Positions 1-64,000 of a DNA stretch of 64,000 bases are shown here, piece after piece. The notes below the pieces were generated by a model, which ran no database searches, had not been told where the DNA came from, and worked only from the letters and a program-made list of their open reading frames with translations. How positions within the stretch are numbered: the stretch's first letter is position 1; each line of letters opens with the position of its first letter. A program made the position numbers and the translations under genes. Origin of the DNA: Rhodospirillales bacterium (GTDB lineage: Bacteria > Pseudomonadota > Alphaproteobacteria > TMED109); NCBI GenBank assembly GCA_028824295.1, contig JAPPED010000007.1, positions 1 to 64,000 of the forward strand, written 5' to 3'.

Positions 1-849
<849 letters not shown>

Positions 850-869
850 GACTCCGAGCGGTGCCGGAC

Positions 870-1760
870 ATGTCCCGCCCGGTCGCCTACCGGGCGGGCG
901 GCGACATCAGCGACTTTTTCGCGCTCGCCAAGCCGCGCGTGATGTCGCTGGTGGTCTTCACCGGCATCGTGGGGATGGCACTGGCACCGGCCACGCTTCA
1001 CCCGGTTCTGGCAGTCGCGGCGCTGATCGCCCTGGCGCTCGGGGCGGGCGGAGCCGGCGCCATCAACATGTGGTTCGATCGCGATATCGACGCGGTCATG
1101 GAGCGCACGAAGACGAGGCCGGTGCCCGCGGGCCGGGTCCCGGCCGCCGAGGCGCTGGCCTTCGGCGTGACTCTGTCGATATTCGGGGTGCTGCTGATGG
1201 GGCTCGCGGCCAACTGGGCCGCCGCGGCGTTGCTGCTGGCCAGCAGCCTCTTCTACGTCTTCGTCTACACCTGCTGGCTCAAGCGCTCGACTGCACAAAA
1301 CATCGTGATCGGCGGCGCCGCGGGCGCGCTGCCGCCCGTGATCGGCTGGGTCGCCGCCAGCGGCGGCGGGCTGGCGCCGCTGCCCCTGATCCTGTTTGCC
1401 GTCATCTTCCTCTGGACGCCGGCCCATTTCTGGGCATTGGCGCTCGTTCGCGCCGACGACTACGCGCGCGCCGGCGTGCCGATGCTGCCGGTAACGCGGG
1501 GCGCCGCCGCAACTCGGCGGGGCATTCTGGTTTACAGCGCGGCCACTGTGGCGGTGACGATGCTGCCGTATGTCCTGGGCGAACTCGGCGCCGTCTACGG
1601 TGTGGGTGCCTGCGTGCTGGGCGCGGGATTGTTGTGGCACGCCTTCACGATTTGCCGACGGCGCGCGGGCAGCGAAATGCGAATGTTCTGGTATTCGATT
1701 GCCTACCTGTTCCTGTTGTTCCTGCTGATGCCGCTCGACCGCCTGCTGACGGGTTCTTGA
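870..1760 (+). CDS. ctaB: Protoheme IX farnesyltransferase (heme O synthase)
   Basis: This inner-membrane UbiA-family prenyltransferase adds a farnesyl group to heme b to make heme O, the precursor of heme a for the oxidase encoded alongside. The 296-residue product has the Asp-rich motif NMWFDRDIDAVMERT, the adjacent TKTRP, and a second conserved DDYARAGVPMLP segment, among about nine hydrophobic helices. The ATG at 870 gives the normal family length; an in-frame GTG at 861 would add three residues. It lies directly behind ctaD and one base before the coxF-like frame, so it is probably co-transcribed with the oxidase. Confidence 0.95.
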   Translation: MSRPVAYRAGGDISDFFALAKPRVMSLVVFTGIVGMALAPATLHPVLAVAALIALALGAGGAGAINMWFDRDIDAVMERTKTRPVPAGRVPAAEALAFGVTLSIFGVLLMGLAANWAAAALLLASSLFYVFVYTCWLKRSTAQNIVIGGAAGALPPVIGWVAASGGGLAPLPLILFAVIFLWTPAHFWALALVRADDYARAGVPMLPVTRGAAATRRGILVYSAATVAVTMLPYVLGELGAVYGVGACVLGAGLLWHAFTICRRRAGSEMRMFWYSIAYLFLLFLLMPLDRLLTGS

Positions 1761-1761
1761 C

Positions 1762-1878
1762 GTGCCCCGCCAGGATCCCAGGACGCGCCGCAAGAACCTG
1801 GCGCTGGCCGGCCTCATCGTGATGCTGATCGCGGTGTTCTACGCCGTCTCGCTGATCCGCATGGGCGCCGGGACATGA
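1762..1878 (+). CDS. coxF: Small CoxF-like membrane protein of the cox cluster
   Basis: A GTG-started 38-codon frame fills the gap between ctaB and ctaG. It encodes a basic N-terminus (RQDPRTRRKN) followed by one transmembrane helix (LALAGLIVMLIAVFYAVSLI). Alphaproteobacterial cox operons commonly carry a tiny one-helix protein at exactly this place (ORF2 of Paracoccus, coxF of rhizobia), with the same basic-then-hydrophobic layout. Its stop TGA overlaps the ctaG ATG (ATGA), which supports translation. Its role in oxidase assembly is inferred from context. It is too short for most gene callers. Confidence 0.7.
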   Translation: MPRQDPRTRRKNLALAGLIVMLIAVFYAVSLIRMGAGT

Positions 1879-2483
1879 ACCGCAACCACGCCGTCGGCGG
1901 GATGGTGGTGGTGGCGGTCGTCGTGATGGCCGGGCTCAGCTTCGCCGCCGTCCCGTTGTACGACCTCTTCTGCCGGGTCACCGGATTCGCCGGTACCCCC
2001 GGTGTTGCGGCCAGCGCGCCAGGGGGCGCCGGCCACGCGGTCACGGTGCGATTCAACGCCGACGTGGCGCCCGGGCTGCCGTGGCGCTTCGAACCGGTCG
2101 AGCGGCAATTGACCGTGGAGGCCGGCGCGTCGGTACTCGCCTTCTACCGGGCCACGAACGACGGCACCGAACCGGTGACCGGCACCGCAACGTTCAACGT
2201 CACCCCTCTGAAGGCCGGTCAGTACGTGCAGAAGATCGACTGCTTCTGCTTCGAGGAGCAGCGACTCGACCCCGGCCAGACGGTCGACATGCCGCTCACG
2301 TTCTACGTCGACCCGGAGATCGCCGCTGATCGCGCAACGCGGGAGGTGACGGCCGTCACCCTCTCCTATACGTTTTTCGGCGCAGACGAGACGAACCCGG
2401 ACCCAACAGTCGCTTTTGCAGCCCCGGTGCCGGCGGCTGCCGCCAGCAGCCCTGAGGAATCACTTCGCGGGAGCCATCCATGA
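1875..2483 (+). CDS. ctaG: Cytochrome c oxidase assembly protein CtaG (Cox11, Cu_B insertion)
   Basis: This 202-residue Cox11-family copper chaperone delivers copper to the Cu_B site of subunit I on the periplasmic side of the inner membrane. There is one N-terminal membrane anchor (residues about 8-28), followed by the conserved PLYDLFCRVTG segment with Cys33 and the copper-binding CFCF motif with Cys123 and Cys125. The start overlaps the coxF stop and the end overlaps the ctaE ATG, so it is translationally coupled on both sides. Confidence 0.96.
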   Translation: MNRNHAVGGMVVVAVVVMAGLSFAAVPLYDLFCRVTGFAGTPGVAASAPGGAGHAVTVRFNADVAPGLPWRFEPVERQLTVEAGASVLAFYRATNDGTEPVTGTATFNVTPLKAGQYVQKIDCFCFEEQRLDPGQTVDMPLTFYVDPEIAADRATREVTAVTLSYTFFGADETNPDPTVAFAAPVPAAAASSPEESLRGSHP

Positions 2484-3313
2484 GCCAGCACGCCCATCCC
2501 TATCACCTTGTCTCCCCGAGCCCGTGGCCGGTGGTGGGTGCGCTCGGCGCCCTCACGCTCGCGGTGGGCGGCCTCATGTACATGCACGAACTCGCTTACG
2601 GCAGCGCCGTGCTGGCGGTCGGAACGCTGCTGGTGGCGTTCACGATGTTCGTCTGGTGGCGGGACGTGGTGCGCGAGGCGGAACATGAGGGCCATCACAC
2701 GCCCACTGTCCAGCTCGGGCTGCGGTACGGAATGGTCCTGTTCATCGCCTCCGAGGTGATGTTCTTCGTCGCGTGGTTCTGGGCGTTCTTCGACGCCAGC
2801 CTGTTTGCCGACGAGGCCCAGCAGGTCGCCCGGGTCACGTTCACGGGCGGGACCTGGCCACCGACCGGCGTCGAGGTCTTCGACCCGTTCCACCTGCCGC
2901 TCCTCAACACGATCATCCTGCTGACCTCGGGCGCGACCGTGACCTGGGCCCACCATGCGCTGCGCGAGGGAAAACGGTCGGGGCTCATCCAGGGACTCCT
3001 TGTGACCGTCGCGCTCGGCGTCGCCTTCACCGCCGTGCAGGCCTACGAGTACGCGCATGCCCCGTTCGCCTTCACCGACGGCATCTACAGCTCCACTTTC
3101 TTCATGGCCACGGGCTTTCACGGGGCCCACGTCCTGATCGGGTCCATCTTCCTGATCGTGTGCCTCGGCCGGTCCATCGTCGGGCATTTCAAGCCGGAGC
3201 AGCACTTCGGCTTCGAGGCGGCCGCCTGGTACTGGCACTTTGTGGACGTGGTCTGGCTGTTCCTCTTCTTCTCCATTTACTGGTGGGGCGGCTCCGGGGG
3301 AGTTACCCACTAA
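2480..3313 (+). CDS. ctaE: Cytochrome c oxidase subunit III
   Basis: This is the 277-residue, seven-helix subunit III that stabilises the proton-pumping activity of subunit I. Typical family segments are HPYHLVSPSPWPVVG at the N-terminus, FIASEVMFFVAWFWAFF around residue 90-105, the TGFHGAHVLIG helix, and the carboxyl WYWHFVDVVWLFLFF. The ATG overlaps the ctaG stop by four bases. A strong ribosome-binding sequence for the next gene follows its stop codon. Confidence 0.97.
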   Translation: MSQHAHPYHLVSPSPWPVVGALGALTLAVGGLMYMHELAYGSAVLAVGTLLVAFTMFVWWRDVVREAEHEGHHTPTVQLGLRYGMVLFIASEVMFFVAWFWAFFDASLFADEAQQVARVTFTGGTWPPTGVEVFDPFHLPLLNTIILLTSGATVTWAHHALREGKRSGLIQGLLVTVALGVAFTAVQAYEYAHAPFAFTDGIYSSTFFMATGFHGAHVLIGSIFLIVCLGRSIVGHFKPEQHFGFEAAAWYWHFVDVVWLFLFFSIYWWGGSGGVTH

Positions 3314-3711
3314 CGTCCGGAGGTCTCAGCCACCGCCCCGGGACGGCGGCCGGCACGGCGGCGGGCCGAGCGCTCAGGGGATGGTGCCCGGCCTGCGGCA
3401 AGGGACGCTGCTTCCGGGGGTTGACCGAGTTCGTGGACGCCTGCCCCAGCTGCGGAATCCGCCTGGGCAGCGCCAACGTCGGCGACGGGGCATCCTGGTT
3501 CATCATGCTCGTCGTCGGCGCGCTCGCTACCGGCGGAGCATTTGCGCTCGACGCGTGGCTGCGCCCGCCGGTCTGGGTCCATGCCATGGTCTGGACGCCG
3601 GTGATTCTCGGCGCAACCGTCGGCCTCCTGCGTCCGGTGCGGGCCCTGCTCCTCGCCAGTCACGTCCGACACGACCTGCTGGACGACGATCGGAAGCCTG
3701 ATGTCGGCTGA
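3283..3711 (+). CDS. DUF983 family zinc-ribbon membrane protein
   Basis: This is a DUF983 protein of the kind found between ctaE and surf1 in many alphaproteobacteria; no biochemical role is established. The recognisable part begins with a zinc-ribbon-like pair of knuckles, CPACGKGRC and CPSCG, followed by two transmembrane segments. The start is a problem. A good GGAGGT sits at 3319-3324, but no ATG, GTG or TTG follows in frame before the conserved Cys residues. The only upstream canonical start is the GTG at 3283, which overlaps ctaE by 31 bases, and it is used here. The end overlaps surf1 by 11 bases. Family assignment is firm; the start is not. Confidence 0.75.
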   Translation: MGRLRGSYPLTSGGLSHRPGTAAGTAAGRALRGWCPACGKGRCFRGLTEFVDACPSCGIRLGSANVGDGASWFIMLVVGALATGGAFALDAWLRPPVWVHAMVWTPVILGATVGLLRPVRALLLASHVRHDLLDDDRKPDVG

Positions 3712-4438
3712 GCCGGCGCGGCTCCGCGACAACCGGATTCTCCAGGGCACCGCGATCGCATCGGCCTTCCTGATCCTGCTCGGCCTGGGCACATGGCAAA
3801 TGGAGCGGCTCCGCTGGAAGGAAGCGCTTCTGGCCGATATCACCGCGCGGGCGGGGGCAACGCCGGTCGCCGCCCCGGAAAACGCCCCCGACCTTCCCGA
3901 GTACACGCCCGTCTATGCGGACGGCGTGTTCAAGCACGACCTTGAACACCTCCTCATTCCCCGGACCCGGGCGGGCGTCGCCGGCGCTCACGTTCTCACG
4001 CCGCTCGCGCGTCCGGGTGCTCCGGCAGTTCTGGTGAACCGGGGATTCGTGCCGGTGGAATTTGAGCCTACGGCCACCCGGCGCGCTGGAAACCCGTCCG
4101 GCCCTGTCCGGGTGGAGGGCCTCCTCCGGCTGCAGCACCCGCCGGGCCCGTTCGTCCCGGACAATGATCCCGCCGGCGGCAGCTGGTATTCGATCGATCT
4201 CGCGGCCATGGGGGAGGCAACCGGCCTGGAACTGGCCGGCTACGTCCTGGACGCCGGCCCGTCGCGCAATCCCGGGGGATGGCCGGAGGGCGGACAGACC
4301 AACGTGTCCATCCGCAATACCCACCTCGAGTACGCGCTGACCTGGTACGGCCTTGCGGGCGTCCTCGCCGCCTGTGTCTCCGTGCTGGGTCGCCGCGCCG
4401 GTGATTCCCGACAGCGGCGCGCTGGCGACGTCACGTGA
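3701..4438 (+). CDS. surf1: SURF1 family cytochrome oxidase assembly protein
   Basis: This 245-residue SURF1 (Shy1) homologue assists heme a insertion into subunit I. It has the two-helix family layout: an N-terminal helix leading into LGLGTWQMERLRWKE, a periplasmic domain with the VLVNRGFVP and YSIDLAAMG motifs, and a C-terminal helix after NTHLEYALTWYGLA. The ATG lies inside the end of the DUF983 frame, indicating coupling. A 91-base gap, unusual for this cluster, separates it from ctaA. Confidence 0.93.
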   Translation: MSAEPARLRDNRILQGTAIASAFLILLGLGTWQMERLRWKEALLADITARAGATPVAAPENAPDLPEYTPVYADGVFKHDLEHLLIPRTRAGVAGAHVLTPLARPGAPAVLVNRGFVPVEFEPTATRRAGNPSGPVRVEGLLRLQHPPGPFVPDNDPAGGSWYSIDLAAMGEATGLELAGYVLDAGPSRNPGGWPEGGQTNVSIRNTHLEYALTWYGLAGVLAACVSVLGRRAGDSRQRRAGDVT

Positions 4439-4529
4439 CGCAGGTTGCGGCGACCCTCGCTTGCGGGGCCGGCGGCCAGTTCCCGGCCGGCCGAAGCGCG
4501 GCACGAGGCGCGCGCAGGACTCCGCCCGC

Positions 4530-5417
4530 ATGAGGCTGGCCAGCTACCTAGCCATCGTCTTCGTCCTGGTGCAGATCGTGCTGGGGGGCGCCGTGCGTCT
4601 GACCGGCTCAGGCCTGAGCTGCCCCGACTGGCCACTGTGCCACGGTTTCTGGCTGCCGACCGTGCAGGCGCTCGAAACCGTTCCGGATCTCGCCTACGAG
4701 CACTGGCAGGTCTGGCTCGAGTGGATCCATCGCGTCAATGCGGCCGTCTTCGTCGCTCCACTCGTGCTCCTGGTCCTGCTGACCGCGCAGACCCCGAAGC
4801 ACCGGCTCCTCGGCGGAGCCGCCGTCGTGCTGGTCGTGATCCAGGCGATCCTGGGCGCCTTCACCGTCTTCGACCGGAACAGCCCGTGGTCCGTCACCGT
4901 CCATCTCGTGATCGCGCTGATCCTGCTCGTGGCGCTCGTGGGCTCTTCCACCGGACCCCGAAGAGCCCGTGTGCTTTCCCGGATCCTGCCTCCGGACTGC
5001 AAGCAGCTCGCCTGGGTCGGAACGGCCGTGGCCATCGCAACGGCCGGGGCCGGCGCGTTTCTCGCCAAGTCAGGGGCGGCGCATGCCTGCCCCGACTGGC
5101 TGCTTTGCGGCAGTCCATGGAACCAGGCCCACTACGCGAACCCGGACGTCCTGCTCCATATCGTCCATCGGCTGCTCGCCCTTGCGACCGTCGTCCCGGC
5201 CCTGGTGCTGCTGGCGCGGCTGCCCCGACGTCAGGCCGCCGTGGCCTTCAGCTGGGCAGCCGCCACCCCGGTGGTCTTCGTACTGCAGGCGCTGCTGGGC
5301 CTGGTGACGGCGACCAGCGAACCCGAGCTCTGGATCGCGTTGTCGCACCAGCTGGTCGGCGCGCTGCTGGTCGTCTCCTACGCCATGGTCGGCTGGTACG
5401 TGTTCCGTGAACGATGA
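4530..5417 (+). CDS. ctaA: Heme A synthase, COX15/CtaA family, two-cysteine-pair type
   Basis: This inner-membrane enzyme oxidises the C8 methyl of heme O to give heme A. The 295-residue eight-helix protein is built as two similar halves. Each half has an extracytoplasmic loop with a cysteine pair, SGLSCPDWPLCHG in the first and HACPDWLLCGSPW in the second, and heme-ligand His residues (EHWQVWLEWIHR, IVHRLLALA, ALSHQLVGA). The length and cysteine pairs resemble the Bacillus/Thermus type rather than the longer cysteine-free form common in alphaproteobacteria. The ATG at 4530 begins at the conserved first helix; earlier in-frame codons would extend it into surf1. Its stop overlaps the thrC start. 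Confidence 0.9.
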   Translation: MRLASYLAIVFVLVQIVLGGAVRLTGSGLSCPDWPLCHGFWLPTVQALETVPDLAYEHWQVWLEWIHRVNAAVFVAPLVLLVLLTAQTPKHRLLGGAAVVLVVIQAILGAFTVFDRNSPWSVTVHLVIALILLVALVGSSTGPRRARVLSRILPPDCKQLAWVGTAVAIATAGAGAFLAKSGAAHACPDWLLCGSPWNQAHYANPDVLLHIVHRLLALATVVPALVLLARLPRRQAAVAFSWAAATPVVFVLQALLGLVTATSEPELWIALSHQLVGALLVVSYAMVGWYVFRER

Positions 5418-6850
5418 TTGAGGACCACTCTCCCCTCCGGTATGTCAGCACCCGTGGGTCGGGCCCGGTGGACTTCCGTACCGCGACGTTGTCCGGCCTC
5501 GCGCCGGACGGCGGACTCTTCATGCCCGACCGCTGGCCGGAGTCGGAGCCGCTGTTCCGGCGCACGGCCGGCGCCGGGTACGTCGAGACTGCGGCGCATG
5601 TCCTCACCCGGCTAAGCGGCGATTCGCTCCCAATCGGCGCGTCTTCCGAACTTGCCGCCGATGCGTACCGGACGTTCTCGCACCCGGAGGTGGCGCCGGT
5701 GCGCGGGCTTCGGGACGGGCTCCACCTGCTCGAGCTCTTCCATGGCCCCACGCTCGCCTTCAAGGACTTCGCGCTCCAGGTCCTCGCCCGTCTCTTCGAC
5801 CGCTTCCTGGAGCTCGACGGCCGGCGGGCACTGGTCCTGTGCGCGACTTCGGGCGACACCGGCGCAGCCGCCATCGAGGCCTGCCGCGGTCGTCGCGCGA
5901 TGGCGATCGTCGTCCTGCATCCCGAGGGCCGGATCGCCCCGCTGCAGCGACGCCTCATGACCACCGTCGACGACCCGGCCGTGTTCAACGTGGCCATCGA
6001 AGGTACGTTCGATTCCTGCCAGTCGCTGGTCAAGCAGGCGTTCGCCGATGAGGCGCTGCGCCGCGAATGCGGCCTCCTCGCCGTGAACTCGATCAACTGG
6101 AGCAGGATCGCCGCGCAGGCGGCCTACTACGTCCACGCCGCCAACCGAATCGGTGGCCCGCCGCCGGTGTTTGCAGTACCGTCGGGCAACTTCGGCGACT
6201 GCTACGCCGGGCACGTGGCCGCCTGCATGGGGCTGGGGGTGGCCGGCCTGATCGTCGGTACGAACCGCAACGACATCCTGGCCCGATTCTTCGAGACCGG
6301 GCGCTACCATCCCGGCACGGTCCACCGCACCCTCTCGCCGGCAATGGACATCCAGGTCGCGTCGAATTTCGAACGGCTACTGTACGAGATTCGTGATCGG
6401 CAGCCCGATGCGGTGCAGCGTGACTTGGCAGGCCTTGCGCGCGGCCAGGCAATTTGCGTGACCGCCCGGGAACGTGCGGAAACCGGGAAACGTTTCAAGG
6501 GAAGCATGGTGACGGAAGACCAGACCATTCACACGATGCGCGACATCCGGGACCTCTGCGGCGTCCAGATCGACCCGCACACCGCCGTCGGGATCGCAGC
6601 CGCCCGCCTGGCCGGCGCTCTCGACTGGAACTACCACGCCACTGCCGCTCCCGTGATCGCGCTGGCAACCGCCCATCCCGCAAAGTTCCCGGACGCCGTC
6701 CGGCAGGCCTTGAACGAAGAGCCCGAGACGCCCGAACCCCTGGCGCGTTGCATGGAGGCGCCGGAACGTGTGACCACCCTTCCGGCCGACTACACGCGGC
6801 TCGCGGACCATCTCCGTCGGGCCGCCGCCGCCGCGGCACCCGCGCCATGA
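5414..6850 (+). CDS. thrC: Threonine synthase
   Basis: This PLP enzyme converts O-phosphohomoserine to L-threonine in the cytoplasm. The 478-residue product is of the long (fungal/gammaproteobacterial-like) type. Lys117 in GPTLAFKDFALQ is the PLP Schiff-base lysine, SGDTGAAA binds the cofactor phosphate, and the N-terminus has the family YVSTRG and LAPDGGLFMP motifs. It shares ATGA overlaps with ctaA upstream and the M16 peptidase downstream; the thrC-peptidase-acetyltransferase order after a cox cluster is common in alphaproteobacteria. Confidence 0.96.
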   Translation: MIEDHSPLRYVSTRGSGPVDFRTATLSGLAPDGGLFMPDRWPESEPLFRRTAGAGYVETAAHVLTRLSGDSLPIGASSELAADAYRTFSHPEVAPVRGLRDGLHLLELFHGPTLAFKDFALQVLARLFDRFLELDGRRALVLCATSGDTGAAAIEACRGRRAMAIVVLHPEGRIAPLQRRLMTTVDDPAVFNVAIEGTFDSCQSLVKQAFADEALRRECGLLAVNSINWSRIAAQAAYYVHAANRIGGPPPVFAVPSGNFGDCYAGHVAACMGLGVAGLIVGTNRNDILARFFETGRYHPGTVHRTLSPAMDIQVASNFERLLYEIRDRQPDAVQRDLAGLARGQAICVTARERAETGKRFKGSMVTEDQTIHTMRDIRDLCGVQIDPHTAVGIAAARLAGALDWNYHATAAPVIALATAHPAKFPDAVRQALNEEPETPEPLARCMEAPERVTTLPADYTRLADHLRRAAAAAAPAP

Positions 6851-8145
6851 ACAGCCACGGCACCTTGCCGGAAGCGGCAGTCACCACCCTTCCGTCCGGT
6901 CTCCGGATCGCCAGCCAGAGCGTCCCCGGCACCCGCACCGCTGCGGTAGGGGTCTGGGTGCACACCGGCGCCCGCAATGAGCCGGAGGAGCGCAACGGGA
7001 TCTCCCATCTGCTGGAGCACATGGCGTTCAAGGGAACGACCACGCGCACGGCCCGGCAAATCGCCGAGGAAGTGGAATCCGCCGGCGCCTACATGAACGC
7101 CTACACCGGGCGCGAGGAGACCGCCTACCATCTCCGCATCCTGCCGGGAGCGTTCCCCCTGGCCGTCGACGTCCTGTCGGACATCCTGCTGAATCCGACC
7201 TTCGCCGACGAGGAACTGGCGCGCGAGCGATCGGTGATCATCCAGGAGATCGGCGAGGCGCGGGACAATCCCGCGGACGTCGTCTTCGACCGCTTCCAGA
7301 CGTGCGCATTTCCCGACCAGCCGCTTGGCCGGCCCATTCTCGGGACCCCGGAGATCGTCTCGGGAATCGGGCGGAAAACCCTCCTCGCCTACATGCAGCA
7401 GCACTACCGGGGCGAGGCGATGGTCCTGGCGGCCGCGGGCGAAGTCGATCACGAGGCACTGGTGAACCTCGGGGCTGCCGCGTTCGAGGGCATCGGGAGC
7501 ACGCGCTCGGACGCGCCGGCACCGGCCCGCTACCACGGCGGGGTGGGCGAGGTACCCCGCGAACTGGAACAAACGCACCTGGTGCTCGGGTTCGAGGGGG
7601 TCGCCTACGCTGATCCCGACTTCTATGCCATGACCATGTTCTCCGCGATCCTCGGTGGTGGCCTGTCGTCCCGGCTGTTCCAGGAAGTGCGCGAGAAACG
7701 CGGGCTCGCCTACGACATTCACAGTTTCGGAAGCTCGTTCCACGACAGTGGCATCTTCGGTGTCTACGCAGGGACCGCCGAACAGGATGCCGGCGAGGTG
7801 ATTCGCCGCACCGCCGAAGAGATCCACGGAGTGGCCGGCAAGGTCCGGCCGGATGAGCTCGACCGGGCGATGGCACAGGCCAGAAGCGGCCTGCTCATGG
7901 GACTGGAAAGCTGCGCCGGACAAGCCGAGGCGCTGGCCCACCAGCTTCGGATCCACGGTCGGCCCATCCCCGTCGACGAGCACCTGCGGCGGCTTGCCGA
8001 CGTCGACCGCGCTGCCGTGAGCCGCGTCGCCCGGCGCGTCCTCGCGAGCGAGCCGACCCTCGCTGCGATCGGCCCCCTCGGCGGGCTCCCCACCAACGCC
8101 ACGCTCCGGTCACTTTTCGGGACCCCGGTGCCGGGCGCGGCGTGA
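6847..8145 (+). CDS. M16 family zinc metallopeptidase (mitochondrial processing peptidase-like)
   Basis: This 432-residue M16B peptidase is related to the beta subunit of the mitochondrial processing peptidase. The inverted zinc motif HLLEH occupies residues 54-58 (His54, Glu57, His58), followed by the conserved AYTGREETAYH and, some 75 residues on, a distal Glu in the RSVIIQEIGEARDNP region. The second half carries the inactive-domain signature (SSRLFQEVREKRGLAYDIHSF). Substrates are unknown; family members are thought to degrade peptides. It is coupled by a four-base overlap with thrC and with the acetyltransferase gene. Confidence 0.93.
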   Translation: MNSHGTLPEAAVTTLPSGLRIASQSVPGTRTAAVGVWVHTGARNEPEERNGISHLLEHMAFKGTTTRTARQIAEEVESAGAYMNAYTGREETAYHLRILPGAFPLAVDVLSDILLNPTFADEELARERSVIIQEIGEARDNPADVVFDRFQTCAFPDQPLGRPILGTPEIVSGIGRKTLLAYMQQHYRGEAMVLAAAGEVDHEALVNLGAAAFEGIGSTRSDAPAPARYHGGVGEVPRELEQTHLVLGFEGVAYADPDFYAMTMFSAILGGGLSSRLFQEVREKRGLAYDIHSFGSSFHDSGIFGVYAGTAEQDAGEVIRRTAEEIHGVAGKVRPDELDRAMAQARSGLLMGLESCAGQAEALAHQLRIHGRPIPVDEHLRRLADVDRAAVSRVARRVLASEPTLAAIGPLGGLPTNATLRSLFGTPVPGAA

Positions 8146-8810
8146 TCCGGCTGCCCCCGGCCATTCGGGATCTGTTCGCGTCCCGCAGCATCGAGGGACC
8201 GAACCTGTACCTGCGGCCTCCTAGGCGATCCGACGCGCACGCCTGGGTGTCCCTGCGAAGGGAGAGCTACGCGTTCCTCAAGTCGTGGGAGCCATCGTGG
8301 CGGCCCGAGACCTGCACCCGGTCGTCCTATCTCCGCCAGTACCGCGGCCAGGTGTTCGCGGCCCGTGAAGACCGGGGGTATGCCTTTCACATCTTCCGCA
8401 ACTCTGACCGTGCGCTGCTGGGCGCGGTGACCGTGGCAAACGTGCAGCGGGGAGTCGCGCATTCCGCGTCGCTCGGCTATTGGATCGGGGCTCCCTATGC
8501 TCGCCAAGGTTACATGCGCGAAGCCATCACGGTCCTGATTCCGATGCTCTTCCGACAGATGAAGTTCCACCGGTTGGAGGCCGCCGCGGTCACCTCCAAC
8601 TGGCCGAGTCGCCTCTTGCTCGAGAATCTGGGGTTTCGCTGCGAAGGCATGGCCCGCGACTACCTGAAAATTGACGGCCGCTGGCGGGACCATGCCCTGT
8701 ACGCACTGCTCGCGACCGACCCCCAGCCGGGGCCGCCGACGTCGGCCGACGTGCAGGCACCTGCGCCCGACGGCACCCACACGCACTCGTACTCCGGAGC
8801 GACACCATGA
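8142..8810 (+). CDS. GNAT family N-acetyltransferase, RimJ-like
   Basis: This 222-residue GNAT acetyltransferase resembles the RimJ/RimL group that acetylates protein alpha-amino groups. Visible features are the beta-strand SLGYWIGAPYARQGYM that forms the acetyl-CoA pyrophosphate site (core ARQGYM) and the SRLLLENLGFRCEGMARDYLKIDGRW tail typical of RimJ homologues. The GTG start overlaps the M16 stop and the stop overlaps the next ATG. The exact substrate cannot be read from the sequence. Confidence 0.88.
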   Translation: MIRLPPAIRDLFASRSIEGPNLYLRPPRRSDAHAWVSLRRESYAFLKSWEPSWRPETCTRSSYLRQYRGQVFAAREDRGYAFHIFRNSDRALLGAVTVANVQRGVAHSASLGYWIGAPYARQGYMREAITVLIPMLFRQMKFHRLEAAAVTSNWPSRLLLENLGFRCEGMARDYLKIDGRWRDHALYALLATDPQPGPPTSADVQAPAPDGTHTHSYSGATP

Positions 8811-10162
8811 ATCTGTCCCGTCTTCTGGAAGCCCGCGCCGAAGCCGGAAATCCGGTCCGTGTCGGCATCATTGGGGCCGGCAAGTTCGGCACCATGTTCC
8901 TGGCGCAGGCCCGTCGAACGCGCGGCCTCCATGTGGTCGGCATCGCCGACCTAGACGTCGGCAAGGCCCGCGCGAACTGCCGGCGAGGCGGCTGGAGCGC
9001 AGAGCAGACCGGGGCGGCGGATCTTGACCAGGCGATCAAGACCGGCACGACGCGGATTGATGACGATGCGTCGGCACTGATTGCCCATCCGGCCCTTGAC
9101 GTCCTGATCGAGGCGACCGGTGACCCCAAGGTGGGGATTCGCCACTGCCTGGCGGCGATCGACCATGGCAAGCACGTCGTCATGGTCAACGTCGAGGCGG
9201 ACGTCCTCGCGGGGCCGCTGCTCGCGAGGCGCGCCGAAGAAGCCGGCGTGGTGTACAGCCTAGCGTGGGGTGACCAACCGGCGCTGATCGCCGAGCATGT
9301 CGACTGGGCGCGGGCCTGCGGGTTCAACGTCGTTTGCGCCGGTAAGGGGACGCGCTACCACCCGGACTTCCACCGTTCGACGCCCGATACCGTCTGGGAC
9401 AACTACCACCTGAGCCAAGAAGAGGCCGAACGCGGCGGCATGAATCCCAAGATGTTCAATTCCTTCATCGACGGGACCAAGTCCGGAATCGAGATGACGG
9501 CGGTCTGCAACGCCACCGGGCTCACGCCGCAGGCTGGTGGCCTCACCTTCCCACCCTGCTCACGCTACGACCTCGCTGAACTGCTGAAGCCCGCCAGCGC
9601 AGGTGGTCTGGCCGAGCATGTCGGTACCACCGAAGTGGTGTCGTCGCTCCACCGGGACATGTCCCCGGTCAGCGATGACCTGATGGTGGGCACCTACGTA
9701 GTGATCGAAGGGGACGGCGATTACGTCCGGAATTGCTTCGAGGAGTACCGGATGCTTCCCGACAGCACGTTCCATTACGCCGCGCTCTACCGCCCCACGC
9801 ACATGATCGGGCTCGAACTTGGCATCTCGGTGGCTTCGGCAGCGCTCCGAGGGGAGCCGACCGGATCGCCGACGGGTTTCCGTTCCGACGTCATTGCCTG
9901 CGCGAAGCGGCCGCTCAAGAAGGGCGAAGTGCTGGACGGAGAAGGCGGCTACATGGTCTGGGGCCGGCAGTCCCCCGCGATCGATTCGCTGGAGTTCGGC
10001 GGGTTGCCCCTTGGCCTGGCGAGCGGCGTACCGCTGACCCGTGACATCGCCGAGGGCGAGCTCCTCCGGTGGTCCGACGCCACCGTCCAGGACACGGACG
10101 AAGCGGTCAGGACCCGCCGCGAGATGGAAGCCGCGTTCGGGAGACCCAACGAACCGGCCTAG
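8807..10162 (+). CDS. Homoserine dehydrogenase-like NAD(P) oxidoreductase with C-terminal SAF domain
   Basis: The 451-residue product belongs to the COG4091 group. It has an N-terminal Rossmann fold with GIIGAGKFG at residues 20-28, a central catalytic-type domain resembling homoserine dehydrogenase, and a C-terminal SAF-like module (about residues 355-430, ACAKRPLKKGEVLDGEGGY). Members of this group are widespread but lack an agreed reaction, so no substrate is assigned. It ends the oxidase-thrC run of overlapping genes (ATG overlaps the acetyltransferase stop). Proximity to thrC is suggestive of homoserine/threonine metabolism but does not prove it. Confidence 0.75.
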   Translation: MNLSRLLEARAEAGNPVRVGIIGAGKFGTMFLAQARRTRGLHVVGIADLDVGKARANCRRGGWSAEQTGAADLDQAIKTGTTRIDDDASALIAHPALDVLIEATGDPKVGIRHCLAAIDHGKHVVMVNVEADVLAGPLLARRAEEAGVVYSLAWGDQPALIAEHVDWARACGFNVVCAGKGTRYHPDFHRSTPDTVWDNYHLSQEEAERGGMNPKMFNSFIDGTKSGIEMTAVCNATGLTPQAGGLTFPPCSRYDLAELLKPASAGGLAEHVGTTEVVSSLHRDMSPVSDDLMVGTYVVIEGDGDYVRNCFEEYRMLPDSTFHYAALYRPTHMIGLELGISVASAALRGEPTGSPTGFRSDVIACAKRPLKKGEVLDGEGGYMVWGRQSPAIDSLEFGGLPLGLASGVPLTRDIAEGELLRWSDATVQDTDEAVRTRREMEAAFGRPNEPA

Positions 10163-10437
10163 CCGCAGACCAGGGAGGCTCCGTGCATCCGGAGTCGGAG
10201 GCCGTCGAGCCGGTTTGCGTTGGTCCCCGGTGCGGCGGCGACGCCGGTCACACGGCTGCCGACAAGGTCATCGTGACGGCCTTGGACCGCCCGTCGAACC
10301 GCATCATCGACGGCGCTCACCTGCAGCCGGCGCTGCGATTGGGTCGGGGCCGTCCAAGCGCCGCCGGACGCGCCGGCGTCCCCTCCGATGCGCACTCGGA
10401 CTGTTCTGTCGACGTCCAGTTACGGCGCCGGTGGCCG

Positions 10438-11478
10438 TCAATCCGACGGAGTGGCGGAAGGCTGGATCCGATAGACCCTGGTCGCCGTGTCGTGGAACAG
10501 TGCCCGCTTTTCGTCCTCCGAGGCGCCAGCGACGAGCCGTTTGAACGAGTTCCACAGTACCGTGTAGCTGCAGCTGACCTTGTCGACCGGGAAGTTCGAT
10601 TCAAACATGCAGCGGTTGACGCCGAACAGCTCGATCATCGTCTCGTAGTACCGCCGGGTAGCCTCCATCAACTCCCAGCTGTATGGCGGACGGCTGCGCC
10701 CGTGCCAGCCGAAGCCGTTCACCTCCATATTGATCCCCCCGAGCTTCGCCACAACGTTCGGGCATTCGGCCAGCTCTACCATTCGCTCCCGCCAGTCGTC
10801 GAAGACTTCGTCGGCACGATTCGCGTACGGCCCCACGCCGAGCGGCCCGCCAAAGTGATCGAGAATGACCGTCTGATCGGGGAACGCACGCACCAGGTCG
10901 ACGGCTTCAGACAGCTGCGGGTGGTAGCACCACAGGTCGAAGGTCAGTCCCCGGGGTGCCAGGTGCCGGAAGCCGGCGCGAAAGGCGTCGCTCGCCATCA
11001 GGCCGGGCGGGGGCGCCGCACGGGCGATCGGAGTTTCGGGACTCTCGTCCCAGGCAACCACGTGGCGGATGCCGCGGAAGCGCGCCGGGCTGGCCGCAAT
11101 CTGCGCATCCAACGTGGCCGCTACCCCGTCGCCCTCGTCGAGAGGGGCCGTCCCGACGATGGCGGCGGCAATCTGAGTCTCCCCATAGAGCCCGGATGCC
11201 GCCATGGCCGCAAGGCCGTTCACGAACTCCGTCTCCCCTACGACCCGCGTGCGTGGCGTCCCTCCACACCGATACATTGCCCCGCACTCGACGTAGACCG
11301 TGCTGACCACCCGGTGGCCGCCGCCAAGGTCCGTCAGGATCTCATCCAGCAGATAGCGGGGCTGGACCATCACATCGCGACGGTCCCAGAAGTGATGATG
11401 GGGATCACAGATCGGCAGCTCAGGCTCCAGTGCCTGTTCCTGGACCAGGTCGAGCCAGTCGGCGTTCTTCGCTTGCAT
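10438..11478 (-). CDS. Amidohydrolase family protein (COG3618 lactonase-like)
   Basis: This 346-residue metal-dependent TIM-barrel hydrolase belongs to the amidohydrolase-2 group, which includes L-fuconolactonase and 2-pyrone-4,6-dicarbaxylate hydrolase relatives. It shows the metal-binding HHHF in ICDPHHHFWD near the N-terminus, a VILDHFGGP strand with the third histidine, and MFESNFPVDK containing a late conserved acidic/Phe segment. The substrate is unknown. It is monocistronic or loosely linked to nnrS, which ends 172 bases upstream. The 275 bases between its 3' end and the preceding gene hold no convincing frame. Confidence 0.85.
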   Translation of the reverse strand: MQAKNADWLDLVQEQALEPELPICDPHHHFWDRRDVMVQPRYLLDEILTDLGGGHRVVSTVYVECGAMYRCGGTPRTRVVGETEFVNGLAAMAASGLYGETQIAAAIVGTAPLDEGDGVAATLDAQIAASPARFRGIRHVVAWDESPETPIARAAPPPGLMASDAFRAGFRHLAPRGLTFDLWCYHPQLSEAVDLVRAFPDQTVILDHFGGPLGVGPYANRADEVFDDWRERMVELAECPNVVAKLGGINMEVNGFGWHGRSRPPYSWELMEATRRYYETMIELFGVNRCMFESNFPVDKVSCSYTVLWNSFKRLVAGASEDEKRALFHDTATRVYRIQPSATPSD

Positions 11479-11650
11479 GAGCCTGATTTCCCCAATGATG
11501 TGGCCGAAACGGCAGGAACGGCCAGTCTACAGGGGGTGCAGGAGCCGGCCGTTCGCAGGAACGCGGTCGGTCCGATACCGCTCGGCCCGACGTTCGGCAC
11601 GCCCCGGCGTGCGGTCAGCGGCCCCACCTGGGGGAGGACTCGGAACGTTG

Positions 11651-12937
11651 CTACGCCGCCCGGCGCGGCGCCAGGAGCATCGGCCCGTACGCGACGGCGT
11701 AGCCGAGGAAGGCGGCAATCCATGCGACAGCCGCCACCGATGACAGCAGCGGACTCCACGCTGGCAACAGGGGGGCGGCGATCCGTGTCGCGGCCGCCAG
11801 CAGGACCGACAGGTAGATGATCACCGTGGCCGGCGAAGCTCGAAGGGGCCGTCCGGTGTGGCCAAGGCTTGCCCGCGTCATCACCGCCAAGGTCATGGTG
11901 CCGAAGGCACCCACCGTCCAGGCGTGGACCGCGGCGCGATGGACGTCCTCCAGTTCCGCGATCAGGGCGAGCCCGGCCAGCGCGAACCCGACCGGCACGA
12001 ACAGATACGCCCCGTGCAGGACCGCGACCAACGGGTCGGCCACGGTCCGGTGCGGTCGCCAGCGCAACTGCCGGACCAGGTGCAGGCCGGCCGACCCCAG
12101 CAGGATCACGCCGACGATGGCGGCCGGGACGATCCAGCCATCCACGACCCACAGCGCGAGCCCCAGCGCGCCGATCCCGACCACGACCGAATCGTACCGT
12201 GCGTGCGGGGCCGGCATCACCGTCTCGCCGCGCGCCTCCAGCCAGTTCGCCGTAAAGCTGGGAACGATCCGGCCCGCAACCAGCGTCAGCAGCAGGAGCA
12301 CCGACGCGATGGTCATGCGAGTGCCGATCGCTGGATCGCCGCCACGCCAGACGGCCCAGGAATAGACCGCGTGCGAGGCAGCAAATGCGGCCAGGAGGCC
12401 CACGACCTTCAGGTTTCGCCAGTTGCCGCCAGCAACAATTTCCCGTCCCGCGACAGCCGTGACCGCCACGAGGAACGCGGTGGACAGGCCCGCCGCAGGG
12501 GCATACCCGATCAGGGGCGATAGGTTGACCGCGAGGCGTCCGACAACCCACAACCCCAGCAAGGCGAGGAGGAGCCAACCCGACACAGGCGGGCGACGTG
12601 TCCAGCCAGGGATGGCCGTGAACAGGAAACCGGTGATGGCCGCAGCCACGTAGCCAAACAAGAGTTCGTGAGCGTGCCACGCGACGGGCGGAAACGCGGT
12701 CGGGAGGTCCAGGAATCCCCGTAGCCACGCCAGCCAAAGGCCCATCAGGAGCGCGGCGTACAGCGATCCGAACAGGAAGAACGGCCGGAAACCGAAGCTG
12801 AGCAGGGGCGGCCCCGGCCGGGCGCCGGCCTGCTTCCCGGCTGAGGCCAGTGGTTTCACGATGGCGGAGGGCAGCCGCTGGCGCCCGGGCCGGGAGGTCG
12901 CATGCTTCCTCTCAGCGATGTCACGGATGGAGAGCAA
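11651..12937 (-). CDS. nnrS: NnrS family heme-copper membrane protein
   Basis: NnrS proteins are roughly 12-helix inner-membrane proteins with heme and copper that help cells tolerate nitric oxide and nitrosative stress. The 428-residue product has the diagnostic LLSFGFRPFFLFG opening, AWHAHELLFGY, IPGWTRRPPV, the AVHAWTVGAFGTMTLAVMTR helix and GHTGRPL. The frame opens with a TTG at 12937. An in-frame GTG at 12859, nearer the conserved part, is an alternative. No nitric oxide reductase or nitrite reductase gene lies nearby. Confidence 0.9.
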   Translation of the reverse strand: MLSIRDIAERKHATSRPGRQRLPSAIVKPLASAGKQAGARPGPPLLSFGFRPFFLFGSLYAALLMGLWLAWLRGFLDLPTAFPPVAWHAHELLFGYVAAAITGFLFTAIPGWTRRPPVSGWLLLALLGLWVVGRLAVNLSPLIGYAPAAGLSTAFLVAVTAVAGREIVAGGNWRNLKVVGLLAAFAASHAVYSWAVWRGGDPAIGTRMTIASVLLLLTLVAGRIVPSFTANWLEARGETVMPAPHARYDSVVVGIGALGLALWVVDGWIVPAAIVGVILLGSAGLHLVRQLRWRPHRTVADPLVAVLHGAYLFVPVGFALAGLALIAELEDVHRAAVHAWTVGAFGTMTLAVMTRASLGHTGRPLRASPATVIIYLSVLLAAATRIAAPLLPAWSPLLSSVAAVAWIAAFLGYAVAYGPMLLAPRRAA

Positions 12938-13114
12938 TCCCGAGACCGGAGACGGGAGACGGGTCTGGACGCCGCGTCACTGGTCCAGGCGGGACTACGG
13001 CCGAGTTGAGCCGCACCTGCGGGTGCCGGCGAGGCTTGGTAACGCTTGTCGCGCCCTGATGCCCGGGGCAAACCGCAGAGACCGCCGGCGCGAGGTCAGC
13101 GCCCCTCGCCGCCC

Positions 13115-13720
13115 TCAGGCGTTCCCGGCCGTCGGCGAGATTCGATAAGGGTCGACCGGCTGACCCGACGCGGTATCCCCGATGCCGCCGATCGCTCGTT
13201 CCCACTTTGCCGAATGATCCGCCGAAAACACCAGGTCCTCGTCGGCCGCCACGTTGAGCCAGGAGTTCTGCATGATCTCGTGATCCAGCTGACCTGGTCC
13301 CCAACCTGCATAACCAAACAGGATCAGGGCCCGCCGTGGTCCGCCGCCGCTGGCGATTTCCCGGAGCACGTCCACGCTTGATGTCAGCAGAATGGAACTC
13401 CCGACGCGCTGCGAATTCTCGTACTTCAGGTCATCGGTGTGCAGGACGTACCCGCGGTTCAGCTCGACCGGACCGCCCATGTGAATCTGCACCTTTTCCG
13501 CCGCGTCGGTACCTTCGATGTTCAAATCGTTCAAGATCTTGTCGAACCGTGGCGAATCGGCCGGGCGGTTGACGACCAATCCGACAGCGCCTTCGGCCGC
13601 ATGCGAACAGAGATACACGACCGCCCGCTCGAAAAACATATCCGTCAGCGACGGCATGGCCACCAACAGCTGGCCGGCGAGGTGTGACTGGTCCGAATTC
13701 TCTGACGGTGTCTGCGACAT
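13115..13720 (-). CDS. YqgE/AlgH family protein (UPF0301)
   Basis: This 201-residue protein belongs to the widely conserved YqgE/AlgH family, once linked to alginate regulation in Pseudomonas but without a proven activity. Signatures are HLAGQLLVAMPSLTDMFFERAVVYLC at the N-terminus, GLVVNRP, MGGPVELNRGYVLH, and FGYAGWGPGQLDHEI. It is divergent from the SDR gene at 13838, so the 117 bases between them should hold both promoters. Upstream of nnrS in the same direction, it is separated from it by 177 bases. Confidence 0.93.
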   Translation of the reverse strand: MSQTPSENSDQSHLAGQLLVAMPSLTDMFFERAVVYLCSHAAEGAVGLVVNRPADSPRFDKILNDLNIEGTDAAEKVQIHMGGPVELNRGYVLHTDDLKYENSQRVGSSILLTSSVDVLREIASGGGPRRALILFGYAGWGPGQLDHEIMQNSWLNVAADEDLVFSADHSAKWERAIGGIGDTASGQPVDPYRISPTAGNA

Positions 13721-13837
13721 GGGTCAACGCTATTCTTTGTGGGGCCGCTCCGCAACGCACCCGGCGCCGCGGCCGGGAACCCGGCCCGGCGGCGATCGCC
13801 GGCAGAGGCGCGACGGTCCCTCTCAGGAGATTCACGC

Positions 13838-14512
13838 ATGCCCCGCACAGTGATCACCGGCGCAAGCCGCGGCATCGGGCACGCCCTCACCATCGAGCTC
13901 GCTAGGTGCGGTCACGACGTCCTTGCCCTTTGCCGGAAACCGGCGGAAGTCACCGGGCTCGCCGATGTCGACGGCGTCACCGTGCGGGGGCTCGATGTCG
14001 CCAGCCCGGTCGCCATGCATTCGTTTGCAACCAGTCTCGACGGTACGATCGATATTCTCGTCAACAACGCGGGGATTGCGGGCGGCAAACTTCGAGACAA
14101 CCTGTCCGAAGCAGACTTCCAGATGGCCGATGACGTGTTCCGCGTGAATGCGGTCGCACCCCTCCTGCTGACACGTCTCCTCGCGGACCGGCTCCCTCCC
14201 GGTGCCCTGATCGTGAACGTGACCTCGATCATGGGGTCCAACGCGGCCAACACGTCGGGCGGCATGGCGATCTACCGGGCCAGCAAGGCAGCCCTCAACA
14301 GCATCACCCGAACGCTGGCGGCGGAACTGGGCCCGAAGGACGTGACGGTGCTGGCCGTGCATCCGGGTTGGGTGCGGACCGATATGGGCGGTCCGTCCGC
14401 GAACATCGACACGGAAACGTCAGCCCGTGGCATCGCGCAGGTGATCGCCGATGCCGACCCTTCGCAGAACGGCACCTACCTCGACTGGAAGGGTGATTCG
14501 CTGCCCTGGTGA
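13838..14512 (+). CDS. Short-chain dehydrogenase/reductase (classical SDR)
   Basis: This 224-residue cytoplasmic NAD(P)-dependent oxidoreductase has the cofactor motif TGASRGIG near the N-terminus, LVNNAG in the middle, and the catalytic Tyr-x-x-x-Lys as YRASK. It resembles the sniffer/carbonyl-reductase-like SDR group of short length (VTSIMGSNAANTSGGM, HPGWVRTDMGG). The ATG at 13838 has a CAGGAGA ribosome-binding sequence eight bases before it; a longer in-frame opening at 13739 is not needed. It converges with ureG with only 11 bases between stops. Substrate unknown. Confidence 0.88.
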   Translation: MPRTVITGASRGIGHALTIELARCGHDVLALCRKPAEVTGLADVDGVTVRGLDVASPVAMHSFATSLDGTIDILVNNAGIAGGKLRDNLSEADFQMADDVFRVNAVAPLLLTRLLADRLPPGALIVNVTSIMGSNAANTSGGMAIYRASKAALNSITRTLAAELGPKDVTVLAVHPGWVRTDMGGPSANIDTETSARGIAQVIADADPSQNGTYLDWKGDSLPW

Positions 14513-14523
14513 CGAAGCGGTGC

Positions 14524-15138
14524 CTAACGCTCTGTCGTGAGGCCCCCCGCCTCCACGATGAATTCCGCCACCGCGCGGACGCCCTTGCCGTGCTTCACCT
14601 GCGCGAACAGGAAGGGGCGTGAACCGCGCATCCGTTTCGTATCACGGTCCATCACCTCAAGGTCCGCGCCAACCAGCGGCGCAAGATCGGTCTTGTTGAT
14701 GATCAGCAGGTCGGATCGGGTGATTCCAGGGCCGCCCTTGCGCGGAATCTTGTCGCCCGCCGAGACATCGATCACGTAGAGGGTCAGGTCGGCGAGTTCC
14801 GGCGAAAACGTCGCTGCGAGATTGTCGCCGCCGGATTCCACGAACACCACGTCGAGGTCGGGGAATTCGGCCTCCAGTTGCGCGATCGCCGCCAAATTCA
14901 TCGAGGCGTCCTCGCGAATCGCGGTGTGGGGACATCCGCCGGTCTCGACCCCCTGGATCCGTTCCGGGGTGAGCGCCCCGGAGCGGGTCAGGAACTCGGC
15001 ATCCTCACGGGTGTAGATGTCATTCGTGATGGCCGCAATGTCGTAACTGTCGCGCATCGCCTTGCACAGGCCGTCCAGCAAGGCCGTCTTGCCGGAGCCG
15101 ACGGGCCCGCCGATGCCCACGCGGAACGGTGTGGTCAT
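14524..15138 (-). CDS. ureG: Urease accessory GTPase UreG
   Basis: UreG is the GTPase that, with UreF, UreD and UreE, inserts nickel and carbamylates the urease active-site lysine. The 204-residue product has a P-loop GGPVGSGKT at residues 10-18, the metal-binding Cys-Pro-His in [15 protein letters not shown], and NKTDLAP for guanine recognition. The start is the ATG at 15138, which overlaps the ureF stop by four bases; earlier in-frame methionines belong to antisense of ureF. It is the last gene of the urea operon. Confidence 0.96.
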
Positions 15139-15806
15139 GATCGGAATAACCTCGTGTATTGGGTTTCGTGCCGGATGGACGTCCAGTCCACGGCGACTGC
15201 TGCGGAGCCGATGTCGTCCAACGATCGGCCGAGCGCCTCGTCCGTTGCCTGGAGGACGTCCGCTTCGAGATCGGCCAGAATGCGCTGCCCGGCGACCTGT
15301 CCGAGCGGGATCAGCCGAATCCCGGCGGACACCAGGTTCGCCGTCACTGCATGGAGGTAGGCGGCCAGCCCCTCCCGAACCGGGATGTCCTCCCGGGCGA
15401 CAGCGGCGGCGACGCTGATCGGATATACCGGCGGCGGGTGCCCGTCCGCCGAACCGTCGCCGTTCCACGCCGCTGCAACCGTATCCGCGAAGGCGGTGCC
15501 CTGTGCGGTGGTCTCGGCCGCGATCTCGAACGTGCCGCGCATGGCCCGGCCCAGCGCTCCCACCGCGGCCAGGCGCTCGGCGTCACCGCACCGGACCGCG
15601 TGCCAGGTCTCCCGGTAGAGATCGGCATCGACGCGCGCGGCGCCAAACCGGAGAATGCCGCGTACCCACGTTGCCAGCGTGTCCTGGTCGTGGACCAGTC
15701 CGGCCTCGACGGCATACTCGATGCCGTGCGAGTACGCGTAGGCACCGACCGGGAACGACGGTCCGAGCCATGCCATCAGGCGGATGATGCGCCGATCGGC
15801 TTCCAC
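15135..15806 (-). CDS. ureF: Urease accessory protein UreF
   Basis: UreF acts with UreD and UreG in the nickel-loading complex and is thought to gate GTP hydrolysis. The 223-residue product starts at a GTG placed so that the family N-terminus is intact ([25 protein letters not shown] aligns with the usual LLRLLQLxSPxLPVGAFSYSxGLE). [11 protein letters not shown] and the C-terminal [14 protein letters not shown] are also typical. The start lies eight bases after the ureE stop. A later ATG inside the conserved block would truncate it. Confidence 0.92.
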
Positions 15807-15814
15807 ACCCGGAG

Positions 15815-16282
15815 CTACCCGCGGTCTTCCCCGGGATCGGACGCGGCGTGCGCGTACGCGCCCGCTTCCGGCGAAAACGGGGCTTGCCGCCGTCGCGTGG
15901 CAGCACCCAGCCCCTCCGCCATCCCGGCCAATACGTGGTCGTCCTGAATCCTGAGACCCCCGTCCGCCAGCACTTGCAGCGGGGCATGGCGATTGCCGAT
16001 GTGCCATGCCACCCTGGCCGCGTGCGCCGCCGATTCGCAGCGGATGTCGACGACCGGTTCGGGAGCCGCCCGGACCAGCACCGCGCCGCCGTCGGCGAGC
16101 GTCAGTCCATCACCGTCCCGCAGTCGGGGCACGGTCTCCAGTTCGAGGAGCAGCGGTTCGCCGTCATCGCCGCGGAGCCGCCCACGGCGACGCTGTCGAT
16201 CGTCGTGCGTCAGCGTCACCGACGGCCCCCCCGGCGGCGGTGTCCAGGCGCCGTGGCGCAGCACCGCGATCGCGCGTCGCAT
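15815..16282 (-). CDS. ureE: Urease accessory nickel chaperone UreE
   Basis: UreE is the dimeric metallochaperone that carries nickel to the urease activation complex. The 155-residue product has the N-terminal peptide-binding-like domain (LTHDDRQRRRGRL) and the metal-binding domain with the conserved GNRH followed by APLQV. It lacks the His-rich C-terminal tail of the Klebsiella type, as many homologues do, and ends in a short AHAASDPGEDRG tail. It sits 14 bases after ureC and eight before ureF. Confidence 0.9.
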   Translation of the reverse strand: MRRAIAVLRHGAWTPPPGGPSVTLTHDDRQRRRGRLRGDDGEPLLLELETVPRLRDGDGLTLADGGAVLVRAAPEPVVDIRCESAAHAARVAWHIGNRHAPLQVLADGGLRIQDDHVLAGMAEGLGAATRRRQAPFSPEAGAYAHAASDPGEDRG

Positions 16283-16296
16283 CGCCGTCGTCGCAC

Positions 16297-18003
16297 TCAG
16301 AAGAGAAAGTAGCGCTGGGCCATCGGCAATCGGGTTGCCGGCTCGCAGGTCAGCAGCGCTCCGTCAGCGCGGACCTCGTACGTCTCCGGGTCGACGTCGA
16401 TCGCCGGGCAGAGATCGTTCAGCACCATGTCCTTCTTGCCGAGCGCACGGGTACCCGACACCGCCACCAACCGCTTCGTCAGTCCCAGTTCGCCCAGTCC
16501 GTCCTCCAGGCCCGCCTGCGAGACGAACGTCACCGATGACGCAGACCGGGCTCGACCCAGCGCCGCGAACATCGGGCGGTAGTGCACGGGCTGCGGCGTG
16601 GGAATCGACGCGTTCGGGTCCCCCATCGCCGCCGCGGCGATCGCTCCTCCCTTGAGCACGAGATCGGGTTTGACGCCGAAGAACATCGGCTTCCACAGCA
16701 CCAGGTCGGCCAGCTTGCCCACCTCGACCGAGCCGACCTCGCCGTCGATCCCGTGCGTCCGGGCCGGATTGATCGTGTATTTCGCGATGTAGCGCCGCAC
16801 CCTGAAGTTGTCGTTGTCGCCGCGCTCCTCCGGGAGTCGGCCGCGCTGCTGCTTCATCTTGTCGGCGGTCTGCCAGGTCCGGACAATGACTTCGCCGACC
16901 CGACCCATGGCCTGACTGTCGGAGGCGATCATCGAGAACGCCCCGAGATCGTGCAGGATGTCCTCCGCCGCGATGGTCTCGCGCCGAATGCGGCTCTCCG
17001 CAAAAGCCACGTCCTCCGGAATGTTCGGGTCCAGGTGATGGCACACCATGAGCATGTCGAGGTGCTCGTCGACGGTGTTCACGGTGAACGGACGGGTGGG
17101 ATTGGTGCTGGACGGCAACACGTTGGGCTCACCACAAAGCCTGATGATGTCCGGCGCATGGCCGCCGCCGGCCCCTTCGGTGTGGAACGCATGAATGGTG
17201 CGGTTCCGGAACGCGGCCGTCGTGGTCTCGAGGTAGCCCGACTCGTTCAGCGTGTCGGTATGGATCGCGACGCCGATGTCCCACTCGTCGGCGACGGACA
17301 GGCACGTGTCGATGGCCGCGGGCGTGGTACCCCAGTCCTCGTGCAGCTTCAGGCCGCAGGCTCCGGCGCGCACCTGCTCGACCAGCGCCGTCGGCTCGGA
17401 GGCGTTCCCCTTGCCGTAGAAGCCCAGATTGACGGGCAGCTCCTCCGCGGCCTCCAGCATGCGTGCCAGGTGCCAGGGCCCCGGCGTGCACGTCGTCGCA
17501 TTCGTCCCTTCGGCAGGACCCGTGCCGCCGCCCAGCATCGTGGTGACACCCGAGTAGAGGGCATCGTCGACCTGCTGCGGGCAGATCCAGTGAATGTGCG
17601 CATCAATGCCGCCGGCGGTCAGGATGCGGCCCTCGCCGGCGATCGCCTCGGTGCCCGGCCCGACGACGATGTCCACGTTCGGCTGCGTATCCGGATTGCC
17701 GGCCTTGCCGATTGCGGCGATCCGTCCATCGCGAAGGCCCACGTCCGCCTTGACCACTCCCCAGTGATCGACGATCAGGGCGTTCGTGATCACGGTGTCC
17801 ACCGCACCAGCCGCACGGCCGGCAGATCCCTGGCCCATGCCGTCGCGGATGACCTTGCCGCCGCCGAACTTGACCTCCTCGCCGTACACGGTCCGATCGG
17901 CTTCCACCTCGACGAACAGGTCGGTGTCGGCCAGCCGGACCCGGTCGCCGACCGTCGGCCCGTACATGGCGGCGTAGGCCGCCCGCTCGATGGAAAATGG
18001 CAC
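16297..18003 (-). CDS. ureC: Urease subunit alpha (catalytic)
   Basis: This 568-residue subunit contains the binuclear nickel centre that hydrolyses urea to ammonia and carbamate. All expected active-site residues are visible: His136 and His138 (HIHW), the carbamylated Lys219 in GLKLHEDWG, His221, His248, His274 in [15 protein letters not shown], the mobile-flap Cys321/His322 in MVCHHLDP, and Asp362 in [11 protein letters not shown]. The length is that of the normal separate alpha subunit, so gamma and beta are not fused. It lies three bases after ureB. Confidence 0.98.
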
Positions 18004-18006
18004 GGC

Positions 18007-18318
18007 CTAGTCCTCCAATGGGCCTTGAACCCGGGCATTGAACCCGCGGACGATCCGAGCGCCGGCGTAGGGAATGAGCTGCGCCTCGCGCCGCTGGCCC
18101 GGCTCGAACCGCATCGCGGTCCCGGCTGGAATGTCGAGGCGGCGGCCCCGTGCCGCATCGCGGTCGAACTCGAGCGCGGTGTTGACCTCGAAGAAGTGGT
18201 AGTGCGAGCCGACCTGGATCGGCCGGTCGCCGGTGTTGGCCACCGTGATCGTGATGGTGTCGGCCTCTGCGTTGAGGAGCAGCGACCCGGGCGCGGTAAT
18301 GATCTCACCGGGAATCAT
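18007..18318 (-). CDS. ureB: Urease subunit beta
   Basis: This 103-residue beta subunit is part of the (alpha-beta-gamma)3 urease core. It has the opening MIPGEII, the [21 protein letters not shown] signature, and [10 protein letters not shown] followed by the [12 protein letters not shown] end. Its start overlaps the 3' end of ureA by 14 bases, and ureC begins three bases after its stop, as in other three-subunit ureases. Confidence 0.97.
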
Positions 18319-18637
18319 CGGTCATCTCCCGATTGCAGCGGATGGGCTGGTGCACGGTGACCAGCTTGGTACCGTCGGGGAACGTGGCCTCGACCTGGAT
18401 CTCGGGGATCATGTCGGCGACGCCCTCCATGACCTGATCGCGGCGCAGGACGCCGGTCCCGTCGCGCATCAGGTCCGCGACGGAAGCTCCGTCCCGCGCG
18501 CCCTCCACGATGTAGTCAGTGATAAGGGCGACCGCTTCTGGATAGTTCAGCCGGACGCCACGCTCGAACCGTCGGCGCGCGACGATAGCGGCCATGGCAA
18601 TGAGCAGCTTGTCCTTTTCCCGCGGCGAAAGATTCAT
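18305..18637 (-). CDS. ureA: Urease subunit gamma
   Basis: This 110-residue gamma subunit of urease has the family opening [20 protein letters not shown], the [21 protein letters not shown] helix and the [28 protein letters not shown] ending. A ribosome-binding GGAGGA lies directly upstream of the ATG. It starts 15 bases after ureD and overlaps ureB by 14 bases. Confidence 0.97.
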
Positions 18638-18652
18638 CCATGTCCTCCCGAA

Positions 18653-19513
18653 TCAAACGTGCCAGAGCCGAGGCAGGGTGGCGGCGAGACCCGCCGCGGA
18701 GGCGCGAAACCCCGCCCAGAAGGTCGCAAACGCGCGGCGGACGTCGTCTCCGTGCGCCGCGAGCCACCGGACGACCAGCACGCCGTTGACGACCGTGGCC
18801 CCGGCGCGCACGCCGGCCGGCAGATCGTCAAGCAGGCGCCGAGCCTCCTGCTGCCGTGCGGGCGCGTCATCCGCGGCGTAGACCGCGCAGGCCACCGCCC
18901 GCGCGCCGCCGAAGCCGGCCGGGTGGTCGAGCACATCCAGCAGGTCGTCCTCGACGTGGAGCGCGTCGGCCCAGACGAGGTCGTCGCCCCTGCGCACCTC
19001 CCACGCCTCGCGGACCAGCCCTCGCGTCATCCGCTCGCCGGACGCAATCCGCCCAAGCACCAGGAACTCTCCGGCCAGGACCCGCCCCCCGGGCGCCCGG
19101 TCGATGCGGACCCGGCGCCGCAGCCGTGCCTGATCGAACAGGATCGTCTCCTGGGGCAGCCACTCGAGCCACGTGCCTTCCGCGGCCTCCAGGCGGACAT
19201 CGATTCGGCAATCCGCACCGGTCGAGCGGTACACCTTTTCCGCCGCCTGCGCGGCCACGATCGCGGAAGCCCCGTCCGCGGCGGATGCGGTGACGTCGAT
19301 CCGGTCACCGCCGACGAGCCCGCCCGACGTCGTCACGAGCGCCGCCAGCGGCGGTTCGGCGGCAGGCTGGGCTGGAAACAGGACCCGCATCGGATCGCGC
19401 TGGTACAGGTGGCGCAGCGAGGCCGTGCCGACGCCCGCAAAGCCGACCTCGGCCACGCCGTGGACGCCGTGTCCGGACACCGGCGCTTCAGACGGTAAGG
19501 CGGCGGCGGACAT
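18653..19513 (-). CDS. ureD: Urease accessory protein UreD (UreH)
   Basis: UreD is the scaffold that binds apourease and recruits UreF and UreG for nickel insertion. The 286-residue product has the typical GVAEVGFAGVGTASLRHLYQRDPMRVLFP opening, TSGGLVGGDRIDVTASA, and WLEWLPQETILFDQARLRRR. The ATG at 19513 gives normal length and lies inside the end of urtE (26-base overlap). That overlap ties the urea transporter genes to the urease genes in one transcript. Confidence 0.94.
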   Translation of the reverse strand: MSAAALPSEAPVSGHGVHGVAEVGFAGVGTASLRHLYQRDPMRVLFPAQPAAEPPLAALVTTSGGLVGGDRIDVTASAADGASAIVAAQAAEKVYRSTGADCRIDVRLEAAEGTWLEWLPQETILFDQARLRRRVRIDRAPGGRVLAGEFLVLGRIASGERMTRGLVREAWEVRRGDDLVWADALHVEDDLLDVLDHPAGFGGARAVACAVYAADDAPARQQEARRLLDDLPAGVRAGATVVNGVLVVRWLAAHGDDVRRAFATFWAGFRASAAGLAATLPRLWHV

Positions 19514-20183
19514 CTTCCTCAACCATGTCGTCAGACTTGCCCGCCAGCACCACTTCGCCCCGGTCCATGACGACGAAGTCGTCGGCGAGGTCGCGCGCGA
19601 ACTCGAAGTACTGCTCCACGAGCAGGATCGCCATGTCCCCACGGGCGGCCAGTGTCCGGATCACCCGTTCGATGTCCTTGATGATCGACGGCTGGATGCC
19701 CTCCGTCGGCTCGTCGAGCACCAGCAGCCGGGGCCGCATCACCAATGCCCGGGCGATTGCCAGCTGCTGCTGCTGGCCGCCGGACAGATCGCCGCCGCGG
19801 CGACCGAGCATGTCGCGCAGGACGGGGAACAGGTGGAAGATCTCCTCCGGCAGCGTACGGGTCGGCCGGGGCAGGGAGGCATAGCCGGTGTAGAGGTTCT
19901 CGCGGACGCTGAGGAGCGGGAAAATCTCGCGCCCCTGGGGCACGTAGGCGATACCCCGGGCGGCGCGCTGGTACGCTGCGAGCGCCGAGATGTCGGCACC
20001 CTCCCACAGGATCCGGCCGGCGCTGATCATCTGCTGGCCGACGATGGCGCGGAGCAGCGTGGTCTTCCCCACGCCGTTGCGCCCCATCACGCAGGTCACG
20101 CGGCCAGGTTCCGCGCTCAGGCTGACCTGCCGCAGCGCCTGGCTGGCCCCGTAGTGGAAATCGATGGCCTCGACCTGCAGCAT
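19488..20183 (-). CDS. urtE: Urea ABC transporter ATP-binding protein UrtE
   Basis: This is one of the two ATPases that power the urea ABC importer, homologous to LivF of branched-chain amino acid transporters. The 231-residue product has a Walker A motif GRNGVGKTT at residues 34-42, the signature LSGGQQQQLAIARAL and Walker B LLVLDEPTEGIQPSI, all characteristic of UrtE. It follows urtD after two bases and overlaps ureD by 26 bases. Distinguished from LivF by its operon context and the EGIQPSII sequence. Confidence 0.95.
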   Translation of the reverse strand: MLQVEAIDFHYGASQALRQVSLSAEPGRVTCVMGRNGVGKTTLLRAIVGQQMISAGRILWEGADISALAAYQRAARGIAYVPQGREIFPLLSVRENLYTGYASLPRPTRTLPEEIFHLFPVLRDMLGRRGGDLSGGQQQQLAIARALVMRPRLLVLDEPTEGIQPSIIKDIERVIRTLAARGDMAILLVEQYFEFARDLADDFVVMDRGEVVLAGKSDDMVEEDVRRRLTV

Positions 20184-20185
20184 GG

Positions 20186-20959
20186 CTAGCGCCCCAGGTA
20201 CACCTCGACCACCCGCGCGTCGTTTTGCACGGCATCGAGGGTCCCTTCGGCCAGCACCGCGCCTTCGTGCAGCACCGTGACCCGGCAACCCAGGCCCCGC
20301 ACGAACGCCATGTCGTGCTCCACCACGACGACCGAACGCGATCCGGCAATCCGGGTGAGCAGCGCCACGGTCTGCTCGGTTTCCTCGTCGGTCATGCCGG
20401 CGGCCGGCTCGTCGACCAGCAGGAGTTCGGGATCCTGCATCAGCAACATCCCGATCTCGAGCCATTGTTTCTGGCCATGAGACAGGTCGCCCGCCCGACG
20501 GTCGCGATGGGAGCTCAGGGCGGTCGTCTCGAGCACCCCGTCGATCCGCTCGCGAGAAGCGGCGCCGAGGCGGGCGAACAGGCTGCCGAACACCCCGCGG
20601 GTGCCCGCGAGTGCCAGCTCCAGGTTGTCGAAGACGGTGTGTTCCTCGAACACGGTGGGCTTCTGGAACTTCCGGCCGATTCCCAGATTGGCAATTGCCG
20701 CTTCGTCCAGTTGCGTGAGATCGATGCCCCCGTTGAACTCCACCTGGCCGCGATCGGGCCGGGTCTTGCCCGTGACCACGTCCATCATCGTCGTCTTACC
20801 GGCACCGTTGGGTCCGATCACGGCGCGAAGTTCGCCCACCTCGACATAGAAGCTGAGATCGTTCAGGGCCTTGAAGCCGTCGAACGACACCGATACGCCG
20901 TCGAGGTACAGGATGGTGTCGTGCAGTTCCGGCCGCGCCTGGACAGGGACATCGCTCAT
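20186..20959 (-). CDS. urtD: Urea ABC transporter ATP-binding protein UrtD
   Basis: This 257-residue LivG-like ATPase pairs with UrtE. Walker A is GPNGAGKTT at residues 49-57. The LSHGQKQWLEIGMLL signature is the variant typical of UrtD, followed by Walker B LLLVDEPAAGMTDEE. The ATG at 20959 overlaps the urtC stop by four bases. An upstream extension of the frame belongs to antisense/other-frame sequence of urtC. Confidence 0.95.
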   Translation of the reverse strand: MSDVPVQARPELHDTILYLDGVSVSFDGFKALNDLSFYVEVGELRAVIGPNGAGKTTMMDVVTGKTRPDRGQVEFNGGIDLTQLDEAAIANLGIGRKFQKPTVFEEHTVFDNLELALAGTRGVFGSLFARLGAASRERIDGVLETTALSSHRDRRAGDLSHGQKQWLEIGMLLMQDPELLLVDEPAAGMTDEETEQTVALLTRIAGSRSVVVVEHDMAFVRGLGCRVTVLHEGAVLAEGTLDAVQNDARVVEVYLGR

Positions 20960-22110
20960 AGCGCCGATTCCGGGGACCGAGCCCGGCCGGGCCGGCGCCG
21001 CCAGCGGTCGCCTGCCCGCTTGAAGACCGGCACGGTCCCGACGAGCCCCTTCGGCAGGAACAGGGTCACGGCGATGAACAGCCCCCCCAGGACAAACAGC
21101 CACATGTCAGGGAGCGCCCCAGTGAACACCGTCTTCGCGTAGTTGACGAGAATCGCCCCGAGCACAGCGCCGTACAGGGATCCACGGCCGCCCACCGCCA
21201 CCCAGACCACGATCTCGATCGACGCTGCCGGCGCGAACTCGGACGGGTTGATGATGCCGACCTGCGGCACGTACAGGGCGCCGGCGAGACCGGCCAGCAT
21301 GGCCGACAGGACGAAGACGAAGAGCTTGTAATGCTCCACTCGGTAACCCAGGAACCGGACCCGGGTCTCGGCATCTCGCACCGCGACCAGCACCCTCCCG
21401 GCGCGGCTGCGGACGATGAAGCGCCCGAGCAGGTAGCCCAAGGCCACGGCCAACGCGCTTGCGCAGAAGAGCGCGACGCGGGTGCCGTCCGCCTGCAGGT
21501 TGAACCCCAGCAGGTCCTTGAAGTCGGTCAGCCCGTTGTTGCCTCCGAAGCCCATGTCGTTGCGGAAGAACGCGAGCATGAGCGCGAACGTCATCGCCTG
21601 GGTGATGATCGAGAGATAGACGCCGGTCACCCGCGAGCGGAACGCGAACCAGCCAAAGACCAACGCCAGCGCGCCCGGCACGACCAGCGCCATGACCATC
21701 GCGAACGGGAACCAGTCGAATCCGTGCCAGTACCAGGGCAGCTCCTCCCAGTCGAGGAAGACCATGAAATCCGGCAGTTCGGGATGCCCGTAGACCCCCC
21801 GGTCGCCGATCTGGCGCATCATGTACATGCCCATGGCGTAGCCGCCGAGCGCAAAGAATGCGCCGTGGCCAAGGCTGAGCACGCCCGCGTACCCCCAGAT
21901 CAGGTCGACGCTCAGGGCCAGCAACGCGAACGTCAGGTACTTGCCCAGCAGGCTGACGACGTAGGTCGGAACGTGCAGGACCGAATCCGCAGGCAGCAGC
22001 AGGTTGGAAATCGGCACCACCACGACGGCCGCCAGCAGCACGGCCAGCAGGATCTGGCCGCCCCGATTGCCGGCGAGCAGATCGACGAGCACCGACCGGA
22101 CCACCATCAT
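20956..22110 (-). CDS. urtC: Urea ABC transporter permease UrtC
   Basis: This 384-residue LivM-like permease is one half of the membrane channel of the urea importer. It has about ten hydrophobic helices, the LSVDLIWGYAGVLSLGHGAFFALGGYAMGMYM signature, and the cytoplasmic EAA-like coupling region near VRDAETRVRFLGYRVEHYK. The start abuts the urtB stop (22111) with no gap. The GDRGVYGHPELPDFMVFLDW loop is typical of UrtC. Confidence 0.95.
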   Translation of the reverse strand: MMVVRSVLVDLLAGNRGGQILLAVLLAAVVVVPISNLLLPADSVLHVPTYVVSLLGKYLTFALLALSVDLIWGYAGVLSLGHGAFFALGGYAMGMYMMRQIGDRGVYGHPELPDFMVFLDWEELPWYWHGFDWFPFAMVMALVVPGALALVFGWFAFRSRVTGVYLSIITQAMTFALMLAFFRNDMGFGGNNGLTDFKDLLGFNLQADGTRVALFCASALAVALGYLLGRFIVRSRAGRVLVAVRDAETRVRFLGYRVEHYKLFVFVLSAMLAGLAGALYVPQVGIINPSEFAPAASIEIVVWVAVGGRGSLYGAVLGAILVNYAKTVFTGALPDMWLFVLGGLFIAVTLFLPKGLVGTVPVFKRAGDRWRRRPGRARSPESAL

Positions 22111-23757
22111 TCAGCTTTCCGCCGCCCGGCCCTTGAGGGCGAACAGGCCGCGCGGCCGCTTCTGGATGAACAGGATGATGGCCACCAGCACGAGGATCTT
22201 CGCGAGAACCGCGCCGGCAAACGGCTCCAGGAACTTGTTGATGACCCCGAGGCTCATGGCGCCGACCAGGGTTCCCCAGAGATTGCCGACCCCGCCGAAC
22301 ACCACGACCATGAAGCTGTCGACGATGTAGGCCTGCCCGAGATTGGGGCTCACGTTGTCGATCTGGCTGAGAGCCACCCCGGCCACGCCCGCGATGCCCG
22401 CGCCCAGACCGAAGGTCGCGGCATCGATCCACCCGGTGCGGATCCCCATGGATGACGCCATCGACCGGTTCTGGGTCACCGCCCGCATGTACAGCCCCAA
22501 GGCGGTGCGTCGAAGGACCAGCGCGATGCCGGCGACCACCAGCAGGCTGAAGATGATGATGGCGACCCGGTTGTAGGGAAGCACCAGCCCCGTCGCTGTC
22601 TCGAACGCCCCGCTCAGCCACGACGGGCTCGACACCTCGCGGTTGGTCGGTCCGAACACCGTCCGCACCAGCTGCTGCAGGATGAGGCTCAGCCCCCAAG
22701 TCGCCAGCAGGGTCTCGAACGGCCGCCCGTAGAGCCAGCGAATGACGCTGCGCTCGATCGCGACCCCGGCGGCTCCGGCGACGAGAAAGGCCGCCGGCAC
22801 GGCCACCGCCAGGGAATAGTCGAGGCCGCCCGGGGCAAAGTCACGGAAGAGCTGCTGGACCACGAAGGTCGTGTAGGCGCCGAGCATCACCAGTTCGCCA
22901 TGGGCCATGTTGATGACGCCCATGACCCCGAACGTGATGGCCAGCCCCACGGCCGCTAGGAGCAACACCGAACCAAGGCTGAGGCCCTGGAAGATGGCGC
23001 CCAGAAGGTTCCAGAAGGCGAGATCCCGCTCGACCGCATCCAGCGCCTCGGCGGCGGTCGCCCGGACCTCCCCATCCGGTTCGCTCTCCTGGCTGAGGCT
23101 GGCCAGCAGCGACCGGACTTCCGGAAGCGCTGACTCGGAAAGGCGCTCCACCGCAGCCAGCCGAACATCGAGCGGGAAGTCCGGATTGGTCTCGATCGCT
23201 GCCTTGGCGAGCGTGAGCTGGTCGAGGAGACCCTGATCCTCCTCCCGGGCAATCGCCTGTTCCACGGTCTCCAGCGCCCCTGCATCGCGCGCCGCAAACA
23301 CCGCCGCCGCCGCCTCCTCGCGCCGGTCGGGATCGTCGGACAGCAGGGTCAGGCCGCCAAGCGCCGCCTTGATCACGCCGCGCAGGCGATTGTTGACCTT
23401 GACCTTCTTGAGTTCCTTCTTCCTGGCGTCGCCGACCGCACTGTCGTCCAGGGCATTCGTCAGCGCATAGACCTTGCCGGTCTTGTGGCCGATCACGATC
23501 ACCCCGTCCGCCTTGCGCACGAACAATTGACCCTTCGCCATGGCCTCGAGGATCGGAATGGCCCTCGGGTGCCCGGTCGCCGCCAGGACCTCGACTCCGA
23601 CCGCGCGGTCCTTGTAGCTCTTGGCCGACAGTCCCTGGACCGCTTCTTCCAGTGTCGCTGCGTGGCTGGCTGGAGCGCCGCCTGCAACGGTCGCCGCGAA
23701 CGCGAAGCATGCGAACACCGCGGCCAACAAGGGCAGGGCAAATCCGCGTGTCGGCAT
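22111..23757 (-). CDS. urtB: Urea ABC transporter permease UrtB, long form
   Basis: This LivH-like permease has 548 residues instead of the roughly 300 of LivH. A Sec signal peptide (residues about 1-34) precedes a periplasmic helical, HEAT-like domain of about 210 residues (repeated LAAVERLSE, VRSLLASLS type helices). The membrane domain starts at about residue 255 and carries MGVINMAHGELVMLGAYTTFV. This long architecture is normal for UrtB of proteobacteria. It is separated from urtA by 120 bases holding a strong stem-loop, the only sizeable gap in the operon. Confidence 0.95.
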   Translation of the reverse strand: MPTRGFALPLLAAVFACFAFAATVAGGAPASHAATLEEAVQGLSAKSYKDRAVGVEVLAATGHPRAIPILEAMAKGQLFVRKADGVIVIGHKTGKVYALTNALDDSAVGDARKKELKKVKVNNRLRGVIKAALGGLTLLSDDPDRREEAAAAVFAARDAGALETVEQAIAREEDQGLLDQLTLAKAAIETNPDFPLDVRLAAVERLSESALPEVRSLLASLSQESEPDGEVRATAAEALDAVERDLAFWNLLGAIFQGLSLGSVLLLAAVGLAITFGVMGVINMAHGELVMLGAYTTFVVQQLFRDFAPGGLDYSLAVAVPAAFLVAGAAGVAIERSVIRWLYGRPFETLLATWGLSLILQQLVRTVFGPTNREVSSPSWLSGAFETATGLVLPYNRVAIIIFSLLVVAGIALVLRRTALGLYMRAVTQNRSMASSMGIRTGWIDAATFGLGAGIAGVAGVALSQIDNVSPNLGQAYIVDSFMVVVFGGVGNLWGTLVGAMSLGVINKFLEPFAGAVLAKILVLVAIILFIQKRPRGLFALKGRAAES

Positions 23758-23824
23758 GGCAGCGGGTCCGGACGTTAGAAAACCGGCCAGAGGCCAGCGG
23801 AAAACGGTGGAGCAACGACGCTCG

Positions 23825-23870
23825 ATCCGGTCCGGGGCAGCGGGACCCCTCCCGCCGTCCTGGACCGGAT
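23825..23870 (-). promoter_or_regulatory. Stem-loop between urtA and urtB
   Basis: A perfect 9-base-pair inverted repeat, ATCCGGTCC at 23825-23833 and GGACCGGAT at 23862-23870, encloses a second perfect hairpin, GCGGGA at 23840-23845 and TCCCGC at 23850-23855 around a four-base loop. It begins eight bases after the urtA stop in the direction of transcription. No U-run follows, so it is less like an intrinsic terminator than a 3'-protecting or partially terminating structure between a binding-protein gene and its permease genes. Confidence 0.6.
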
Positions 23871-23877
23871 GCGCCGA

Positions 23878-25167
23878 CTACATGTCGGCGATCGCGCCGA
23901 ACTTCGGGGCCTCGCAGTTGCCGCAGACCCACGGGAAGGTCCAGTCGGCAGTCAGCTTCGCGCTTTCGGGAATGAAGTCCGACCAAGCGTCACCCTTGAC
24001 CACCCCGTCGGTTTCCCAGACCGTTTCGAACTGCCCGTCATCCTGGATCTCGCCGATGAGGACCGGCTTCGACAGGTGATGGTTGGTGTTCATCATGGCC
24101 ATGCCGCCGGTCAGGTTCTTGAAGGTCTGGCCGTACATGGCCTGCCGTACGGCATCGACATCCACCGTCCCGGCCTGCTGCACCGCCTGCACCCACATGT
24201 TGAAGCCGATGTAATGGGCTTCCATGGGGTCGTTCGTCACGCGGTCCTCGTCCTCGATGAACGCGTGCCATTTCTCGATGAACGCCTCGTTCTCGTCGGT
24301 CTCCACGCTCATGAAGTAGTTCCACGCCGCGAGGTGGCCTACGAGCGGTTCGGTGTCGAGCCCGGCCAGTTCCTCTTCGCCGACCGAGAAGGCAACCACG
24401 GGAATGTCCTCGGCCTTGATGCCCTGGTTGGCCAGCTCCTTGTAGAACGGGACATTGGCGTCGCCGTTGATTGTCGAGACCACGGCCGTCTTCTTGCCTT
24501 CGGAAGCGAACTTCTTGACATCCCCCACGATCGTCTGCCAGTCGGCGTGCCCGAACGGCGTGTAGTTCTCCAGGATGTCCTCGTCGGAGATTCCCTTCGC
24601 GTTCAGGTATGCGCGGAGGATCTTGTTGGTTGTACGCGGGTACACGTAGTCCGTGCCCAGGAGCGCGATCCGTTCGGCTCCACCGCCGTCCTCGCTGAGG
24701 AGATAGTCAACCGCGGGAATGGCCTGCTGATTCGGAGCTGCGCCGGTGTAGAACACGTTCCGGGAGCTCTCTTCGCCTTCGTACTGGACGGGATAGAACA
24801 GCAGTCCGTTGAGCTCCTCGATCACCGGCAGCACCGACTTGCGGGATACCGAGGTCCAGTTCCCGAAGATCACGGCAACTTCATGCTGCTCGATCAGCTC
24901 GCGAGCCTTTTCGGCAAAGAGGGGCCAGTTCGATGCTGGATCAACGACGACTGGTTCAAGCATCTTGCCGAGCAGGCCGCCCTTGCTGTTCTGCTCCTCG
25001 ATGAGCATCAGCATCGTGTCCTTCAACGTGGTCTCGCTGATGGCCATCGTGCCGGAGAGTGAATGCAGGACCCCGACCTTGATGGTCTCGGCCTGCGCCG
25101 CTCCACTCAGTGCGGTCGACGCGGCCAGGATGCCTGCGAAGACCAGGTGACGCTGGTTTCGAAACAT
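23878..25167 (-). CDS. urtA: Urea ABC transporter substrate-binding protein UrtA
   Basis: This periplasmic binding protein captures urea (or short amides) for UrtBCDE. The 429-residue product starts with a Sec signal peptide (MFRNQRHLVFAGILAASTALSGAAQA, cleavage expected after AQA). It continues with the family sequence ETIKVGVLHSLSGTMAISE, NSKGGLLGK, FPVQYEGEE-like FYPVQYEGEESS, and a Cys pair WVCGNCEAPKFG at the C-terminus. The ATG at 25167 has a GGAGAAA ribosome-binding sequence; the frame extends further upstream but without family similarity. It is the first gene of the urea operon, behind a sigma-54-type promoter. Confidence 0.96.
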   Translation of the reverse strand: MFRNQRHLVFAGILAASTALSGAAQAETIKVGVLHSLSGTMAISETTLKDTMLMLIEEQNSKGGLLGKMLEPVVVDPASNWPLFAEKARELIEQHEVAVIFGNWTSVSRKSVLPVIEELNGLLFYPVQYEGEESSRNVFYTGAAPNQQAIPAVDYLLSEDGGGAERIALLGTDYVYPRTTNKILRAYLNAKGISDEDILENYTPFGHADWQTIVGDVKKFASEGKKTAVVSTINGDANVPFYKELANQGIKAEDIPVVAFSVGEEELAGLDTEPLVGHLAAWNYFMSVETDENEAFIEKWHAFIEDEDRVTNDPMEAHYIGFNMWVQAVQQAGTVDVDAVRQAMYGQTFKNLTGGMAMMNTNHHLSKPVLIGEIQDDGQFETVWETDGVVKGDAWSDFIPESAKLTADWTFPWVCGNCEAPKFGAIADM

Positions 25168-25186
25168 AGAATTTCTCCGTGAAGTC

Positions 25187-25232
25187 TGGTGCACACCCAC
25201 CGATGTCCGGGGCCGCTTTGCGGACTGCACCA
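25187..25232 (-). promoter_or_regulatory. Inverted repeat in the predicted urtA leader RNA
   Basis: TGGTGCA at 25187-25193 and TGCACCA at 25226-25232 form a perfect 7-base-pair stem, with inner complementarity (GTCCG with CGGAC, and CCGC with GCGG). On the predicted transcript the stem begins about two bases after the expected start site and ends just before the ribosome-binding sequence. It could stabilise the mRNA. The half-sites also match those of NtrC boxes, but in the outward order and too far apart. Confidence 0.4.
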
Positions 25233-25244
25233 CGCCTTCACAGA

Positions 25245-25260
25245 AGCAAGCTTTATGCCA
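25245..25260 (-). promoter_or_regulatory. Sigma-54 (RpoN) promoter of the urea operon
   Basis: On the minus strand the sequence reads TGGCATAAAGCTTGCT. It has the invariant GG (-24) and GC (-12) separated by exactly ten bases, a TGGCA first block and a perfect TTGCT second block, against the consensus TGGCACG-N4-TTGCA/T. The expected start site is near 25234, giving a leader of about 67 bases before the urtA ATG. Sigma-54 promoters depend on an activator bound upstream, and an NtrC-like dyad lies about 134 bases before the start site. Confidence 0.65.
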
Positions 25261-25323
25261 TTTTTGCGGCTGAATGTTCCGAGCCAGCCTGGAAACCGAA
25301 TCTGCAGGCAACCTGATCTGAAG

Positions 25324-25335
25324 TATATGCATATA
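25324..25335. promoter_or_regulatory. 12-base palindrome TATATGCATATA in AT-rich region
   Basis: A perfect 12-base palindrome lies in the most AT-rich stretch of the window (about 25320-25380), between the sigma-54 element and the NtrC-like dyad. It could be a regulator site or part of a bend-prone segment needed for looping. No specific regulator can be named. Confidence 0.35.
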
Positions 25336-25359
25336 TGATAATCAATAATGAAAATAGTA

Positions 25360-25376
25360 TGCCTATATCTTAGGCA
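25360..25376. promoter_or_regulatory. NtrC-like enhancer site TGC-N11-GCA
   Basis: The sequence TGCCTATATCTTAGGCA is a dyad (8-base arms TATGCCTA / TAGGCATA at 25358-25378) with TGC and GCA separated by 11 bases. That is the architecture of the NtrC site TGCACC-N5-GGTGCA. Its centre is about 134 bases upstream of the start site predicted from the sigma-54 element, a usual enhancer distance. It could also serve the divergent gene at 25534. Confidence 0.5.
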
Positions 25377-25533
25377 TAATGCCCCACCAAGGCCGATGTT
25401 TCGCTGCTCGCCGCAACGCCGCCGTCCGCTTTCGTCCCCGCTCTGGAAACCCGGGCCTGCGCGAGCTACAAAGCGGTGCTCGCCCAGGCGGGATCTCCAG
25501 CAACCCACCTCGCCCGAATCGGATTTAGCCCTC

Positions 25534-26217
25534 ATGGGATCAATGATCGCGGTCCGCGCCGCTGATGACACCAGTTTGCCCGTCTATCTCGCCGAACCCA
25601 CTGGAATCCGCCGTGGTTCGCTGGTGGTCATCCAAGAAATCTTTGGCGTCAACCCGTACATCCGCAGCGTGGCGGACCAGTTCGCCGAGGCCGGTTACGT
25701 GTGTTACGCGCCGGACCTCTACCACCGGATTGAGCCCGGCATCGAACTCGGCTACGAGGCGGCCGACGTCCAGCGCGGCCTGGAGCTCAAGTCGCAGACG
25801 GGCTTGGACCTGCCCGTCATGGATGTGCAGACCTGTGTCGCCACCCTGTTGATCGACCACAGGGTCGGCGTGGTCGGCTTCTGCTATGGAGGTTCGTTGT
25901 CGTGGCTCAGCGCCTGCCGTGGCTACGGCATGGAGGCAGCCGTCTGCTACTACGGCGGACAGATCGCAGCCTTGCTCGACAAACCGGCCAACGTCCCCGT
26001 GCAGATGCATTTCGGAGACCGAGACGCGTCCATCCCGCCCGAAGACGTCGAGAAAATCCGCGCCTTCGCGACCGAAGCCGACATTCACGTCTACGAAGGC
26101 GAGCACGGGTTCGCCTGCCACGCGCGCGGCAGCCATCATCCGGTCTCGGCGGAAGCTGCCAATGAACGCACCCTCGCCTTCTTCTCCAAGCACGTGGCCA
26201 AGGAAGAAATCTCGTGA
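25534..26217 (+). CDS. Dienelactone hydrolase family protein
   Basis: This 227-residue alpha/beta hydrolase of the dienelactone hydrolase family acts in the cytoplasm. The catalytic triad is Cys117 (VGFCYGG), Asp162 or Asp164 (FGDRD) and His191 (EHGFACHARG), with the conserved Glu36 in QEIFGVN that poises the cysteine. Members open dienelactone in chlorocatechol breakdown, but many act on other esters and no catechol genes are nearby, so the substrate is open. The ATG at 25534 precedes the conserved region; a second ATG at 25543 is possible. The frame continues upstream into the urtA promoter, which is non-coding. Its stop overlaps the FKBP start. Confidence 0.9.
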   Translation: MGSMIAVRAADDTSLPVYLAEPTGIRRGSLVVIQEIFGVNPYIRSVADQFAEAGYVCYAPDLYHRIEPGIELGYEAADVQRGLELKSQTGLDLPVMDVQTCVATLLIDHRVGVVGFCYGGSLSWLSACRGYGMEAAVCYYGGQIAALLDKPANVPVQMHFGDRDASIPPEDVEKIRAFATEADIHVYEGEHGFACHARGSHHPVSAEAANERTLAFFSKHVAKEEIS

Positions 26218-26654
26218 ACCGAGCAGCTGCGGTCGCCTTGGCGGCGTTCCTGGCCCCATGGACCGCGCTAGCCATCGAACCGCCCGCCAAGCTCGTCGTG
26301 GTCGATCTGCAGACCGGCGATGGCCGGTTTGTCGAGGTGGGCCGAGGCGTGAGCGTGCACTACACCGGATGGCTGTTCGATCCCGATGCAGCAACCGACG
26401 ATCCCTGCCTTGCGCGGGGCAAGCAGTTCGACAGTTCCCGGAACCGTCAACGGCCGTTCAATTTCCCGCTTGGTGAGGGCTTCGTCATTCCCGGCTGGGA
26501 CATCGGTGTCGTCGGGATGCAGGTCGGCGGGCACCGCTGCCTGGTCGTCCCGCCGGATATGGCCTACAGAGAGCATGGCGCGGGTGGCGGAGTGATCCCT
26601 CCGAATGCGACGCTCATTTTCGAAGTGGAAGTGCTCTCCGTGGCCGATTTCTAG
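26214..26654 (+). CDS. FKBP-type peptidyl-prolyl cis-trans isomerase, exported
   Basis: This 146-residue protein has an N-terminal signal peptide (about residues 1-20, ending ALA) and one FKBP domain, suggesting a periplasmic proline isomerase or chaperone. Recognisable parts are VSVHYTGWLFD, FDSSRNRQRPFNFPLGEGFVIPGW, GMQVGGHRCLVVPPDMAYREHG and IPPNATLIFEVEVLSV. Two cysteines (DDPC and HRC) could pair after export. The GTG start overlaps the preceding stop by four bases. Confidence 0.92.
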   Translation: MNRAAAVALAAFLAPWTALAIEPPAKLVVVDLQTGDGRFVEVGRGVSVHYTGWLFDPDAATDDPCLARGKQFDSSRNRQRPFNFPLGEGFVIPGWDIGVVGMQVGGHRCLVVPPDMAYREHGAGGGVIPPNATLIFEVEVLSVADF

Positions 26655-26656
26655 CC

Positions 26657-27532
26657 ATGACGAAACCGGTCTTCGGGGTGGTGGGCGGCAGCGGCATCTA
26701 CGAGCTCGACTCGCTCGAGTCGCCGAGCTGGAAGACCGTAAGCTCCCCCTTTGGCGCGCCGTCAGACGCGATTCTTCACGGCCGGCTGAGAGGGCTGGAA
26801 TTTCGTTTCCTGCCGCGGCACGGCCGCGGCCACCGCATTCCTCCCAGCAGCCTCAACTTCCGGGCGAACATCGACGCGCTGAAGCGCACCGGCGTGACCG
26901 ACATCATCTCGCTTTCCGCCGCAGGGAGCCTCAGGGAGGACTTGCCGCCCGGTACATTCGTCCTAGTCGATCAGTTCATCGACCGCACCTTTGCGCGGGT
27001 CAAGAGCTTCTTCGGACCCGGTCTCGTGGCCCACGTCTCCATGGCCCATCCCACCTCGGATCGCCTTCGGCGACTGCTGGCCGAAGCGTCCAGCACTGCC
27101 GACATCGATGCGGTGAACGGGGGTACGTACCTGGCCATGGAAGGGCCGCAGTTCTCGACGCGAGCCGAATCCGAGCTCTACCGGTCCTGGGGCTGCGACG
27201 TGATCGGCATGACCAACATGCCGGAGGCGAAGCTGGCGCGCGAGGCCGAAATCGCCTACGCCAGCGTGGCGATGATGACCGATTACGACTGCTGGCACCC
27301 GGACCACGAGGCCGTGACGGTCGAGCAGGTCGTCGGCGTGCTGCTGGACAACGCCGCCCGCGCGAGGACGTTGGTCGAGGCTTTCGCGGACGCCGCCGCG
27401 GCCACGGACTGGGATGAGTCCGATCCTGCCTACCGTGCGCTCGACGAGGCCATTATCACGCCACCGGAGGCGCGCGACCCGGAACTCGCGAAGAAACTGG
27501 ATGCGGTGGCCGGACGGGCTCTGGAAAGCTAG
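26657..27532 (+). CDS. mtnP: S-methyl-5'-thioadenosine phosphorylase
   Basis: This 291-residue enzyme cleaves methylthioadenosine (from polyamine synthesis) to adenine and methylthioribose-1-phosphate, the first step of methionine salvage. It has the family opening FGVVGGSGIYEL, the phosphate-binding LPRHGRGHRIPPSSLNFRANI, SAAGSLRE, MEGPQFSTRAES and GMTNMPEAKLAREAEIAYASVAMMTDYDCW. The latter distinguishes MTA phosphorylases from purine nucleoside phosphorylases. It begins two bases after the FKBP stop. Other salvage genes (mtnA, mtnBCD) are not in the window. Confidence 0.95.
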   Translation: MTKPVFGVVGGSGIYELDSLESPSWKTVSSPFGAPSDAILHGRLRGLEFRFLPRHGRGHRIPPSSLNFRANIDALKRTGVTDIISLSAAGSLREDLPPGTFVLVDQFIDRTFARVKSFFGPGLVAHVSMAHPTSDRLRRLLAEASSTADIDAVNGGTYLAMEGPQFSTRAESELYRSWGCDVIGMTNMPEAKLAREAEIAYASVAMMTDYDCWHPDHEAVTVEQVVGVLLDNAARARTLVEAFADAAAATDWDESDPAYRALDEAIITPPEARDPELAKKLDAVAGRALES

Positions 27533-27544
27533 CCCGCCTCGTCG

Positions 27545-28324
27545 TCAAAGGTCATCGTCGCCGCGTTTCACCGGCACCCAGGTGCGCCGGTAGGTCGCGT
27601 AAAACACACCCGTCATGACCACCAGGAAGATCAGCACCCGCAGCCCCATGCGCTTCCGCTCGTCGGCCGTCGGGTCAGCTGCCCAGGCGAGGAACGTCGC
27701 CACGTCGTGAGCTTCCTGCTCGATGGTCGCCTCGGTGCCGTCCGCGTACGTGACATCCTCGCCCCAGAGCGGCTTCGGCATCGCGATGACAGATCCCGGA
27801 AAGTACGGGTTGTAGTACGAGGACCCCGGGTCGACCCCGTCGGGCGGATCCTCGTAACCGATGAGGATCGCATAGACGTAGGGCGCGCCGCGTTCCAGCA
27901 CCTTGAGCGAGAGATCCGGCGGCGCGACGCCGTTGTTGGCCGCCGCCGCGGCGTTCGCGTTCGCGAAAGGCTCGGTGATCAGGGGGTCGGAGGGACGGCC
28001 GGGGCGTTCGAACATCTCGCCCATGTCATCCGGCCCGTCCGTGACCAGCGTCTCCGACGCCATGCGGCGAATGTCGTCCTCGGTGAAGCCCAGGTCACCC
28101 AGGTTGCGCCACGCCATGAACCGGAGCCCGTGGCAGGTGGCGCAAACGTTCCGGTACACCTCGAAGCCGCGGATCGCCGCGGCGCGGTCGATCCGGCCGA
28201 ACGGCCCGTCAAACGAAAACTCGACGGCCGGCGGCGCCAAACCGTCGGTCGCGGCCCGGGCAACCTGCTCAGCCGACAAGGCCGCCAACAGCACCGCGGC
28301 AAACAGTACCCCCGGGCGCGTCAC
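27545..28324 (-). CDS. petC: Cytochrome c1 of the bc1 complex
   Basis: This 259-residue diheme-free c1 subunit passes electrons from the Rieske centre to cytochrome c. A signal peptide (residues about 1-25) is followed by the heme-binding CATCH (Cys61-His65) in [17 protein letters not shown]. The axial methionine lies in VIAMPKPLW, and a C-terminal membrane anchor ([20 protein letters not shown]) precedes a short charged tail. The GTG at 28324 overlaps the cytochrome b stop by four bases and gives the full signal peptide. Confidence 0.95.
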
Positions 28325-29541
28325 GGACCCTGGCTCCCGTGCTTGTGGCCATAGATGCTTTCGGGCAACTGTCGAGAACGCTCGACCCGGCCGATCACCG
28401 GCATCAGCACCAAGAAGTGCGCGAAATAGTAGATCGTCGCGATTCTTCCGATCGTGATGTAGATGCCCTCCGGCGGATTCGCACCGATCCAGCCGAGCAG
28501 CACCGTGTTGCCCGCGAACAGCCAGAACAGCCACCGGTAGACCGGCCGGAACGCGGCACTCCGGACTCGTGAACTATCCAGCCACGGCAGCGCAAACAGC
28601 ACGAAGACCGCGCCGAACATCGCGATGACGCCGCCCAGTTTATGGGGGACAGCTCGGAGAATGGCGTAAAACGGCAGGAAGTACCATTCGGGCACGATGT
28701 GCGGCGGTGTCCGGAGCGGATCAGCCGGGATGTAGTTGTCGGGATGACCGAGGCTGTCCGGAGCGTAGAACACCACGCCGGCGAAGAAGACGAGCGCCAT
28801 GCCCAGACCGACCAAGTCTTTCACCGTGTAGTACGGGTGGAACGGAATCGTGTCCCGCGGCGCGCCGGGATTGACGCCGAGAGGATTGTTCGAACCGTGC
28901 CGGTGCAGGGCGACAATGTGCAGAAAGACCAGCGCGACGATGACGAACGGCAAGAGGTAGTGGAGCGAGAAAAAGCGGTTCAGCGTCGGATTGTCGACCG
29001 AGAAGCCGCCCCAGAGCCATTCGACGATGGCCGGACCGATGACCGGTATCGCCGAGAAGAGATTGGTAATGACTGTGGCGCCCCAGAAGCTCATCTGGCC
29101 CCAGGGCAGCACGTACCCCAAGAACGCGCTCATCATCATCACGATCAGGATGATGATGCCGAGCCACCACAGCAGTTCCCGGGGTTCCTTGTACGAGCCG
29201 TAGTAGAGGCCCCGGAAGATGTGGATGTAGACGCAAATGAAGAAGAACGAGGCCCCGTTGGCGTGTACGGACCTGATCAACCAGCCGTAGTTCACGTCCC
29301 GCATGATGTGCTGCACGCTGTCAAAGGCGTGGTCGACATGCGGCGTGTAGTGCATGGCCAGCACAACGCCGGTAATGATCTGCACCACGAGGAAGAACCC
29401 GGCCAGGGAACCGAAGTTCCAGAACGCGTTCAGGTTGCGAGGGGTGCGGTACTCGATCAGCGAGTGCCGCGCAGCCGAGAACACCGGCAGGCGGTAGTCG
29501 ATCCAGCGCACAACCCGCGATACGAGACCGGAACTCCGCAT
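28321..29541 (-). CDS. petB: Cytochrome b of the bc1 complex
   Basis: This 406-residue eight-helix subunit carries both b hemes and the quinol oxidation and reduction sites. Visible hallmarks are [86 protein letters not shown] and the quinol-site PEWYFLPFY. The ATG at 29541 is six bases after the Rieske stop and yields the standard N-terminus. It is the middle gene of the petABC operon. Confidence 0.97.
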
Positions 29542-29546
29542 AGCGC

Positions 29547-30074
29547 TTAGCCCACCCGGATTGTCGTGTCGTCTACGAAACGGTACGGCGGCACGGCGAG
29601 ATTCTTGGGAGCCGGGCCCTTCCGGATACGACCCGAGGTGTCGTAATGCGAGCCGTGGCAGGGGCAGAACCAGCCCTGGTATTCGCCTTGCCCGTCGCCG
29701 ATCGGAATGCATCCGAGATGGGTGCACACCCCGACCAGCACCAGGAAGCGGGGATCCTGCGCCCGGCTGGCGTCCGTCGCCGGATCGGGAAGATCAGCGG
29801 TGTCGTCCTGAGCGGCCTGCTCTATTTCTTCAGGTGTCCGATAACGCACGAACACCGGAGCTCCGCGCCACAACACGGTGCGGCTGTTGCCAGGTTCGAG
29901 GCCGGTCAGATCGATGTCCACCGTGGCCAGCGCCTGGACATCGGCCGACGGATTCATCTGATCGATTAGCGGCCAGGTCGCGCAGCCTGCGGCTACGGCG
30001 CCGAAGGCGCCGGACGCAACGTTGAGGAAGTCGCGGCGGCTTGAAGCCGCCGCTGGAGCAGCTGGATTCGACAT
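29547..30074 (-). CDS. petA: Rieske iron-sulfur protein of the bc1 complex
   Basis: This 175-residue subunit holds the [2Fe-2S] cluster that oxidises quinol. Ligands are Cys117 and His119 (CTHLGC) and Cys137 and His140 (CPCHGSHYD), with a disulfide Cys122-Cys139. The N-terminal [20 protein letters not shown] is a twin-arginine signal that stays as a membrane anchor, as expected for bacterial Rieske proteins. The ATG at 30074 is the only sensible start. It is the first gene of the petABC operon; about 270 bases of non-coding DNA separate it from the divergent toxin-antitoxin promoter. Confidence 0.96.
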
Positions 30075-30345
30075 GTGGTGCAGAGGGGTCCTAGGCCAAC
30101 GCCGGATCGTGTGGGCCGGGCTCGTTTGTAGCCGAGACCTGCCGATTTGCAAAGGGGTGACGCTCCCGGCACGACCGGAACCCCGTTCGTGGGAACCTCG
30201 CGGCCACACTTGATGAAATAGTGCGGAAGACGCTCGGTGACCATCGCCGGGACGGCGTGACGGGTCGGTCAGGTGATCGACACGTTCCTGGACGGTATCG
30301 GCGCGGGCCTCTCGTAGCAGAGACTCCGGTTGCCAGCAGTCGCCG

Positions 30346-30389
30346 TTGATGCTTCGGCAAGGATAGACTAAGTTTAGTAGACTAAGTTT
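30346..30389 (+). promoter_or_regulatory. Promoter and operator repeats of the toxin-antitoxin pair
   Basis: A -35-like TTGATG (30346-30351) is 17 bases from a -10-like TAAGTT (30369-30374). Two identical 12-base repeats TAGACTAAGTTT (30364-30375 and 30378-30389) cover the -10 and the expected start site. They also create the small dyad ACTAA-GT-TTAGT (30367-30378). Binding of the antitoxin here would give the autorepression normal for Phd-type modules. The gene begins 13 bases further on. Confidence 0.5.
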
Positions 30390-30402
30390 GGAGTGACCCG
30401 AT

Positions 30403-30648
30403 GTGCGCATCGTGAACATGCACGAGGCAAAGACCAACCTGTCGCGTCTTGTCGAGGGCGCCGCCAACGGTGAGCCCTTCATCATTGCTCGTGCCGGAAA
30501 GCCCTTGGTCAGGGTGGCCGCTGTGGAAGCGCCCAGGGCGGGCGTCGAGCAGCGCGTCGGGTTCATGTCGGGACAGATCTCGGTGCCGGACGACTTCGAC
30601 CGCATGGATGCCGGAGAGCTGCAAGCCTTGTTCGAAGGCACGAAGTGA
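30403..30648 (+). CDS. Phd/YefM-type antitoxin
   Basis: This 81-residue protein has the Phd/YefM N-terminal DNA-binding fold ([35 protein letters not shown]) and an acidic C-terminal tail ([20 protein letters not shown]) of the kind that wraps a PIN toxin. The GTG at 30403 retains the conserved RIVNMHEAK start; the ATG at 30418 would cut it off. The stop overlaps the toxin GTG by four bases. It probably neutralises the toxin and represses its own promoter at the repeats just upstream. Confidence 0.9.
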
Positions 30649-31031
30649 GACTTTTGCTCGACACCCATCTGCTGCTGTGGGCGGCGGGGGTGCCGGAACA
30701 ACTGCCGGGCGACGCCCGCGCCCTGATCGAACGGCCGGAGAATGAGTTGGTCGTCAGTGCCGCGTCGCTGTGGGAGGTGACCATCAAGCGAAGCCTTGGC
30801 CGGGCGGATTTCATTGTCGAGCCCCGCCAGCTGCGTCGGGGGCTGTTGGAAAACGGTTACACCGAGTTGGCAATCACCGGAGCTCATGCCATTGCCGTGG
30901 ATGGGCTCCCGCCAATTCACGGCGACCCCTTCGACCGTCTCCTGGTGGCGCAGGCACAGGTTGAGGCCATTACGCTTCTCACCGCGGACAAGACCGTCGC
31001 TCGTTACCCGGGGCCGGTCCGGCTGTGTTGA
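30645..31031 (+). CDS. PIN-domain toxin (VapC-like ribonuclease)
   Basis: This 128-residue PIN domain of the COG3744 type is usually paired with a Phd-like antitoxin, as here. The acidic active-site residues are present: Asp6 ([10 protein letters not shown]), Glu44 (SLWEVTIK), Asp97 ([13 protein letters not shown]) and Asp115 (LTADK). So the nuclease is probably intact. The GTG start overlaps the antitoxin stop. The RNA target cannot be predicted. Confidence 0.9.
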
Positions 31032-31496
31032 ACGCGGGAGCGTGGGTCGCGACATCGTTGTCGGCCGGATAAAGCCCGCTCAACCTGTTTCGGGGCCGTC
31101 CGAGTCCGGTGGCCGGCATCGAGGTCATCCGCGGTTCGGGCAACGGAGAAAGCACCAAATGGACGGGGTGCGTTTGCCGTCCGAACGGAGAGAGCAGTTG
31201 CACCCGGGCATCCATTAGGCACCCTCGCCGGGCGCCAATTGAGACGGCTGCCGCTTGCCAGCGGAACCGTTCCTGCGGACCTTCCAAGGGGCGCCGGTTT
31301 ATGGTACGGTGCCGTGGCCATTTGTTCAGATGAATGGACGCTGGCCGATCAGGTTAGGCATCAGGAATTTCGTGATCGGGAGAGTCACTGGCACTGCATG
31401 TTCCACTCTACTACGATAGGGGGCCCATATCTTGATTTCCCCTCGTCGTGTGGGGTTTTCTCCTTCTAACCGCAATTATTGGGGCAAAACAGCAAC
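31032..31496. other. 465 bases without a convincing gene before nrdA
   Basis: No frame here shows similarity or length that would support a gene. The last 180 bases are less GC-rich than the surroundings and should hold the nrdA promoter and leader. No NrdR box (ACACWATATATWGTGT-like) was found. A TGGCAC at about 31389 lacks the GC at the right distance for sigma-54. A short CCCC/GGGG pairing followed by TTTT at about 31440-31460 is too weak to call a terminator. Confidence 0.5.
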
Positions 31497-33362
31497 ATGG
31501 ATGGGATGATCGAAGAGCGTGTGCCCCCTGCAGCCGTGCTGCCCGACAAGCTTTTCGGTCAAGATCAGGATGCGATTCAGGTCCCTGGAGGGTGGCGCGT
31601 CTCCCCGTGCGACGATCGGGATGCGCACCTTACCGAATTCGGAAAATCCGTTCTCCGAGATCGCTACACGTTACCCAACGAAACGATCCAGACCATGTTC
31701 GCCCGCGTCGCCAGCACGTTCGCGGACGACGATGGGCACGCGCAGCGCCTGTACGACTACATTTCCAATCTCTGGTTCATGCCGTCGACGCCGGTGCTGT
31801 CCAACGGAGGCACGTCGCGCGGACTTCCGATCTCCTGTTTCCTGAACGAGGCGAGCGACAGCCTTGAAGGAATCGTTGATCTCTGGAACGAAAACGTCTG
31901 GCTCGCCGCTCGCGGCGGCGGAATCGGCAGCTACTGGGGCAACTTGCGCTCCATCGGCGAGCAGGTCGGCCAGAACGGACAGACGTCCGGAATCATCCCC
32001 TTTATTCGCGTCATGGACTCCCTGACCCTGGCGATCAGCCAGGGAAGCCTGCGCCGTGGCAGCGCTGCCGTCTATCTGCCCGTCAGCCATCCAGAGATCG
32101 AGGAGTTCATCGAGATCCGACGTCCCACCGGCGGCGACCCCCACCGCAAGGCACCCAATTTGCATCACGGTGTCGTGATTCCTGACGCCTTTATGCGGGC
32201 CGTCGAGGCGGACGAAGAATGGGAGCTGATCAGCCCGCGCGACCAGCGGTCACGCCGGGCCGTCTCTGCGCGGGCGCTCTGGATCCGGATCCTGACCGCG
32301 CGCGTGGAAACCGGTGAGCCGTACATGCTGTTCATCGATCACGTGAACCAGTCCGTCCCGGAACATCACAGGTTCCTGGGTCTCAATGTCCGCACCTCGA
32401 ACCTTTGTTCGGAAATCACGCTGCCGACCGGTCCGGATCACCTCGATCGCGAACGAACCGCGACCTGCTGTCTCTCGTCCGTCAACCTCGAGCGCTACGA
32501 CGAGTGGAAAGACGACACCCTCTTCATCGAGGATGTCATGCGGTTCCTCGACAACGTGCTTGAAGGGTTCATCCAGAACGCGCCCGATTCCATGGCCAAC
32601 GCGCGGTATGCATCGGAGCGGGAACGCAGCGTGGGTCTCGGGGTCATGGGGTTCCACTCGTTCCTGCAGGCGCACGGACTGCCGCTCGAATCCGCTCCGG
32701 CCAAGGCCTGGAACCGAAAGATTTTCAAGGATCTTCGTGAGCGGGCGGATGCCGCATCGCGCGTCCTCGCCATGGAAAAGGGCCCCTGCCCCGACGCCAG
32801 AGACGCCGGCGCGATGGAACGTTTCTCGAACAAGCTCGCGATTGCTCCGACCGCGTCGATCTCGATCATCTGCGGCGGCACCTCGCCCGGGATCGAGCCC
32901 TTTGCGGCGAATGCCTTCCTTCACAAGACCCTTTCGGGCGCCTTTCCGGTCCGGAATGTCTACCTCCAGAAACTGCTGGAGAAGAAAGGTCGTGACACCG
33001 ATGAGGTGTGGTCGTCGATCACGACCCGCCAAGGTTCCGTCCAGCATCTGGATTTCCTTGACGACGACGAAAAGGCCGTGTTCCGCACCGCCTTCGAGAT
33101 CGACCAGCGCTGGGTGGTGGAACTGGCCGCGGACCGGGCGCCGTACATCTGTCAGTCCCAGTCGCTGAACCTGTTTCTGCCCGCCAACGTCCACAAGCGG
33201 GACTTGCATCACCTGCACTTCCAGGCATGGAAACGCGGCGTGAAGAGCCTCTACTACCTCCGGTCCATGTCGCTCCAGCGCTCCGACCGGGACGCCATCG
33301 TCGAGGCACCGGCAGCGCCGGAAGAACCGGTGGACTACGAGGAATGCCTAGCCTGCCAATAG
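31497..33362 (+). CDS. nrdA: Class I ribonucleoside-diphosphate reductase alpha subunit, short form
   Basis: This 621-residue catalytic subunit reduces ribonucleoside diphosphates to deoxyribonucleotides. The active-site cysteines are in ISCFLNE and TCCLSSVNLE, the thiyl-radical Cys in SNLCSEI, the radical-transfer tyrosine pair in SLYYLRS, and a C-terminal redox pair in EECLACQ. It has no N-terminal ATP-cone, so the usual dATP activity switch is absent, as in other short alphaproteobacterial NrdA proteins. The ATG at 31497 has GGGG twelve bases upstream; an in-frame TTG at 31479 is less likely. The beta subunit gene, often adjacent, is not in this window. Confidence 0.94.
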   Translation: MDGMIEERVPPAAVLPDKLFGQDQDAIQVPGGWRVSPCDDRDAHLTEFGKSVLRDRYTLPNETIQTMFARVASTFADDDGHAQRLYDYISNLWFMPSTPVLSNGGTSRGLPISCFLNEASDSLEGIVDLWNENVWLAARGGGIGSYWGNLRSIGEQVGQNGQTSGIIPFIRVMDSLTLAISQGSLRRGSAAVYLPVSHPEIEEFIEIRRPTGGDPHRKAPNLHHGVVIPDAFMRAVEADEEWELISPRDQRSRRAVSARALWIRILTARVETGEPYMLFIDHVNQSVPEHHRFLGLNVRTSNLCSEITLPTGPDHLDRERTATCCLSSVNLERYDEWKDDTLFIEDVMRFLDNVLEGFIQNAPDSMANARYASERERSVGLGVMGFHSFLQAHGLPLESAPAKAWNRKIFKDLRERADAASRVLAMEKGPCPDARDAGAMERFSNKLAIAPTASISIICGGTSPGIEPFAANAFLHKTLSGAFPVRNVYLQKLLEKKGRDTDEVWSSITTRQGSVQHLDFLDDDEKAVFRTAFEIDQRWVVELAADRAPYICQSQSLNLFLPANVHKRDLHHLHFQAWKRGVKSLYYLRSMSLQRSDRDAIVEAPAAPEEPVDYEECLACQ

Positions 33363-33589
33363 GCCTTGAGCCGCCCGGCCTGCACGCAAGCCCTCCATTC
33401 AGTGATCGTTGACTTGGGCCCCCGGGCGCTCGCCCGGCGGAACCGCCGTCGGGTCCCTTCGCCGCCGGCGCACCAGACCTATCGTCCGGATGACCCGACG
33501 GGCACGCATGGCCGCCGCAAGCGGTAGCGCCGCAGGCCCGCACCGCTTCGCGACAACTTCCTCGCCTACCGCCGCACCGGGCTCGTACC

Positions 33590-34117
33590 ATGTCCGAACA
33601 CCTTGAAGACATGCTGGCAGGTGGCCACCCGAACTCGCTGGGACGGACCGTGGAAGTCGTGGAGACCGTCTTGGCCGACACTGAACGCTTCGGCGAGCTC
33701 TTCGCCTGCTACGTGTCCAAGGATCCGGTGGTCCGGCTCCGCACCTCGAACGCGCTCAAACGCATCGAGGCCCAGCGTCGGGACCTCCTGGTCCCTTACA
33801 TCGACCGGCTGATCGAGGAGGTCGGCAGCCTCGACCAGGCTTCCGCGCAGTGGACCCTCGCCCAGCTCTTCGGACGGCTGGCCGCCGACATGGACCAGGA
33901 TCAGTGGGCGGGCGCCCTCCGGATCATGAAGCGAAACCTGTCGTCGCACGACGACTGGATCGTGCTCAATGCAACCATCGAGACCCTGTCAGACTGGGCG
34001 ATGGCAGACCAAGGCCTGAGGCGATGGCTGAAACCGCACCTCGAGCGCCTGTCGGCTGACAGGCGGAAATCGGTCGCGTCGCGGGCGGCGAAGCAACGGC
34101 GCAAGCTCTACCCTTGA
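33590..34117 (+). CDS. HEAT-repeat-like protein of unknown function
   Basis: A 175-residue soluble, all-helical protein without signal or membrane segment. Regular helix pairs (VVRLRTSNALKRIEAQRRDLLVPYIDRLIEEV, ASAQWTLAQLFGRLAADM, DWIVLNATIETLSDWAMADQG) resemble HEAT or PBS-lyase repeats, which usually bind other proteins. The basic end (SADRRKSVASRAAKQRRKLYP) is notable. It lies 227 bases after nrdA and 200 before the M15-like gene, so it is probably its own unit. No specific role can be assigned. Confidence 0.7.
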   Translation: MSEHLEDMLAGGHPNSLGRTVEVVETVLADTERFGELFACYVSKDPVVRLRTSNALKRIEAQRRDLLVPYIDRLIEEVGSLDQASAQWTLAQLFGRLAADMDQDQWAGALRIMKRNLSSHDDWIVLNATIETLSDWAMADQGLRRWLKPHLERLSADRRKSVASRAAKQRRKLYP

Positions 34118-34296
34118 TTCCGTCCCCTGCAGGTATGCCGGCGATCGCCTGCCCGGATTGACGGTACGCCCAGCCTGCATTACCCGGACCCGCGTCCCCG
34201 CCCTCCCCGGGACGGGCACGGCCGCCCCGTAGTGCTCGGAAGCACGGGACGCGACACCACGCGCCCGATGGTGCGAAGGCCGACCGGCAACACTCC

Positions 34297-34317
34297 GGAG
34301 AGGAGAGGAGAGGAGAG
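34297..34317 (+). repeat. Tandem GGAGA repeat overlapping a ribosome-binding site
   Basis: Four copies of GGAGA plus one G run directly into the ATG at 34318. Each unit can act as a Shine-Dalgarno sequence, so the start is over-provided with ribosome-binding sites. A gain or loss of a unit by slippage would alter their number and spacing but not the reading frame. Confidence 0.8.
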
Positions 34318-35004
34318 ATGAAGCGGAACCGCTTCCGTGCCCTGAAACGTTTCGCCGACCGGCGCTCCGAAACCGATTCACCGGCGCTTGACAGCAGTGC
34401 CGTCAGGGCACTGGAGGACTTTGGTCGCGTCCGGCTGTCGAAACACTTCTTCATGCGCGATTTCCTGTACTCCGAGATCTCGGCGGTCCACGGGATCCCC
34501 AACGTCCCGAACGAACCCGACCTCGCGATCGAAGCGGGCAGAGGACTGTGCGAGCATCTTCTGGAGCCGCTGCGCGACATCTTCGGCCACGTCACCATTC
34601 GGTCGGCCCTTCGCAACGCCTCTGTCAACCGGTACGGCAACCGGCACCAGCTGAACTGCGCCCGCAACCCGAAGACCCACGCGAAGCACATCTGGGATCA
34701 TCGCGACGCGGACGGTTGCTTCGGCGCCACGGCTTGCATCGTGATCCCCTGGTTCATCGACTCGGATCGGTACCGGGCGACAGGCGACTGGCGTCCCCTG
34801 GCATGGTTCATTCACGACCGGCTTCCGTATTCGGAGATGTGCTTCTTTCCGAAGAACGCGGCCTTCAACCTGGCGTGGCGGAGCCGGCATCCCCGGCGCG
34901 AAATCCGCAGCTACATCGCGCCCAAAGGCATCCTTACTCGTCCGGGATTTGCCAACCACGACGGCGATCACAGCGCCTGCTACCGCGAGTTCCCCGGCAC
35001 CTGA
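34318..35004 (+). CDS. Conserved protein resembling M15-type peptidases
   Basis: A 228-residue protein with no signal peptide. The order RLSKHFFMRDFLYSE, IPNVPNEPDLAIEAGRGLCEHLLEPL, VTIRSALRNASVN, NCARNPKTHAKHIWDHRDADG, GATACIVIPWF and LPYSEMCFFPKN looks like the Hedgehog/DD-peptidase (M15A) fold. In that fold a loading helix and an S-x-x-R strand precede a His/Asp zinc site. The zinc ligands are not canonical, so activity is uncertain, and the target may not be peptidoglycan. The translation start is preceded by the GGAGA repeat. It ends 191 bases before mrp and is probably transcribed alone. Confidence 0.6.
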   Translation: MKRNRFRALKRFADRRSETDSPALDSSAVRALEDFGRVRLSKHFFMRDFLYSEISAVHGIPNVPNEPDLAIEAGRGLCEHLLEPLRDIFGHVTIRSALRNASVNRYGNRHQLNCARNPKTHAKHIWDHRDADGCFGATACIVIPWFIDSDRYRATGDWRPLAWFIHDRLPYSEMCFFPKNAAFNLAWRSRHPRREIRSYIAPKGILTRPGFANHDGDHSACYREFPGT

Positions 35005-35195
35005 AGCGCCGGCCCGTTCGGATCGAGGCCCCGCTCGGTCTTGCCGGGCTCCCCAAGCCACCAAGCCCCGTCCCCCTCCCTCGCTTGCCCGCGCGCCGCG
35101 TCGGCGGTCGGAGGTTGGCAGTCGGACATGTATTAGACTTGCCACAGGCAGCGTCCGGGTTACCAAGCCGCCCGAACAGCGTTTCCCCTGCGGCC

Positions 35196-36302
35196 ATGCG
35201 GAAGGTGCTCGTGTCAACCATCACCGAAGCCGAAGTGCGCTCCGCCCTAGCCGGCGTCAAGGATCCAGCCCGCAATCAGGACGTCATCAGTCTCGGGATG
35301 GTGCAGGAAATCGCCATCCGGGACGGCAACGTCGCCTTCGCCCTAGAGGCCGATCCGGCCCGGGCCAAAGCCCTCGAGATCGTTCGCCGCGCCTGCGAAC
35401 AGGCCGTGCTGTCGCTCCCCGGCGTCGCCTCGGTGAGCGCAGTGCTGACCGCCGAACGCCCGCCGCAGGCGCCAACGGGACCGGCGCCAAACGCCCGGGC
35501 GATCTCGCTCCCCGGCGTCCAGTCGATCATCGCCGTCGCCAGCGGCAAGGGTGGCGTCGGCAAGTCGACGGTCACGTCCAACCTCGCCCTGGCCCTGAGC
35601 CGACAGGGCCTTCGCGTGGGCATCCTGGACGCGGACATCTACGGCCCCTCGCAGCCGCGCCTCATGGGGATCGCCGGCCGGCCGCAATCCATCGACGGGA
35701 AACGCATCCGACCGATGGCCGGCTACGGAATCAAGGTCATGTCCATCGGGTTCATGGTGGACGAGGAGCGCCCGATGATCTGGCGCGGGCCCATGGTCCA
35801 GGGGGCACTGGAGCAGCTGCTCCGCGACGTGGAATGGGGTGAACTGGATGTGCTGTTGGTCGACATGCCGCCTGGCACCGGGGACGTGCAGCTCACCATG
35901 TCGCAGCGCGTGCCGCTCCGTGGCGCGGTGATCGTGTCCACGCCTCAGGACATCGCGCTCATCGATGCGCGCAAGGGACTGAACATGTTTCGTCGCGTCG
36001 ACGTGCCGGTTCTCGGTTTCATCGAGAACATGAGCTGGTTTGCCTGCCCGAAATGCGGCGAACGCACCGAGATCTTCGCCCACGGCGGCGCCGAGCAGGC
36101 TGCGGCAGCCATGCAGGTCCCGTTCCTGGGCGGCATCCCGCTGCACCTCTCCATCCGGGAAACGTCCGACCAGGGCCTGCCGGTGGTGGCCACGTTGCCC
36201 GAGAGTGCCGAGGCGCAGGCGTTCGTTGCCGTGGCCGCACGGCTCGCCGCGGAGTTGCAGCGAACCGAGACCGCGCCCAAGCCGGAGATCAGCTTCGAGT
36301 GA
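35196..36302 (+). CDS. mrp: Mrp/ApbC/NBP35 family iron-sulfur carrier ATPase
   Basis: This 368-residue cytoplasmic P-loop ATPase is thought to carry and hand over Fe-S clusters. The N-terminal MIP18-like (DUF59) domain covers residues about 8-90. The deviant Walker A GKGGVGKST is at residues 117-125. DADIYGPSQPRLMG, DMPPGTGDVQLT and the cluster-binding CPKCGERT follow. The ATG at 35196 keeps the N-terminal domain; the frame further upstream is antisense-like noise. It converges with thyX, nine bases apart. Confidence 0.94.
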   Translation: MRKVLVSTITEAEVRSALAGVKDPARNQDVISLGMVQEIAIRDGNVAFALEADPARAKALEIVRRACEQAVLSLPGVASVSAVLTAERPPQAPTGPAPNARAISLPGVQSIIAVASGKGGVGKSTVTSNLALALSRQGLRVGILDADIYGPSQPRLMGIAGRPQSIDGKRIRPMAGYGIKVMSIGFMVDEERPMIWRGPMVQGALEQLLRDVEWGELDVLLVDMPPGTGDVQLTMSQRVPLRGAVIVSTPQDIALIDARKGLNMFRRVDVPVLGFIENMSWFACPKCGERTEIFAHGGAEQAAAAMQVPFLGGIPLHLSIRETSDQGLPVVATLPESAEAQAFVAVAARLAAELQRTETAPKPEISFE

Positions 36303-36311
36303 AGGCGGCGG

Positions 36312-37232
36312 CTACGCGTCCGGCAGCTCGCGTCCAAGGAGCGCGTGCAGTTCGCGCCATTCCCGAATACCGAGCCCGCTCGCCTCTCGGTCCACCGGTT
36401 CGCCCGCCAGCCACGCCCTGACCACCGTCAGCATGGGCCTGGACAGCTCGGCAGCTCCCAGGCGATAGTCCTCGAACGCTTCCGCCACCACCGGCACCCA
36501 GCGCCGCACGATCCCCAGCATGGCCTCTGCATAGACCCGGATCTCGGTCTGGGCATGGGGGTCCGCCCGCAGCTGAAGGAAATGCAGCAGGTTGTGAAGA
36601 TTCACCTTCCAGTACCACTGCGTGTACGTGGACAGGGGCAAATTGATCCGGGCGAGCTCGCGGGCGAGCCCCGGCCGGTCGGGGTCGGCGGGAGAGCCGT
36701 CCGGCTGCTCGTTGAGGAGCCATTCGTAGCGGCTGTACGCCTGCCGTGCATCCTGCTCCAGTAAACGCCGGATCTCGTCGGCGTCGGCCGGCAAAACGCT
36801 CTCCTCGCGCCCCTGCGCGTTGGATTTCGACTGCACCGCCAGGTCCTCGGGCGCCGGCAGGTAGAACTCGCGGTCAAGGACCGAATAGCGGGCCGAGTAC
36901 TCGTTCACCGACGCCGTGCGGTGCCGGATCCACTGCCGGGCCACGAAGATGGGCAGCTTCACGTGGAACTTGATGGAGCACATCTCGAACGGCGTGGTGT
37001 GCCGGTGGCGCATCAGGTAGCGAATCAGGCCGCGGTCCTCGCGGACCCGACGGGTGCGCGCGCCATAGGAAACCCGGGCCGCCTGCACGACCGCCGCATC
37101 ATCCCCCATGTAGTCGACCACCCGGATGAACCCGTGGTCCAGCACGGGATACTCCCGCCCCAGGATGGCCTCGAGGTTCGGGACGACAGGCCGGCCCGTG
37201 GTTGCATCGTCCCCGGTGGTCGAAGCAGTCAC
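36312..37232 (-). CDS. thyX: FAD-dependent thymidylate synthase ThyX
   Basis: ThyX makes dTMP from dUMP with methylene-tetrahydrofolate and FAD and replaces ThyA in this lineage. The 306-residue product holds the ThyX signature [15 protein letters not shown] at residues 103-117, with the nucleotide-binding [27 protein letters not shown] before it and [21 protein letters not shown] near the end. The GTG start lies ten bases after the stop of the unknown gene upstream, so the two are probably co-transcribed. Confidence 0.96.
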
Positions 37233-37242
37233 GGACCCGGTT

Positions 37243-37743
37243 TCACTGGCCGAGCTGGAAGACGTGTCGGCGCAGGAAGTAGCGGATCGCCGCCGGCTTG
37301 GCAGGCAGGATGGCGGGGTAGTACGCCGGGTGGGCGTGAAACGAGAAGGACCCCGCCGCGCGCGCGGTGTAGTGCAAGTGCCATCGGTTGCCGTCGACCA
37401 CCGCGGTGCGCCACGCCGCGAGTGTCGTGTTGCCGAGCATGGTCTCGAACTGCTCGTGGACGTAGATCTGCTGCTTCTCGACGAACGCCTTCAGGCGAGC
37501 AGGCTGCTCGAGCGGATAGCAGTGGGCGGGCAGGCCGAGGATCAACAGCGCGTGGTCAAGGCTGACCGCCCGGATCAGCCCGCCGCCGTCGTATCCGTTC
37601 TCGTCCGTCTCGATATCAACCACGTGATATCCAACGGCGGCCACGAGGGCGGCCTCGAGATTGCCGGCCGTGGGGACCAGCGCATCGCCGGCAAACGCTT
37701 CCGGCAGGATGGCATGAAGAAGGGGGTCACCATTAGATGACAA
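37243..37743 (-). CDS. Protein of unknown function upstream of thyX
   Basis: A 166-residue soluble protein that I do not recognise. It starts at a TTG (37743) preceded at eight bases by GGAG. The frame is open further upstream but there it is antisense to the CitE remnant. Features are an aromatic and His-rich C-terminal half ([46 protein letters not shown]) and an acidic segment [15 protein letters not shown]. It stops ten bases before the thyX GTG. It may be a lineage-specific partner of thyX or an unrelated neighbour. Confidence 0.6.
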
Positions 37744-37818
37744 GGGAGGTACTCCAATAGGATCGCGGCGGCGCGGTCGGCATTCATCCGGAACCAACGG
37801 CCCGGACCCGGTTGCCGG

Positions 37819-38118
37819 CTCAAGGTAACCAACTGCGGCGACGCGCGCACCCTGATCGGGGCCGCCGGCCTGGGGTTCGAAGGCAAGACACTGGTCCACC
37901 CGACGACACTGGCAGGAGCGAACGAGGTCTCCGGTCCGACTGCGGCAGAGGACGTGCATGCGGAACGGGTGATCGACGCCCATCGCGCGGCCGAGGCCAT
38001 TGGGAAGGGCGTGGTCCAGCTCGACGGCAAGCTGGTCGAGAAGCTGCCCGTCGAGAACGTGGGGCGGATCGCGGCCAGGGCAGCGACCATCCTGGAACTG
38101 GAGGGAGCCTCGGGCTAA
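37819..38118 (+). pseudogene. 3' remnant of a CitE/HpcH-family CoA-ester lyase gene
   Basis: A frame of 100 codons ends at a normal TAA and encodes the C-terminal third of a citrate lyase beta/malyl-CoA lyase-like protein: GLGFEGKTLVHPTTLAGANEV, ERVIDAHRAAEAIGKGVVQLDGKLVEKLPVENVGRI. No start codon or ribosome-binding site precedes it, and in frame the similarity stops near 37819. The remaining two thirds of the gene would have to lie where thyX and the unknown gene now sit on the other strand. The position directly before sdhC is where some alphaproteobacteria keep a complete lyase of this type. It is best read as a truncated relic. Confidence 0.7.
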
Positions 38119-38203
38119 ATCGGGCCTGCGTTCTTCGGCCGGCCTCTGGTATCGTGCCCGCCGTTCCTTTCCGGCACTGCCCCGGATCCCCACGGAGTTC
38201 CGC

Positions 38204-38590
38204 ATGCCGGACCCCAACGGACGGCCGCTGTCGCCCCACCTCTCGGTCTACCGACCGGAGATCACGTCGGTCCTGTCGATTCTGCACCGGCTCTCCGGGC
38301 TGCTGCTGGGATTCGGGATGGTGGCGCTTGCGGCATTCCTGGTGGCCGCCGCGGCCGGGCCGAAAGCGTTTGCCATCGCCACGTCGGCAGCCGACAGCCT
38401 CATCGGATGCGCGTTTTTCGTCGCGGTGTCGATCGCGTTCTTCTACCACCTCGCAAACGGTGTTCGGCACCTCTTCTGGGACGCGGGCCTCGGATTTGAA
38501 CTGGTCAACGTCCGCAGATCCGGCTGGTTCGTGATCGCCCTCACAGCCGTCCTGACGGTGCTGTTCTGGCTGGGAGTGGGCGCAGCGTGA
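38204..38590 (+). CDS. sdhC: Succinate dehydrogenase cytochrome b556 subunit
   Basis: This 128-residue, three-helix membrane anchor of complex II helps hold heme b and the quinone site. It shows the family N-terminus [26 protein letters not shown] and the heme-ligand helix [16 protein letters not shown]. The ATG at 38204 is at the conserved start; a ribosome-binding GGAG lies ten bases before. Its stop overlaps sdhD by four bases. Confidence 0.95.
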
Positions 38591-38970
38591 ACCTTCTCAC
38601 ACCCCTCGCGCGGGCACGGGGCCACGGATCCGCGCACGAAGGCGCGCATCACTGGTGGATGCAGCGCGTGACGGCGGCGGCACTGGTGCTGCTTGGTGCT
38701 TGGTTCGCGTGGTCGATGCCGTGCCTCGTGGGCGCGGATCACGGCGAGTTCGTCGCCTGGATGGCCCGGCCGGTCAATTCCCTGCTGCTCGTCCTGCTGG
38801 TGATCGCCGGCTTCTACCACGGTTGGCTCGGCGTCAGGGTGGTCGTCGAGGACTACGTTCACGCCCCCGCGGCCCGGATGGCAACGCTGGCCGTTTGCGC
38901 CGGGATCGCCTGGCTGGCGGCTGCCGCTGCCGTGCTGGCGGTTCTGCGGACCGGGATGGGAGGGGCGTGA
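38587..38970 (+). CDS. sdhD: Succinate dehydrogenase membrane anchor subunit
   Basis: This 127-residue, three-helix second membrane anchor of complex II has [15 protein letters not shown] near the N-terminus and the heme/quinone-site helix [25 protein letters not shown]. The GTG start overlaps sdhC. The last base is shared with the first base of the sdhA ATG. Confidence 0.93.
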
Positions 38971-40760
38971 TGGCGACGAGCTACGACATCGTCGATCATG
39001 CCTACGATGTCGTGGTGGTCGGCGCCGGCGGAGCGGGGCTGCGCGCCACGCTCGGGCTTGCCGAGCGGGGATTTCGCACGGCCTGCCTGACCAAGGTGTT
39101 CCCGACGCGAAGCCACACCGTGGCGGCGCAGGGCGGGATCAGCGCCGCGCTCGGGAACATGGGCGCGGACGACTGGCGTTGGCACATGTACGACACCGTC
39201 AAGGGGTCGGATTGGCTGGGCGATCAGGACGCCATCGCGTACATGTGCCGGGAAGCCACGGACGCCGTCATCGAACTCGAGCACTACGGCGTCCCCTTCT
39301 CCCGGATTCCGGACGGACGGATCTACCAGCGTGCCTTCGGCGGCATGACGACCGAATTCGGCGAAGGACCGGCAGCGCAGCGCACGTGCGCGGCAGCCGA
39401 CCGGACCGGCCACGCGATCCTGCACACGCTGTACCAGCAGTCCCTTCGCAACGCCGCCGAGTTCTTCATCGAATTCTTCGTGCTGGATCTCCTGATGGAC
39501 GCGGACGGCTCCTGCCAGGGCGTCCTGGCCTGGAAGCTGGACGACGGCACCCTGCACCGGTTTCGGGCCCACACCGTGATCCTCGCCACCGGCGGCTACG
39601 GGCGCGTCTACTTCTCCTGCACGTCCGCCCATATCTGTACCGGCGACGGTAATGCCATGGTCCTGCGGGCAGGGCTGCCGCTCCAGGACATGGAGTTCGT
39701 GCAGTTTCACCCGACCGGCATTTACGGCGCCGGCTGCCTCATCAGCGAAGGTGTGCGCGGCGAGGGCGGTTATCTCACCAATTCCGAAGGCGAGCGCTTC
39801 ATGGAGCGTTACGCGCCCAGCGCGAAGGATCTCGCGTCACGCGACGTGGTGAGCCGGTCGATCACGCTCGAGCTCCGGGCCGGCCGTGGCATCGGGGAGT
39901 TGGGAGATCACGTACACCTGCACCTCGAGCATCTCGACGCCGACGTCATCGCCGAACGGCTTCCGGGGATTGCGGAATTGGCCCGCATCTTCGGTGGCGT
40001 CGACGTCACGCGCGAACCGATTCCGGTGTTGCCGACGTGCCACTACAACATGGGCGGCATCCCGGTGCTGCATACCGGCGAGGCGGTGACCGGATCGGCA
40101 GGCAGCCCGGATGCAGCCGTCCCCGGACTGATGAGCGCAGGCGAGGCGGCGTGCGTCTCGGTCCACGGCGCCAACCGGCTGGGATCGAACTCGCTGCTGG
40201 ACCTCGTGATCTTCGGCCGCGCCTGCGCGAACCGGATTGTCGACACGCAGCGGCCCCAGGCTCCCCGCCACGCGCCCCTGAAGGACGCGGAAGACGCCAT
40301 TCTCGACCGCTTCGACGGTTTTCGGCACGCCGACGGGGACACGCCGACGGCCGAGCTTCGGCTGCAGATGCAGCGCGTGATGCAGGACCACTGCGCCGTC
40401 TTCCGAACCGGCGACAGCCTTACCGAGGGAGTCGACAAGATCGCCGAGGCCTGGCGACAGCTTGCCGACGTCCGGGTCAGCGACCGGTCGCTGATCTGGA
40501 ACACCGATCTCGTGGAAACCCTCGAGCTCGAAAACCTCCTCCAGCAGGCGGCCGTTACCATTGGCTCGGCCCTGCACCGGACAGAGAGCCGGGGCGCGCA
40601 TGCCCGCGAGGACCACCCGGACCGCGACGACGAGAACTGGTTGACCCACACGCTGGCATGGTTCCGTGACGGCCGCGCCGAGTGCGCCGCACGCCCGGTG
40701 CATCTCGAGACGGATTCGCCGGACGTTGACACCATTCCGCCCAAGCCGCGCGTCTATTAG
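38970..40760 (+). CDS. sdhA: Succinate dehydrogenase flavoprotein subunit
   Basis: This 596-residue catalytic subunit oxidises succinate to fumarate with covalently bound FAD. It has the Rossmann motif [12 protein letters not shown], the FAD-linking His49 in [11 protein letters not shown], the substrate-site [28 protein letters not shown], and the C-terminal HTLAWFRDG. It starts with the ATG overlapping the sdhD stop by one base. The sequence of genes C-D-A-B is standard. Confidence 0.97.
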
Positions 40761-40776
40761 TGAGGAAGATGCAACG

Positions 40777-41553
40777 ATGGTGGCGTTCAGACTTCCAAGA
40801 GGCTCCGAAGTAAGGAAGGGCCGCCGGGTTCCGGCGCCCGACGGCGCCAGCCGCGTGCGCGAGTTCCGGGTCTACCGCTATTCGCCGGATGAAGACGAGT
40901 CGCCCCGGCTCGATACATTCGAGGTCGATCTGGACAAGAGCGGACCCATGGTCCTCGACGCCCTGATCGAGATCAAGAATTCCGCCGATTCCACGCTGGC
41001 CTTTCGCCGGTCCTGTCGCGAGGGAGTTTGCGGTTCCTGCGCCATGAACATCGACGGGACCAATACGCTGGCCTGCACCAAGGCCATCGACGACGTCCGG
41101 GGCCCGGTGAAGGTCTATCCCCTGCCGCACATGCCGGTGATCAAGGATCTCGTTCCCGACCTCACCGATGCGTACGCCCAGTACGCGCTGGTCGAGCCCT
41201 GGCTGAAGACAGAATCGCCGCCGCCGGCGCGCGAACGTCTGCAGTCCGAGGAAGACCGCCGCAGGCTCGACGGTTTGTACGAGTGCATCCTGTGTTTCTG
41301 TTGCAGCACCAGTTGCCCGAGCTACTGGTGGAACGGGGACCGATATCTCGGTCCGGCAACCCTCCTGCAGGCGGCGCGCTGGCTGGAGGACAGCCGTGAC
41401 GAGGCGGCGGGCGAGCGGCTCGACGCCCTGGAAGACCCGTTCCGGCTGTACCGCTGCCACACGATCATGAACTGCACGAAGACCTGCCCGAAGGGCCTCA
41501 ATCCGGCCCGCGCGATCAGCGACATCAAGCGCCGTATCCAGCAACGGCGCTGA
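40777..41553 (+). CDS. sdhB: Succinate dehydrogenase iron-sulfur subunit
   Basis: This 258-residue subunit carries three Fe-S clusters from FAD to quinone. The [2Fe-2S] ligands are in [12 protein letters not shown] and the later LAC. The [4Fe-4S] and [3Fe-4S] ligands are in [16 protein letters not shown] and [17 protein letters not shown]. The ATG at 40777 lies 16 bases after sdhA with a GAGGAAG site; an earlier in-frame start would run inside sdhA. Confidence 0.97.
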
Positions 41554-41561
41554 ACGCGCCG

Positions 41562-42500
41562 GTGCTCCTACTCCATTTGGCGGCCGTGGCAGGCGGGATC
41601 GGCCTGCTGGTCGTGGGCGGCGAATTTCTGGTTCGCGCGTCCGTCGCCACTGCCACTCGCCTGCAGGTCGCGCCGTTCGTGATCGGCGCGAGCGTCGTCG
41701 CTTTTGGCACCTCGTTCCCGGAACTGGTCGTGGCGGTGCGGGCGTCGCTCGGCGACCATGCCGGGTTCATCCTTGGAAACGTCGCCGGCTCCAACATCGC
41801 CAACGTGCTGCTGGCGGTGGGGGTCGCTGCCGCCTGCCGGCCGCTCGTCGGCACGCCCGGCCTGCGGCTGGATGCCGTCATCATGCTGATGGCCACCCTG
41901 GTCTTTGCCGGATTTACGCTCTGGGTCGACGTGCTGCCCCGGCTGGGCGGACTGGCGCTCGTCGTGGCGCTGGCGGTGTCGACCACGTACTCCATCCGGC
42001 GCGCTGGTGCCGACATGACCCAGGCGGCGGGCGCGGCGGTCACGCGGTCGCTCGGCGTCAGCGCCGTTGTGATCGTGGTGAGTCTCGCCATGGTGGCGGG
42101 AGGCGCGGAGGCGCTGGTGGTCGGTGCGAGTGGCCTGGCCCGCGCGTTCGGCGTGCCGGAAACGGTCATCGGCCTGTCGATCGTGGCCATCGGGACGTCG
42201 CTGCCCGAGGTTACGGTAACCGCCCTTGCAGCCCTCCGCCGACAGGGCGGCCTCGCCCTGGGCGGCATCCTCGGCAGCAACATGTTCAATCTACTGGGCG
42301 TCACCGGCGGCGCCGCCCTCGCCCACCCGCTGTCCATGCGGGGCCTGCTCACGCCGCTGGATCTCGCGGTCCTGATCGTGACGGCGCTGTTCCTGACCGG
42401 TTTCCTGACGCTTCGCCGCTCCCTGGGCCGCAGCGTCGGTGTGGGCCTGGTGCTGGTACAGCTGCTGTATCTCGGAGCGTTGTACGTCGGCGCCAACTGA
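41562..42500 (+). CDS. Sodium/calcium exchanger (CaCA family, YrbG-like)
   Basis: This 312-residue, roughly ten-helix inner-membrane cation antiporter has the two inverted alpha repeats that form the ion site: GTSFPELVVAVRASLGDH with GNVAGSNIANVLL, and GTSLPEVTVTALAALRRQ with GGILGSNMFNLLG. The length fits the YrbG subgroup. The GTG start is eight bases after sdhB, so it may be read from the sdh promoter. The transported ions are inferred from the family. Confidence 0.9.
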   Translation: MLLLHLAAVAGGIGLLVVGGEFLVRASVATATRLQVAPFVIGASVVAFGTSFPELVVAVRASLGDHAGFILGNVAGSNIANVLLAVGVAAACRPLVGTPGLRLDAVIMLMATLVFAGFTLWVDVLPRLGGLALVVALAVSTTYSIRRAGADMTQAAGAAVTRSLGVSAVVIVVSLAMVAGGAEALVVGASGLARAFGVPETVIGLSIVAIGTSLPEVTVTALAALRRQGGLALGGILGSNMFNLLGVTGGAALAHPLSMRGLLTPLDLAVLIVTALFLTGFLTLRRSLGRSVGVGLVLVQLLYLGALYVGAN

Positions 42501-42506
42501 TACAAT
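42480..42506 (+). promoter_or_regulatory. Possible sigma-70 promoter before the TRAP binding protein
   Basis: An extended -10 element TGATACAAT (42498-42506) overlaps the stop codon of the exchanger gene. A -35-like TTGTAC (42480-42485) is 15 bases upstream, a short spacing. A start site near 42513 would give a leader of about 40 bases for the gene at 42552. Confidence 0.35.
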
Positions 42507-42551
42507 CGAACGCCGTGCTGCGTAACGGGCGTGCCGCATGGGGAGTGCGAG

Positions 42552-43661
42552 ATGGATCGAGGAAAACTGGCCGTTCTGGTCGTATTGGTAGTCGGGATCG
42601 TCATCGGACTTGCGGTGCGCCCAGCCTTGTTCGGCGATTCGGAGATGACCGCCGTCACGCCCACATCCACTTCGGATGCCCCGGAAGCCGCGCAGTCGGT
42701 TCGCTGGAAGATGGCGAGTGCGTATGCCGGAACGACGCCGATCATCGGCCCGGAGATGAAGGAGATGCTGGAGCGCATCCGGACGTCGTCGGACGGAAGC
42801 CTCGACATCCGCTTCTTCGAACCCGGCGCCCTGGTGCCGCCGCTCGAGATCTTCGATGCCGTTGCATCGGGCGGGGTGGATGCGGGCTGGGCGACTCCCG
42901 GCTTCTGGGCCGGCAAGGTGCCGGCGCTCCAACTGTTCGCGTCGATTCCCTTCGGCCCGGCGGCACCTGAGTACATGGCCTGGATGTACGTCGGCGGCGG
43001 CCAGGAGCTGCTCGACGAGCTGTACCTGAAGCACAACATCAAGAGCACGCTCTGCATGATCCTGCCGCCGGAAGCCTCCGGCTGGTTTCGGCAGGAGATT
43101 CGCACGCTCGATGACCTTCGCGGCCTGAAGATGCGGTTCTTCGCGCTGGGCGCGAGGGTGATGGAGAAACTGGACGTTTCGACCCAGCTGCTCGCCGGCG
43201 GGGACATTTATCCGGCGCTCGAGCTCGGGACCATCGATGCGACCGAGTTCTCCAGCCCGGCGATCGACCGCAACTTCGGCTTCGAGCAGATCGCGAAGTT
43301 CTACTACTTCCCGGGCTGGCATCAGCAGTCGACGTGGGCCGACGTGATCTACAACCTGGACGGCTGGAACGAGCTCTCGCTCGGCCAGCAGACGTTGCTG
43401 ACGATGGCGTGCGGCGACCTGGTGCAGCGAGGACTCGCCCAGGGCGAGGCGCTCCAGGTGCCGGCGCTCGAGTACTTCGAGGGTCAGGGCGTGCAGCTCA
43501 AGCGCTGGAACGACGAGTTCCTGAACGCCTACAAGACGGCGTGGGAGCAGGTTGCCATCGAGGAATCCGAGAAGGATGCCGATTTCGCCCGGGCGCTCGC
43601 CTCGTTGAACGAATTCCGTGAACGCTTCGCGATCTGGCGCGACCTGGGGTACCTCGACTGA
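42552..43661 (+). CDS. TRAP transporter solute-binding protein, DctP family
   Basis: A 369-residue periplasmic binding protein with an N-terminal membrane anchor or uncleaved signal (residues 5-24) followed by a Thr/Ser-rich linker. The DctP fold is recognised by WKMASAYAGTTPIIGPEMKEMLERI, EPGALVPPLEIFDAVASGGVDAGW, IRTLDDLRGLKMRFF and GTIDATEFSSPAIDRNFGFEQIAKFYYFPGWH. The conserved Arg in LKMRFF usually binds a carboxylate of the substrate. No DctQ or DctM membrane genes are present nearby, so its partner is elsewhere. The ATG at 42552 is preferred for its GGGAG site. Its stop shares one base with mmsA. Confidence 0.9.
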   Translation: MDRGKLAVLVVLVVGIVIGLAVRPALFGDSEMTAVTPTSTSDAPEAAQSVRWKMASAYAGTTPIIGPEMKEMLERIRTSSDGSLDIRFFEPGALVPPLEIFDAVASGGVDAGWATPGFWAGKVPALQLFASIPFGPAAPEYMAWMYVGGGQELLDELYLKHNIKSTLCMILPPEASGWFRQEIRTLDDLRGLKMRFFALGARVMEKLDVSTQLLAGGDIYPALELGTIDATEFSSPAIDRNFGFEQIAKFYYFPGWHQQSTWADVIYNLDGWNELSLGQQTLLTMACGDLVQRGLAQGEALQVPALEYFEGQGVQLKRWNDEFLNAYKTAWEQVAIEESEKDADFARALASLNEFRERFAIWRDLGYLD

Positions 43662-45157
43662 TGTCGGAGACCCTCGACCATCACATCGGCGGCCGCCGCG
43701 TTCCGGGTGAATCGGAGCGCGTCGGCCAGGTCTTCAATCCATCGACCGGCGAAGTCGCCCGGCATGTCCGTCTCGGCGGAGCCGCCGAGGTCGACGCAGC
43801 CGTACAGGCGGCCCAGGAGGCGCTTCCCGCCTGGCAGGCGATGCCGCCCGCGGCGCGGGCGCGGATCATGTTCCGCTACCGCGCGCTGCTTGAAGAGCAC
43901 GCCGGCGAAATTGCGGAACTGATCTCGCGGGAACACGGCAAGACGCTGGAAGATGCGCGCGGATCCCTGATCCGCGGGTGGGAAGTCGTGGAATTCGCAT
44001 GCGGCATTCCGCACCTCCTGAAGGGCGAGCACAGCCGCGACGTGGGCGCCGGCATCGATACCTGGTCCCTGATGCAGCCCCTCGGGGTGTGCGCCGGCAT
44101 CACCCCGTTCAATTTCCCGGCGATGATCCCGCTCTGGATGTTCCCGCTGGCGGTCACCTGCGGCAACACGTTCGTGCTCAAGCCGTCGGAGCGCGATCCG
44201 TCCTGCCCGTTGCGCCTCGTCGAGCTGTTCGAGGAAGCTGGCGGGCCGCCGGGGGTCGTCAACGTCGTGAACGGCGACAAGGAAGCCGTGCAGGCGATCC
44301 TCGCGCACCCCGACATCGAGGCCGTCAGCTTCGTGGGCTCGACGCCGGTCGCGCAGGCCGTCTACGCGGGAGCGGCCGAACACGGCAAGCGCGTACAGGC
44401 CCTGGGCGGGGCGAAGAACCATTTGGTGGTGATGCCCGACGCCGACCTCGACAAGGCGGCCGATGCGCTCCTGGGTGCGGCATACGGCTCGGCCGGCGAG
44501 CGGTGCATGGCGGTCTCGGTGGCGGTGCCGGTGGGGGACGTGGCGGACCCGCTGCGCGATCGGCTGGCCGATCGGGTACGCACCCTGAAGATCGGACCGT
44601 ACAACGACCCCGCGGCCGAAATGGGTCCGATCGTGACGCGCGACTCGCTGCAGCGGATCGAGAGCCTCGTGGCCAAGGGGGTCGAGGAAGGGGCCGAACT
44701 GGTCGTCGACGGGCGCGGCCTGAAGCTCCAGGGATACGAGGACGGCTTCTACATGGGGGGCTGTCTTTTCGACCGGGTCACGCCGGACATGTCGATCTAC
44801 CGGGAAGAGATCTTCGGCCCGGTGTTGTCGACGGTCCGGGCGGAGTCGTACGCGGACGCGCTGCAGCTGGTGCGCGACAATCCGTACGGAAACGGAGTCT
44901 CGGTGTTCACCAGGGATGGGGCCGCAGCCAGGGACTTCGCCGAGCGCAGCAACATCGGCATGGTTGGAATCAATATTCCGATCCCGGTGCCGGTGGCCTA
45001 CCACACGTTTGGTGGCTGGAAGAACTCGTTCTTCGGCGCCTCCAACACGCACGGAATGGAAGGCATCCGGTTCTACACCCGCATCAAGACCGTGACGGCG
45101 CGCTGGCCGACCAGCGGTGAAAGCCGCCCCGAGTTCGTGATCCCCACGCATCGCTGA
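43661..45157 (+). CDS. mmsA: Methylmalonate-semialdehyde dehydrogenase (CoA-acylating)
   Basis: This 498-residue aldehyde dehydrogenase converts methylmalonate semialdehyde (valine, thymine, inositol or beta-alanine-type breakdown) to propionyl-CoA or acetyl-CoA. Cys282 in GSAGERCMAVSVAV is the nucleophile, and this motif is specific for the CoA-acylating MMSDH group. ITPFNFPAMIPLWMFPLA and PVAYHTFGGWKNSFFG are further signatures. Its coupling to the TRAP binding protein suggests that the imported organic acid feeds this step. No other valine genes are close. Confidence 0.94.
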   Translation: MSETLDHHIGGRRVPGESERVGQVFNPSTGEVARHVRLGGAAEVDAAVQAAQEALPAWQAMPPAARARIMFRYRALLEEHAGEIAELISREHGKTLEDARGSLIRGWEVVEFACGIPHLLKGEHSRDVGAGIDTWSLMQPLGVCAGITPFNFPAMIPLWMFPLAVTCGNTFVLKPSERDPSCPLRLVELFEEAGGPPGVVNVVNGDKEAVQAILAHPDIEAVSFVGSTPVAQAVYAGAAEHGKRVQALGGAKNHLVVMPDADLDKAADALLGAAYGSAGERCMAVSVAVPVGDVADPLRDRLADRVRTLKIGPYNDPAAEMGPIVTRDSLQRIESLVAKGVEEGAELVVDGRGLKLQGYEDGFYMGGCLFDRVTPDMSIYREEIFGPVLSTVRAESYADALQLVRDNPYGNGVSVFTRDGAAARDFAERSNIGMVGINIPIPVPVAYHTFGGWKNSFFGASNTHGMEGIRFYTRIKTVTARWPTSGESRPEFVIPTHR

Positions 45158-45442
45158 TCGCGCGGGGCGGCGGCTCTCGCCCGCCGCATCGCGGCGTCTC
45201 CGACCTCGAGACGGTATCTCGGCCGGCGCGAACCCGCCGGGCCGCCCAGCATGCCGATCATTGACGCCGCTCCGGCCGTTTCAGAACACCGCAGGAGATC
45301 GCGCTGGGGGCCTGCCGGAAGGTCCGGCCACGCCGCGCGCCACCCCCGGCCGCACTCGGGCGGGTGACGGCAGCGGGATTGACGGTACGGGAGCAGACCT
45401 TGCAACATGGCCGCTCCGGTACCCAACCAGCGGCATGGAACC

Positions 45443-45934
45443 ATGATCAGGCAACTTCACCACAACGCGTACCGCTGTCGCGATTCGGAGGAAACCCGGG
45501 CCTTCTACGAGGACTTCCTGGGCCTCCCACTGGCGGAAGCGATGGCCATCGGGACCACCAAGACTGGCCGGCAGGCCCAGGTGCTGCACACCTTCTATCG
45601 GCTGGACGACGGCTCATTCCTGGCATTCTTCGAGGCGCCGGACGAACCGTTCGAGTTCAAGAAGCAGCGCGACTTCGACCTCCACATCGCGCTGGAGGTC
45701 TCACCCGATGATCTGCACATGATGCTCGCCAAGGGCCGGCAAGCCGGGATCGAGACCCGCGGGCCGTCGGATCACGGCGTCGTCGAGTCGATCTACTTTC
45801 GTGACCCGAACGGCTACGTCATCGAACTCTGCGCAAAGCGTACGGGACACGATGACATGCTGGATCCGGACCGAAACGGCGCGCGTGACAAGCTGGACGC
45901 CTGGCAGCACGCGAAGGCGTCCCGGCCGGCCTAG
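45443..45934 (+). CDS. VOC family (glyoxalase/dioxygenase-like) protein
   Basis: A 163-residue vicinal-oxygen-chelate domain protein. Candidate metal ligands are His near the N-terminus (RQLHHNAYRC), His in the middle (DFDLHIALEV) and Glu in RDPNGYVIELCAKR. DSEETRAFYEDFLGLPL and FYRLDDGSFLAFFEAPDEP complete the betaalphabetabetabeta pattern. The reaction cannot be deduced. The ATG at 45443 fits the domain start; 285 bases of non-coding DNA precede it, and it converges with the SDR gene at 46054. Confidence 0.82.
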   Translation: MIRQLHHNAYRCRDSEETRAFYEDFLGLPLAEAMAIGTTKTGRQAQVLHTFYRLDDGSFLAFFEAPDEPFEFKKQRDFDLHIALEVSPDDLHMMLAKGRQAGIETRGPSDHGVVESIYFRDPNGYVIELCAKRTGHDDMLDPDRNGARDKLDAWQHAKASRPA

Positions 45935-46053
45935 ACCGCGGCTCAGGGCTTCCGACGATCACCCGACGGATCGCGGGGACCGGCCGCACGGCCGCCATCA
46001 GGGGAGGCCCTCGTACGATCGGCAGCCGACACGCTGCCGGACGGCGCTTCGGT

Positions 46054-46836
46054 TCAGAAGGTCCCGCCGCGCGCGGCGCGCCCGCCATCGACCGTAACGA
46101 TGATGCCGCTCAGGTAGCTCGCGCGTTCGGAGGCGAGGAACACCACCACGTTTGCGACTTCCGCGACCGACGCCGCCCGTCCTAGCGGCAAGTTCGAGAG
46201 GAACTCCCGCCATCGTTCACGGTCGCCGAGCTCGGTCTCCGCCTTGCCGGCAAGCAGAGCGCGAATGCGGTCAGTCTCGACCGCACCCGGGTTGACACCG
46301 ACGATGCGGACGCCCTGATCGATGCTGGTGCTGCCGATGCCTCTGGTGAACGCCATCAGCGAGGCGTTGCCGGCAGTCCCGGCGATGTACGCCGCGTCGT
46401 AGCTCTCCCCGGCCATGCCGATCACGTTGACGATCGTGCCGCCTCCGCGCTCGCGCATGCGCCGGAAGTACTGCCGGGTGATGTTGATGTAGCCGAACAC
46501 CTTCAGGTCCCACGCCTCGCGCCAGCGCGGCTCGTCGACCTGGTCGACCGTGCCGCCGGGAATGGCGCCCGCGTTGTTGACCAGGATGTCGACATCGCCG
46601 CAGCGCTCCACGAGCTCTTCGGCCGACCCGCTGACGGCGAGGTCGATGGGGTGCACCTGCACGTCCACCTGATGGGCAGAGCGGATCGCCTCCCGCCGCG
46701 TCTCAAGCAGGTCTTCACCGCGCGCCGCCAGGTGCAGGCTGGCGCCCTCAGCGGCAAACAGTTCGGCACAGCCGAGCCCGATACCCTTCGACGCCCCGGT
46801 CACCAGTACCGACTTGCCCTGCAGTCCTAATTCCAT
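46054..46836 (-). CDS. SDR family protein lacking the usual catalytic lysine
   Basis: A 260-residue SDR-fold protein with an intact cofactor motif TGASKGIG, DILVNNAG and the C-terminal SGIIVTVDGG. However, the catalytic region reads ESYDAAYIAGTAGNASLMAF, where no Lys follows a Tyr by four residues and no Lys occurs at all. Either this is a variant subgroup with a different proton relay or it is not an oxidoreductase in the usual sense. Upstream is a pair of palindromes that may be its operator. The AraC gene follows upstream in the same direction, 219 bases away. Confidence 0.8.
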   Translation of the reverse strand: MELGLQGKSVLVTGASKGIGLGCAELFAAEGASLHLAARGEDLLETRREAIRSAHQVDVQVHPIDLAVSGSAEELVERCGDVDILVNNAGAIPGGTVDQVDEPRWREAWDLKVFGYINITRQYFRRMRERGGGTIVNVIGMAGESYDAAYIAGTAGNASLMAFTRGIGSTSIDQGVRIVGVNPGAVETDRIRALLAGKAETELGDRERWREFLSNLPLGRAASVAEVANVVVFLASERASYLSGIIVTVDGGRAARGGTF

Positions 46837-46861
46837 GGAACGTCTCCCGGATTGGCGAAGC

Positions 46862-46884
46862 CCCTACGTATAGGGAACATGTTC
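46862..46884. promoter_or_regulatory. Two adjacent dyads upstream of the SDR gene
   Basis: CCCTA-CGTA-TAGGG (46862-46875) is followed directly by the perfect 10-base palindrome GAACATGTTC (46875-46884). They lie 26-48 bases before the ATG of the SDR gene at 46836, where an operator would be expected. The regulator is unknown. Confidence 0.4.
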
Positions 46885-47055
46885 ATTCGGCGATAGGCCG
46901 GCGCGCCCGGCCGCGGCGGATTGCGGGCCGCGTGACCAGGGTTCGGGCCTCCTGCCGGCGTGCTTCCGCGTCCTCGCCGAAGGCGGTCGGTCTCCGGGCG
47001 GCTTTCGATCAGTTCCGTCGGCGAGCCGGAGCGCGGCCCGCAAAGCGGCAGCCGG

Positions 47056-48060
47056 TCAGCTCTGACGCATCCGCTGGACGCGTCGCAGCGTCCGCGACGG
47101 GGATTCCGAGAAGCGTCTCGCGTATTCCTTGCTGAAGCGCCCCAGATGCTCGAAGCCGCAGTCCAGCGCGATATCCGTCACGGATTCACCCGGGGCGGCG
47201 GCCAGCAGCCGCGCCCGCGCATCATCCAACCGCACCGCACGCAGAAAGGCCATCGGCGAGGTGCCACGGTTCCGGAACGCGCGGAAGAGGGAACGCCCGC
47301 TGATGCCGGAGTACCGGACCAAGTCGTCGATCGACAGCGGCTCCGCGGCGTGTGCCCGGATGTACTCCTCCACCTCCCGTATCTGGCGCGGCGCGACATC
47401 CGGCGGCTGTGCCTCGAACTGCGGCGAGTAGTTGTGCGGCTGGCCGACCAGCAGGGCGGTCATCAACGTGTCTTCCACGTTGGTCACCAGGACCGGGTGG
47501 TCGCCGATGGAGTTGCCGGCCTCGAGGTCTTCCATCAGAAAACGCAGCAGCCCGCGATAACGGTCTCCGAACTGCGGGCGAAACCGCGGGTCGAACGTCA
47601 GCGGCGCGGTAATCGGTTCGCCGGTCAGCACGTGCAGGTGGCGTTCCAGGGCCCGGCGACGGATCTTCACGATCAGCCCGCAGGAACTGGGCCCGTAGTG
47701 GATCGACAGCGGCCGCGTGGGCGACGTGACCATGCCCTGACGCGGAGTCACGACACACAGTTCATTGCCGTTGATGTACCGGATGGTGCCGGAAGCCGCG
47801 ATCTGGACGAGATAGAAGATCTCGGTTTCGCCGAGGTCGTACCCGATCTGGGCGTCAAAGGACAACGCCCCGACCGAAATGCGGGCCAGTGAAGCCTCGC
47901 AAAGCCGGAAGCGGAGACTGGCCGCCCGATCCGGAAAGCGGATCTGGTGCCCGCAATAGGTACTGGAAATGAACGACGCCGCTTCGTCGGCGCGAGAAGT
48001 CGCTGCGATCTGGTAGCGCGAAAGCGGTCGAACCGGGAGAGCTGTCGTCGTCGGTCCCAT
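47056..48060 (-). CDS. AraC family transcriptional regulator
   Basis: A 334-residue regulator with an N-terminal cupin-like sensing domain of the AraC_binding_2 type (residues about 30-200) and a C-terminal double helix-turn-helix domain (EPLSIDDLVRYSGISGRSLFRAFRNRGTSPMAFLR, VTDIALDCGFEHLGRFSKEYARRFSESPSRTLRR). The ATG at 48060 is preceded by GGGGAAA; two earlier in-frame ATGs would add 15 residues. It is divergent from the molybdenum hydroxylase operon and probably regulates it through the dyads between them. The inducer is unknown. Confidence 0.9.
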   Translation of the reverse strand: MGPTTTALPVRPLSRYQIAATSRADEAASFISSTYCGHQIRFPDRAASLRFRLCEASLARISVGALSFDAQIGYDLGETEIFYLVQIAASGTIRYINGNELCVVTPRQGMVTSPTRPLSIHYGPSSCGLIVKIRRRALERHLHVLTGEPITAPLTFDPRFRPQFGDRYRGLLRFLMEDLEAGNSIGDHPVLVTNVEDTLMTALLVGQPHNYSPQFEAQPPDVAPRQIREVEEYIRAHAAEPLSIDDLVRYSGISGRSLFRAFRNRGTSPMAFLRAVRLDDARARLLAAAPGESVTDIALDCGFEHLGRFSKEYARRFSESPSRTLRRVQRMRQS

Positions 48061-48165
48061 GGCAGTTTCCCCGTTCAGCATATGAAGCGCGCGGCAGGCC
48101 GACAAGCAGCACCGGGGATTCGAGCCCGGGTCCCCCGATTGGCGGAATTCGGATATCGATGGCGC

Positions 48166-48186
48166 AAACCGGATTGCGACCGGTTT
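48166..48186. promoter_or_regulatory. Inverted repeat AAACCGG-N7-CCGGTTT between araC-type gene and molybdenum hydroxylase
   Basis: A perfect 7-base dyad with a 7-base spacer lies in the 224-base divergent intergenic region, about 105 bases from the AraC start and 100 bases from the start of the 2Fe-2S subunit gene. It is a candidate operator. Confidence 0.4.
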
Positions 48187-48232
48187 CGGCGTTGGCTTGG
48201 GTTGAAGGTGGGCATGTCACGCGTACTGGTGC

Positions 48233-48246
48233 GCAACGCGCGTTGC
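48233..48246. promoter_or_regulatory. Perfect 14-base palindrome GCAACGCGCGTTGC
   Basis: The palindrome ends 38 bases before the ATG at 48285, in the expected promoter or early leader zone of the molybdenum hydroxylase operon. It may be an operator for the divergent AraC protein or for another regulator. Confidence 0.4.
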
Positions 48247-48284
48247 CAGGCGCGCCAAATGAACCCAGAGGAGGAGATTTGCCG

Positions 48285-48749
48285 ATGGTTGCCTTGACCA
48301 TCAACGGATACAGCTACCTCGTGGACGCCCCGCCGGATACACCGCTCCTGTGGATCATTCGGGAGGAATTGCGCCTCTCCGGAACGAAATACGGGTGCGG
48401 CATTGGCCTGTGCGGCTCCTGCACTGTTCACGTCAATGGCGAAGCAGTGCGATCGTGCATGGTTCAGGCTGGTGATGTCGAGGGGACATCGATCACCACC
48501 ATCGAGGGCCTGCATTACGCCGACAACCATCCGGTGCAGCAGGCATGGATCGAAATGCAGGTGCCACAGTGCGGTTACTGCCAGTCCGGGCAGATCATGC
48601 AGGCGGCTGCGTTGATTTCGGCCAACCCTTCGCCCAGCCGCGACGAAATCGTCGAGGCCATGGACGGGAACCTGTGCCGGTGCGCAACCTATTCAAGCAT
48701 CGTCGGCGCGGTCGCACGCGCTGCCGAGATCGCCGGAAGCGAGGCCTGA
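48285..48749 (+). CDS. 2Fe-2S subunit of a molybdenum hydroxylase (isoquinoline 1-oxidoreductase alpha-like)
   Basis: A 154-residue protein with a plant-type [2Fe-2S] domain (CGIGLCGSCTVHVNGEAVRSC) and a helical [2Fe-2S] domain (CGYCQSGQIMQAAAL ... GNLCRCATYSSI). It passes electrons from the molybdenum site of the following subunit. It has no signal peptide of its own and is probably carried across the membrane with the Tat-exported large subunit. The ATG at 48285 has a GAGGAGA site; the earlier open frame overlaps the regulatory region. The next gene starts after one base. Confidence 0.92.
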   Translation: MVALTINGYSYLVDAPPDTPLLWIIREELRLSGTKYGCGIGLCGSCTVHVNGEAVRSCMVQAGDVEGTSITTIEGLHYADNHPVQQAWIEMQVPQCGYCQSGQIMQAAALISANPSPSRDEIVEAMDGNLCRCATYSSIVGAVARAAEIAGSEA

Positions 48750-48750
48750 C

Positions 48751-51189
48751 ATGAGTACCACAGACACCCAACTGTCACGGCGGGACTTCATGGTCCGGTC
48801 GATGGCAACCGGATCGGGGCTGGCGCTCGGTATCGGCTTCACGCACAGCGTGATCCCGGGTGCCCACGCCGCCACCGAAGCGGCGGAGGCATTCACGCCC
48901 TCCATCTGGTTCACGATGATGCCGAACGGCCACACCAGCATTCACGTCGTGAAATCCGAGATGGGTCAGCACATCGGCACTGCACTTGCGCAGATCGTCG
49001 CGGACGAACTCGAGGTGAACTGGCAGGACGTCACGATCAACTACCCGGAAGGGAGTGCCGAGAACTTCGCGGTGTACGGCCTCGCCTACACCGTGAACAG
49101 CGGCAGCGTCACCACCGAGTTCGACCGCCTGTCGCGCTCCGGTGCCGCGGGTCGCATCGCACTCGTCGAAGCGGGGACAGCGCTCCTCGGGACGAACGTC
49201 GAGGATGCGGTCGCCGCCAACAGCCGCGTCACAGACAGTGTCTCCGGACGGTCGCTCTCGTACAGCGAGATCCTTACGCAAACGACCATCGAACGGCGTT
49301 TTTCGTACCCGGACGACTTCCGCGGCATCCCGCTCAAGAATCGGGCGGACTACAAGATCATCGGGCAGTCCAAGCCCGCGCACGACATTCCCTCAAAGAC
49401 CAATGGCAGTGCGCGCTACGGGATTGACGTGCACATCCCGAACATGGCGTACGGCGCCCTGGTGCTGCCGCGTGCGCGGTACGGCGCGAAGGCGCTGTCC
49501 GTCGACGACAGCCAGGCGCAGTCCATTCCCGGCTACATCCAGGCGGTCACCGTGGACGACAGCTTTGGCAAGTGCACCGGCTGGGTGGTCGCCATTGCGG
49601 AGACGTTCCCGGCCGCGATGAGTGCCGCCCAGGCGCTTGAGGTCGAATGGGATCCGGGACCCCACGGCGATGTCTCGCTGGAGGGGCTGCTCGAAGAATA
49701 CCGGGCGCTCCAGGCGGATCCCGAAGTCGGCGCCCCCTGGGTGGACCAGGGAGACGTGGACGGGAGTCTGGCCAACGCCGACGAGCTGGTCGAGTCCGAG
49801 TACACCACCGACATGGTGGTCCACGCGACCATGGAGCCCCTCAACGCCACGGTGCATCAGGTCGGGGACACCTGGCACGTGCACACCGGCACGCAGAGCA
49901 CGTCATTCGCCCGGATGACCCTTACCGCCTACCTTGCGCACTTCCTCGGCAAGCCGGCGGAGGAGATCAAGGTAATCGTGCATCAGCGCGTGCTGGGCGG
50001 CGGCTTCGGCGGGAAACAGGACTACGACGAGATTCTCGCTGCAGCCTACTGCTCCCACCAGGTCGCACGGCCGGTCAAGCTGATCCAAACCCGCGAGACG
50101 ACCTTCGCGACCAGCTTCCCGCGGACGCCGACGCTGCACAAGCTGCGCGGCTCCATCCAGGGCGGCGCCTTCACCGCCATGCAGCACGACATTGTGTGCG
50201 GCTACATGGGTCCACGGTTCTCCGTCGGCAAGGCGTACGGGAGCGACTGGCTCCAGCTGGATGCGGACGACGGCTCGGGCCGAGACATCGACCAATGGTC
50301 GATCGGCGGCAGCGACCACTGGTACACGCTGGACAACCATCGCGTGCGCGCGATCAATCACGACCAGACCACCTGGGCCGTTCAGGCGTCGGCTCTCCGG
50401 ACCGTCTCCAATTCGTACAACTACTTCGTTGTTGAATCCTTCCTCGACGAAGTGGCCCACCGACTTGGCAAGGACCCACTGGAGCTCCGGCTCTCGATGC
50501 TGACCGGCGAAGGCACCAGCCGTGGAATCCCGAACGCCGGCTACGAACCCGGCACCGGTTCCGACTACTACATGGACCGCCTCTGGATTTCGCTGCCGTG
50601 GCCAAGCGAGGACAGCTGGATCCCCTACGAGTCGGCAACGGTCGGCGGCGCCAAGCGGCTGGCCAACGTCCTCCGGGTCGCCGCCGGCAAGGCGGGATAC
50701 GGAAAGCGCATGCCGAAGAACCACGGCATGGGCATCGCGGTATCGGCGGCAGAGGAACGGCAGAGCCCGACCTGGGTGGCCGGGGTCGCCGAGGTCGCGG
50801 TCGACCTCGAGAGTGGCGAAATTGACTTGCAGAAACTGACGATTGCCATGGACATGGGAATCGCCATCAACCCCGTCAACGCCGTGGCCCAGATCAAGGG
50901 TGCGGCACTGTGGGGAGCAAGTCAGGTGCTGAGCGAGCGACTCACTGTCAAGGATGGCGCGTTCGAGCAGCACAACTTCGACACCTACCTGCCGATCCGC
51001 TTGAGCCAAGTTCCCGAAATCGACGTTGAGATCGTCGAATCCGGGAACCACCCGAGCGGCGTGGGCGAACCCTCGTCGACCGTCGTTGCGCCGGCAGTGG
51101 CCAACGCGGTGTTCAACGCCGTGGGAGTGCGCATGCGGCACATGCCGATCACGGCAGACGCGGTGAAGGCTGCCCTCAAGGCGACCTGA
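48751..51189 (+). CDS. Molybdopterin-binding large subunit of a molybdenum hydroxylase (IorB-like)
   Basis: An 812-residue large subunit of the xanthine oxidase family, IorB type. A twin-arginine signal (LSRRDFMVRSMATGSGLALGIGF) indicates export to the periplasm as a folded protein. Molybdopterin motifs include VLGGGFGGKQDYDE, QASALRTVSNSYNYFVVESFLDE and the catalytic Glu in SGVGEPSSTVVAPAVANA. Known relatives oxidise N-heterocycles or aldehydes; the substrate here is not defined by the sequence. Neither an XdhC-type sulfuration chaperone nor a c-type cytochrome partner is nearby. A long hairpin follows the stop. Confidence 0.92.
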   Translation: MSTTDTQLSRRDFMVRSMATGSGLALGIGFTHSVIPGAHAATEAAEAFTPSIWFTMMPNGHTSIHVVKSEMGQHIGTALAQIVADELEVNWQDVTINYPEGSAENFAVYGLAYTVNSGSVTTEFDRLSRSGAAGRIALVEAGTALLGTNVEDAVAANSRVTDSVSGRSLSYSEILTQTTIERRFSYPDDFRGIPLKNRADYKIIGQSKPAHDIPSKTNGSARYGIDVHIPNMAYGALVLPRARYGAKALSVDDSQAQSIPGYIQAVTVDDSFGKCTGWVVAIAETFPAAMSAAQALEVEWDPGPHGDVSLEGLLEEYRALQADPEVGAPWVDQGDVDGSLANADELVESEYTTDMVVHATMEPLNATVHQVGDTWHVHTGTQSTSFARMTLTAYLAHFLGKPAEEIKVIVHQRVLGGGFGGKQDYDEILAAAYCSHQVARPVKLIQTRETTFATSFPRTPTLHKLRGSIQGGAFTAMQHDIVCGYMGPRFSVGKAYGSDWLQLDADDGSGRDIDQWSIGGSDHWYTLDNHRVRAINHDQTTWAVQASALRTVSNSYNYFVVESFLDEVAHRLGKDPLELRLSMLTGEGTSRGIPNAGYEPGTGSDYYMDRLWISLPWPSEDSWIPYESATVGGAKRLANVLRVAAGKAGYGKRMPKNHGMGIAVSAAEERQSPTWVAGVAEVAVDLESGEIDLQKLTIAMDMGIAINPVNAVAQIKGAALWGASQVLSERLTVKDGAFEQHNFDTYLPIRLSQVPEIDVEIVESGNHPSGVGEPSSTVVAPAVANAVFNAVGVRMRHMPITADAVKAALKAT

Positions 51190-51204
51190 TCCCGTGACTT
51201 GGGG

Positions 51205-51238
51205 CTGGAGCTACGCGACATTTGTCGCGTAGCTCCAG
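51205..51238 (+). terminator. Perfect 15-base-pair hairpin after the molybdenum hydroxylase operon
   Basis: CTGGAGCTACGCGAC (51205-51219) is the exact reverse complement of 51224-51238, around the loop ATTT. It begins 16 bases after the stop of the large subunit gene. The stem is very stable but no U-run follows, so it may be an atypical terminator or an mRNA 3' stabiliser. It is the longest perfect hairpin noticed in the window. Confidence 0.6.
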
Positions 51239-51281
51239 TACTGCATGATCGCAGCGAACGTCCTTCCCGGTGCAGCACCCG

Positions 51282-52730
51282 ATGTCGAACGCCCTCCACA
51301 TGATGTCCGCGCGGGAACTCGCCCGCGGTTTCGGTACGGGCCAGTTCTCTCCGGTTGAGGTAACGCAGGCCGTTCTCGATCGGATCGGGGCTCTCGACAA
51401 GACCTACAACGCGTTCTGCGTAATCGACGGGGAAAGCGCCCTGGAAACCGCCCGGCAATCCGAACGGCGATGGCATGAGGAATCGCCGCTCAGCCCGATC
51501 GATGGCGTCCCGACCACGGTCAAGGACCTCATTCTCGTCAAGGGATGGCCGACCCGCCGCGGCTCGCGGACCATCGACGCGGACCAAGCCTGGGATGTCG
51601 ACGGGCCTCCCGTTGCCCGCCTCCGCGAAGCCGGGGCCGTGCTCATCGGCAAGACCACGACGCCCGAGTTCGGCTGGAAGGGCGTAACCGACAGCCCCCT
51701 CACGGGAACCACCGTCAACCCCTGGGACACCGCCCGTACCCCGGGCGGCTCCAGCGGCGGGGCTGCCGCGGCCGCGGCTCTGGGCATGGGCACACTGCAC
51801 CTCGCGACCGACGGCGGCGGCTCCATCCGCATGCCTGCCGGGTTCTGCGGCCTGTTCGGCCACAAACCCACGTTCGGTGCCGTACCCGTCCATCCGCATT
51901 CGCCTGCGGGGACGCTGTGGCATCAGGGCCCGATCGCGCGCACGGTGGACGATGCGTGCCTGATGCTGGACATCATCTCGCAGCCAGACGCCCGCGACTG
52001 GCAGGCGGTTCCGCTCGCTCGTCCCGTGGCCCCGAACGCTGCCGACGATTCCAGCGTGGAGGGTCTTCGGATCGCCTACAGCCGTTCCCTCGGCTATGCC
52101 AGCGTCGATCCGCAGGTCACCGCCCAGGTGGACGCGGCGGTGCACTGGTTTGCCGACCGAGGCGCAATCGTCGTCGAGGAGGACCCGGGCTTCGATGACC
52201 CGATCGACGTGATGGTGACATTGTGGACGGTCGCCCTGGCCCTCGCGACGGACGGGTTGTCACCGGCGCAGCGCGAACTCGTCGATCCTCCGATCCTCGA
52301 GCTGGCGGAACGAGGCAAGTCCGTATCGGCAGTCGCTTATCGTCAGGCAGAACAGAGCCGCGACGCGCTCGGACGCCACATGCGTGCCTTCCATGAGCGC
52401 TACGACCTCCTGATGACGCCGCAGCTACCGCTGACAGCGTTCGAAGTGGGCCACGAAGTCCCCTTGGGCAGCGGGATGACTCGCTGGTGGGAGTGGTCGC
52501 CGTTCACGTACCCGTTCAACTTGACTCAGCAGCCGGCCGCGGCGCTCCCCTGCGGTTTCGCGTCAAATGGCATGCCGGCTGCCGTCCAGATCGTGGCACG
52601 GAAGTTCGACGACGAACGAATCCTCCGCACCTGTCGCGCCTACGAACGGGCCAACCCATTCGTCATGCCGACGCATGTCAACGCCCGTTCGCATGAGGCG
52701 GAACCAGGCGCCGCAGCTCTACACGTCTAG
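51282..52730 (+). CDS. Amidase (amidase signature family)
   Basis: A 482-residue cytoplasmic amide hydrolase. The Ser-cisSer-Lys triad is Lys81 (TTVKDLIL), Ser157 in TPGGSSGG and the nucleophile Ser180 in DGGGSIRMPAGFCGLFGHKPT. The substrate is unknown; relatives hydrolyse aryl and aliphatic amides or carbamates. The ATG at 51282 is chosen over an in-frame GTG at 51270. It follows the molybdenum hydroxylase in the same direction but behind the long hairpin, so co-expression is uncertain. A link to nitrogen heterocycle use is a guess. Confidence 0.92.
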   Translation: MSNALHMMSARELARGFGTGQFSPVEVTQAVLDRIGALDKTYNAFCVIDGESALETARQSERRWHEESPLSPIDGVPTTVKDLILVKGWPTRRGSRTIDADQAWDVDGPPVARLREAGAVLIGKTTTPEFGWKGVTDSPLTGTTVNPWDTARTPGGSSGGAAAAAALGMGTLHLATDGGGSIRMPAGFCGLFGHKPTFGAVPVHPHSPAGTLWHQGPIARTVDDACLMLDIISQPDARDWQAVPLARPVAPNAADDSSVEGLRIAYSRSLGYASVDPQVTAQVDAAVHWFADRGAIVVEEDPGFDDPIDVMVTLWTVALALATDGLSPAQRELVDPPILELAERGKSVSAVAYRQAEQSRDALGRHMRAFHERYDLLMTPQLPLTAFEVGHEVPLGSGMTRWWEWSPFTYPFNLTQQPAAALPCGFASNGMPAAVQIVARKFDDERILRTCRAYERANPFVMPTHVNARSHEAEPGAAALHV

Positions 52731-52886
52731 TCCGCAGCCGCCGGCGATTGGCCGCAGCTACCCCTCAGTGCCCGCACGTTTCCAACGCTGAAGCAAGTTG
52801 ACGGCCGGGCGTGCCGTAGCGCGTGGTTCGCCCGGCGCCAGGCCGGGCAGCGGAGCACGCGTGAAGGCGGCCGACCGGTCGAGCGC

Positions 52887-53171
52887 CTAGGATCGGCCCG
52901 TCAGCAAGATCCCCAATCCGATTGCGACGAGGACGACCGCGACCCCGTAGAACACGCTGCTCGCCAAGATGGGGAGAACCTGATCGAACCAGACGGTCGG
53001 GTTCCCCGGATCGGGGTCCAACGTTCGATCCACAAACCCCTGCAGCCCCACCAGGCTGTTCGCATGCAGTTGCGACCATAGGCGGGCAATCGAGGGCCCA
53101 AGGCCCAGCAGGGCCGCGACGAAGGCCGCGCCTCCCAGGACCAGCGCGGTCCGACCGATTGTACGTTTCAT
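52887..53171 (-). CDS. Small two-helix membrane protein of unknown function
   Basis: A 94-residue protein with two hydrophobic helices (TALVLGGAAFVAALLGLG and SVFYGVAVVLVAIGLGILL) flanking a loop of about 40 residues (RLWSQLHANSLVGLQGFVDRTLDPDPGNPTVWFDQ). It stands alone on the minus strand between two plus-strand genes. I do not recognise the family; the hydrophobic pattern and ordinary codon use are the support for calling it a gene. Confidence 0.55.
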   Translation of the reverse strand: MKRTIGRTALVLGGAAFVAALLGLGPSIARLWSQLHANSLVGLQGFVDRTLDPDPGNPTVWFDQVLPILASSVFYGVAVVLVAIGLGILLTGRS

Positions 53172-53349
53172 GGGCAGGGCCTCCCGTCGACACGGAATTG
53201 CCCGATCGACTGCCTTGCCTGCGAATCTACCGGACTCAGTCGGGTGGTGCGACGCTCTCCGGCGACGATGTGGTCGGATATCCCCGTGATCCCACTATGA
53301 TCATGTGCCACGCGACACGCCCGATGGTCATCATTGCCACGCAAACACT

Positions 53350-53979
53350 GTGCGACCGAACGCCTCCATTGCTCAGGCCACCGCCATCGACGAGATCGAG
53401 ACTCGCCTGCAACGCGCGTTGCCGGCACGAAGCATCCCGGCGGTGATCGGTGACGTGCAGCTGCCCAATTCGCTGCTTGAGAACCTTGTTCCGGCAGCAG
53501 TCCTGGTGGGCCTGGTGGACCGGCCGGCGGGTCCGACCATTTTGCTGACCAGGCGTGCAGACGACCTTCCGAGGCACCCATCCCAAGTGAGCTTTTCGGG
53601 CGGGGTCGTCGAACCCGATGACGCCGATGCCGTAGCCTGCGCGCTTCGGGAAACGGAGGAAGAGATCGGCCTCCTCCGTCGGCATGTCGAGATCATCGGG
53701 CGCCTGGACACGTGCATCACCGGCACCGGTTACGCGGTGACGCCCGTGGTGGGGCGAATCTCGCCGGGCTTCACGCTGACCCTCGCGACGCGCGAGGTGG
53801 CGGACGCATTCGAAGTGCCCCTCGCCTACATGCTGAACCCGGACAACCACACCGAGGCCACCCGCGAAACCACTTACGGCACGTTCCGCTTCTACGACAT
53901 TCGGTGGCGGGAGCACCGCATTTGGGGGGCGACAGCGCGCATGGTGGTGAACCTGTTCGAGAGGACGCAGCTCCCGTGA
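53350..53979 (+). CDS. NUDIX hydrolase, coenzyme A pyrophosphatase-like
   Basis: A 209-residue NUDIX enzyme of the NudL/coenzyme A diphosphatase type. The NUDIX box is visible as GGVVEPDDADAVACALRETEEEIGL, with the preceding family sequence LPRHPSQVSFSGG. The start is uncertain: GTG at 53350 is used because a TATGAT -10-like element at 53296-53301 would place the transcript start near the alternative GTG at 53305. It is coupled to DUF6111 and cca by four-base overlaps. Confidence 0.88.
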   Translation: MRPNASIAQATAIDEIETRLQRALPARSIPAVIGDVQLPNSLLENLVPAAVLVGLVDRPAGPTILLTRRADDLPRHPSQVSFSGGVVEPDDADAVACALRETEEEIGLLRRHVEIIGRLDTCITGTGYAVTPVVGRISPGFTLTLATREVADAFEVPLAYMLNPDNHTEATRETTYGTFRFYDIRWREHRIWGATARMVVNLFERTQLP

Positions 53980-54254
53980 TCCGGACCCTCCTAGTTCGCA
54001 TCCTTCCGTTCTTGGTACCCATCATCCTGTTCGCAGTTTGGTACTTTCTCGCCCGCCGGCGAGCCGGCAAGGCAGGCGAGAAGGCGCCGAGCTGGCGCGA
54101 AGCTCCATGGGGCTGGATTGCGCTGTCCGGTTTGCTGGTACTGGGTCTTGGCCTCGCCTTCTTCCGGTTCTCCACCGGCGCTTCGCCGGATGGGACCTAC
54201 GTGCCACCGAAATACGAGGACGGCCGCGTCATTCCGGGTCACGTCGAACCGTGA
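53976..54254 (+). CDS. DUF6111 family membrane protein
   Basis: A 92-residue protein with two hydrophobic helices (LLVRILPFLVPIILFAVWYFLA and WGWIALSGLLVLGLGLAFF), a basic loop between them and a Pro-rich tail (TYVPPKYEDGRVIPGHVEP). This gene, between a NUDIX hydrolase and cca, is characteristic of alphaproteobacteria and matches the DUF6111 pattern. No function is known. The GTG start and the stop both overlap the neighbours by four bases. Confidence 0.8.
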   Translation: MIRTLLVRILPFLVPIILFAVWYFLARRRAGKAGEKAPSWREAPWGWIALSGLLVLGLGLAFFRFSTGASPDGTYVPPKYEDGRVIPGHVEP

Positions 54255-55540
54255 CGGTTCGCGCCCTGCAGGTGATCGGTCGGATCACGACCCCGCCCGC
54301 ATGGCCGAAACGTCCCCTGGTCGCGAAGGTGATGGCGCTGCTCAACACGCCCGAGATCCGACCGGGGGCACTGTTCGTCGGGGGCTGTGTCCGTGACGCC
54401 TTGCTCACGCCGCCGCGCGACACCCTCGATGTCGATGTCGCCACGGTGCATCCTCCGGACGAGGTCCGGCGCCGTCTTCGCCAGGCGGGCGTACGCACGG
54501 TTGCCACGGGCATCGCGCACGGCACCATTACGGCGCTGCCGCCGCGCGACGAACCTGGTTCAGTGGAGGTCACGACCTTGCGCCGCGATGTCCGGACCTT
54601 CGGGCGAGCCGCCGAGGTCGCCTTCTCGGACGACTGGATCGCCGATGCGGAGCGCCGCGATTTCACCATCAATGCACTGTACGCGGGCTCCGATCTCCAG
54701 GTGTTTGGGGTCAGCAATCTTGGGCTCCAAGACCTGGCACGCGGCCACGTGCGTTTCATCGGTACCCCGGCACACCGAATTCACGAGGACTATCTCCGCA
54801 TCCTTCGGTACTTTCGCATGTTCGCGTGGTTCGGCGGGTGCGTGCACGATCGCGTGAATCTCAATGCGATTGCCAAGTCGCTCCCCGGTCTGAGGCTCGT
54901 TTCCGGCGAACGGCTCAGGGCAGAGCTGTTGCGGCTGCTGGCCGCTGAGCAACCGGTTCCGGCCGTGGAGGCGATGGCCGCAACCGGCGTCCTCCAGCGG
55001 GTAGTCGGCAACTGGAGCAATCCGGCGTCCCGGGCCGCGAGGCAGCGGCTCCAGACCCTGCGTCGGCTCGTGCATCTCGAAGGACTGCTCGGTCTCAACG
55101 ATCCGGGACGGCGACTCTGCGCGCTTGTCGACACGGTGCCGGGGGCCAAGACAGCCGAAGCCCGCCTTCGACTCACCAAGACCGAGTCGCGGCGCCTGCG
55201 TGCCAGCGCAGCTGCCGGGTCACCGGCGAGTACCTGTTCCGAGGCCAGGCGACACGTCTGGGAAGCAGGTGGCGGCCCTCGGGCCCTCGATCGCCTGCTG
55301 CTGGGCGCTGCACGGACCGGGACACCCGCGCCGGACGTCGTCTGCCGCCTTGCCCGGGAGATGCAGACGTGGAAGCGGCCGGTCTTCCCGCTGGGCGGCG
55401 ACGATGTTGTCCGGCTCGGCATTCCTGCCGGTCCGAGGCGCCGGGCCCTGCTCCGCGCCGTCGAAGCGTGGTGGGCAAACGGGGACTTCACGCCTGGCCG
55501 GGACCGCTGTCTCGAGGAACTCCGACGGCTGGCGGGCTAG
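54251..55540 (+). CDS. cca: CCA tRNA nucleotidyltransferase
   Basis: This 429-residue class II polymerase adds or repairs the CCA end of tRNAs. It shows the GG motif FVGGCVRDALL, the DxD catalytic pair in TLDVDVATV, the RRDFTINALYAG motif, and the RIHEDYLRILRYFRMFAWFG neck helix. The C-terminal domain is the variable alphaproteobacterial type. The GTG at 54251 overlaps the DUF6111 stop. It converges with scpB, 62 bases apart. Confidence 0.94.
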   Translation: MTVRALQVIGRITTPPAWPKRPLVAKVMALLNTPEIRPGALFVGGCVRDALLTPPRDTLDVDVATVHPPDEVRRRLRQAGVRTVATGIAHGTITALPPRDEPGSVEVTTLRRDVRTFGRAAEVAFSDDWIADAERRDFTINALYAGSDLQVFGVSNLGLQDLARGHVRFIGTPAHRIHEDYLRILRYFRMFAWFGGCVHDRVNLNAIAKSLPGLRLVSGERLRAELLRLLAAEQPVPAVEAMAATGVLQRVVGNWSNPASRAARQRLQTLRRLVHLEGLLGLNDPGRRLCALVDTVPGAKTAEARLRLTKTESRRLRASAAAGSPASTCSEARRHVWEAGGGPRALDRLLLGAARTGTPAPDVVCRLAREMQTWKRPVFPLGGDDVVRLGIPAGPRRRALLRAVEAWWANGDFTPGRDRCLEELRRLAG

Positions 55541-55602
55541 CCGGTCTACAGCGGCACCCGATGCCCCGCACCCCGGGGCAACACCGCCAGCCGAAACGAG
55601 GG

Positions 55603-56355
55603 CTAGGCCGAGTGCTTCAAGACCTCGGCATCAGCATCGTGGTGGTCGTCGGCCGGCGCCACGATCGAGCCTTGAGCCGCCGTTAGCAGGCCTGCCTTCT
55701 GGAGATCACGAAGGCCCGGCAAGTCGTTCCGGGATTCGAGGCCGAAGTGGTCGAGGAAGGCCGGGGTCGTTTGCCATGTCGTTGGACGACCGGGCACCTG
55801 TTTTCGCCCCCGCGGTTCGATCCAACCTTCCTCGAACAGGATGTCGAGGGTCCCCGGGCTGACCGACACGCCGCGAATCTCTTCGATTTCGGCCCGCGTG
55901 ACCGGGGCGTGGTAGGCGACGATCGCCAGTGTTTCCAGTCCGGCGCGGGACAGTTTCCGCCGCCGGACCTTTTCGACGGTGAGCCGGTCGGCAACGTCGC
56001 TTGCCGTTCGGAACGCCCAGGCGTTTCCCACCTTTGCGAGTTCCACTCCGCGCCCCCTGTACTGCTCCCGCAAGGCGGTCAGAACGTCCACGACTGCCGT
56101 GCCCTCGGGCAACACGCGAGCGATCTCGCTGGTCCGGACGGGGGCTGCGCTCGCGAAGAGCAGCGCCTCGGTCACGCGGCATGCGTCGAGCGTTGCCGAA
56201 TCGACCTTGCACGGGTCCGCCGCCGGGGCAGCGTCAGCGGGGCACAGCATGGCGCGAGACGCCGACCCAGGCACCTCGACGCCGGATTGCGGCTCGGTCG
56301 AACCGCCCCGAGCCAGGATTTCCAGGGATTCATGCGGCATGCGCTGGATCTCCAT
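55603..56355 (-). CDS. scpB: Segregation and condensation protein B
   Basis: A 250-residue ScpB with two winged-helix domains (ATLDACRVTEALLFASAAPVRTSEIARVLP, LSRAGLETLAIVAYHAPVTRAEIEEIRGV), the kleisin-binding partner of ScpA in the SMC complex. The C-terminal tail is Asp/His-rich (PADDHHDADAEV). The ATG at 56355 overlaps scpA by 26 bases; an internal ATG at 56340 is an alternative. No tatABC genes follow, unlike many alphaproteobacteria. Confidence 0.92.
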   Translation of the reverse strand: MEIQRMPHESLEILARGGSTEPQSGVEVPGSASRAMLCPADAAPAADPCKVDSATLDACRVTEALLFASAAPVRTSEIARVLPEGTAVVDVLTALREQYRGRGVELAKVGNAWAFRTASDVADRLTVEKVRRRKLSRAGLETLAIVAYHAPVTRAEIEEIRGVSVSPGTLDILFEEGWIEPRGRKQVPGRPTTWQTTPAFLDHFGLESRNDLPGLRDLQKAGLLTAAQGSIVAPADDHHDADAEVLKHSA

Positions 56356-57133
56356 TGGGGCCGGTTCGCGAGCGCACCAGGACAGGGCCGAACGGCTGCG
56401 TTTGCCGCATGTCCAGCTCGCCTCCCCGAACGAGCTCCAGGCTGGCCACAAAGACCGAGGCATAGGCCGACCGGCGGACCGGCGAGGGATCATCGCGCGG
56501 CAGGAAACCGGCGAGCGTCGCCCACTGCTGCAGACCGGCAAGGCGGTTGCGAATCCAGCCGGTCGCCGTCTTGACCGAATAGAGGCGTTTGGGACGAACA
56601 GCGAGGGGCGGCGGCTGGCGGCGGCGGCAGATGCCCGCGTAGGCAACGATCAGGTCGTGGAACGTCGCGTCGACCGCGGTCTCTACCTTCTCGGAGCGCG
56701 GCTGCGTCTCACCGCGGGCATGGCGATCCCGTCCGAGAAGCGGCCGTCGAAACAGCAGCTCGCCGTGCCGGCGCATGGCGTCCAAACGGACGATGCGAAA
56801 CCGCAGCGCCTCCGCCAGCTCCTCTCCGGTCAGTTGCTCCTCCTCCGATTCAGGAAGCAGCAACCGCGACTTCATGTAAGCCAGCCACGCGGCCGTGACC
56901 AGGTGACCGGCAGCGACTTCGAGATTGAGGCGGCGCGCCCCTTCGACGAAGGCGAGGTACTGCTCCGCCAGCTCCAGAATCGAGATTTCGGCCAAGTCCA
57001 CCTTTTGGCGGCGCGCGAGCGTGAGCAGCAGGTCGATCGGCCCCTCGTACGCGTCCAATGACAGGAAGAATGCGTCCGGAGCCGCCCGCTGCGGCGGCGG
57101 ATCCTCTTCAAACTCGAGAACGGGAGCGTTCAC
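56330..57133 (-). CDS. scpA: Segregation and condensation protein A
   Basis: This 267-residue kleisin subunit joins the SMC heads for chromosome condensation. It has LDAYEGPIDLLLTLARRQKVDLAEISILELAEQYLAFVEGA and YMKSRLLLPE typical of ScpA, followed by a helical linker and winged-helix C-terminus. The GTG start at 57133 overlaps the site-2 protease stop by four bases; the open frame continues further up without similarity. It overlaps scpB. Confidence 0.93.
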   Translation of the reverse strand: MNAPVLEFEEDPPPQRAAPDAFFLSLDAYEGPIDLLLTLARRQKVDLAEISILELAEQYLAFVEGARRLNLEVAAGHLVTAAWLAYMKSRLLLPESEEEQLTGEELAEALRFRIVRLDAMRRHGELLFRRPLLGRDRHARGETQPRSEKVETAVDATFHDLIVAYAGICRRRQPPPLAVRPKRLYSVKTATGWIRNRLAGLQQWATLAGFLPRDDPSPVRRSAYASVFVASLELVRGGELDMRQTQPFGPVLVRSRTGPNGDPAHAA

Positions 57134-57816
57134 GTCAGCCCCACCATGCGAATGATGATAGATACCACATATTGGGCCGGTTCGCCAAGAATCCACCGAA
57201 ATATGGGAAGTTCGGCGCCGAGTGCGGATGCCGCGAGTGGCACCAGCACCAGCCCCCCGAGCAGCACCGGGAACCCGAGGCGCTCGGTCGCGGACCAGCG
57301 ACGCGCCCACCCGGGCGGCAGCGCGGCGTACAGCACGCGCCCGCCGTCCAGCGGCAGCACCGGGAGCAGATTGAGGAGCGCCAGGAGCACGTTAATCCAG
57401 AGCGCATTCACCAGATTGTCGGCAACCCAGCCACCGCCGACCGGAACGCCCGGAACCAGGTGCAGCAGGAGCGCCGCCAGCAACGCGAGCGCGAGGTTCA
57501 TGCCCGGCCCCGCCAGCGCCACCACCGCGATCCCGATCCGCCTCGGGTTCAGGCGGAAAAAACGCACCGGCACCGGCTTGGCGTAGCCGAACACCAGCGG
57601 CGAGATCAACAGGAGCACGAGCGGCAGCAGGACCGTACCTACCGGATCGACGTGGCGCAGGGGATTGAGGCTCACCCGGCCTGCCTGACGCGCCGTGTCG
57701 TCGCCGAACTGTTCCGCGACGTAGCCGTGCGCCGCCTCGTGGAGTGTGATCGCCGTCAGCGCCGGCAGTGCCCATACCGAGAGCGTGTAGGCGATGGCAC
57801 CGGCCTGTTCAACCAT
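57130..57816 (-). CDS. Site-2 protease family (M50) membrane metallopeptidase
   Basis: A 228-residue, roughly six-helix intramembrane metallopeptidase. The zinc motif HEAAH (His26, Glu27, His30) lies in TLHEAAHGYVAEQFGDDTARQAGRVSLNP, and the third ligand Asp in LLPVLPLDGGRVL. Substrates of this short subgroup are unknown. The start overlaps nagZ by eight bases and the end overlaps scpA by four, so it is in the middle of the operon. Confidence 0.92.
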   Translation of the reverse strand: MVEQAGAIAYTLSVWALPALTAITLHEAAHGYVAEQFGDDTARQAGRVSLNPLRHVDPVGTVLLPLVLLLISPLVFGYAKPVPVRFFRLNPRRIGIAVVALAGPGMNLALALLAALLLHLVPGVPVGGGWVADNLVNALWINVLLALLNLLPVLPLDGGRVLYAALPPGWARRWSATERLGFPVLLGGLVLVPLAASALGAELPIFRWILGEPAQYVVSIIIRMVGLT

Positions 57817-58822
57817 GCGGGAGACGCTCGCAGAAGGCGCGATACTCGAGACTGCGGACCTGTTCCGGCGCCCGGCGCGCCGCCAGCCAGGCCAGCGCCG
57901 TGCGCCAGCGCGCCGTGGCCTCGTCAGTCATGGCAGGGACCGCCCGCGCGACGGCGGTCATTTCATTGAAATTCCCGTTGCAGTGCAGGACGATGTCACA
58001 GCCAGCCGCGAGCGCGGCACACGCTCGCTGCTCCATCGCGCCGGCGAGCGCTCCCATGCAAAGATCGTCCGACAGCAACAGGCCCTCAAACCCGATGCGG
58101 CCGCGCACGAATTCGCGGATTCCTTTGGATGAAACGGTAACGGGCAGGTCGGCGTCAAGCGCCGCATAGACCACGTGCGCGGTCATGGCGACCGGCGCAT
58201 CGCGAAGCGCGCGAAACGGCACGAAATCAGTGGCCTCAAGAACCTGTCGCGGAGTCTCGACCACCGGCAGCTGCTCGTGGCTGTCGGCCCTGGCGCGGCC
58301 ATGACCGGGTATGTGCTTGACGACCGGGAGCACACCTGCGCGCCCCAGCCCGTCCATGGCCGCTCGACCAAGCGCCGCCACGACGCCGGGGTCGCCGGCA
58401 AAGGCGCGATCCCCGATGACGGCATGGCCTTCTTCCATTGCCAGGTCGAGCACCGGCGCACAGTTCACATCGATCCCGAGACTTGCGAGATCGCGGCCCA
58501 GCAGGGCATGCCCGATCCGCACCGTGTCGCCCGCATGACCGAGATCGCGCGCCGCCAGTTGCCCGTACGCGGCGGCCGGCGGATAGGCGGGCGCATGGGG
58601 CGGGCCAAACCGCTGCACGCGGCCACCCTCCTGGTCGATCAGGACCGGCACTTCTGCTCCGGCCGCCTCCCGGAGCGCTTTGACCAGCCCGACCGTTTGC
58701 GTGGGGGTGTCCAGGTTTCGGGCGAACAGAATGAAGCCGAACGGAGCGGCTTCGCTGAATAACGCTTGCTCTTCAGGGCGAAGTTCCGGTCCGGCAATGC
58801 CGAAAATGACTGGAAGGGTCAC
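57809..58822 (-). CDS. nagZ: Beta-N-acetylhexosaminidase NagZ
   Basis: This 337-residue glycoside hydrolase family 3 enzyme releases N-acetylglucosamine from anhydromuropeptides in peptidoglycan recycling. It has FILFARNLDTP, VLIDQEGGRVQRF, the KHIPGHGRARADSH loop (Lys169, His170, with catalytic His182 nearby), and the nucleophile Asp in LLLSDDLCMGAL. The GTG start overlaps the SPOR stop by four bases. Confidence 0.95.
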   Translation of the reverse strand: MTLPVIFGIAGPELRPEEQALFSEAAPFGFILFARNLDTPTQTVGLVKALREAAGAEVPVLIDQEGGRVQRFGPPHAPAYPPAAAYGQLAARDLGHAGDTVRIGHALLGRDLASLGIDVNCAPVLDLAMEEGHAVIGDRAFAGDPGVVAALGRAAMDGLGRAGVLPVVKHIPGHGRARADSHEQLPVVETPRQVLEATDFVPFRALRDAPVAMTAHVVYAALDADLPVTVSSKGIREFVRGRIGFEGLLLSDDLCMGALAGAMEQRACAALAAGCDIVLHCNGNFNEMTAVARAVPAMTDEATARWRTALAWLAARRAPEQVRSLEYRAFCERLPHG

Positions 58823-59484
58823 TGCCCCTTGGCGACGAAACAGGGGACGCCCCGTTTCTCCAACCGGTTGCAGACTTCGCCTGCGTCCTTCCTGGTCTCG
58901 AAGGGGCCGGCCTGCAAACGCTGCACCCGCTCCTGCTCCGACACCTTGAACTCCCGCACACGGAAATCGAGGTTGCCGAATACGTCGGGATGAGTGGCGA
59001 GCAAGCGCTGCGCCTCCACGACCGCGCGGTCGCGCGAACGGATCGCCAGCAACTGCACCGACGCTTTCCACGCACTGCGGGGATGACGCGGCTCCGGGAG
59101 TTTCGGCCGCTCCTCGACCGCCGCCGCAGGCTCTTCCACTGCTTCCTGAGCCACGGCCGCTTCCGCGTCCGGTACGACTTCGGGGGGAGGCTCGGCAGGC
59201 TCCACCCGGGGCCGGGCTAACGGTTCCTCGGTACTTGGCAGCAGCCGTTCCGGACCAGTGTCCGGTTCCGCACCCTCCAGCAGGGCGCTGCCGCGGGCAT
59301 CAGCCTGGTACCCGCCCGGGTCCTCCGGGCGTTGACGGATCGGTTCCGGCAACGGCTCCACTATGGGGACAGATGCGGTGTCCCGATCACCGGTCCCGAA
59401 GTAGCCCTCGAAGTACATCCAGGCACCGATTCCGAATCCGCCGACGAGCACGGCGGCCACCACCAATCCGCCTACCCGATTCAT
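58819..59484 (-). CDS. SPOR domain protein (septal peptidoglycan-binding)
   Basis: A 221-residue membrane-anchored protein: an N-terminal helix (VGGLVVAAVLVGGFGIGAWMYF), a long Pro/Glu-rich periplasmic linker (residues about 40-135), and a C-terminal SPOR domain (ASVQLLAIRSRDRAVVEAQRLLATHPDV ... LQAGPFETRKDAGEVCNRL). SPOR domains bind denuded glycan strands at division sites. It lies between argS and nagZ, as in many alphaproteobacteria, with four-base overlaps to both. Confidence 0.9.
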   Translation of the reverse strand: MNRVGGLVVAAVLVGGFGIGAWMYFEGYFGTGDRDTASVPIVEPLPEPIRQRPEDPGGYQADARGSALLEGAEPDTGPERLLPSTEEPLARPRVEPAEPPPEVVPDAEAAVAQEAVEEPAAAVEERPKLPEPRHPRSAWKASVQLLAIRSRDRAVVEAQRLLATHPDVFGNLDFRVREFKVSEQERVQRLQAGPFETRKDAGEVCNRLEKRGVPCFVAKGQ

Positions 59485-61304
59485 CGCATCTCCTCCACCG
59501 GGGTCACGCCCAGAATCGACAGGCCGGCGCGCAACACCGCCCGCACCGCATCACCCAGCAGCAGGCGTGCCGCGGTCCGCGGCCGGTCGCCGGGGATCAG
59601 TGTCCGCAGGGACGGCTCGCCACGGGCACCGGCCGTCCAGAGCTCGTGGTACCGGGCCGCGAGCTCCGACAGCTGGAATGCGATGCGGTGGGGCTCGCGG
59701 GCGCGCGCTGCCGCTTCGACCTGTTCGGGCCAGAGCGCGACTTCCCGCATCAGTGCCACCTCCCGGGGATCGGTGAGCAACGTCGGTTCAGCCTCGGAGG
59801 CGACGTCGAGGTCTCTTAGTTCCCCATGGTCCTGGACCCGTCGGAACACCGAACAGATCCGGGCGTGAGCATATTGGACGTAGTAGACCGGATTGTCCTT
59901 TGACTGGCGCACCGCCTCCGACAGGTCAAAATCCAGCGGCGCGTCCGGCCGCCGCATCAGCATAAGGAATCGGAATACGTCCGGGCCCACCTCGCCGAGG
60001 ACGGACTCCAGCGTCACGATGTTGCCGTCGCGCTTCGACATCCGCACCGGCTGCCCGGCACGTGTGACCCGCACCAGCTGGCAGAACTTGACGTCGAGAC
60101 TGGCCGAGTCCTCGCTGAGGGCAGCGAGTCCCGCCCGCACGCGCTTGGCGTACCCTCCGTGGTCAGCGCCCCACACGTTGATCTGCTCGCTGAAACCGCG
60201 GCGGAACTTGTCAAAGTGGTAGGCAAGGTCGCCCGCGAAATACGTCCATTCACCGTTGGCCCGGCGCAGGGGGCGGTCGGCATCGTCGCCGAACCGGCTG
60301 GCCCGGAAGAGCAGTTGCGGGCGAGGCTCCCACGCCTCGCCGGCCTCTCCCTTGGGCCTGGGCGGCACTCCGGTGTAGACGAGGTCTCGCTCTTCCAGGA
60401 CGCCCACGGCATCGTCGACGCGTCCGGCCTCCCGCAGGTCACGTTCCGACACAAAGACATCGAAGCGAATGCCGAGTTGTGCCAGATCCCGGTCGATCAG
60501 CTTCATCATCGCGCCGACCCCGGTCTCTCGGAACTGCTCCAGCCACACGTTCTCCGCAGCAGCGACCATCTGTCCGCCGTCCGTCGCAAAGAGCTCATCA
60601 GCCACCGGCTTGAGGTACTCGCCCGGGTACAGGCCCCCCCCCGGCGGCGCGCTCTCGGCGCCGGCCGCCATGCGGTAACGGTGATGGAGCGAGCGAGCGA
60701 GCTGGTCGATCTGGCCGCCGGCGTCGTTGACGTAGTACTCCCGGGTGACGGTGAAGCCGGCAAACGCCAGGAGGGCCGCGGTCGCGTCGCCCAGAACGGC
60801 GCCACGCCCGTGTCCTACATGAAGCGGGCCGGTCGGGTTCGCCGACACGTATTCGACATTGATCGGCGTCGCTTCGCCCATCCCGGAACGACCGTAGTCC
60901 GCGCCAGCCGCCACGGCCGCCCGCAATGCCGGAATCCATGCCGATGGCGCGATCCGCAGGTTGACGAAACCAGGGCCCGCAGTTTCCGCGGACTCGATGC
61001 CGGCCGCCCCCGGCAGCGCGCGTGCCAGGAGATCGGCGAAATCCCGCGGGCTCATCCCGACCCGCTTTGCAAGGACCAGGCTGGCGTTCGTGGCCAGGTC
61101 CCCGTGCGCGGGGTCGCGCGGTGGACTCAGTGTCACCGCGCGCTGCAGCAGCGGTTCCCAGTCCCCCCTGGGGACCGACGACGTGCCGGCAACCTGCCGA
61201 ACCGCCTCCATGACGTGGCGGCGAAGCGCCGGGATCGGCGCGTCACCGGACACCGGGACCGTCACGTCCGGCTGGCCTTCCTTCCGAGACACTGCCTGGA
61301 TCAC
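59481..61304 (-). CDS. argS: Arginyl-tRNA synthetase
   Basis: A 607-residue class I aminoacyl-tRNA synthetase with the HIGH-like HVGH at residues 162-165 in SANPTGPLHVGHGRG and the degenerate KMSKS-like segment VRMSKRDGN. The N-terminal Add1 domain with HGDLATNASLVLAK and the C-terminal anticodon-binding domain with YVQYAHARICSVFRR are present. A GTG at 61304 starts the frame; the exact start is uncertain by a few residues. It follows the aldolase stop by 22 bases. Confidence 0.96.
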   Translation of the reverse strand: MIQAVSRKEGQPDVTVPVSGDAPIPALRRHVMEAVRQVAGTSSVPRGDWEPLLQRAVTLSPPRDPAHGDLATNASLVLAKRVGMSPRDFADLLARALPGAAGIESAETAGPGFVNLRIAPSAWIPALRAAVAAGADYGRSGMGEATPINVEYVSANPTGPLHVGHGRGAVLGDATAALLAFAGFTVTREYYVNDAGGQIDQLARSLHHRYRMAAGAESAPPGGGLYPGEYLKPVADELFATDGGQMVAAAENVWLEQFRETGVGAMMKLIDRDLAQLGIRFDVFVSERDLREAGRVDDAVGVLEERDLVYTGVPPRPKGEAGEAWEPRPQLLFRASRFGDDADRPLRRANGEWTYFAGDLAYHFDKFRRGFSEQINVWGADHGGYAKRVRAGLAALSEDSASLDVKFCQLVRVTRAGQPVRMSKRDGNIVTLESVLGEVGPDVFRFLMLMRRPDAPLDFDLSEAVRQSKDNPVYYVQYAHARICSVFRRVQDHGELRDLDVASEAEPTLLTDPREVALMREVALWPEQVEAAARAREPHRIAFQLSELAARYHELWTAGARGEPSLRTLIPGDRPRTAARLLLGDAVRAVLRAGLSILGVTPVEEMR

Positions 61305-61326
61305 GTCTCCCGGCGGTGCGGCAGCT

Positions 61327-62097
61327 TCAGTTTGCGAGACCCTGCCTGACGGTGGCGATCTGCTCCTGCGCGGCGGCCGTCAGGATGCGCGTGTCATTCG
61401 CGATCGAGACGAACTGGAATCCTTCGCGAATCTTCTGCAAGGAATACTCCGGGCTGAGGCAGTGCAGCCCCGCCGGTACTCCGGCCCGCTTGGCCGCCGC
61501 CAGAATGGTCGCCATCGCTTCGGTGACGACTGGATTGTCGGTATCCATCTGCGGCCTCTCGCCGAGTGACAGCGCGAGGTCCGACGGGCCAACGTAGATT
61601 CCGTCGAGGCCCGGCGTGGCGACGATTGCGTCCACGTTCGCAACGGCTTCCGCGGTCTCGACCATCGCGATCGCCAGGATGGTCTCGTTCGCCTTGTCGA
61701 GGTAATCGGGACCGCCGTAGATCGCGGCCCGAATCGGGCCGAAGCTTCGGACTCCCTCAGGGGCGTACTTGCAGTAGGAAACCAGTTGCGCGCACTGCTC
61801 GGGCGTGTTGACCATCGGACAGATGATGCCGTAGCTCCCGGCGTCGAGAAGCCTTCCAATGATTCCGGGTTCCAGCGTCGGGACGCGCGTAAGGGGCGTC
61901 ACCGGGGTCGTCGACAGCGCCTGCAACATCTGCACGGTGTCGGAAAAATCGCTCAGTCCGTGCTGCAGGTCGATGGTCACGGAGTCCCATCCGCATCCCC
62001 CCATGACCTCGGCAGCGAAACTGTTCGGAATGGCAAGCCAGCCGTTCACGACGGCGCCGCCTTCCTGCCAAATTCTCTGAACGGCGTTCTCGCGCAT
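61327..62097 (-). CDS. HpcH/HpaI family class II aldolase
   Basis: A 256-residue metal-dependent aldolase of the 4-hydroxy-2-oxoheptanedioate/2-keto-3-deoxy acid type. The catalytic His lies in SVTIDLQHGLSD, the metal ligands Glu and Asp in AMVETAEAV and GPSDLALSLGERP, and the catalytic Arg in PLTRVPT. Members split 2-oxo-4-hydroxy acids to pyruvate and an aldehyde. It is the last of a trio with a 2-hydroxyacid dehydrogenase and RraA; the substrate is not known. Confidence 0.9.
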   Translation of the reverse strand: MRENAVQRIWQEGGAVVNGWLAIPNSFAAEVMGGCGWDSVTIDLQHGLSDFSDTVQMLQALSTTPVTPLTRVPTLEPGIIGRLLDAGSYGIICPMVNTPEQCAQLVSYCKYAPEGVRSFGPIRAAIYGGPDYLDKANETILAIAMVETAEAVANVDAIVATPGLDGIYVGPSDLALSLGERPQMDTDNPVVTEAMATILAAAKRAGVPAGLHCLSPEYSLQKIREGFQFVSIANDTRILTAAAQEQIATVRQGLAN

Positions 62098-62102
62098 GGT
62101 TG

Positions 62103-63083
62103 CTACTCCAGTACTTCGGGATTGACGATGTGCGCGGGCTTGATCCGGCCGTCGAACGCGTCCAATACGTTCTGGCAGGTGACTTCCGCCATGGCACGCA
62201 TGGATTCGTTGGTTACACCGGCCACGTGCGGTGAAAACAGCACGTTTTCAAGATCGAGAAGCGGATGGTCGTCCGGCGGCGGCTCCAGATCGAAGACATC
62301 GAGGCCTGCGGCACGAATTCCGCCGCCCCGGAGCGCTTCGACCAGCGCCTCCTCGTCGATGATTCCCCCGCGAGCAGTATTGACGAGGATGGCCGTCGGC
62401 TTCATCAGACCGAGCTCGGCGGCGCCGATCAGGCCTTCGGTCTCGGCATTCCGGGGACAATGGACGGTGACAAAATCCGCCGTCGGGAGCGCCTCCGCCA
62501 GGCGCGCAACGCGGCGGGCGCCAGCCCGTTCCACGGCAGCGTCCTCGACGTAGGGATCGAAGACGTCGACCGCCATTCCAAGTCCCTTGCCGATCGACGT
62601 CGTACGGGTGCCAATTCGACCGAAGCCGATCACCAGCAGCCGTTTTCGGAACAATTCGGTATTGTCCCGCTCGGTCCCGAACCGATCCTGGAAGCGGCGT
62701 CCCTGCACCGCCCCGTGGTATTGGAGGGAGCGCTTGGCAAGCGCCATCATCATGAAGACGGCATGCTCCGCGACCGACCTCGAGTTGGCTTCGCCGGCGA
62801 TCAACAGCGGGATGCCACGCTCGGTCAGCGCCTCAACGTCCACGGAGTCGTAACCGACGCCAAAGCGCGCCACCGCTTCCAGCTTCGGTGCAGCCTCGAT
62901 GAATTTCCGGTCGCAGATGGTCGTGCGCAGGGTCACTGCAGCGACATCTCTCATGCGCTCGAGCAGCGTGTCGAGCTCATCGTTGGAGCACTCCTCGACC
63001 AGGACGTCGTCGCGGGCCTCGAGAAGGGAGCGTCCCGCTGCCGGCATGCCCTGCACCAGCATCACTTTGCGCTGATTCGCCAT
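62103..63083 (-). CDS. D-2-hydroxyacid dehydrogenase (NAD-dependent)
   Basis: A 326-residue D-isomer-specific 2-hydroxyacid dehydrogenase. The NAD fold has VIGFGRIGTRT, the catalytic Arg lies in NTARGGIIDEEAL, Glu in FDLEPPPDDHPL, and His in FSPHVAGVTNES. It is close to 3-phosphoglycerate dehydrogenases in the core but lacks a regulatory ACT domain. The ATG at 63083 sits 11 bases after RraA; it stops five bases before the aldolase. A sugar-acid or 2-oxo acid substrate is likely from context. Confidence 0.9.
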   Translation of the reverse strand: MANQRKVMLVQGMPAAGRSLLEARDDVLVEECSNDELDTLLERMRDVAAVTLRTTICDRKFIEAAPKLEAVARFGVGYDSVDVEALTERGIPLLIAGEANSRSVAEHAVFMMMALAKRSLQYHGAVQGRRFQDRFGTERDNTELFRKRLLVIGFGRIGTRTTSIGKGLGMAVDVFDPYVEDAAVERAGARRVARLAEALPTADFVTVHCPRNAETEGLIGAAELGLMKPTAILVNTARGGIIDEEALVEALRGGGIRAAGLDVFDLEPPPDDHPLLDLENVLFSPHVAGVTNESMRAMAEVTCQNVLDAFDGRIKPAHIVNPEVLE

Positions 63084-63094
63084 ATGTTCGTCCC

Positions 63095-63778
63095 TCAAAT
63101 CTCTTCGACACCGCGTTCCGCGTAGCGGGCACGGTCCCACAAGGTCGTGATCTCGCCGCGAGCCATCCGCTCCTCGAGCGCGTCTTCCTTTGCCTGCACG
63201 TCCGCCAGCGCAGAGATCACCCGTTCGGCGTGGACGCGAGGCACCACCACCACGCCATCTTCGTCAGCCACCACGATGTCTCCCGGCTGCACGACCACGT
63301 CGCCTACGCTGACGGGGCCGTTCAGCTCCCCCGGTCCGTTGCGGTACCCACCGTTCGGCCTGAGTCCTCGCGAAAACGTCGGGGGGCCCTTGGCGCGGAT
63401 ACCCGCCGCATCACGCACCAAGCCGTCCGTGACGATCCCGATCACCCCATTCTGCTTGGCAACCGCAGCGTAGTGGTCGCCGATGACTGCCCCGCTCTCA
63501 TCGCGCCCGGTGGCCAGTACCAGAACATCGCCCGGCGCCACAACATCAAGCGCTGCTATCGCTGCAAGATTGTCACGCGGCCCGCCCGAGGCGGTGACGG
63601 CAATGCCGGCAAAACGCATGTCCGGGTCGAGCGGCCGAATCCTCACGTCCATGCAGTTCCAGCCCTGTTGAGCATCGGCGAGGAAACTGGTTGGCGCGCC
63701 GGCCACGGCCGCCACCTGCTCAGGCGTTGCCCGTCCGACCGGCGTGTGAATCCGGAGGGCGAGCGGGTCGCCGATCAT
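63095..63778 (-). CDS. RraA family protein (4-hydroxy-4-methyl-2-oxoglutarate aldolase-like)
   Basis: A 227-residue RraA/HMG-aldolase-type protein. The family core reads GDHYAAVAKQNGVIGIVTDGLVRDAAGI, followed by PPTFSRGLRPNGGY. The Arg-Asp in VRDAAG and the upstream GDHYA are the aldolase active-site signature, so an enzymatic rather than a purely RNase-E-regulator role is more likely here. The ATG at 63778 begins at MIGDPLALRIHTPVG; two earlier in-frame starts would lengthen it by up to 25 residues. It is the first gene of the trio. Confidence 0.88.
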   Translation of the reverse strand: MIGDPLALRIHTPVGRATPEQVAAVAGAPTSFLADAQQGWNCMDVRIRPLDPDMRFAGIAVTASGGPRDNLAAIAALDVVAPGDVLVLATGRDESGAVIGDHYAAVAKQNGVIGIVTDGLVRDAAGIRAKGPPTFSRGLRPNGGYRNGPGELNGPVSVGDVVVQPGDIVVADEDGVVVVPRVHAERVISALADVQAKEDALEERMARGEITTLWDRARYAERGVEEI

Positions 63779-64000
63779 GAGAACATACTGGGGAACACGG
63801 TCACGGCCCTCTGGTGACCGCGACACCATAGCGCAGCCGGACCCGGCACCCAATTTCGGCTTTTCTTGATCTATGCGCCGCCTGCCGATGTGGCCGGGCC
63901 ATTCACTTACGGGTGTTCATGCCGCGGCCAACCCGACCCGCGAACGCCCGTAGCCACCATCCCTGCCCCACCGGCAGGCGATCGGCGCGAGGTCGGCTTG
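63779..64000. other. Right-edge region with no complete gene
   Basis: The 222 bases beyond the RraA start contain no supported gene. They should hold the promoter for the trio and the argS operon, but no clear element was recognised. Confidence 0.4.

Follow-up and report, generated by a model that had tools for sequence, protein, structure and literature searches.

The window, by which we mean the whole 64-kb stretch of DNA that was analysed, carries a cluster of urea genes, twelve in number as the preliminary description had stated: urtA, B, C, D and E together with ureD, A, B, C, E, F and G, all on the minus strand. The genes lie as follows:

23881..25167, minus strand: urtA, urea ABC transporter substrate-binding protein, the first gene of the operon (TIGR03407, 585 bits against a cut-off of 493)
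19488..23757, minus strand: urtB, urtC, urtD and urtE (TIGR03409, TIGR03408, TIGR03411 and TIGR03410, all above cut-off; the start codons of urtD and urtE are unrefined in these coordinates)
14524..19513, minus strand: ureD, ureA, ureB, ureC, ureE, ureF and ureG

The cluster has one clear gap, the 123 nt between urtA and urtB, which holds a weak terminator-like match. Terminator-like matches in this region were in total no commoner than in shuffled sequences, and the minus strand of the gap yielded no sigma-70-like site. We infer that all twelve urt and ure genes are carried on one long transcript. The urtA ATG at 25167 has its own Shine-Dalgarno sequence, GGAG, and the gene upstream of urtA, which is divergent, encodes a dienelactone-hydrolase family protein. 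An N-terminal extension of UrtA from upstream in-frame GTG codons was rejected because an in-frame TGA, which breaks the reading through the urtA leader, is present in two members of the genus.

Promoters recognised by RpoN (sigma-54) have a GG and a GC ten bases apart within the form TGGCAC/TGGCAT-N5-TTGCW. A sequence that fits this form, with the GG and GC at that spacing, lies upstream of urtA:

25245..25260, minus strand: predicted sigma-54 (RpoN) -24/-12 promoter TGGCATAAAGCTTGCT, recognised by motif, score, and conservation in the genus and the class

Read on the minus strand from 25260 to 25245, the 16-mer has a GG to GC spacing of 10 nt and is separated from the urtA ATG by 78 nt; on re-reading, the sequence, strand, coordinates, spacing and 78-base distance given in the preliminary description were all exact. 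Two positions, both tolerated, set it apart from TGGCACG-N4-TTGCW (C to T and G to A). The RpoN matrix scan that had been suggested along with that description ranked the urtA site first in the window, with 17.9 bits on a matrix that is an approximation written from consensus knowledge, with no published table behind it; the runner-up had 12.5, which is 5.4 bits lower. This score was equalled in 2 of 2000 dinucleotide shuffles of the 378-nt intergenic region (one strand), and an equal match on either strand was present in 1 of 25 shuffles of the whole window. The predicted start of the urtA transcript is at about 25234, 12 nt after the GC.

Genome-wide, TGGCAYRN4TTGCW had exactly two matches, the urtA site and one at C8:77779. 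The latter was rejected as a promoter; it lies inside a DNA-methylase-like open reading frame and looks like a chance occurrence. Matches with at most one mismatch were not enriched either (59, versus 101 for the reversed pattern). These counts would suit a reading of TGGCATAAAGCTTGCT itself as a chance match to a short consensus, and since the genome-wide numbers are not above the control, matching the consensus is no proof of function. The case for a predicted sigma-54 site before urtA is instead one of position and conservation.

Across the seven genus genomes examined, the distance between the site and the urtA ATG is always exactly 78 nt. All seven share TGGCAT and TTGCT without change, while variation is seen in most of the spacer and in the base that follows TGGCAT, and in the 100 nt upstream of the site only 20% of positions are invariant. 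The pattern is a phylogenetic footprint that has the form of a sigma-54 motif.

The site also recurs across the class. Of the 89 alphaproteobacterial genomes that have both rpoN and a urtA orthologue, 72 had a site scoring 12 bits or more no farther than 300 nt upstream of urtA, whereas the reversed-motif control, at a slightly looser cut-off of at least 11 bits, was found in 2/89. In a second collection, of named genomes (Alphaproteobacteria, Gammaproteobacteria and others), the figures were 38 of 80 at 12 bits or more and 0/80 for the reversed control; both totals, 89 and 80, were taken among related genomes with kinship ignored. RpoN control of urtA is not universal, because 13 of the 89 rpoN-positive genomes scored below 11 bits.

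Four genomes of one family, each listed as 100% complete (G049, G180, G277 and G355), have urtA and no sigma-54 domain of either kind, and in these four no sigma-54 site was found before urtA. Two further genomes, G220 and G230, have the site with rpoN undetected; their assemblies are fragmented, and since rpoN is present in a genus-mate of G220, an assembly gap is the likely explanation. The fixed distance, the footprint in the genus, the class-wide recurrence before urtA and the absence of the site in the four rpoN-less genomes all contradict a chance match, the probability of which we consider negligible.

A separate observation concerns relatives in the same family (f1). The assemblies of G009, G016, G018, G020, G025 and others are only 0.8–1.7 Mb in size; urtA and the sigma-54 site are kept in G009, G020 and G025, and G016 and G018 have urtA and rpoN with no recognisable site.

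The genome encodes the proteins that a sigma-54 promoter would require. RpoN was identified by TIGR02395, above cut-off, and contains the AID, CBD and DBD domains as well as the RpoN box ARRTVAKYRRMMRIP. NtrC (L002, G000:C15) was identified by TIGR01818, also above cut-off, and has the GAFTGA motif, and NtrB is encoded beside it. One other full-length enhancer-binding protein, NtrX, was found; it is without GAFTGA, and a search of the genome (assembly about 98% complete) found no others. The activator of the urtA promoter, as judged from the encoded proteins, is likely NtrC, because the only other enhancer-binding protein lacks GAFTGA. A sigma-54 promoter served by a different enhancer-binding protein is an alternative that the incompleteness of the assembly, from which a gene could be missing, would allow; with two full-length enhancer-binding proteins found and GAFTGA in NtrC alone, we regard it as most improbable.

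A candidate binding site for NtrC is found farther upstream:

25358..25378, minus strand: 8-bp perfect inverted repeat TATGCCTA-agata-TAGGCATA, probable NtrC enhancer on the basis of the inverted repeat and of enrichment in the class

The core of the repeat, TGCCTAAGATATAGGCA, has the form TGC-N11-GCA and is centered some 134 bp before the predicted start. It is a perfect dyad, TGCCTA-N5-TAGGCA, the reference form being TGCACY-N5-RGTGCA. Palindromes of the TGC-N11-GCA type, defined as having at least 5 of 7 arm pairs, were found upstream of 11 of 66 urtA sigma-54 sites, compared with 0.83 in shuffles. Shuffling the region 1000 times gave a perfect 8-bp inverted repeat with any spacer of 0–12 nt in 55 cases. 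Within the genus G000 and G004 are the only members with an intact palindrome, and its left half is degenerate in several others. Since it is degenerate in the rest of the genus, we regard the TGCCTAAGATATAGGCA palindrome as no more than a probable NtrC enhancer.

A further alternative is that a sigma-70 promoter in the AT-rich stretch at 25320–25380 is the main driver, with NtrC or another factor on the palindrome, and that the -24/-12 match is weak or a relict. This stretch does contain TATACT-like words, and there is a precedent in the Alphaproteobacteria, as the NtrC of Caulobacter and the Rhodobacterales is without GAFTGA and acts with sigma-70 (PMC10274813). It is because of this precedent that the GAFTGA motif in the present NtrC matters, and its presence argues against a sigma-70 driver. 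In addition, a scan of the region between urtA and the divergent gene found no sigma-70-like promoter pair, and within the genus it is the -24/-12 site that is conserved, the AT-rich stretch showing little conservation. We consider a sigma-70 driver very unlikely.

Together, the invariance of the site in the genus, its recurrence before urtA in the class and its absence from the four rpoN-less genomes uphold the original reading of this sequence as a sigma-54 promoter. The preliminary description had named conservation of neither GG nor GC in related genomes as a finding that would speak against it; both are invariant in 7/7 genomes of the genus. Based on these sequence comparisons, we are highly confident that TGGCATAAAGCTTGCT is the sigma-54 promoter of a urtABCDE-ureDABCEFG operon that would be activated by NtrC under nitrogen scarcity. 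The broader proposal, that the whole import and hydrolysis pathway depends on RpoN and an activator, was supported, in that RpoN and a GAFTGA-bearing NtrC are encoded and the site is conserved; the transcript start and the single twelve-gene transcript are predicted.

In the mechanism we propose, RpoN-RNA polymerase would bind the -24/-12 element and stay closed. When nitrogen is scarce, NtrB would phosphorylate NtrC, which would bind its enhancer (probably the palindrome TGCCTAAGATATAGGCA, some 134 bp before the start), contact the polymerase with its GAFTGA loop by way of DNA looping, and open the promoter with ATP. Transcription from near 25234 would then lead to urea being imported and hydrolysed to ammonia.

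Control of this type has close precedents. In Bradyrhizobium sp. DOA9, expression of urtA-D and ureA-D is lost in rpoN mutants, and a sigma-54 site, TGGCATGGTTCTTGC, is listed at -77 for urtA-B-C (PMC13207237). The DOA9 promoter resembles the present one in class, first gene, motif type and, nearly, in distance; the difference is that rpoN mutant expression data support it, whereas the evidence for the present organism, which is another genome, is comparative. In Burkholderia cenocepacia H111, the urt-ure genes are down in an ntrC mutant and the urease cluster is among the common targets of sigma-54 and NtrC (PMC5491218). There too, urea transport and urease genes are in one cluster, which is NtrC-dependent, although H111 is a betaproteobacterium; the comparison covered the gene cluster and its regulation.

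In the parts of the reports available to us, NtrC regulon reconstructions include urtABCDEF and ureABC, with NtrC control predicted in Rhizobiales and Rhodobacterales (PMC5343134), and a comparative sigma-54 regulon survey places the urease genes of alpha- and betaproteobacteria, by prediction, under sigma-54 (PMC12316311). The predicted control of urea genes is the same as here, and the present lineage is not named in those parts. Because it has already been published that urt and ure genes are controlled by sigma-54 and NtrC, the finding for urtA, though correct and well supported, is an ordinary example from a lineage so far undescribed. For this lineage the prediction is that urea would be imported and hydrolysed in response to nitrogen limitation, with RpoN and NtrC as the switch.

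In the 3.0-Mb genome no enhancer-binding protein other than NtrC was found to have GAFTGA (G000:C15, L002, L003), and for this reason the RpoN regulon may be devoted mainly to nitrogen genes. Both the urea switch and a nitrogen-centered role of RpoN follow the known biology of related bacteria.

Only two aspects of the promoter are less usual, a dyad locked to the transcript start, present here as a half-site, and a strongly conserved leader:

25226..25231, minus strand: GGTGCA half-site at the predicted start, 15 nt after the GC, half of the TTGC-N3-GCAA dyad seen elsewhere in the class
25183..25244, minus strand: 5' leader of urtA, 77% invariant in the genus and nearly matching the first codons in this respect

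Many urtA promoters of the Alphaproteobacteria have a TTGC-N3-GCAA dyad that starts 9–11 nt after the GC, overlaps the expected transcript start and frequently has ACAACC behind it. At 7 or 8 of 8 matching positions the dyad was present in 12 of 97 class members, where shuffles gave 0.76, and in all but one of the 12 it began 9–11 nt after the GC; dyad-bearing loci include L112, L142, L199, L200, L208, L223 and others. The genus of the window carries only the GGTGCA half. When the composite of site and GGTGCA was searched as a pattern across 385 genomes, the matches were mostly scattered.

We tentatively raise the possibility, which we think less probable than its converse, that alphaproteobacterial urtA promoters have, at a fixed position relative to the transcript start, another functional element, either the operator of a second regulator or an element at the 5' end of the mRNA. 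If the dyad is an operator, the second regulator could block open-complex formation by sigma-54 polymerase or its escape. NtrX was rejected as the binder, as its predicted motif, GCA-N9-TGC (PMC7240162), does not match TTGC-N3-GCAA. The leader holds GGTGTGCACC, and in five relatives the perfect palindrome GGTGCGCACC. An RNA structure in the leader was rejected as unsupported, because no Rfam family matched and the fold z-score was 0.31.

Two genes for PII-type proteins were also observed in the genome. The PII gene beside glnA (L149, G000:C11 near 27344–27422) has a sigma-54-like sequence, TGGTACGAATTTTGCT, about 50–60 nt before its start codon, which we count in favour of the reading of the urtA promoter. 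The other gene, for a divergent P-II-like protein (L150, G000:C1:50207–50491), comes directly after repeated membrane-protein genes, whose products we take, from reading their sequences, to be putative DUF1538-type transporters.
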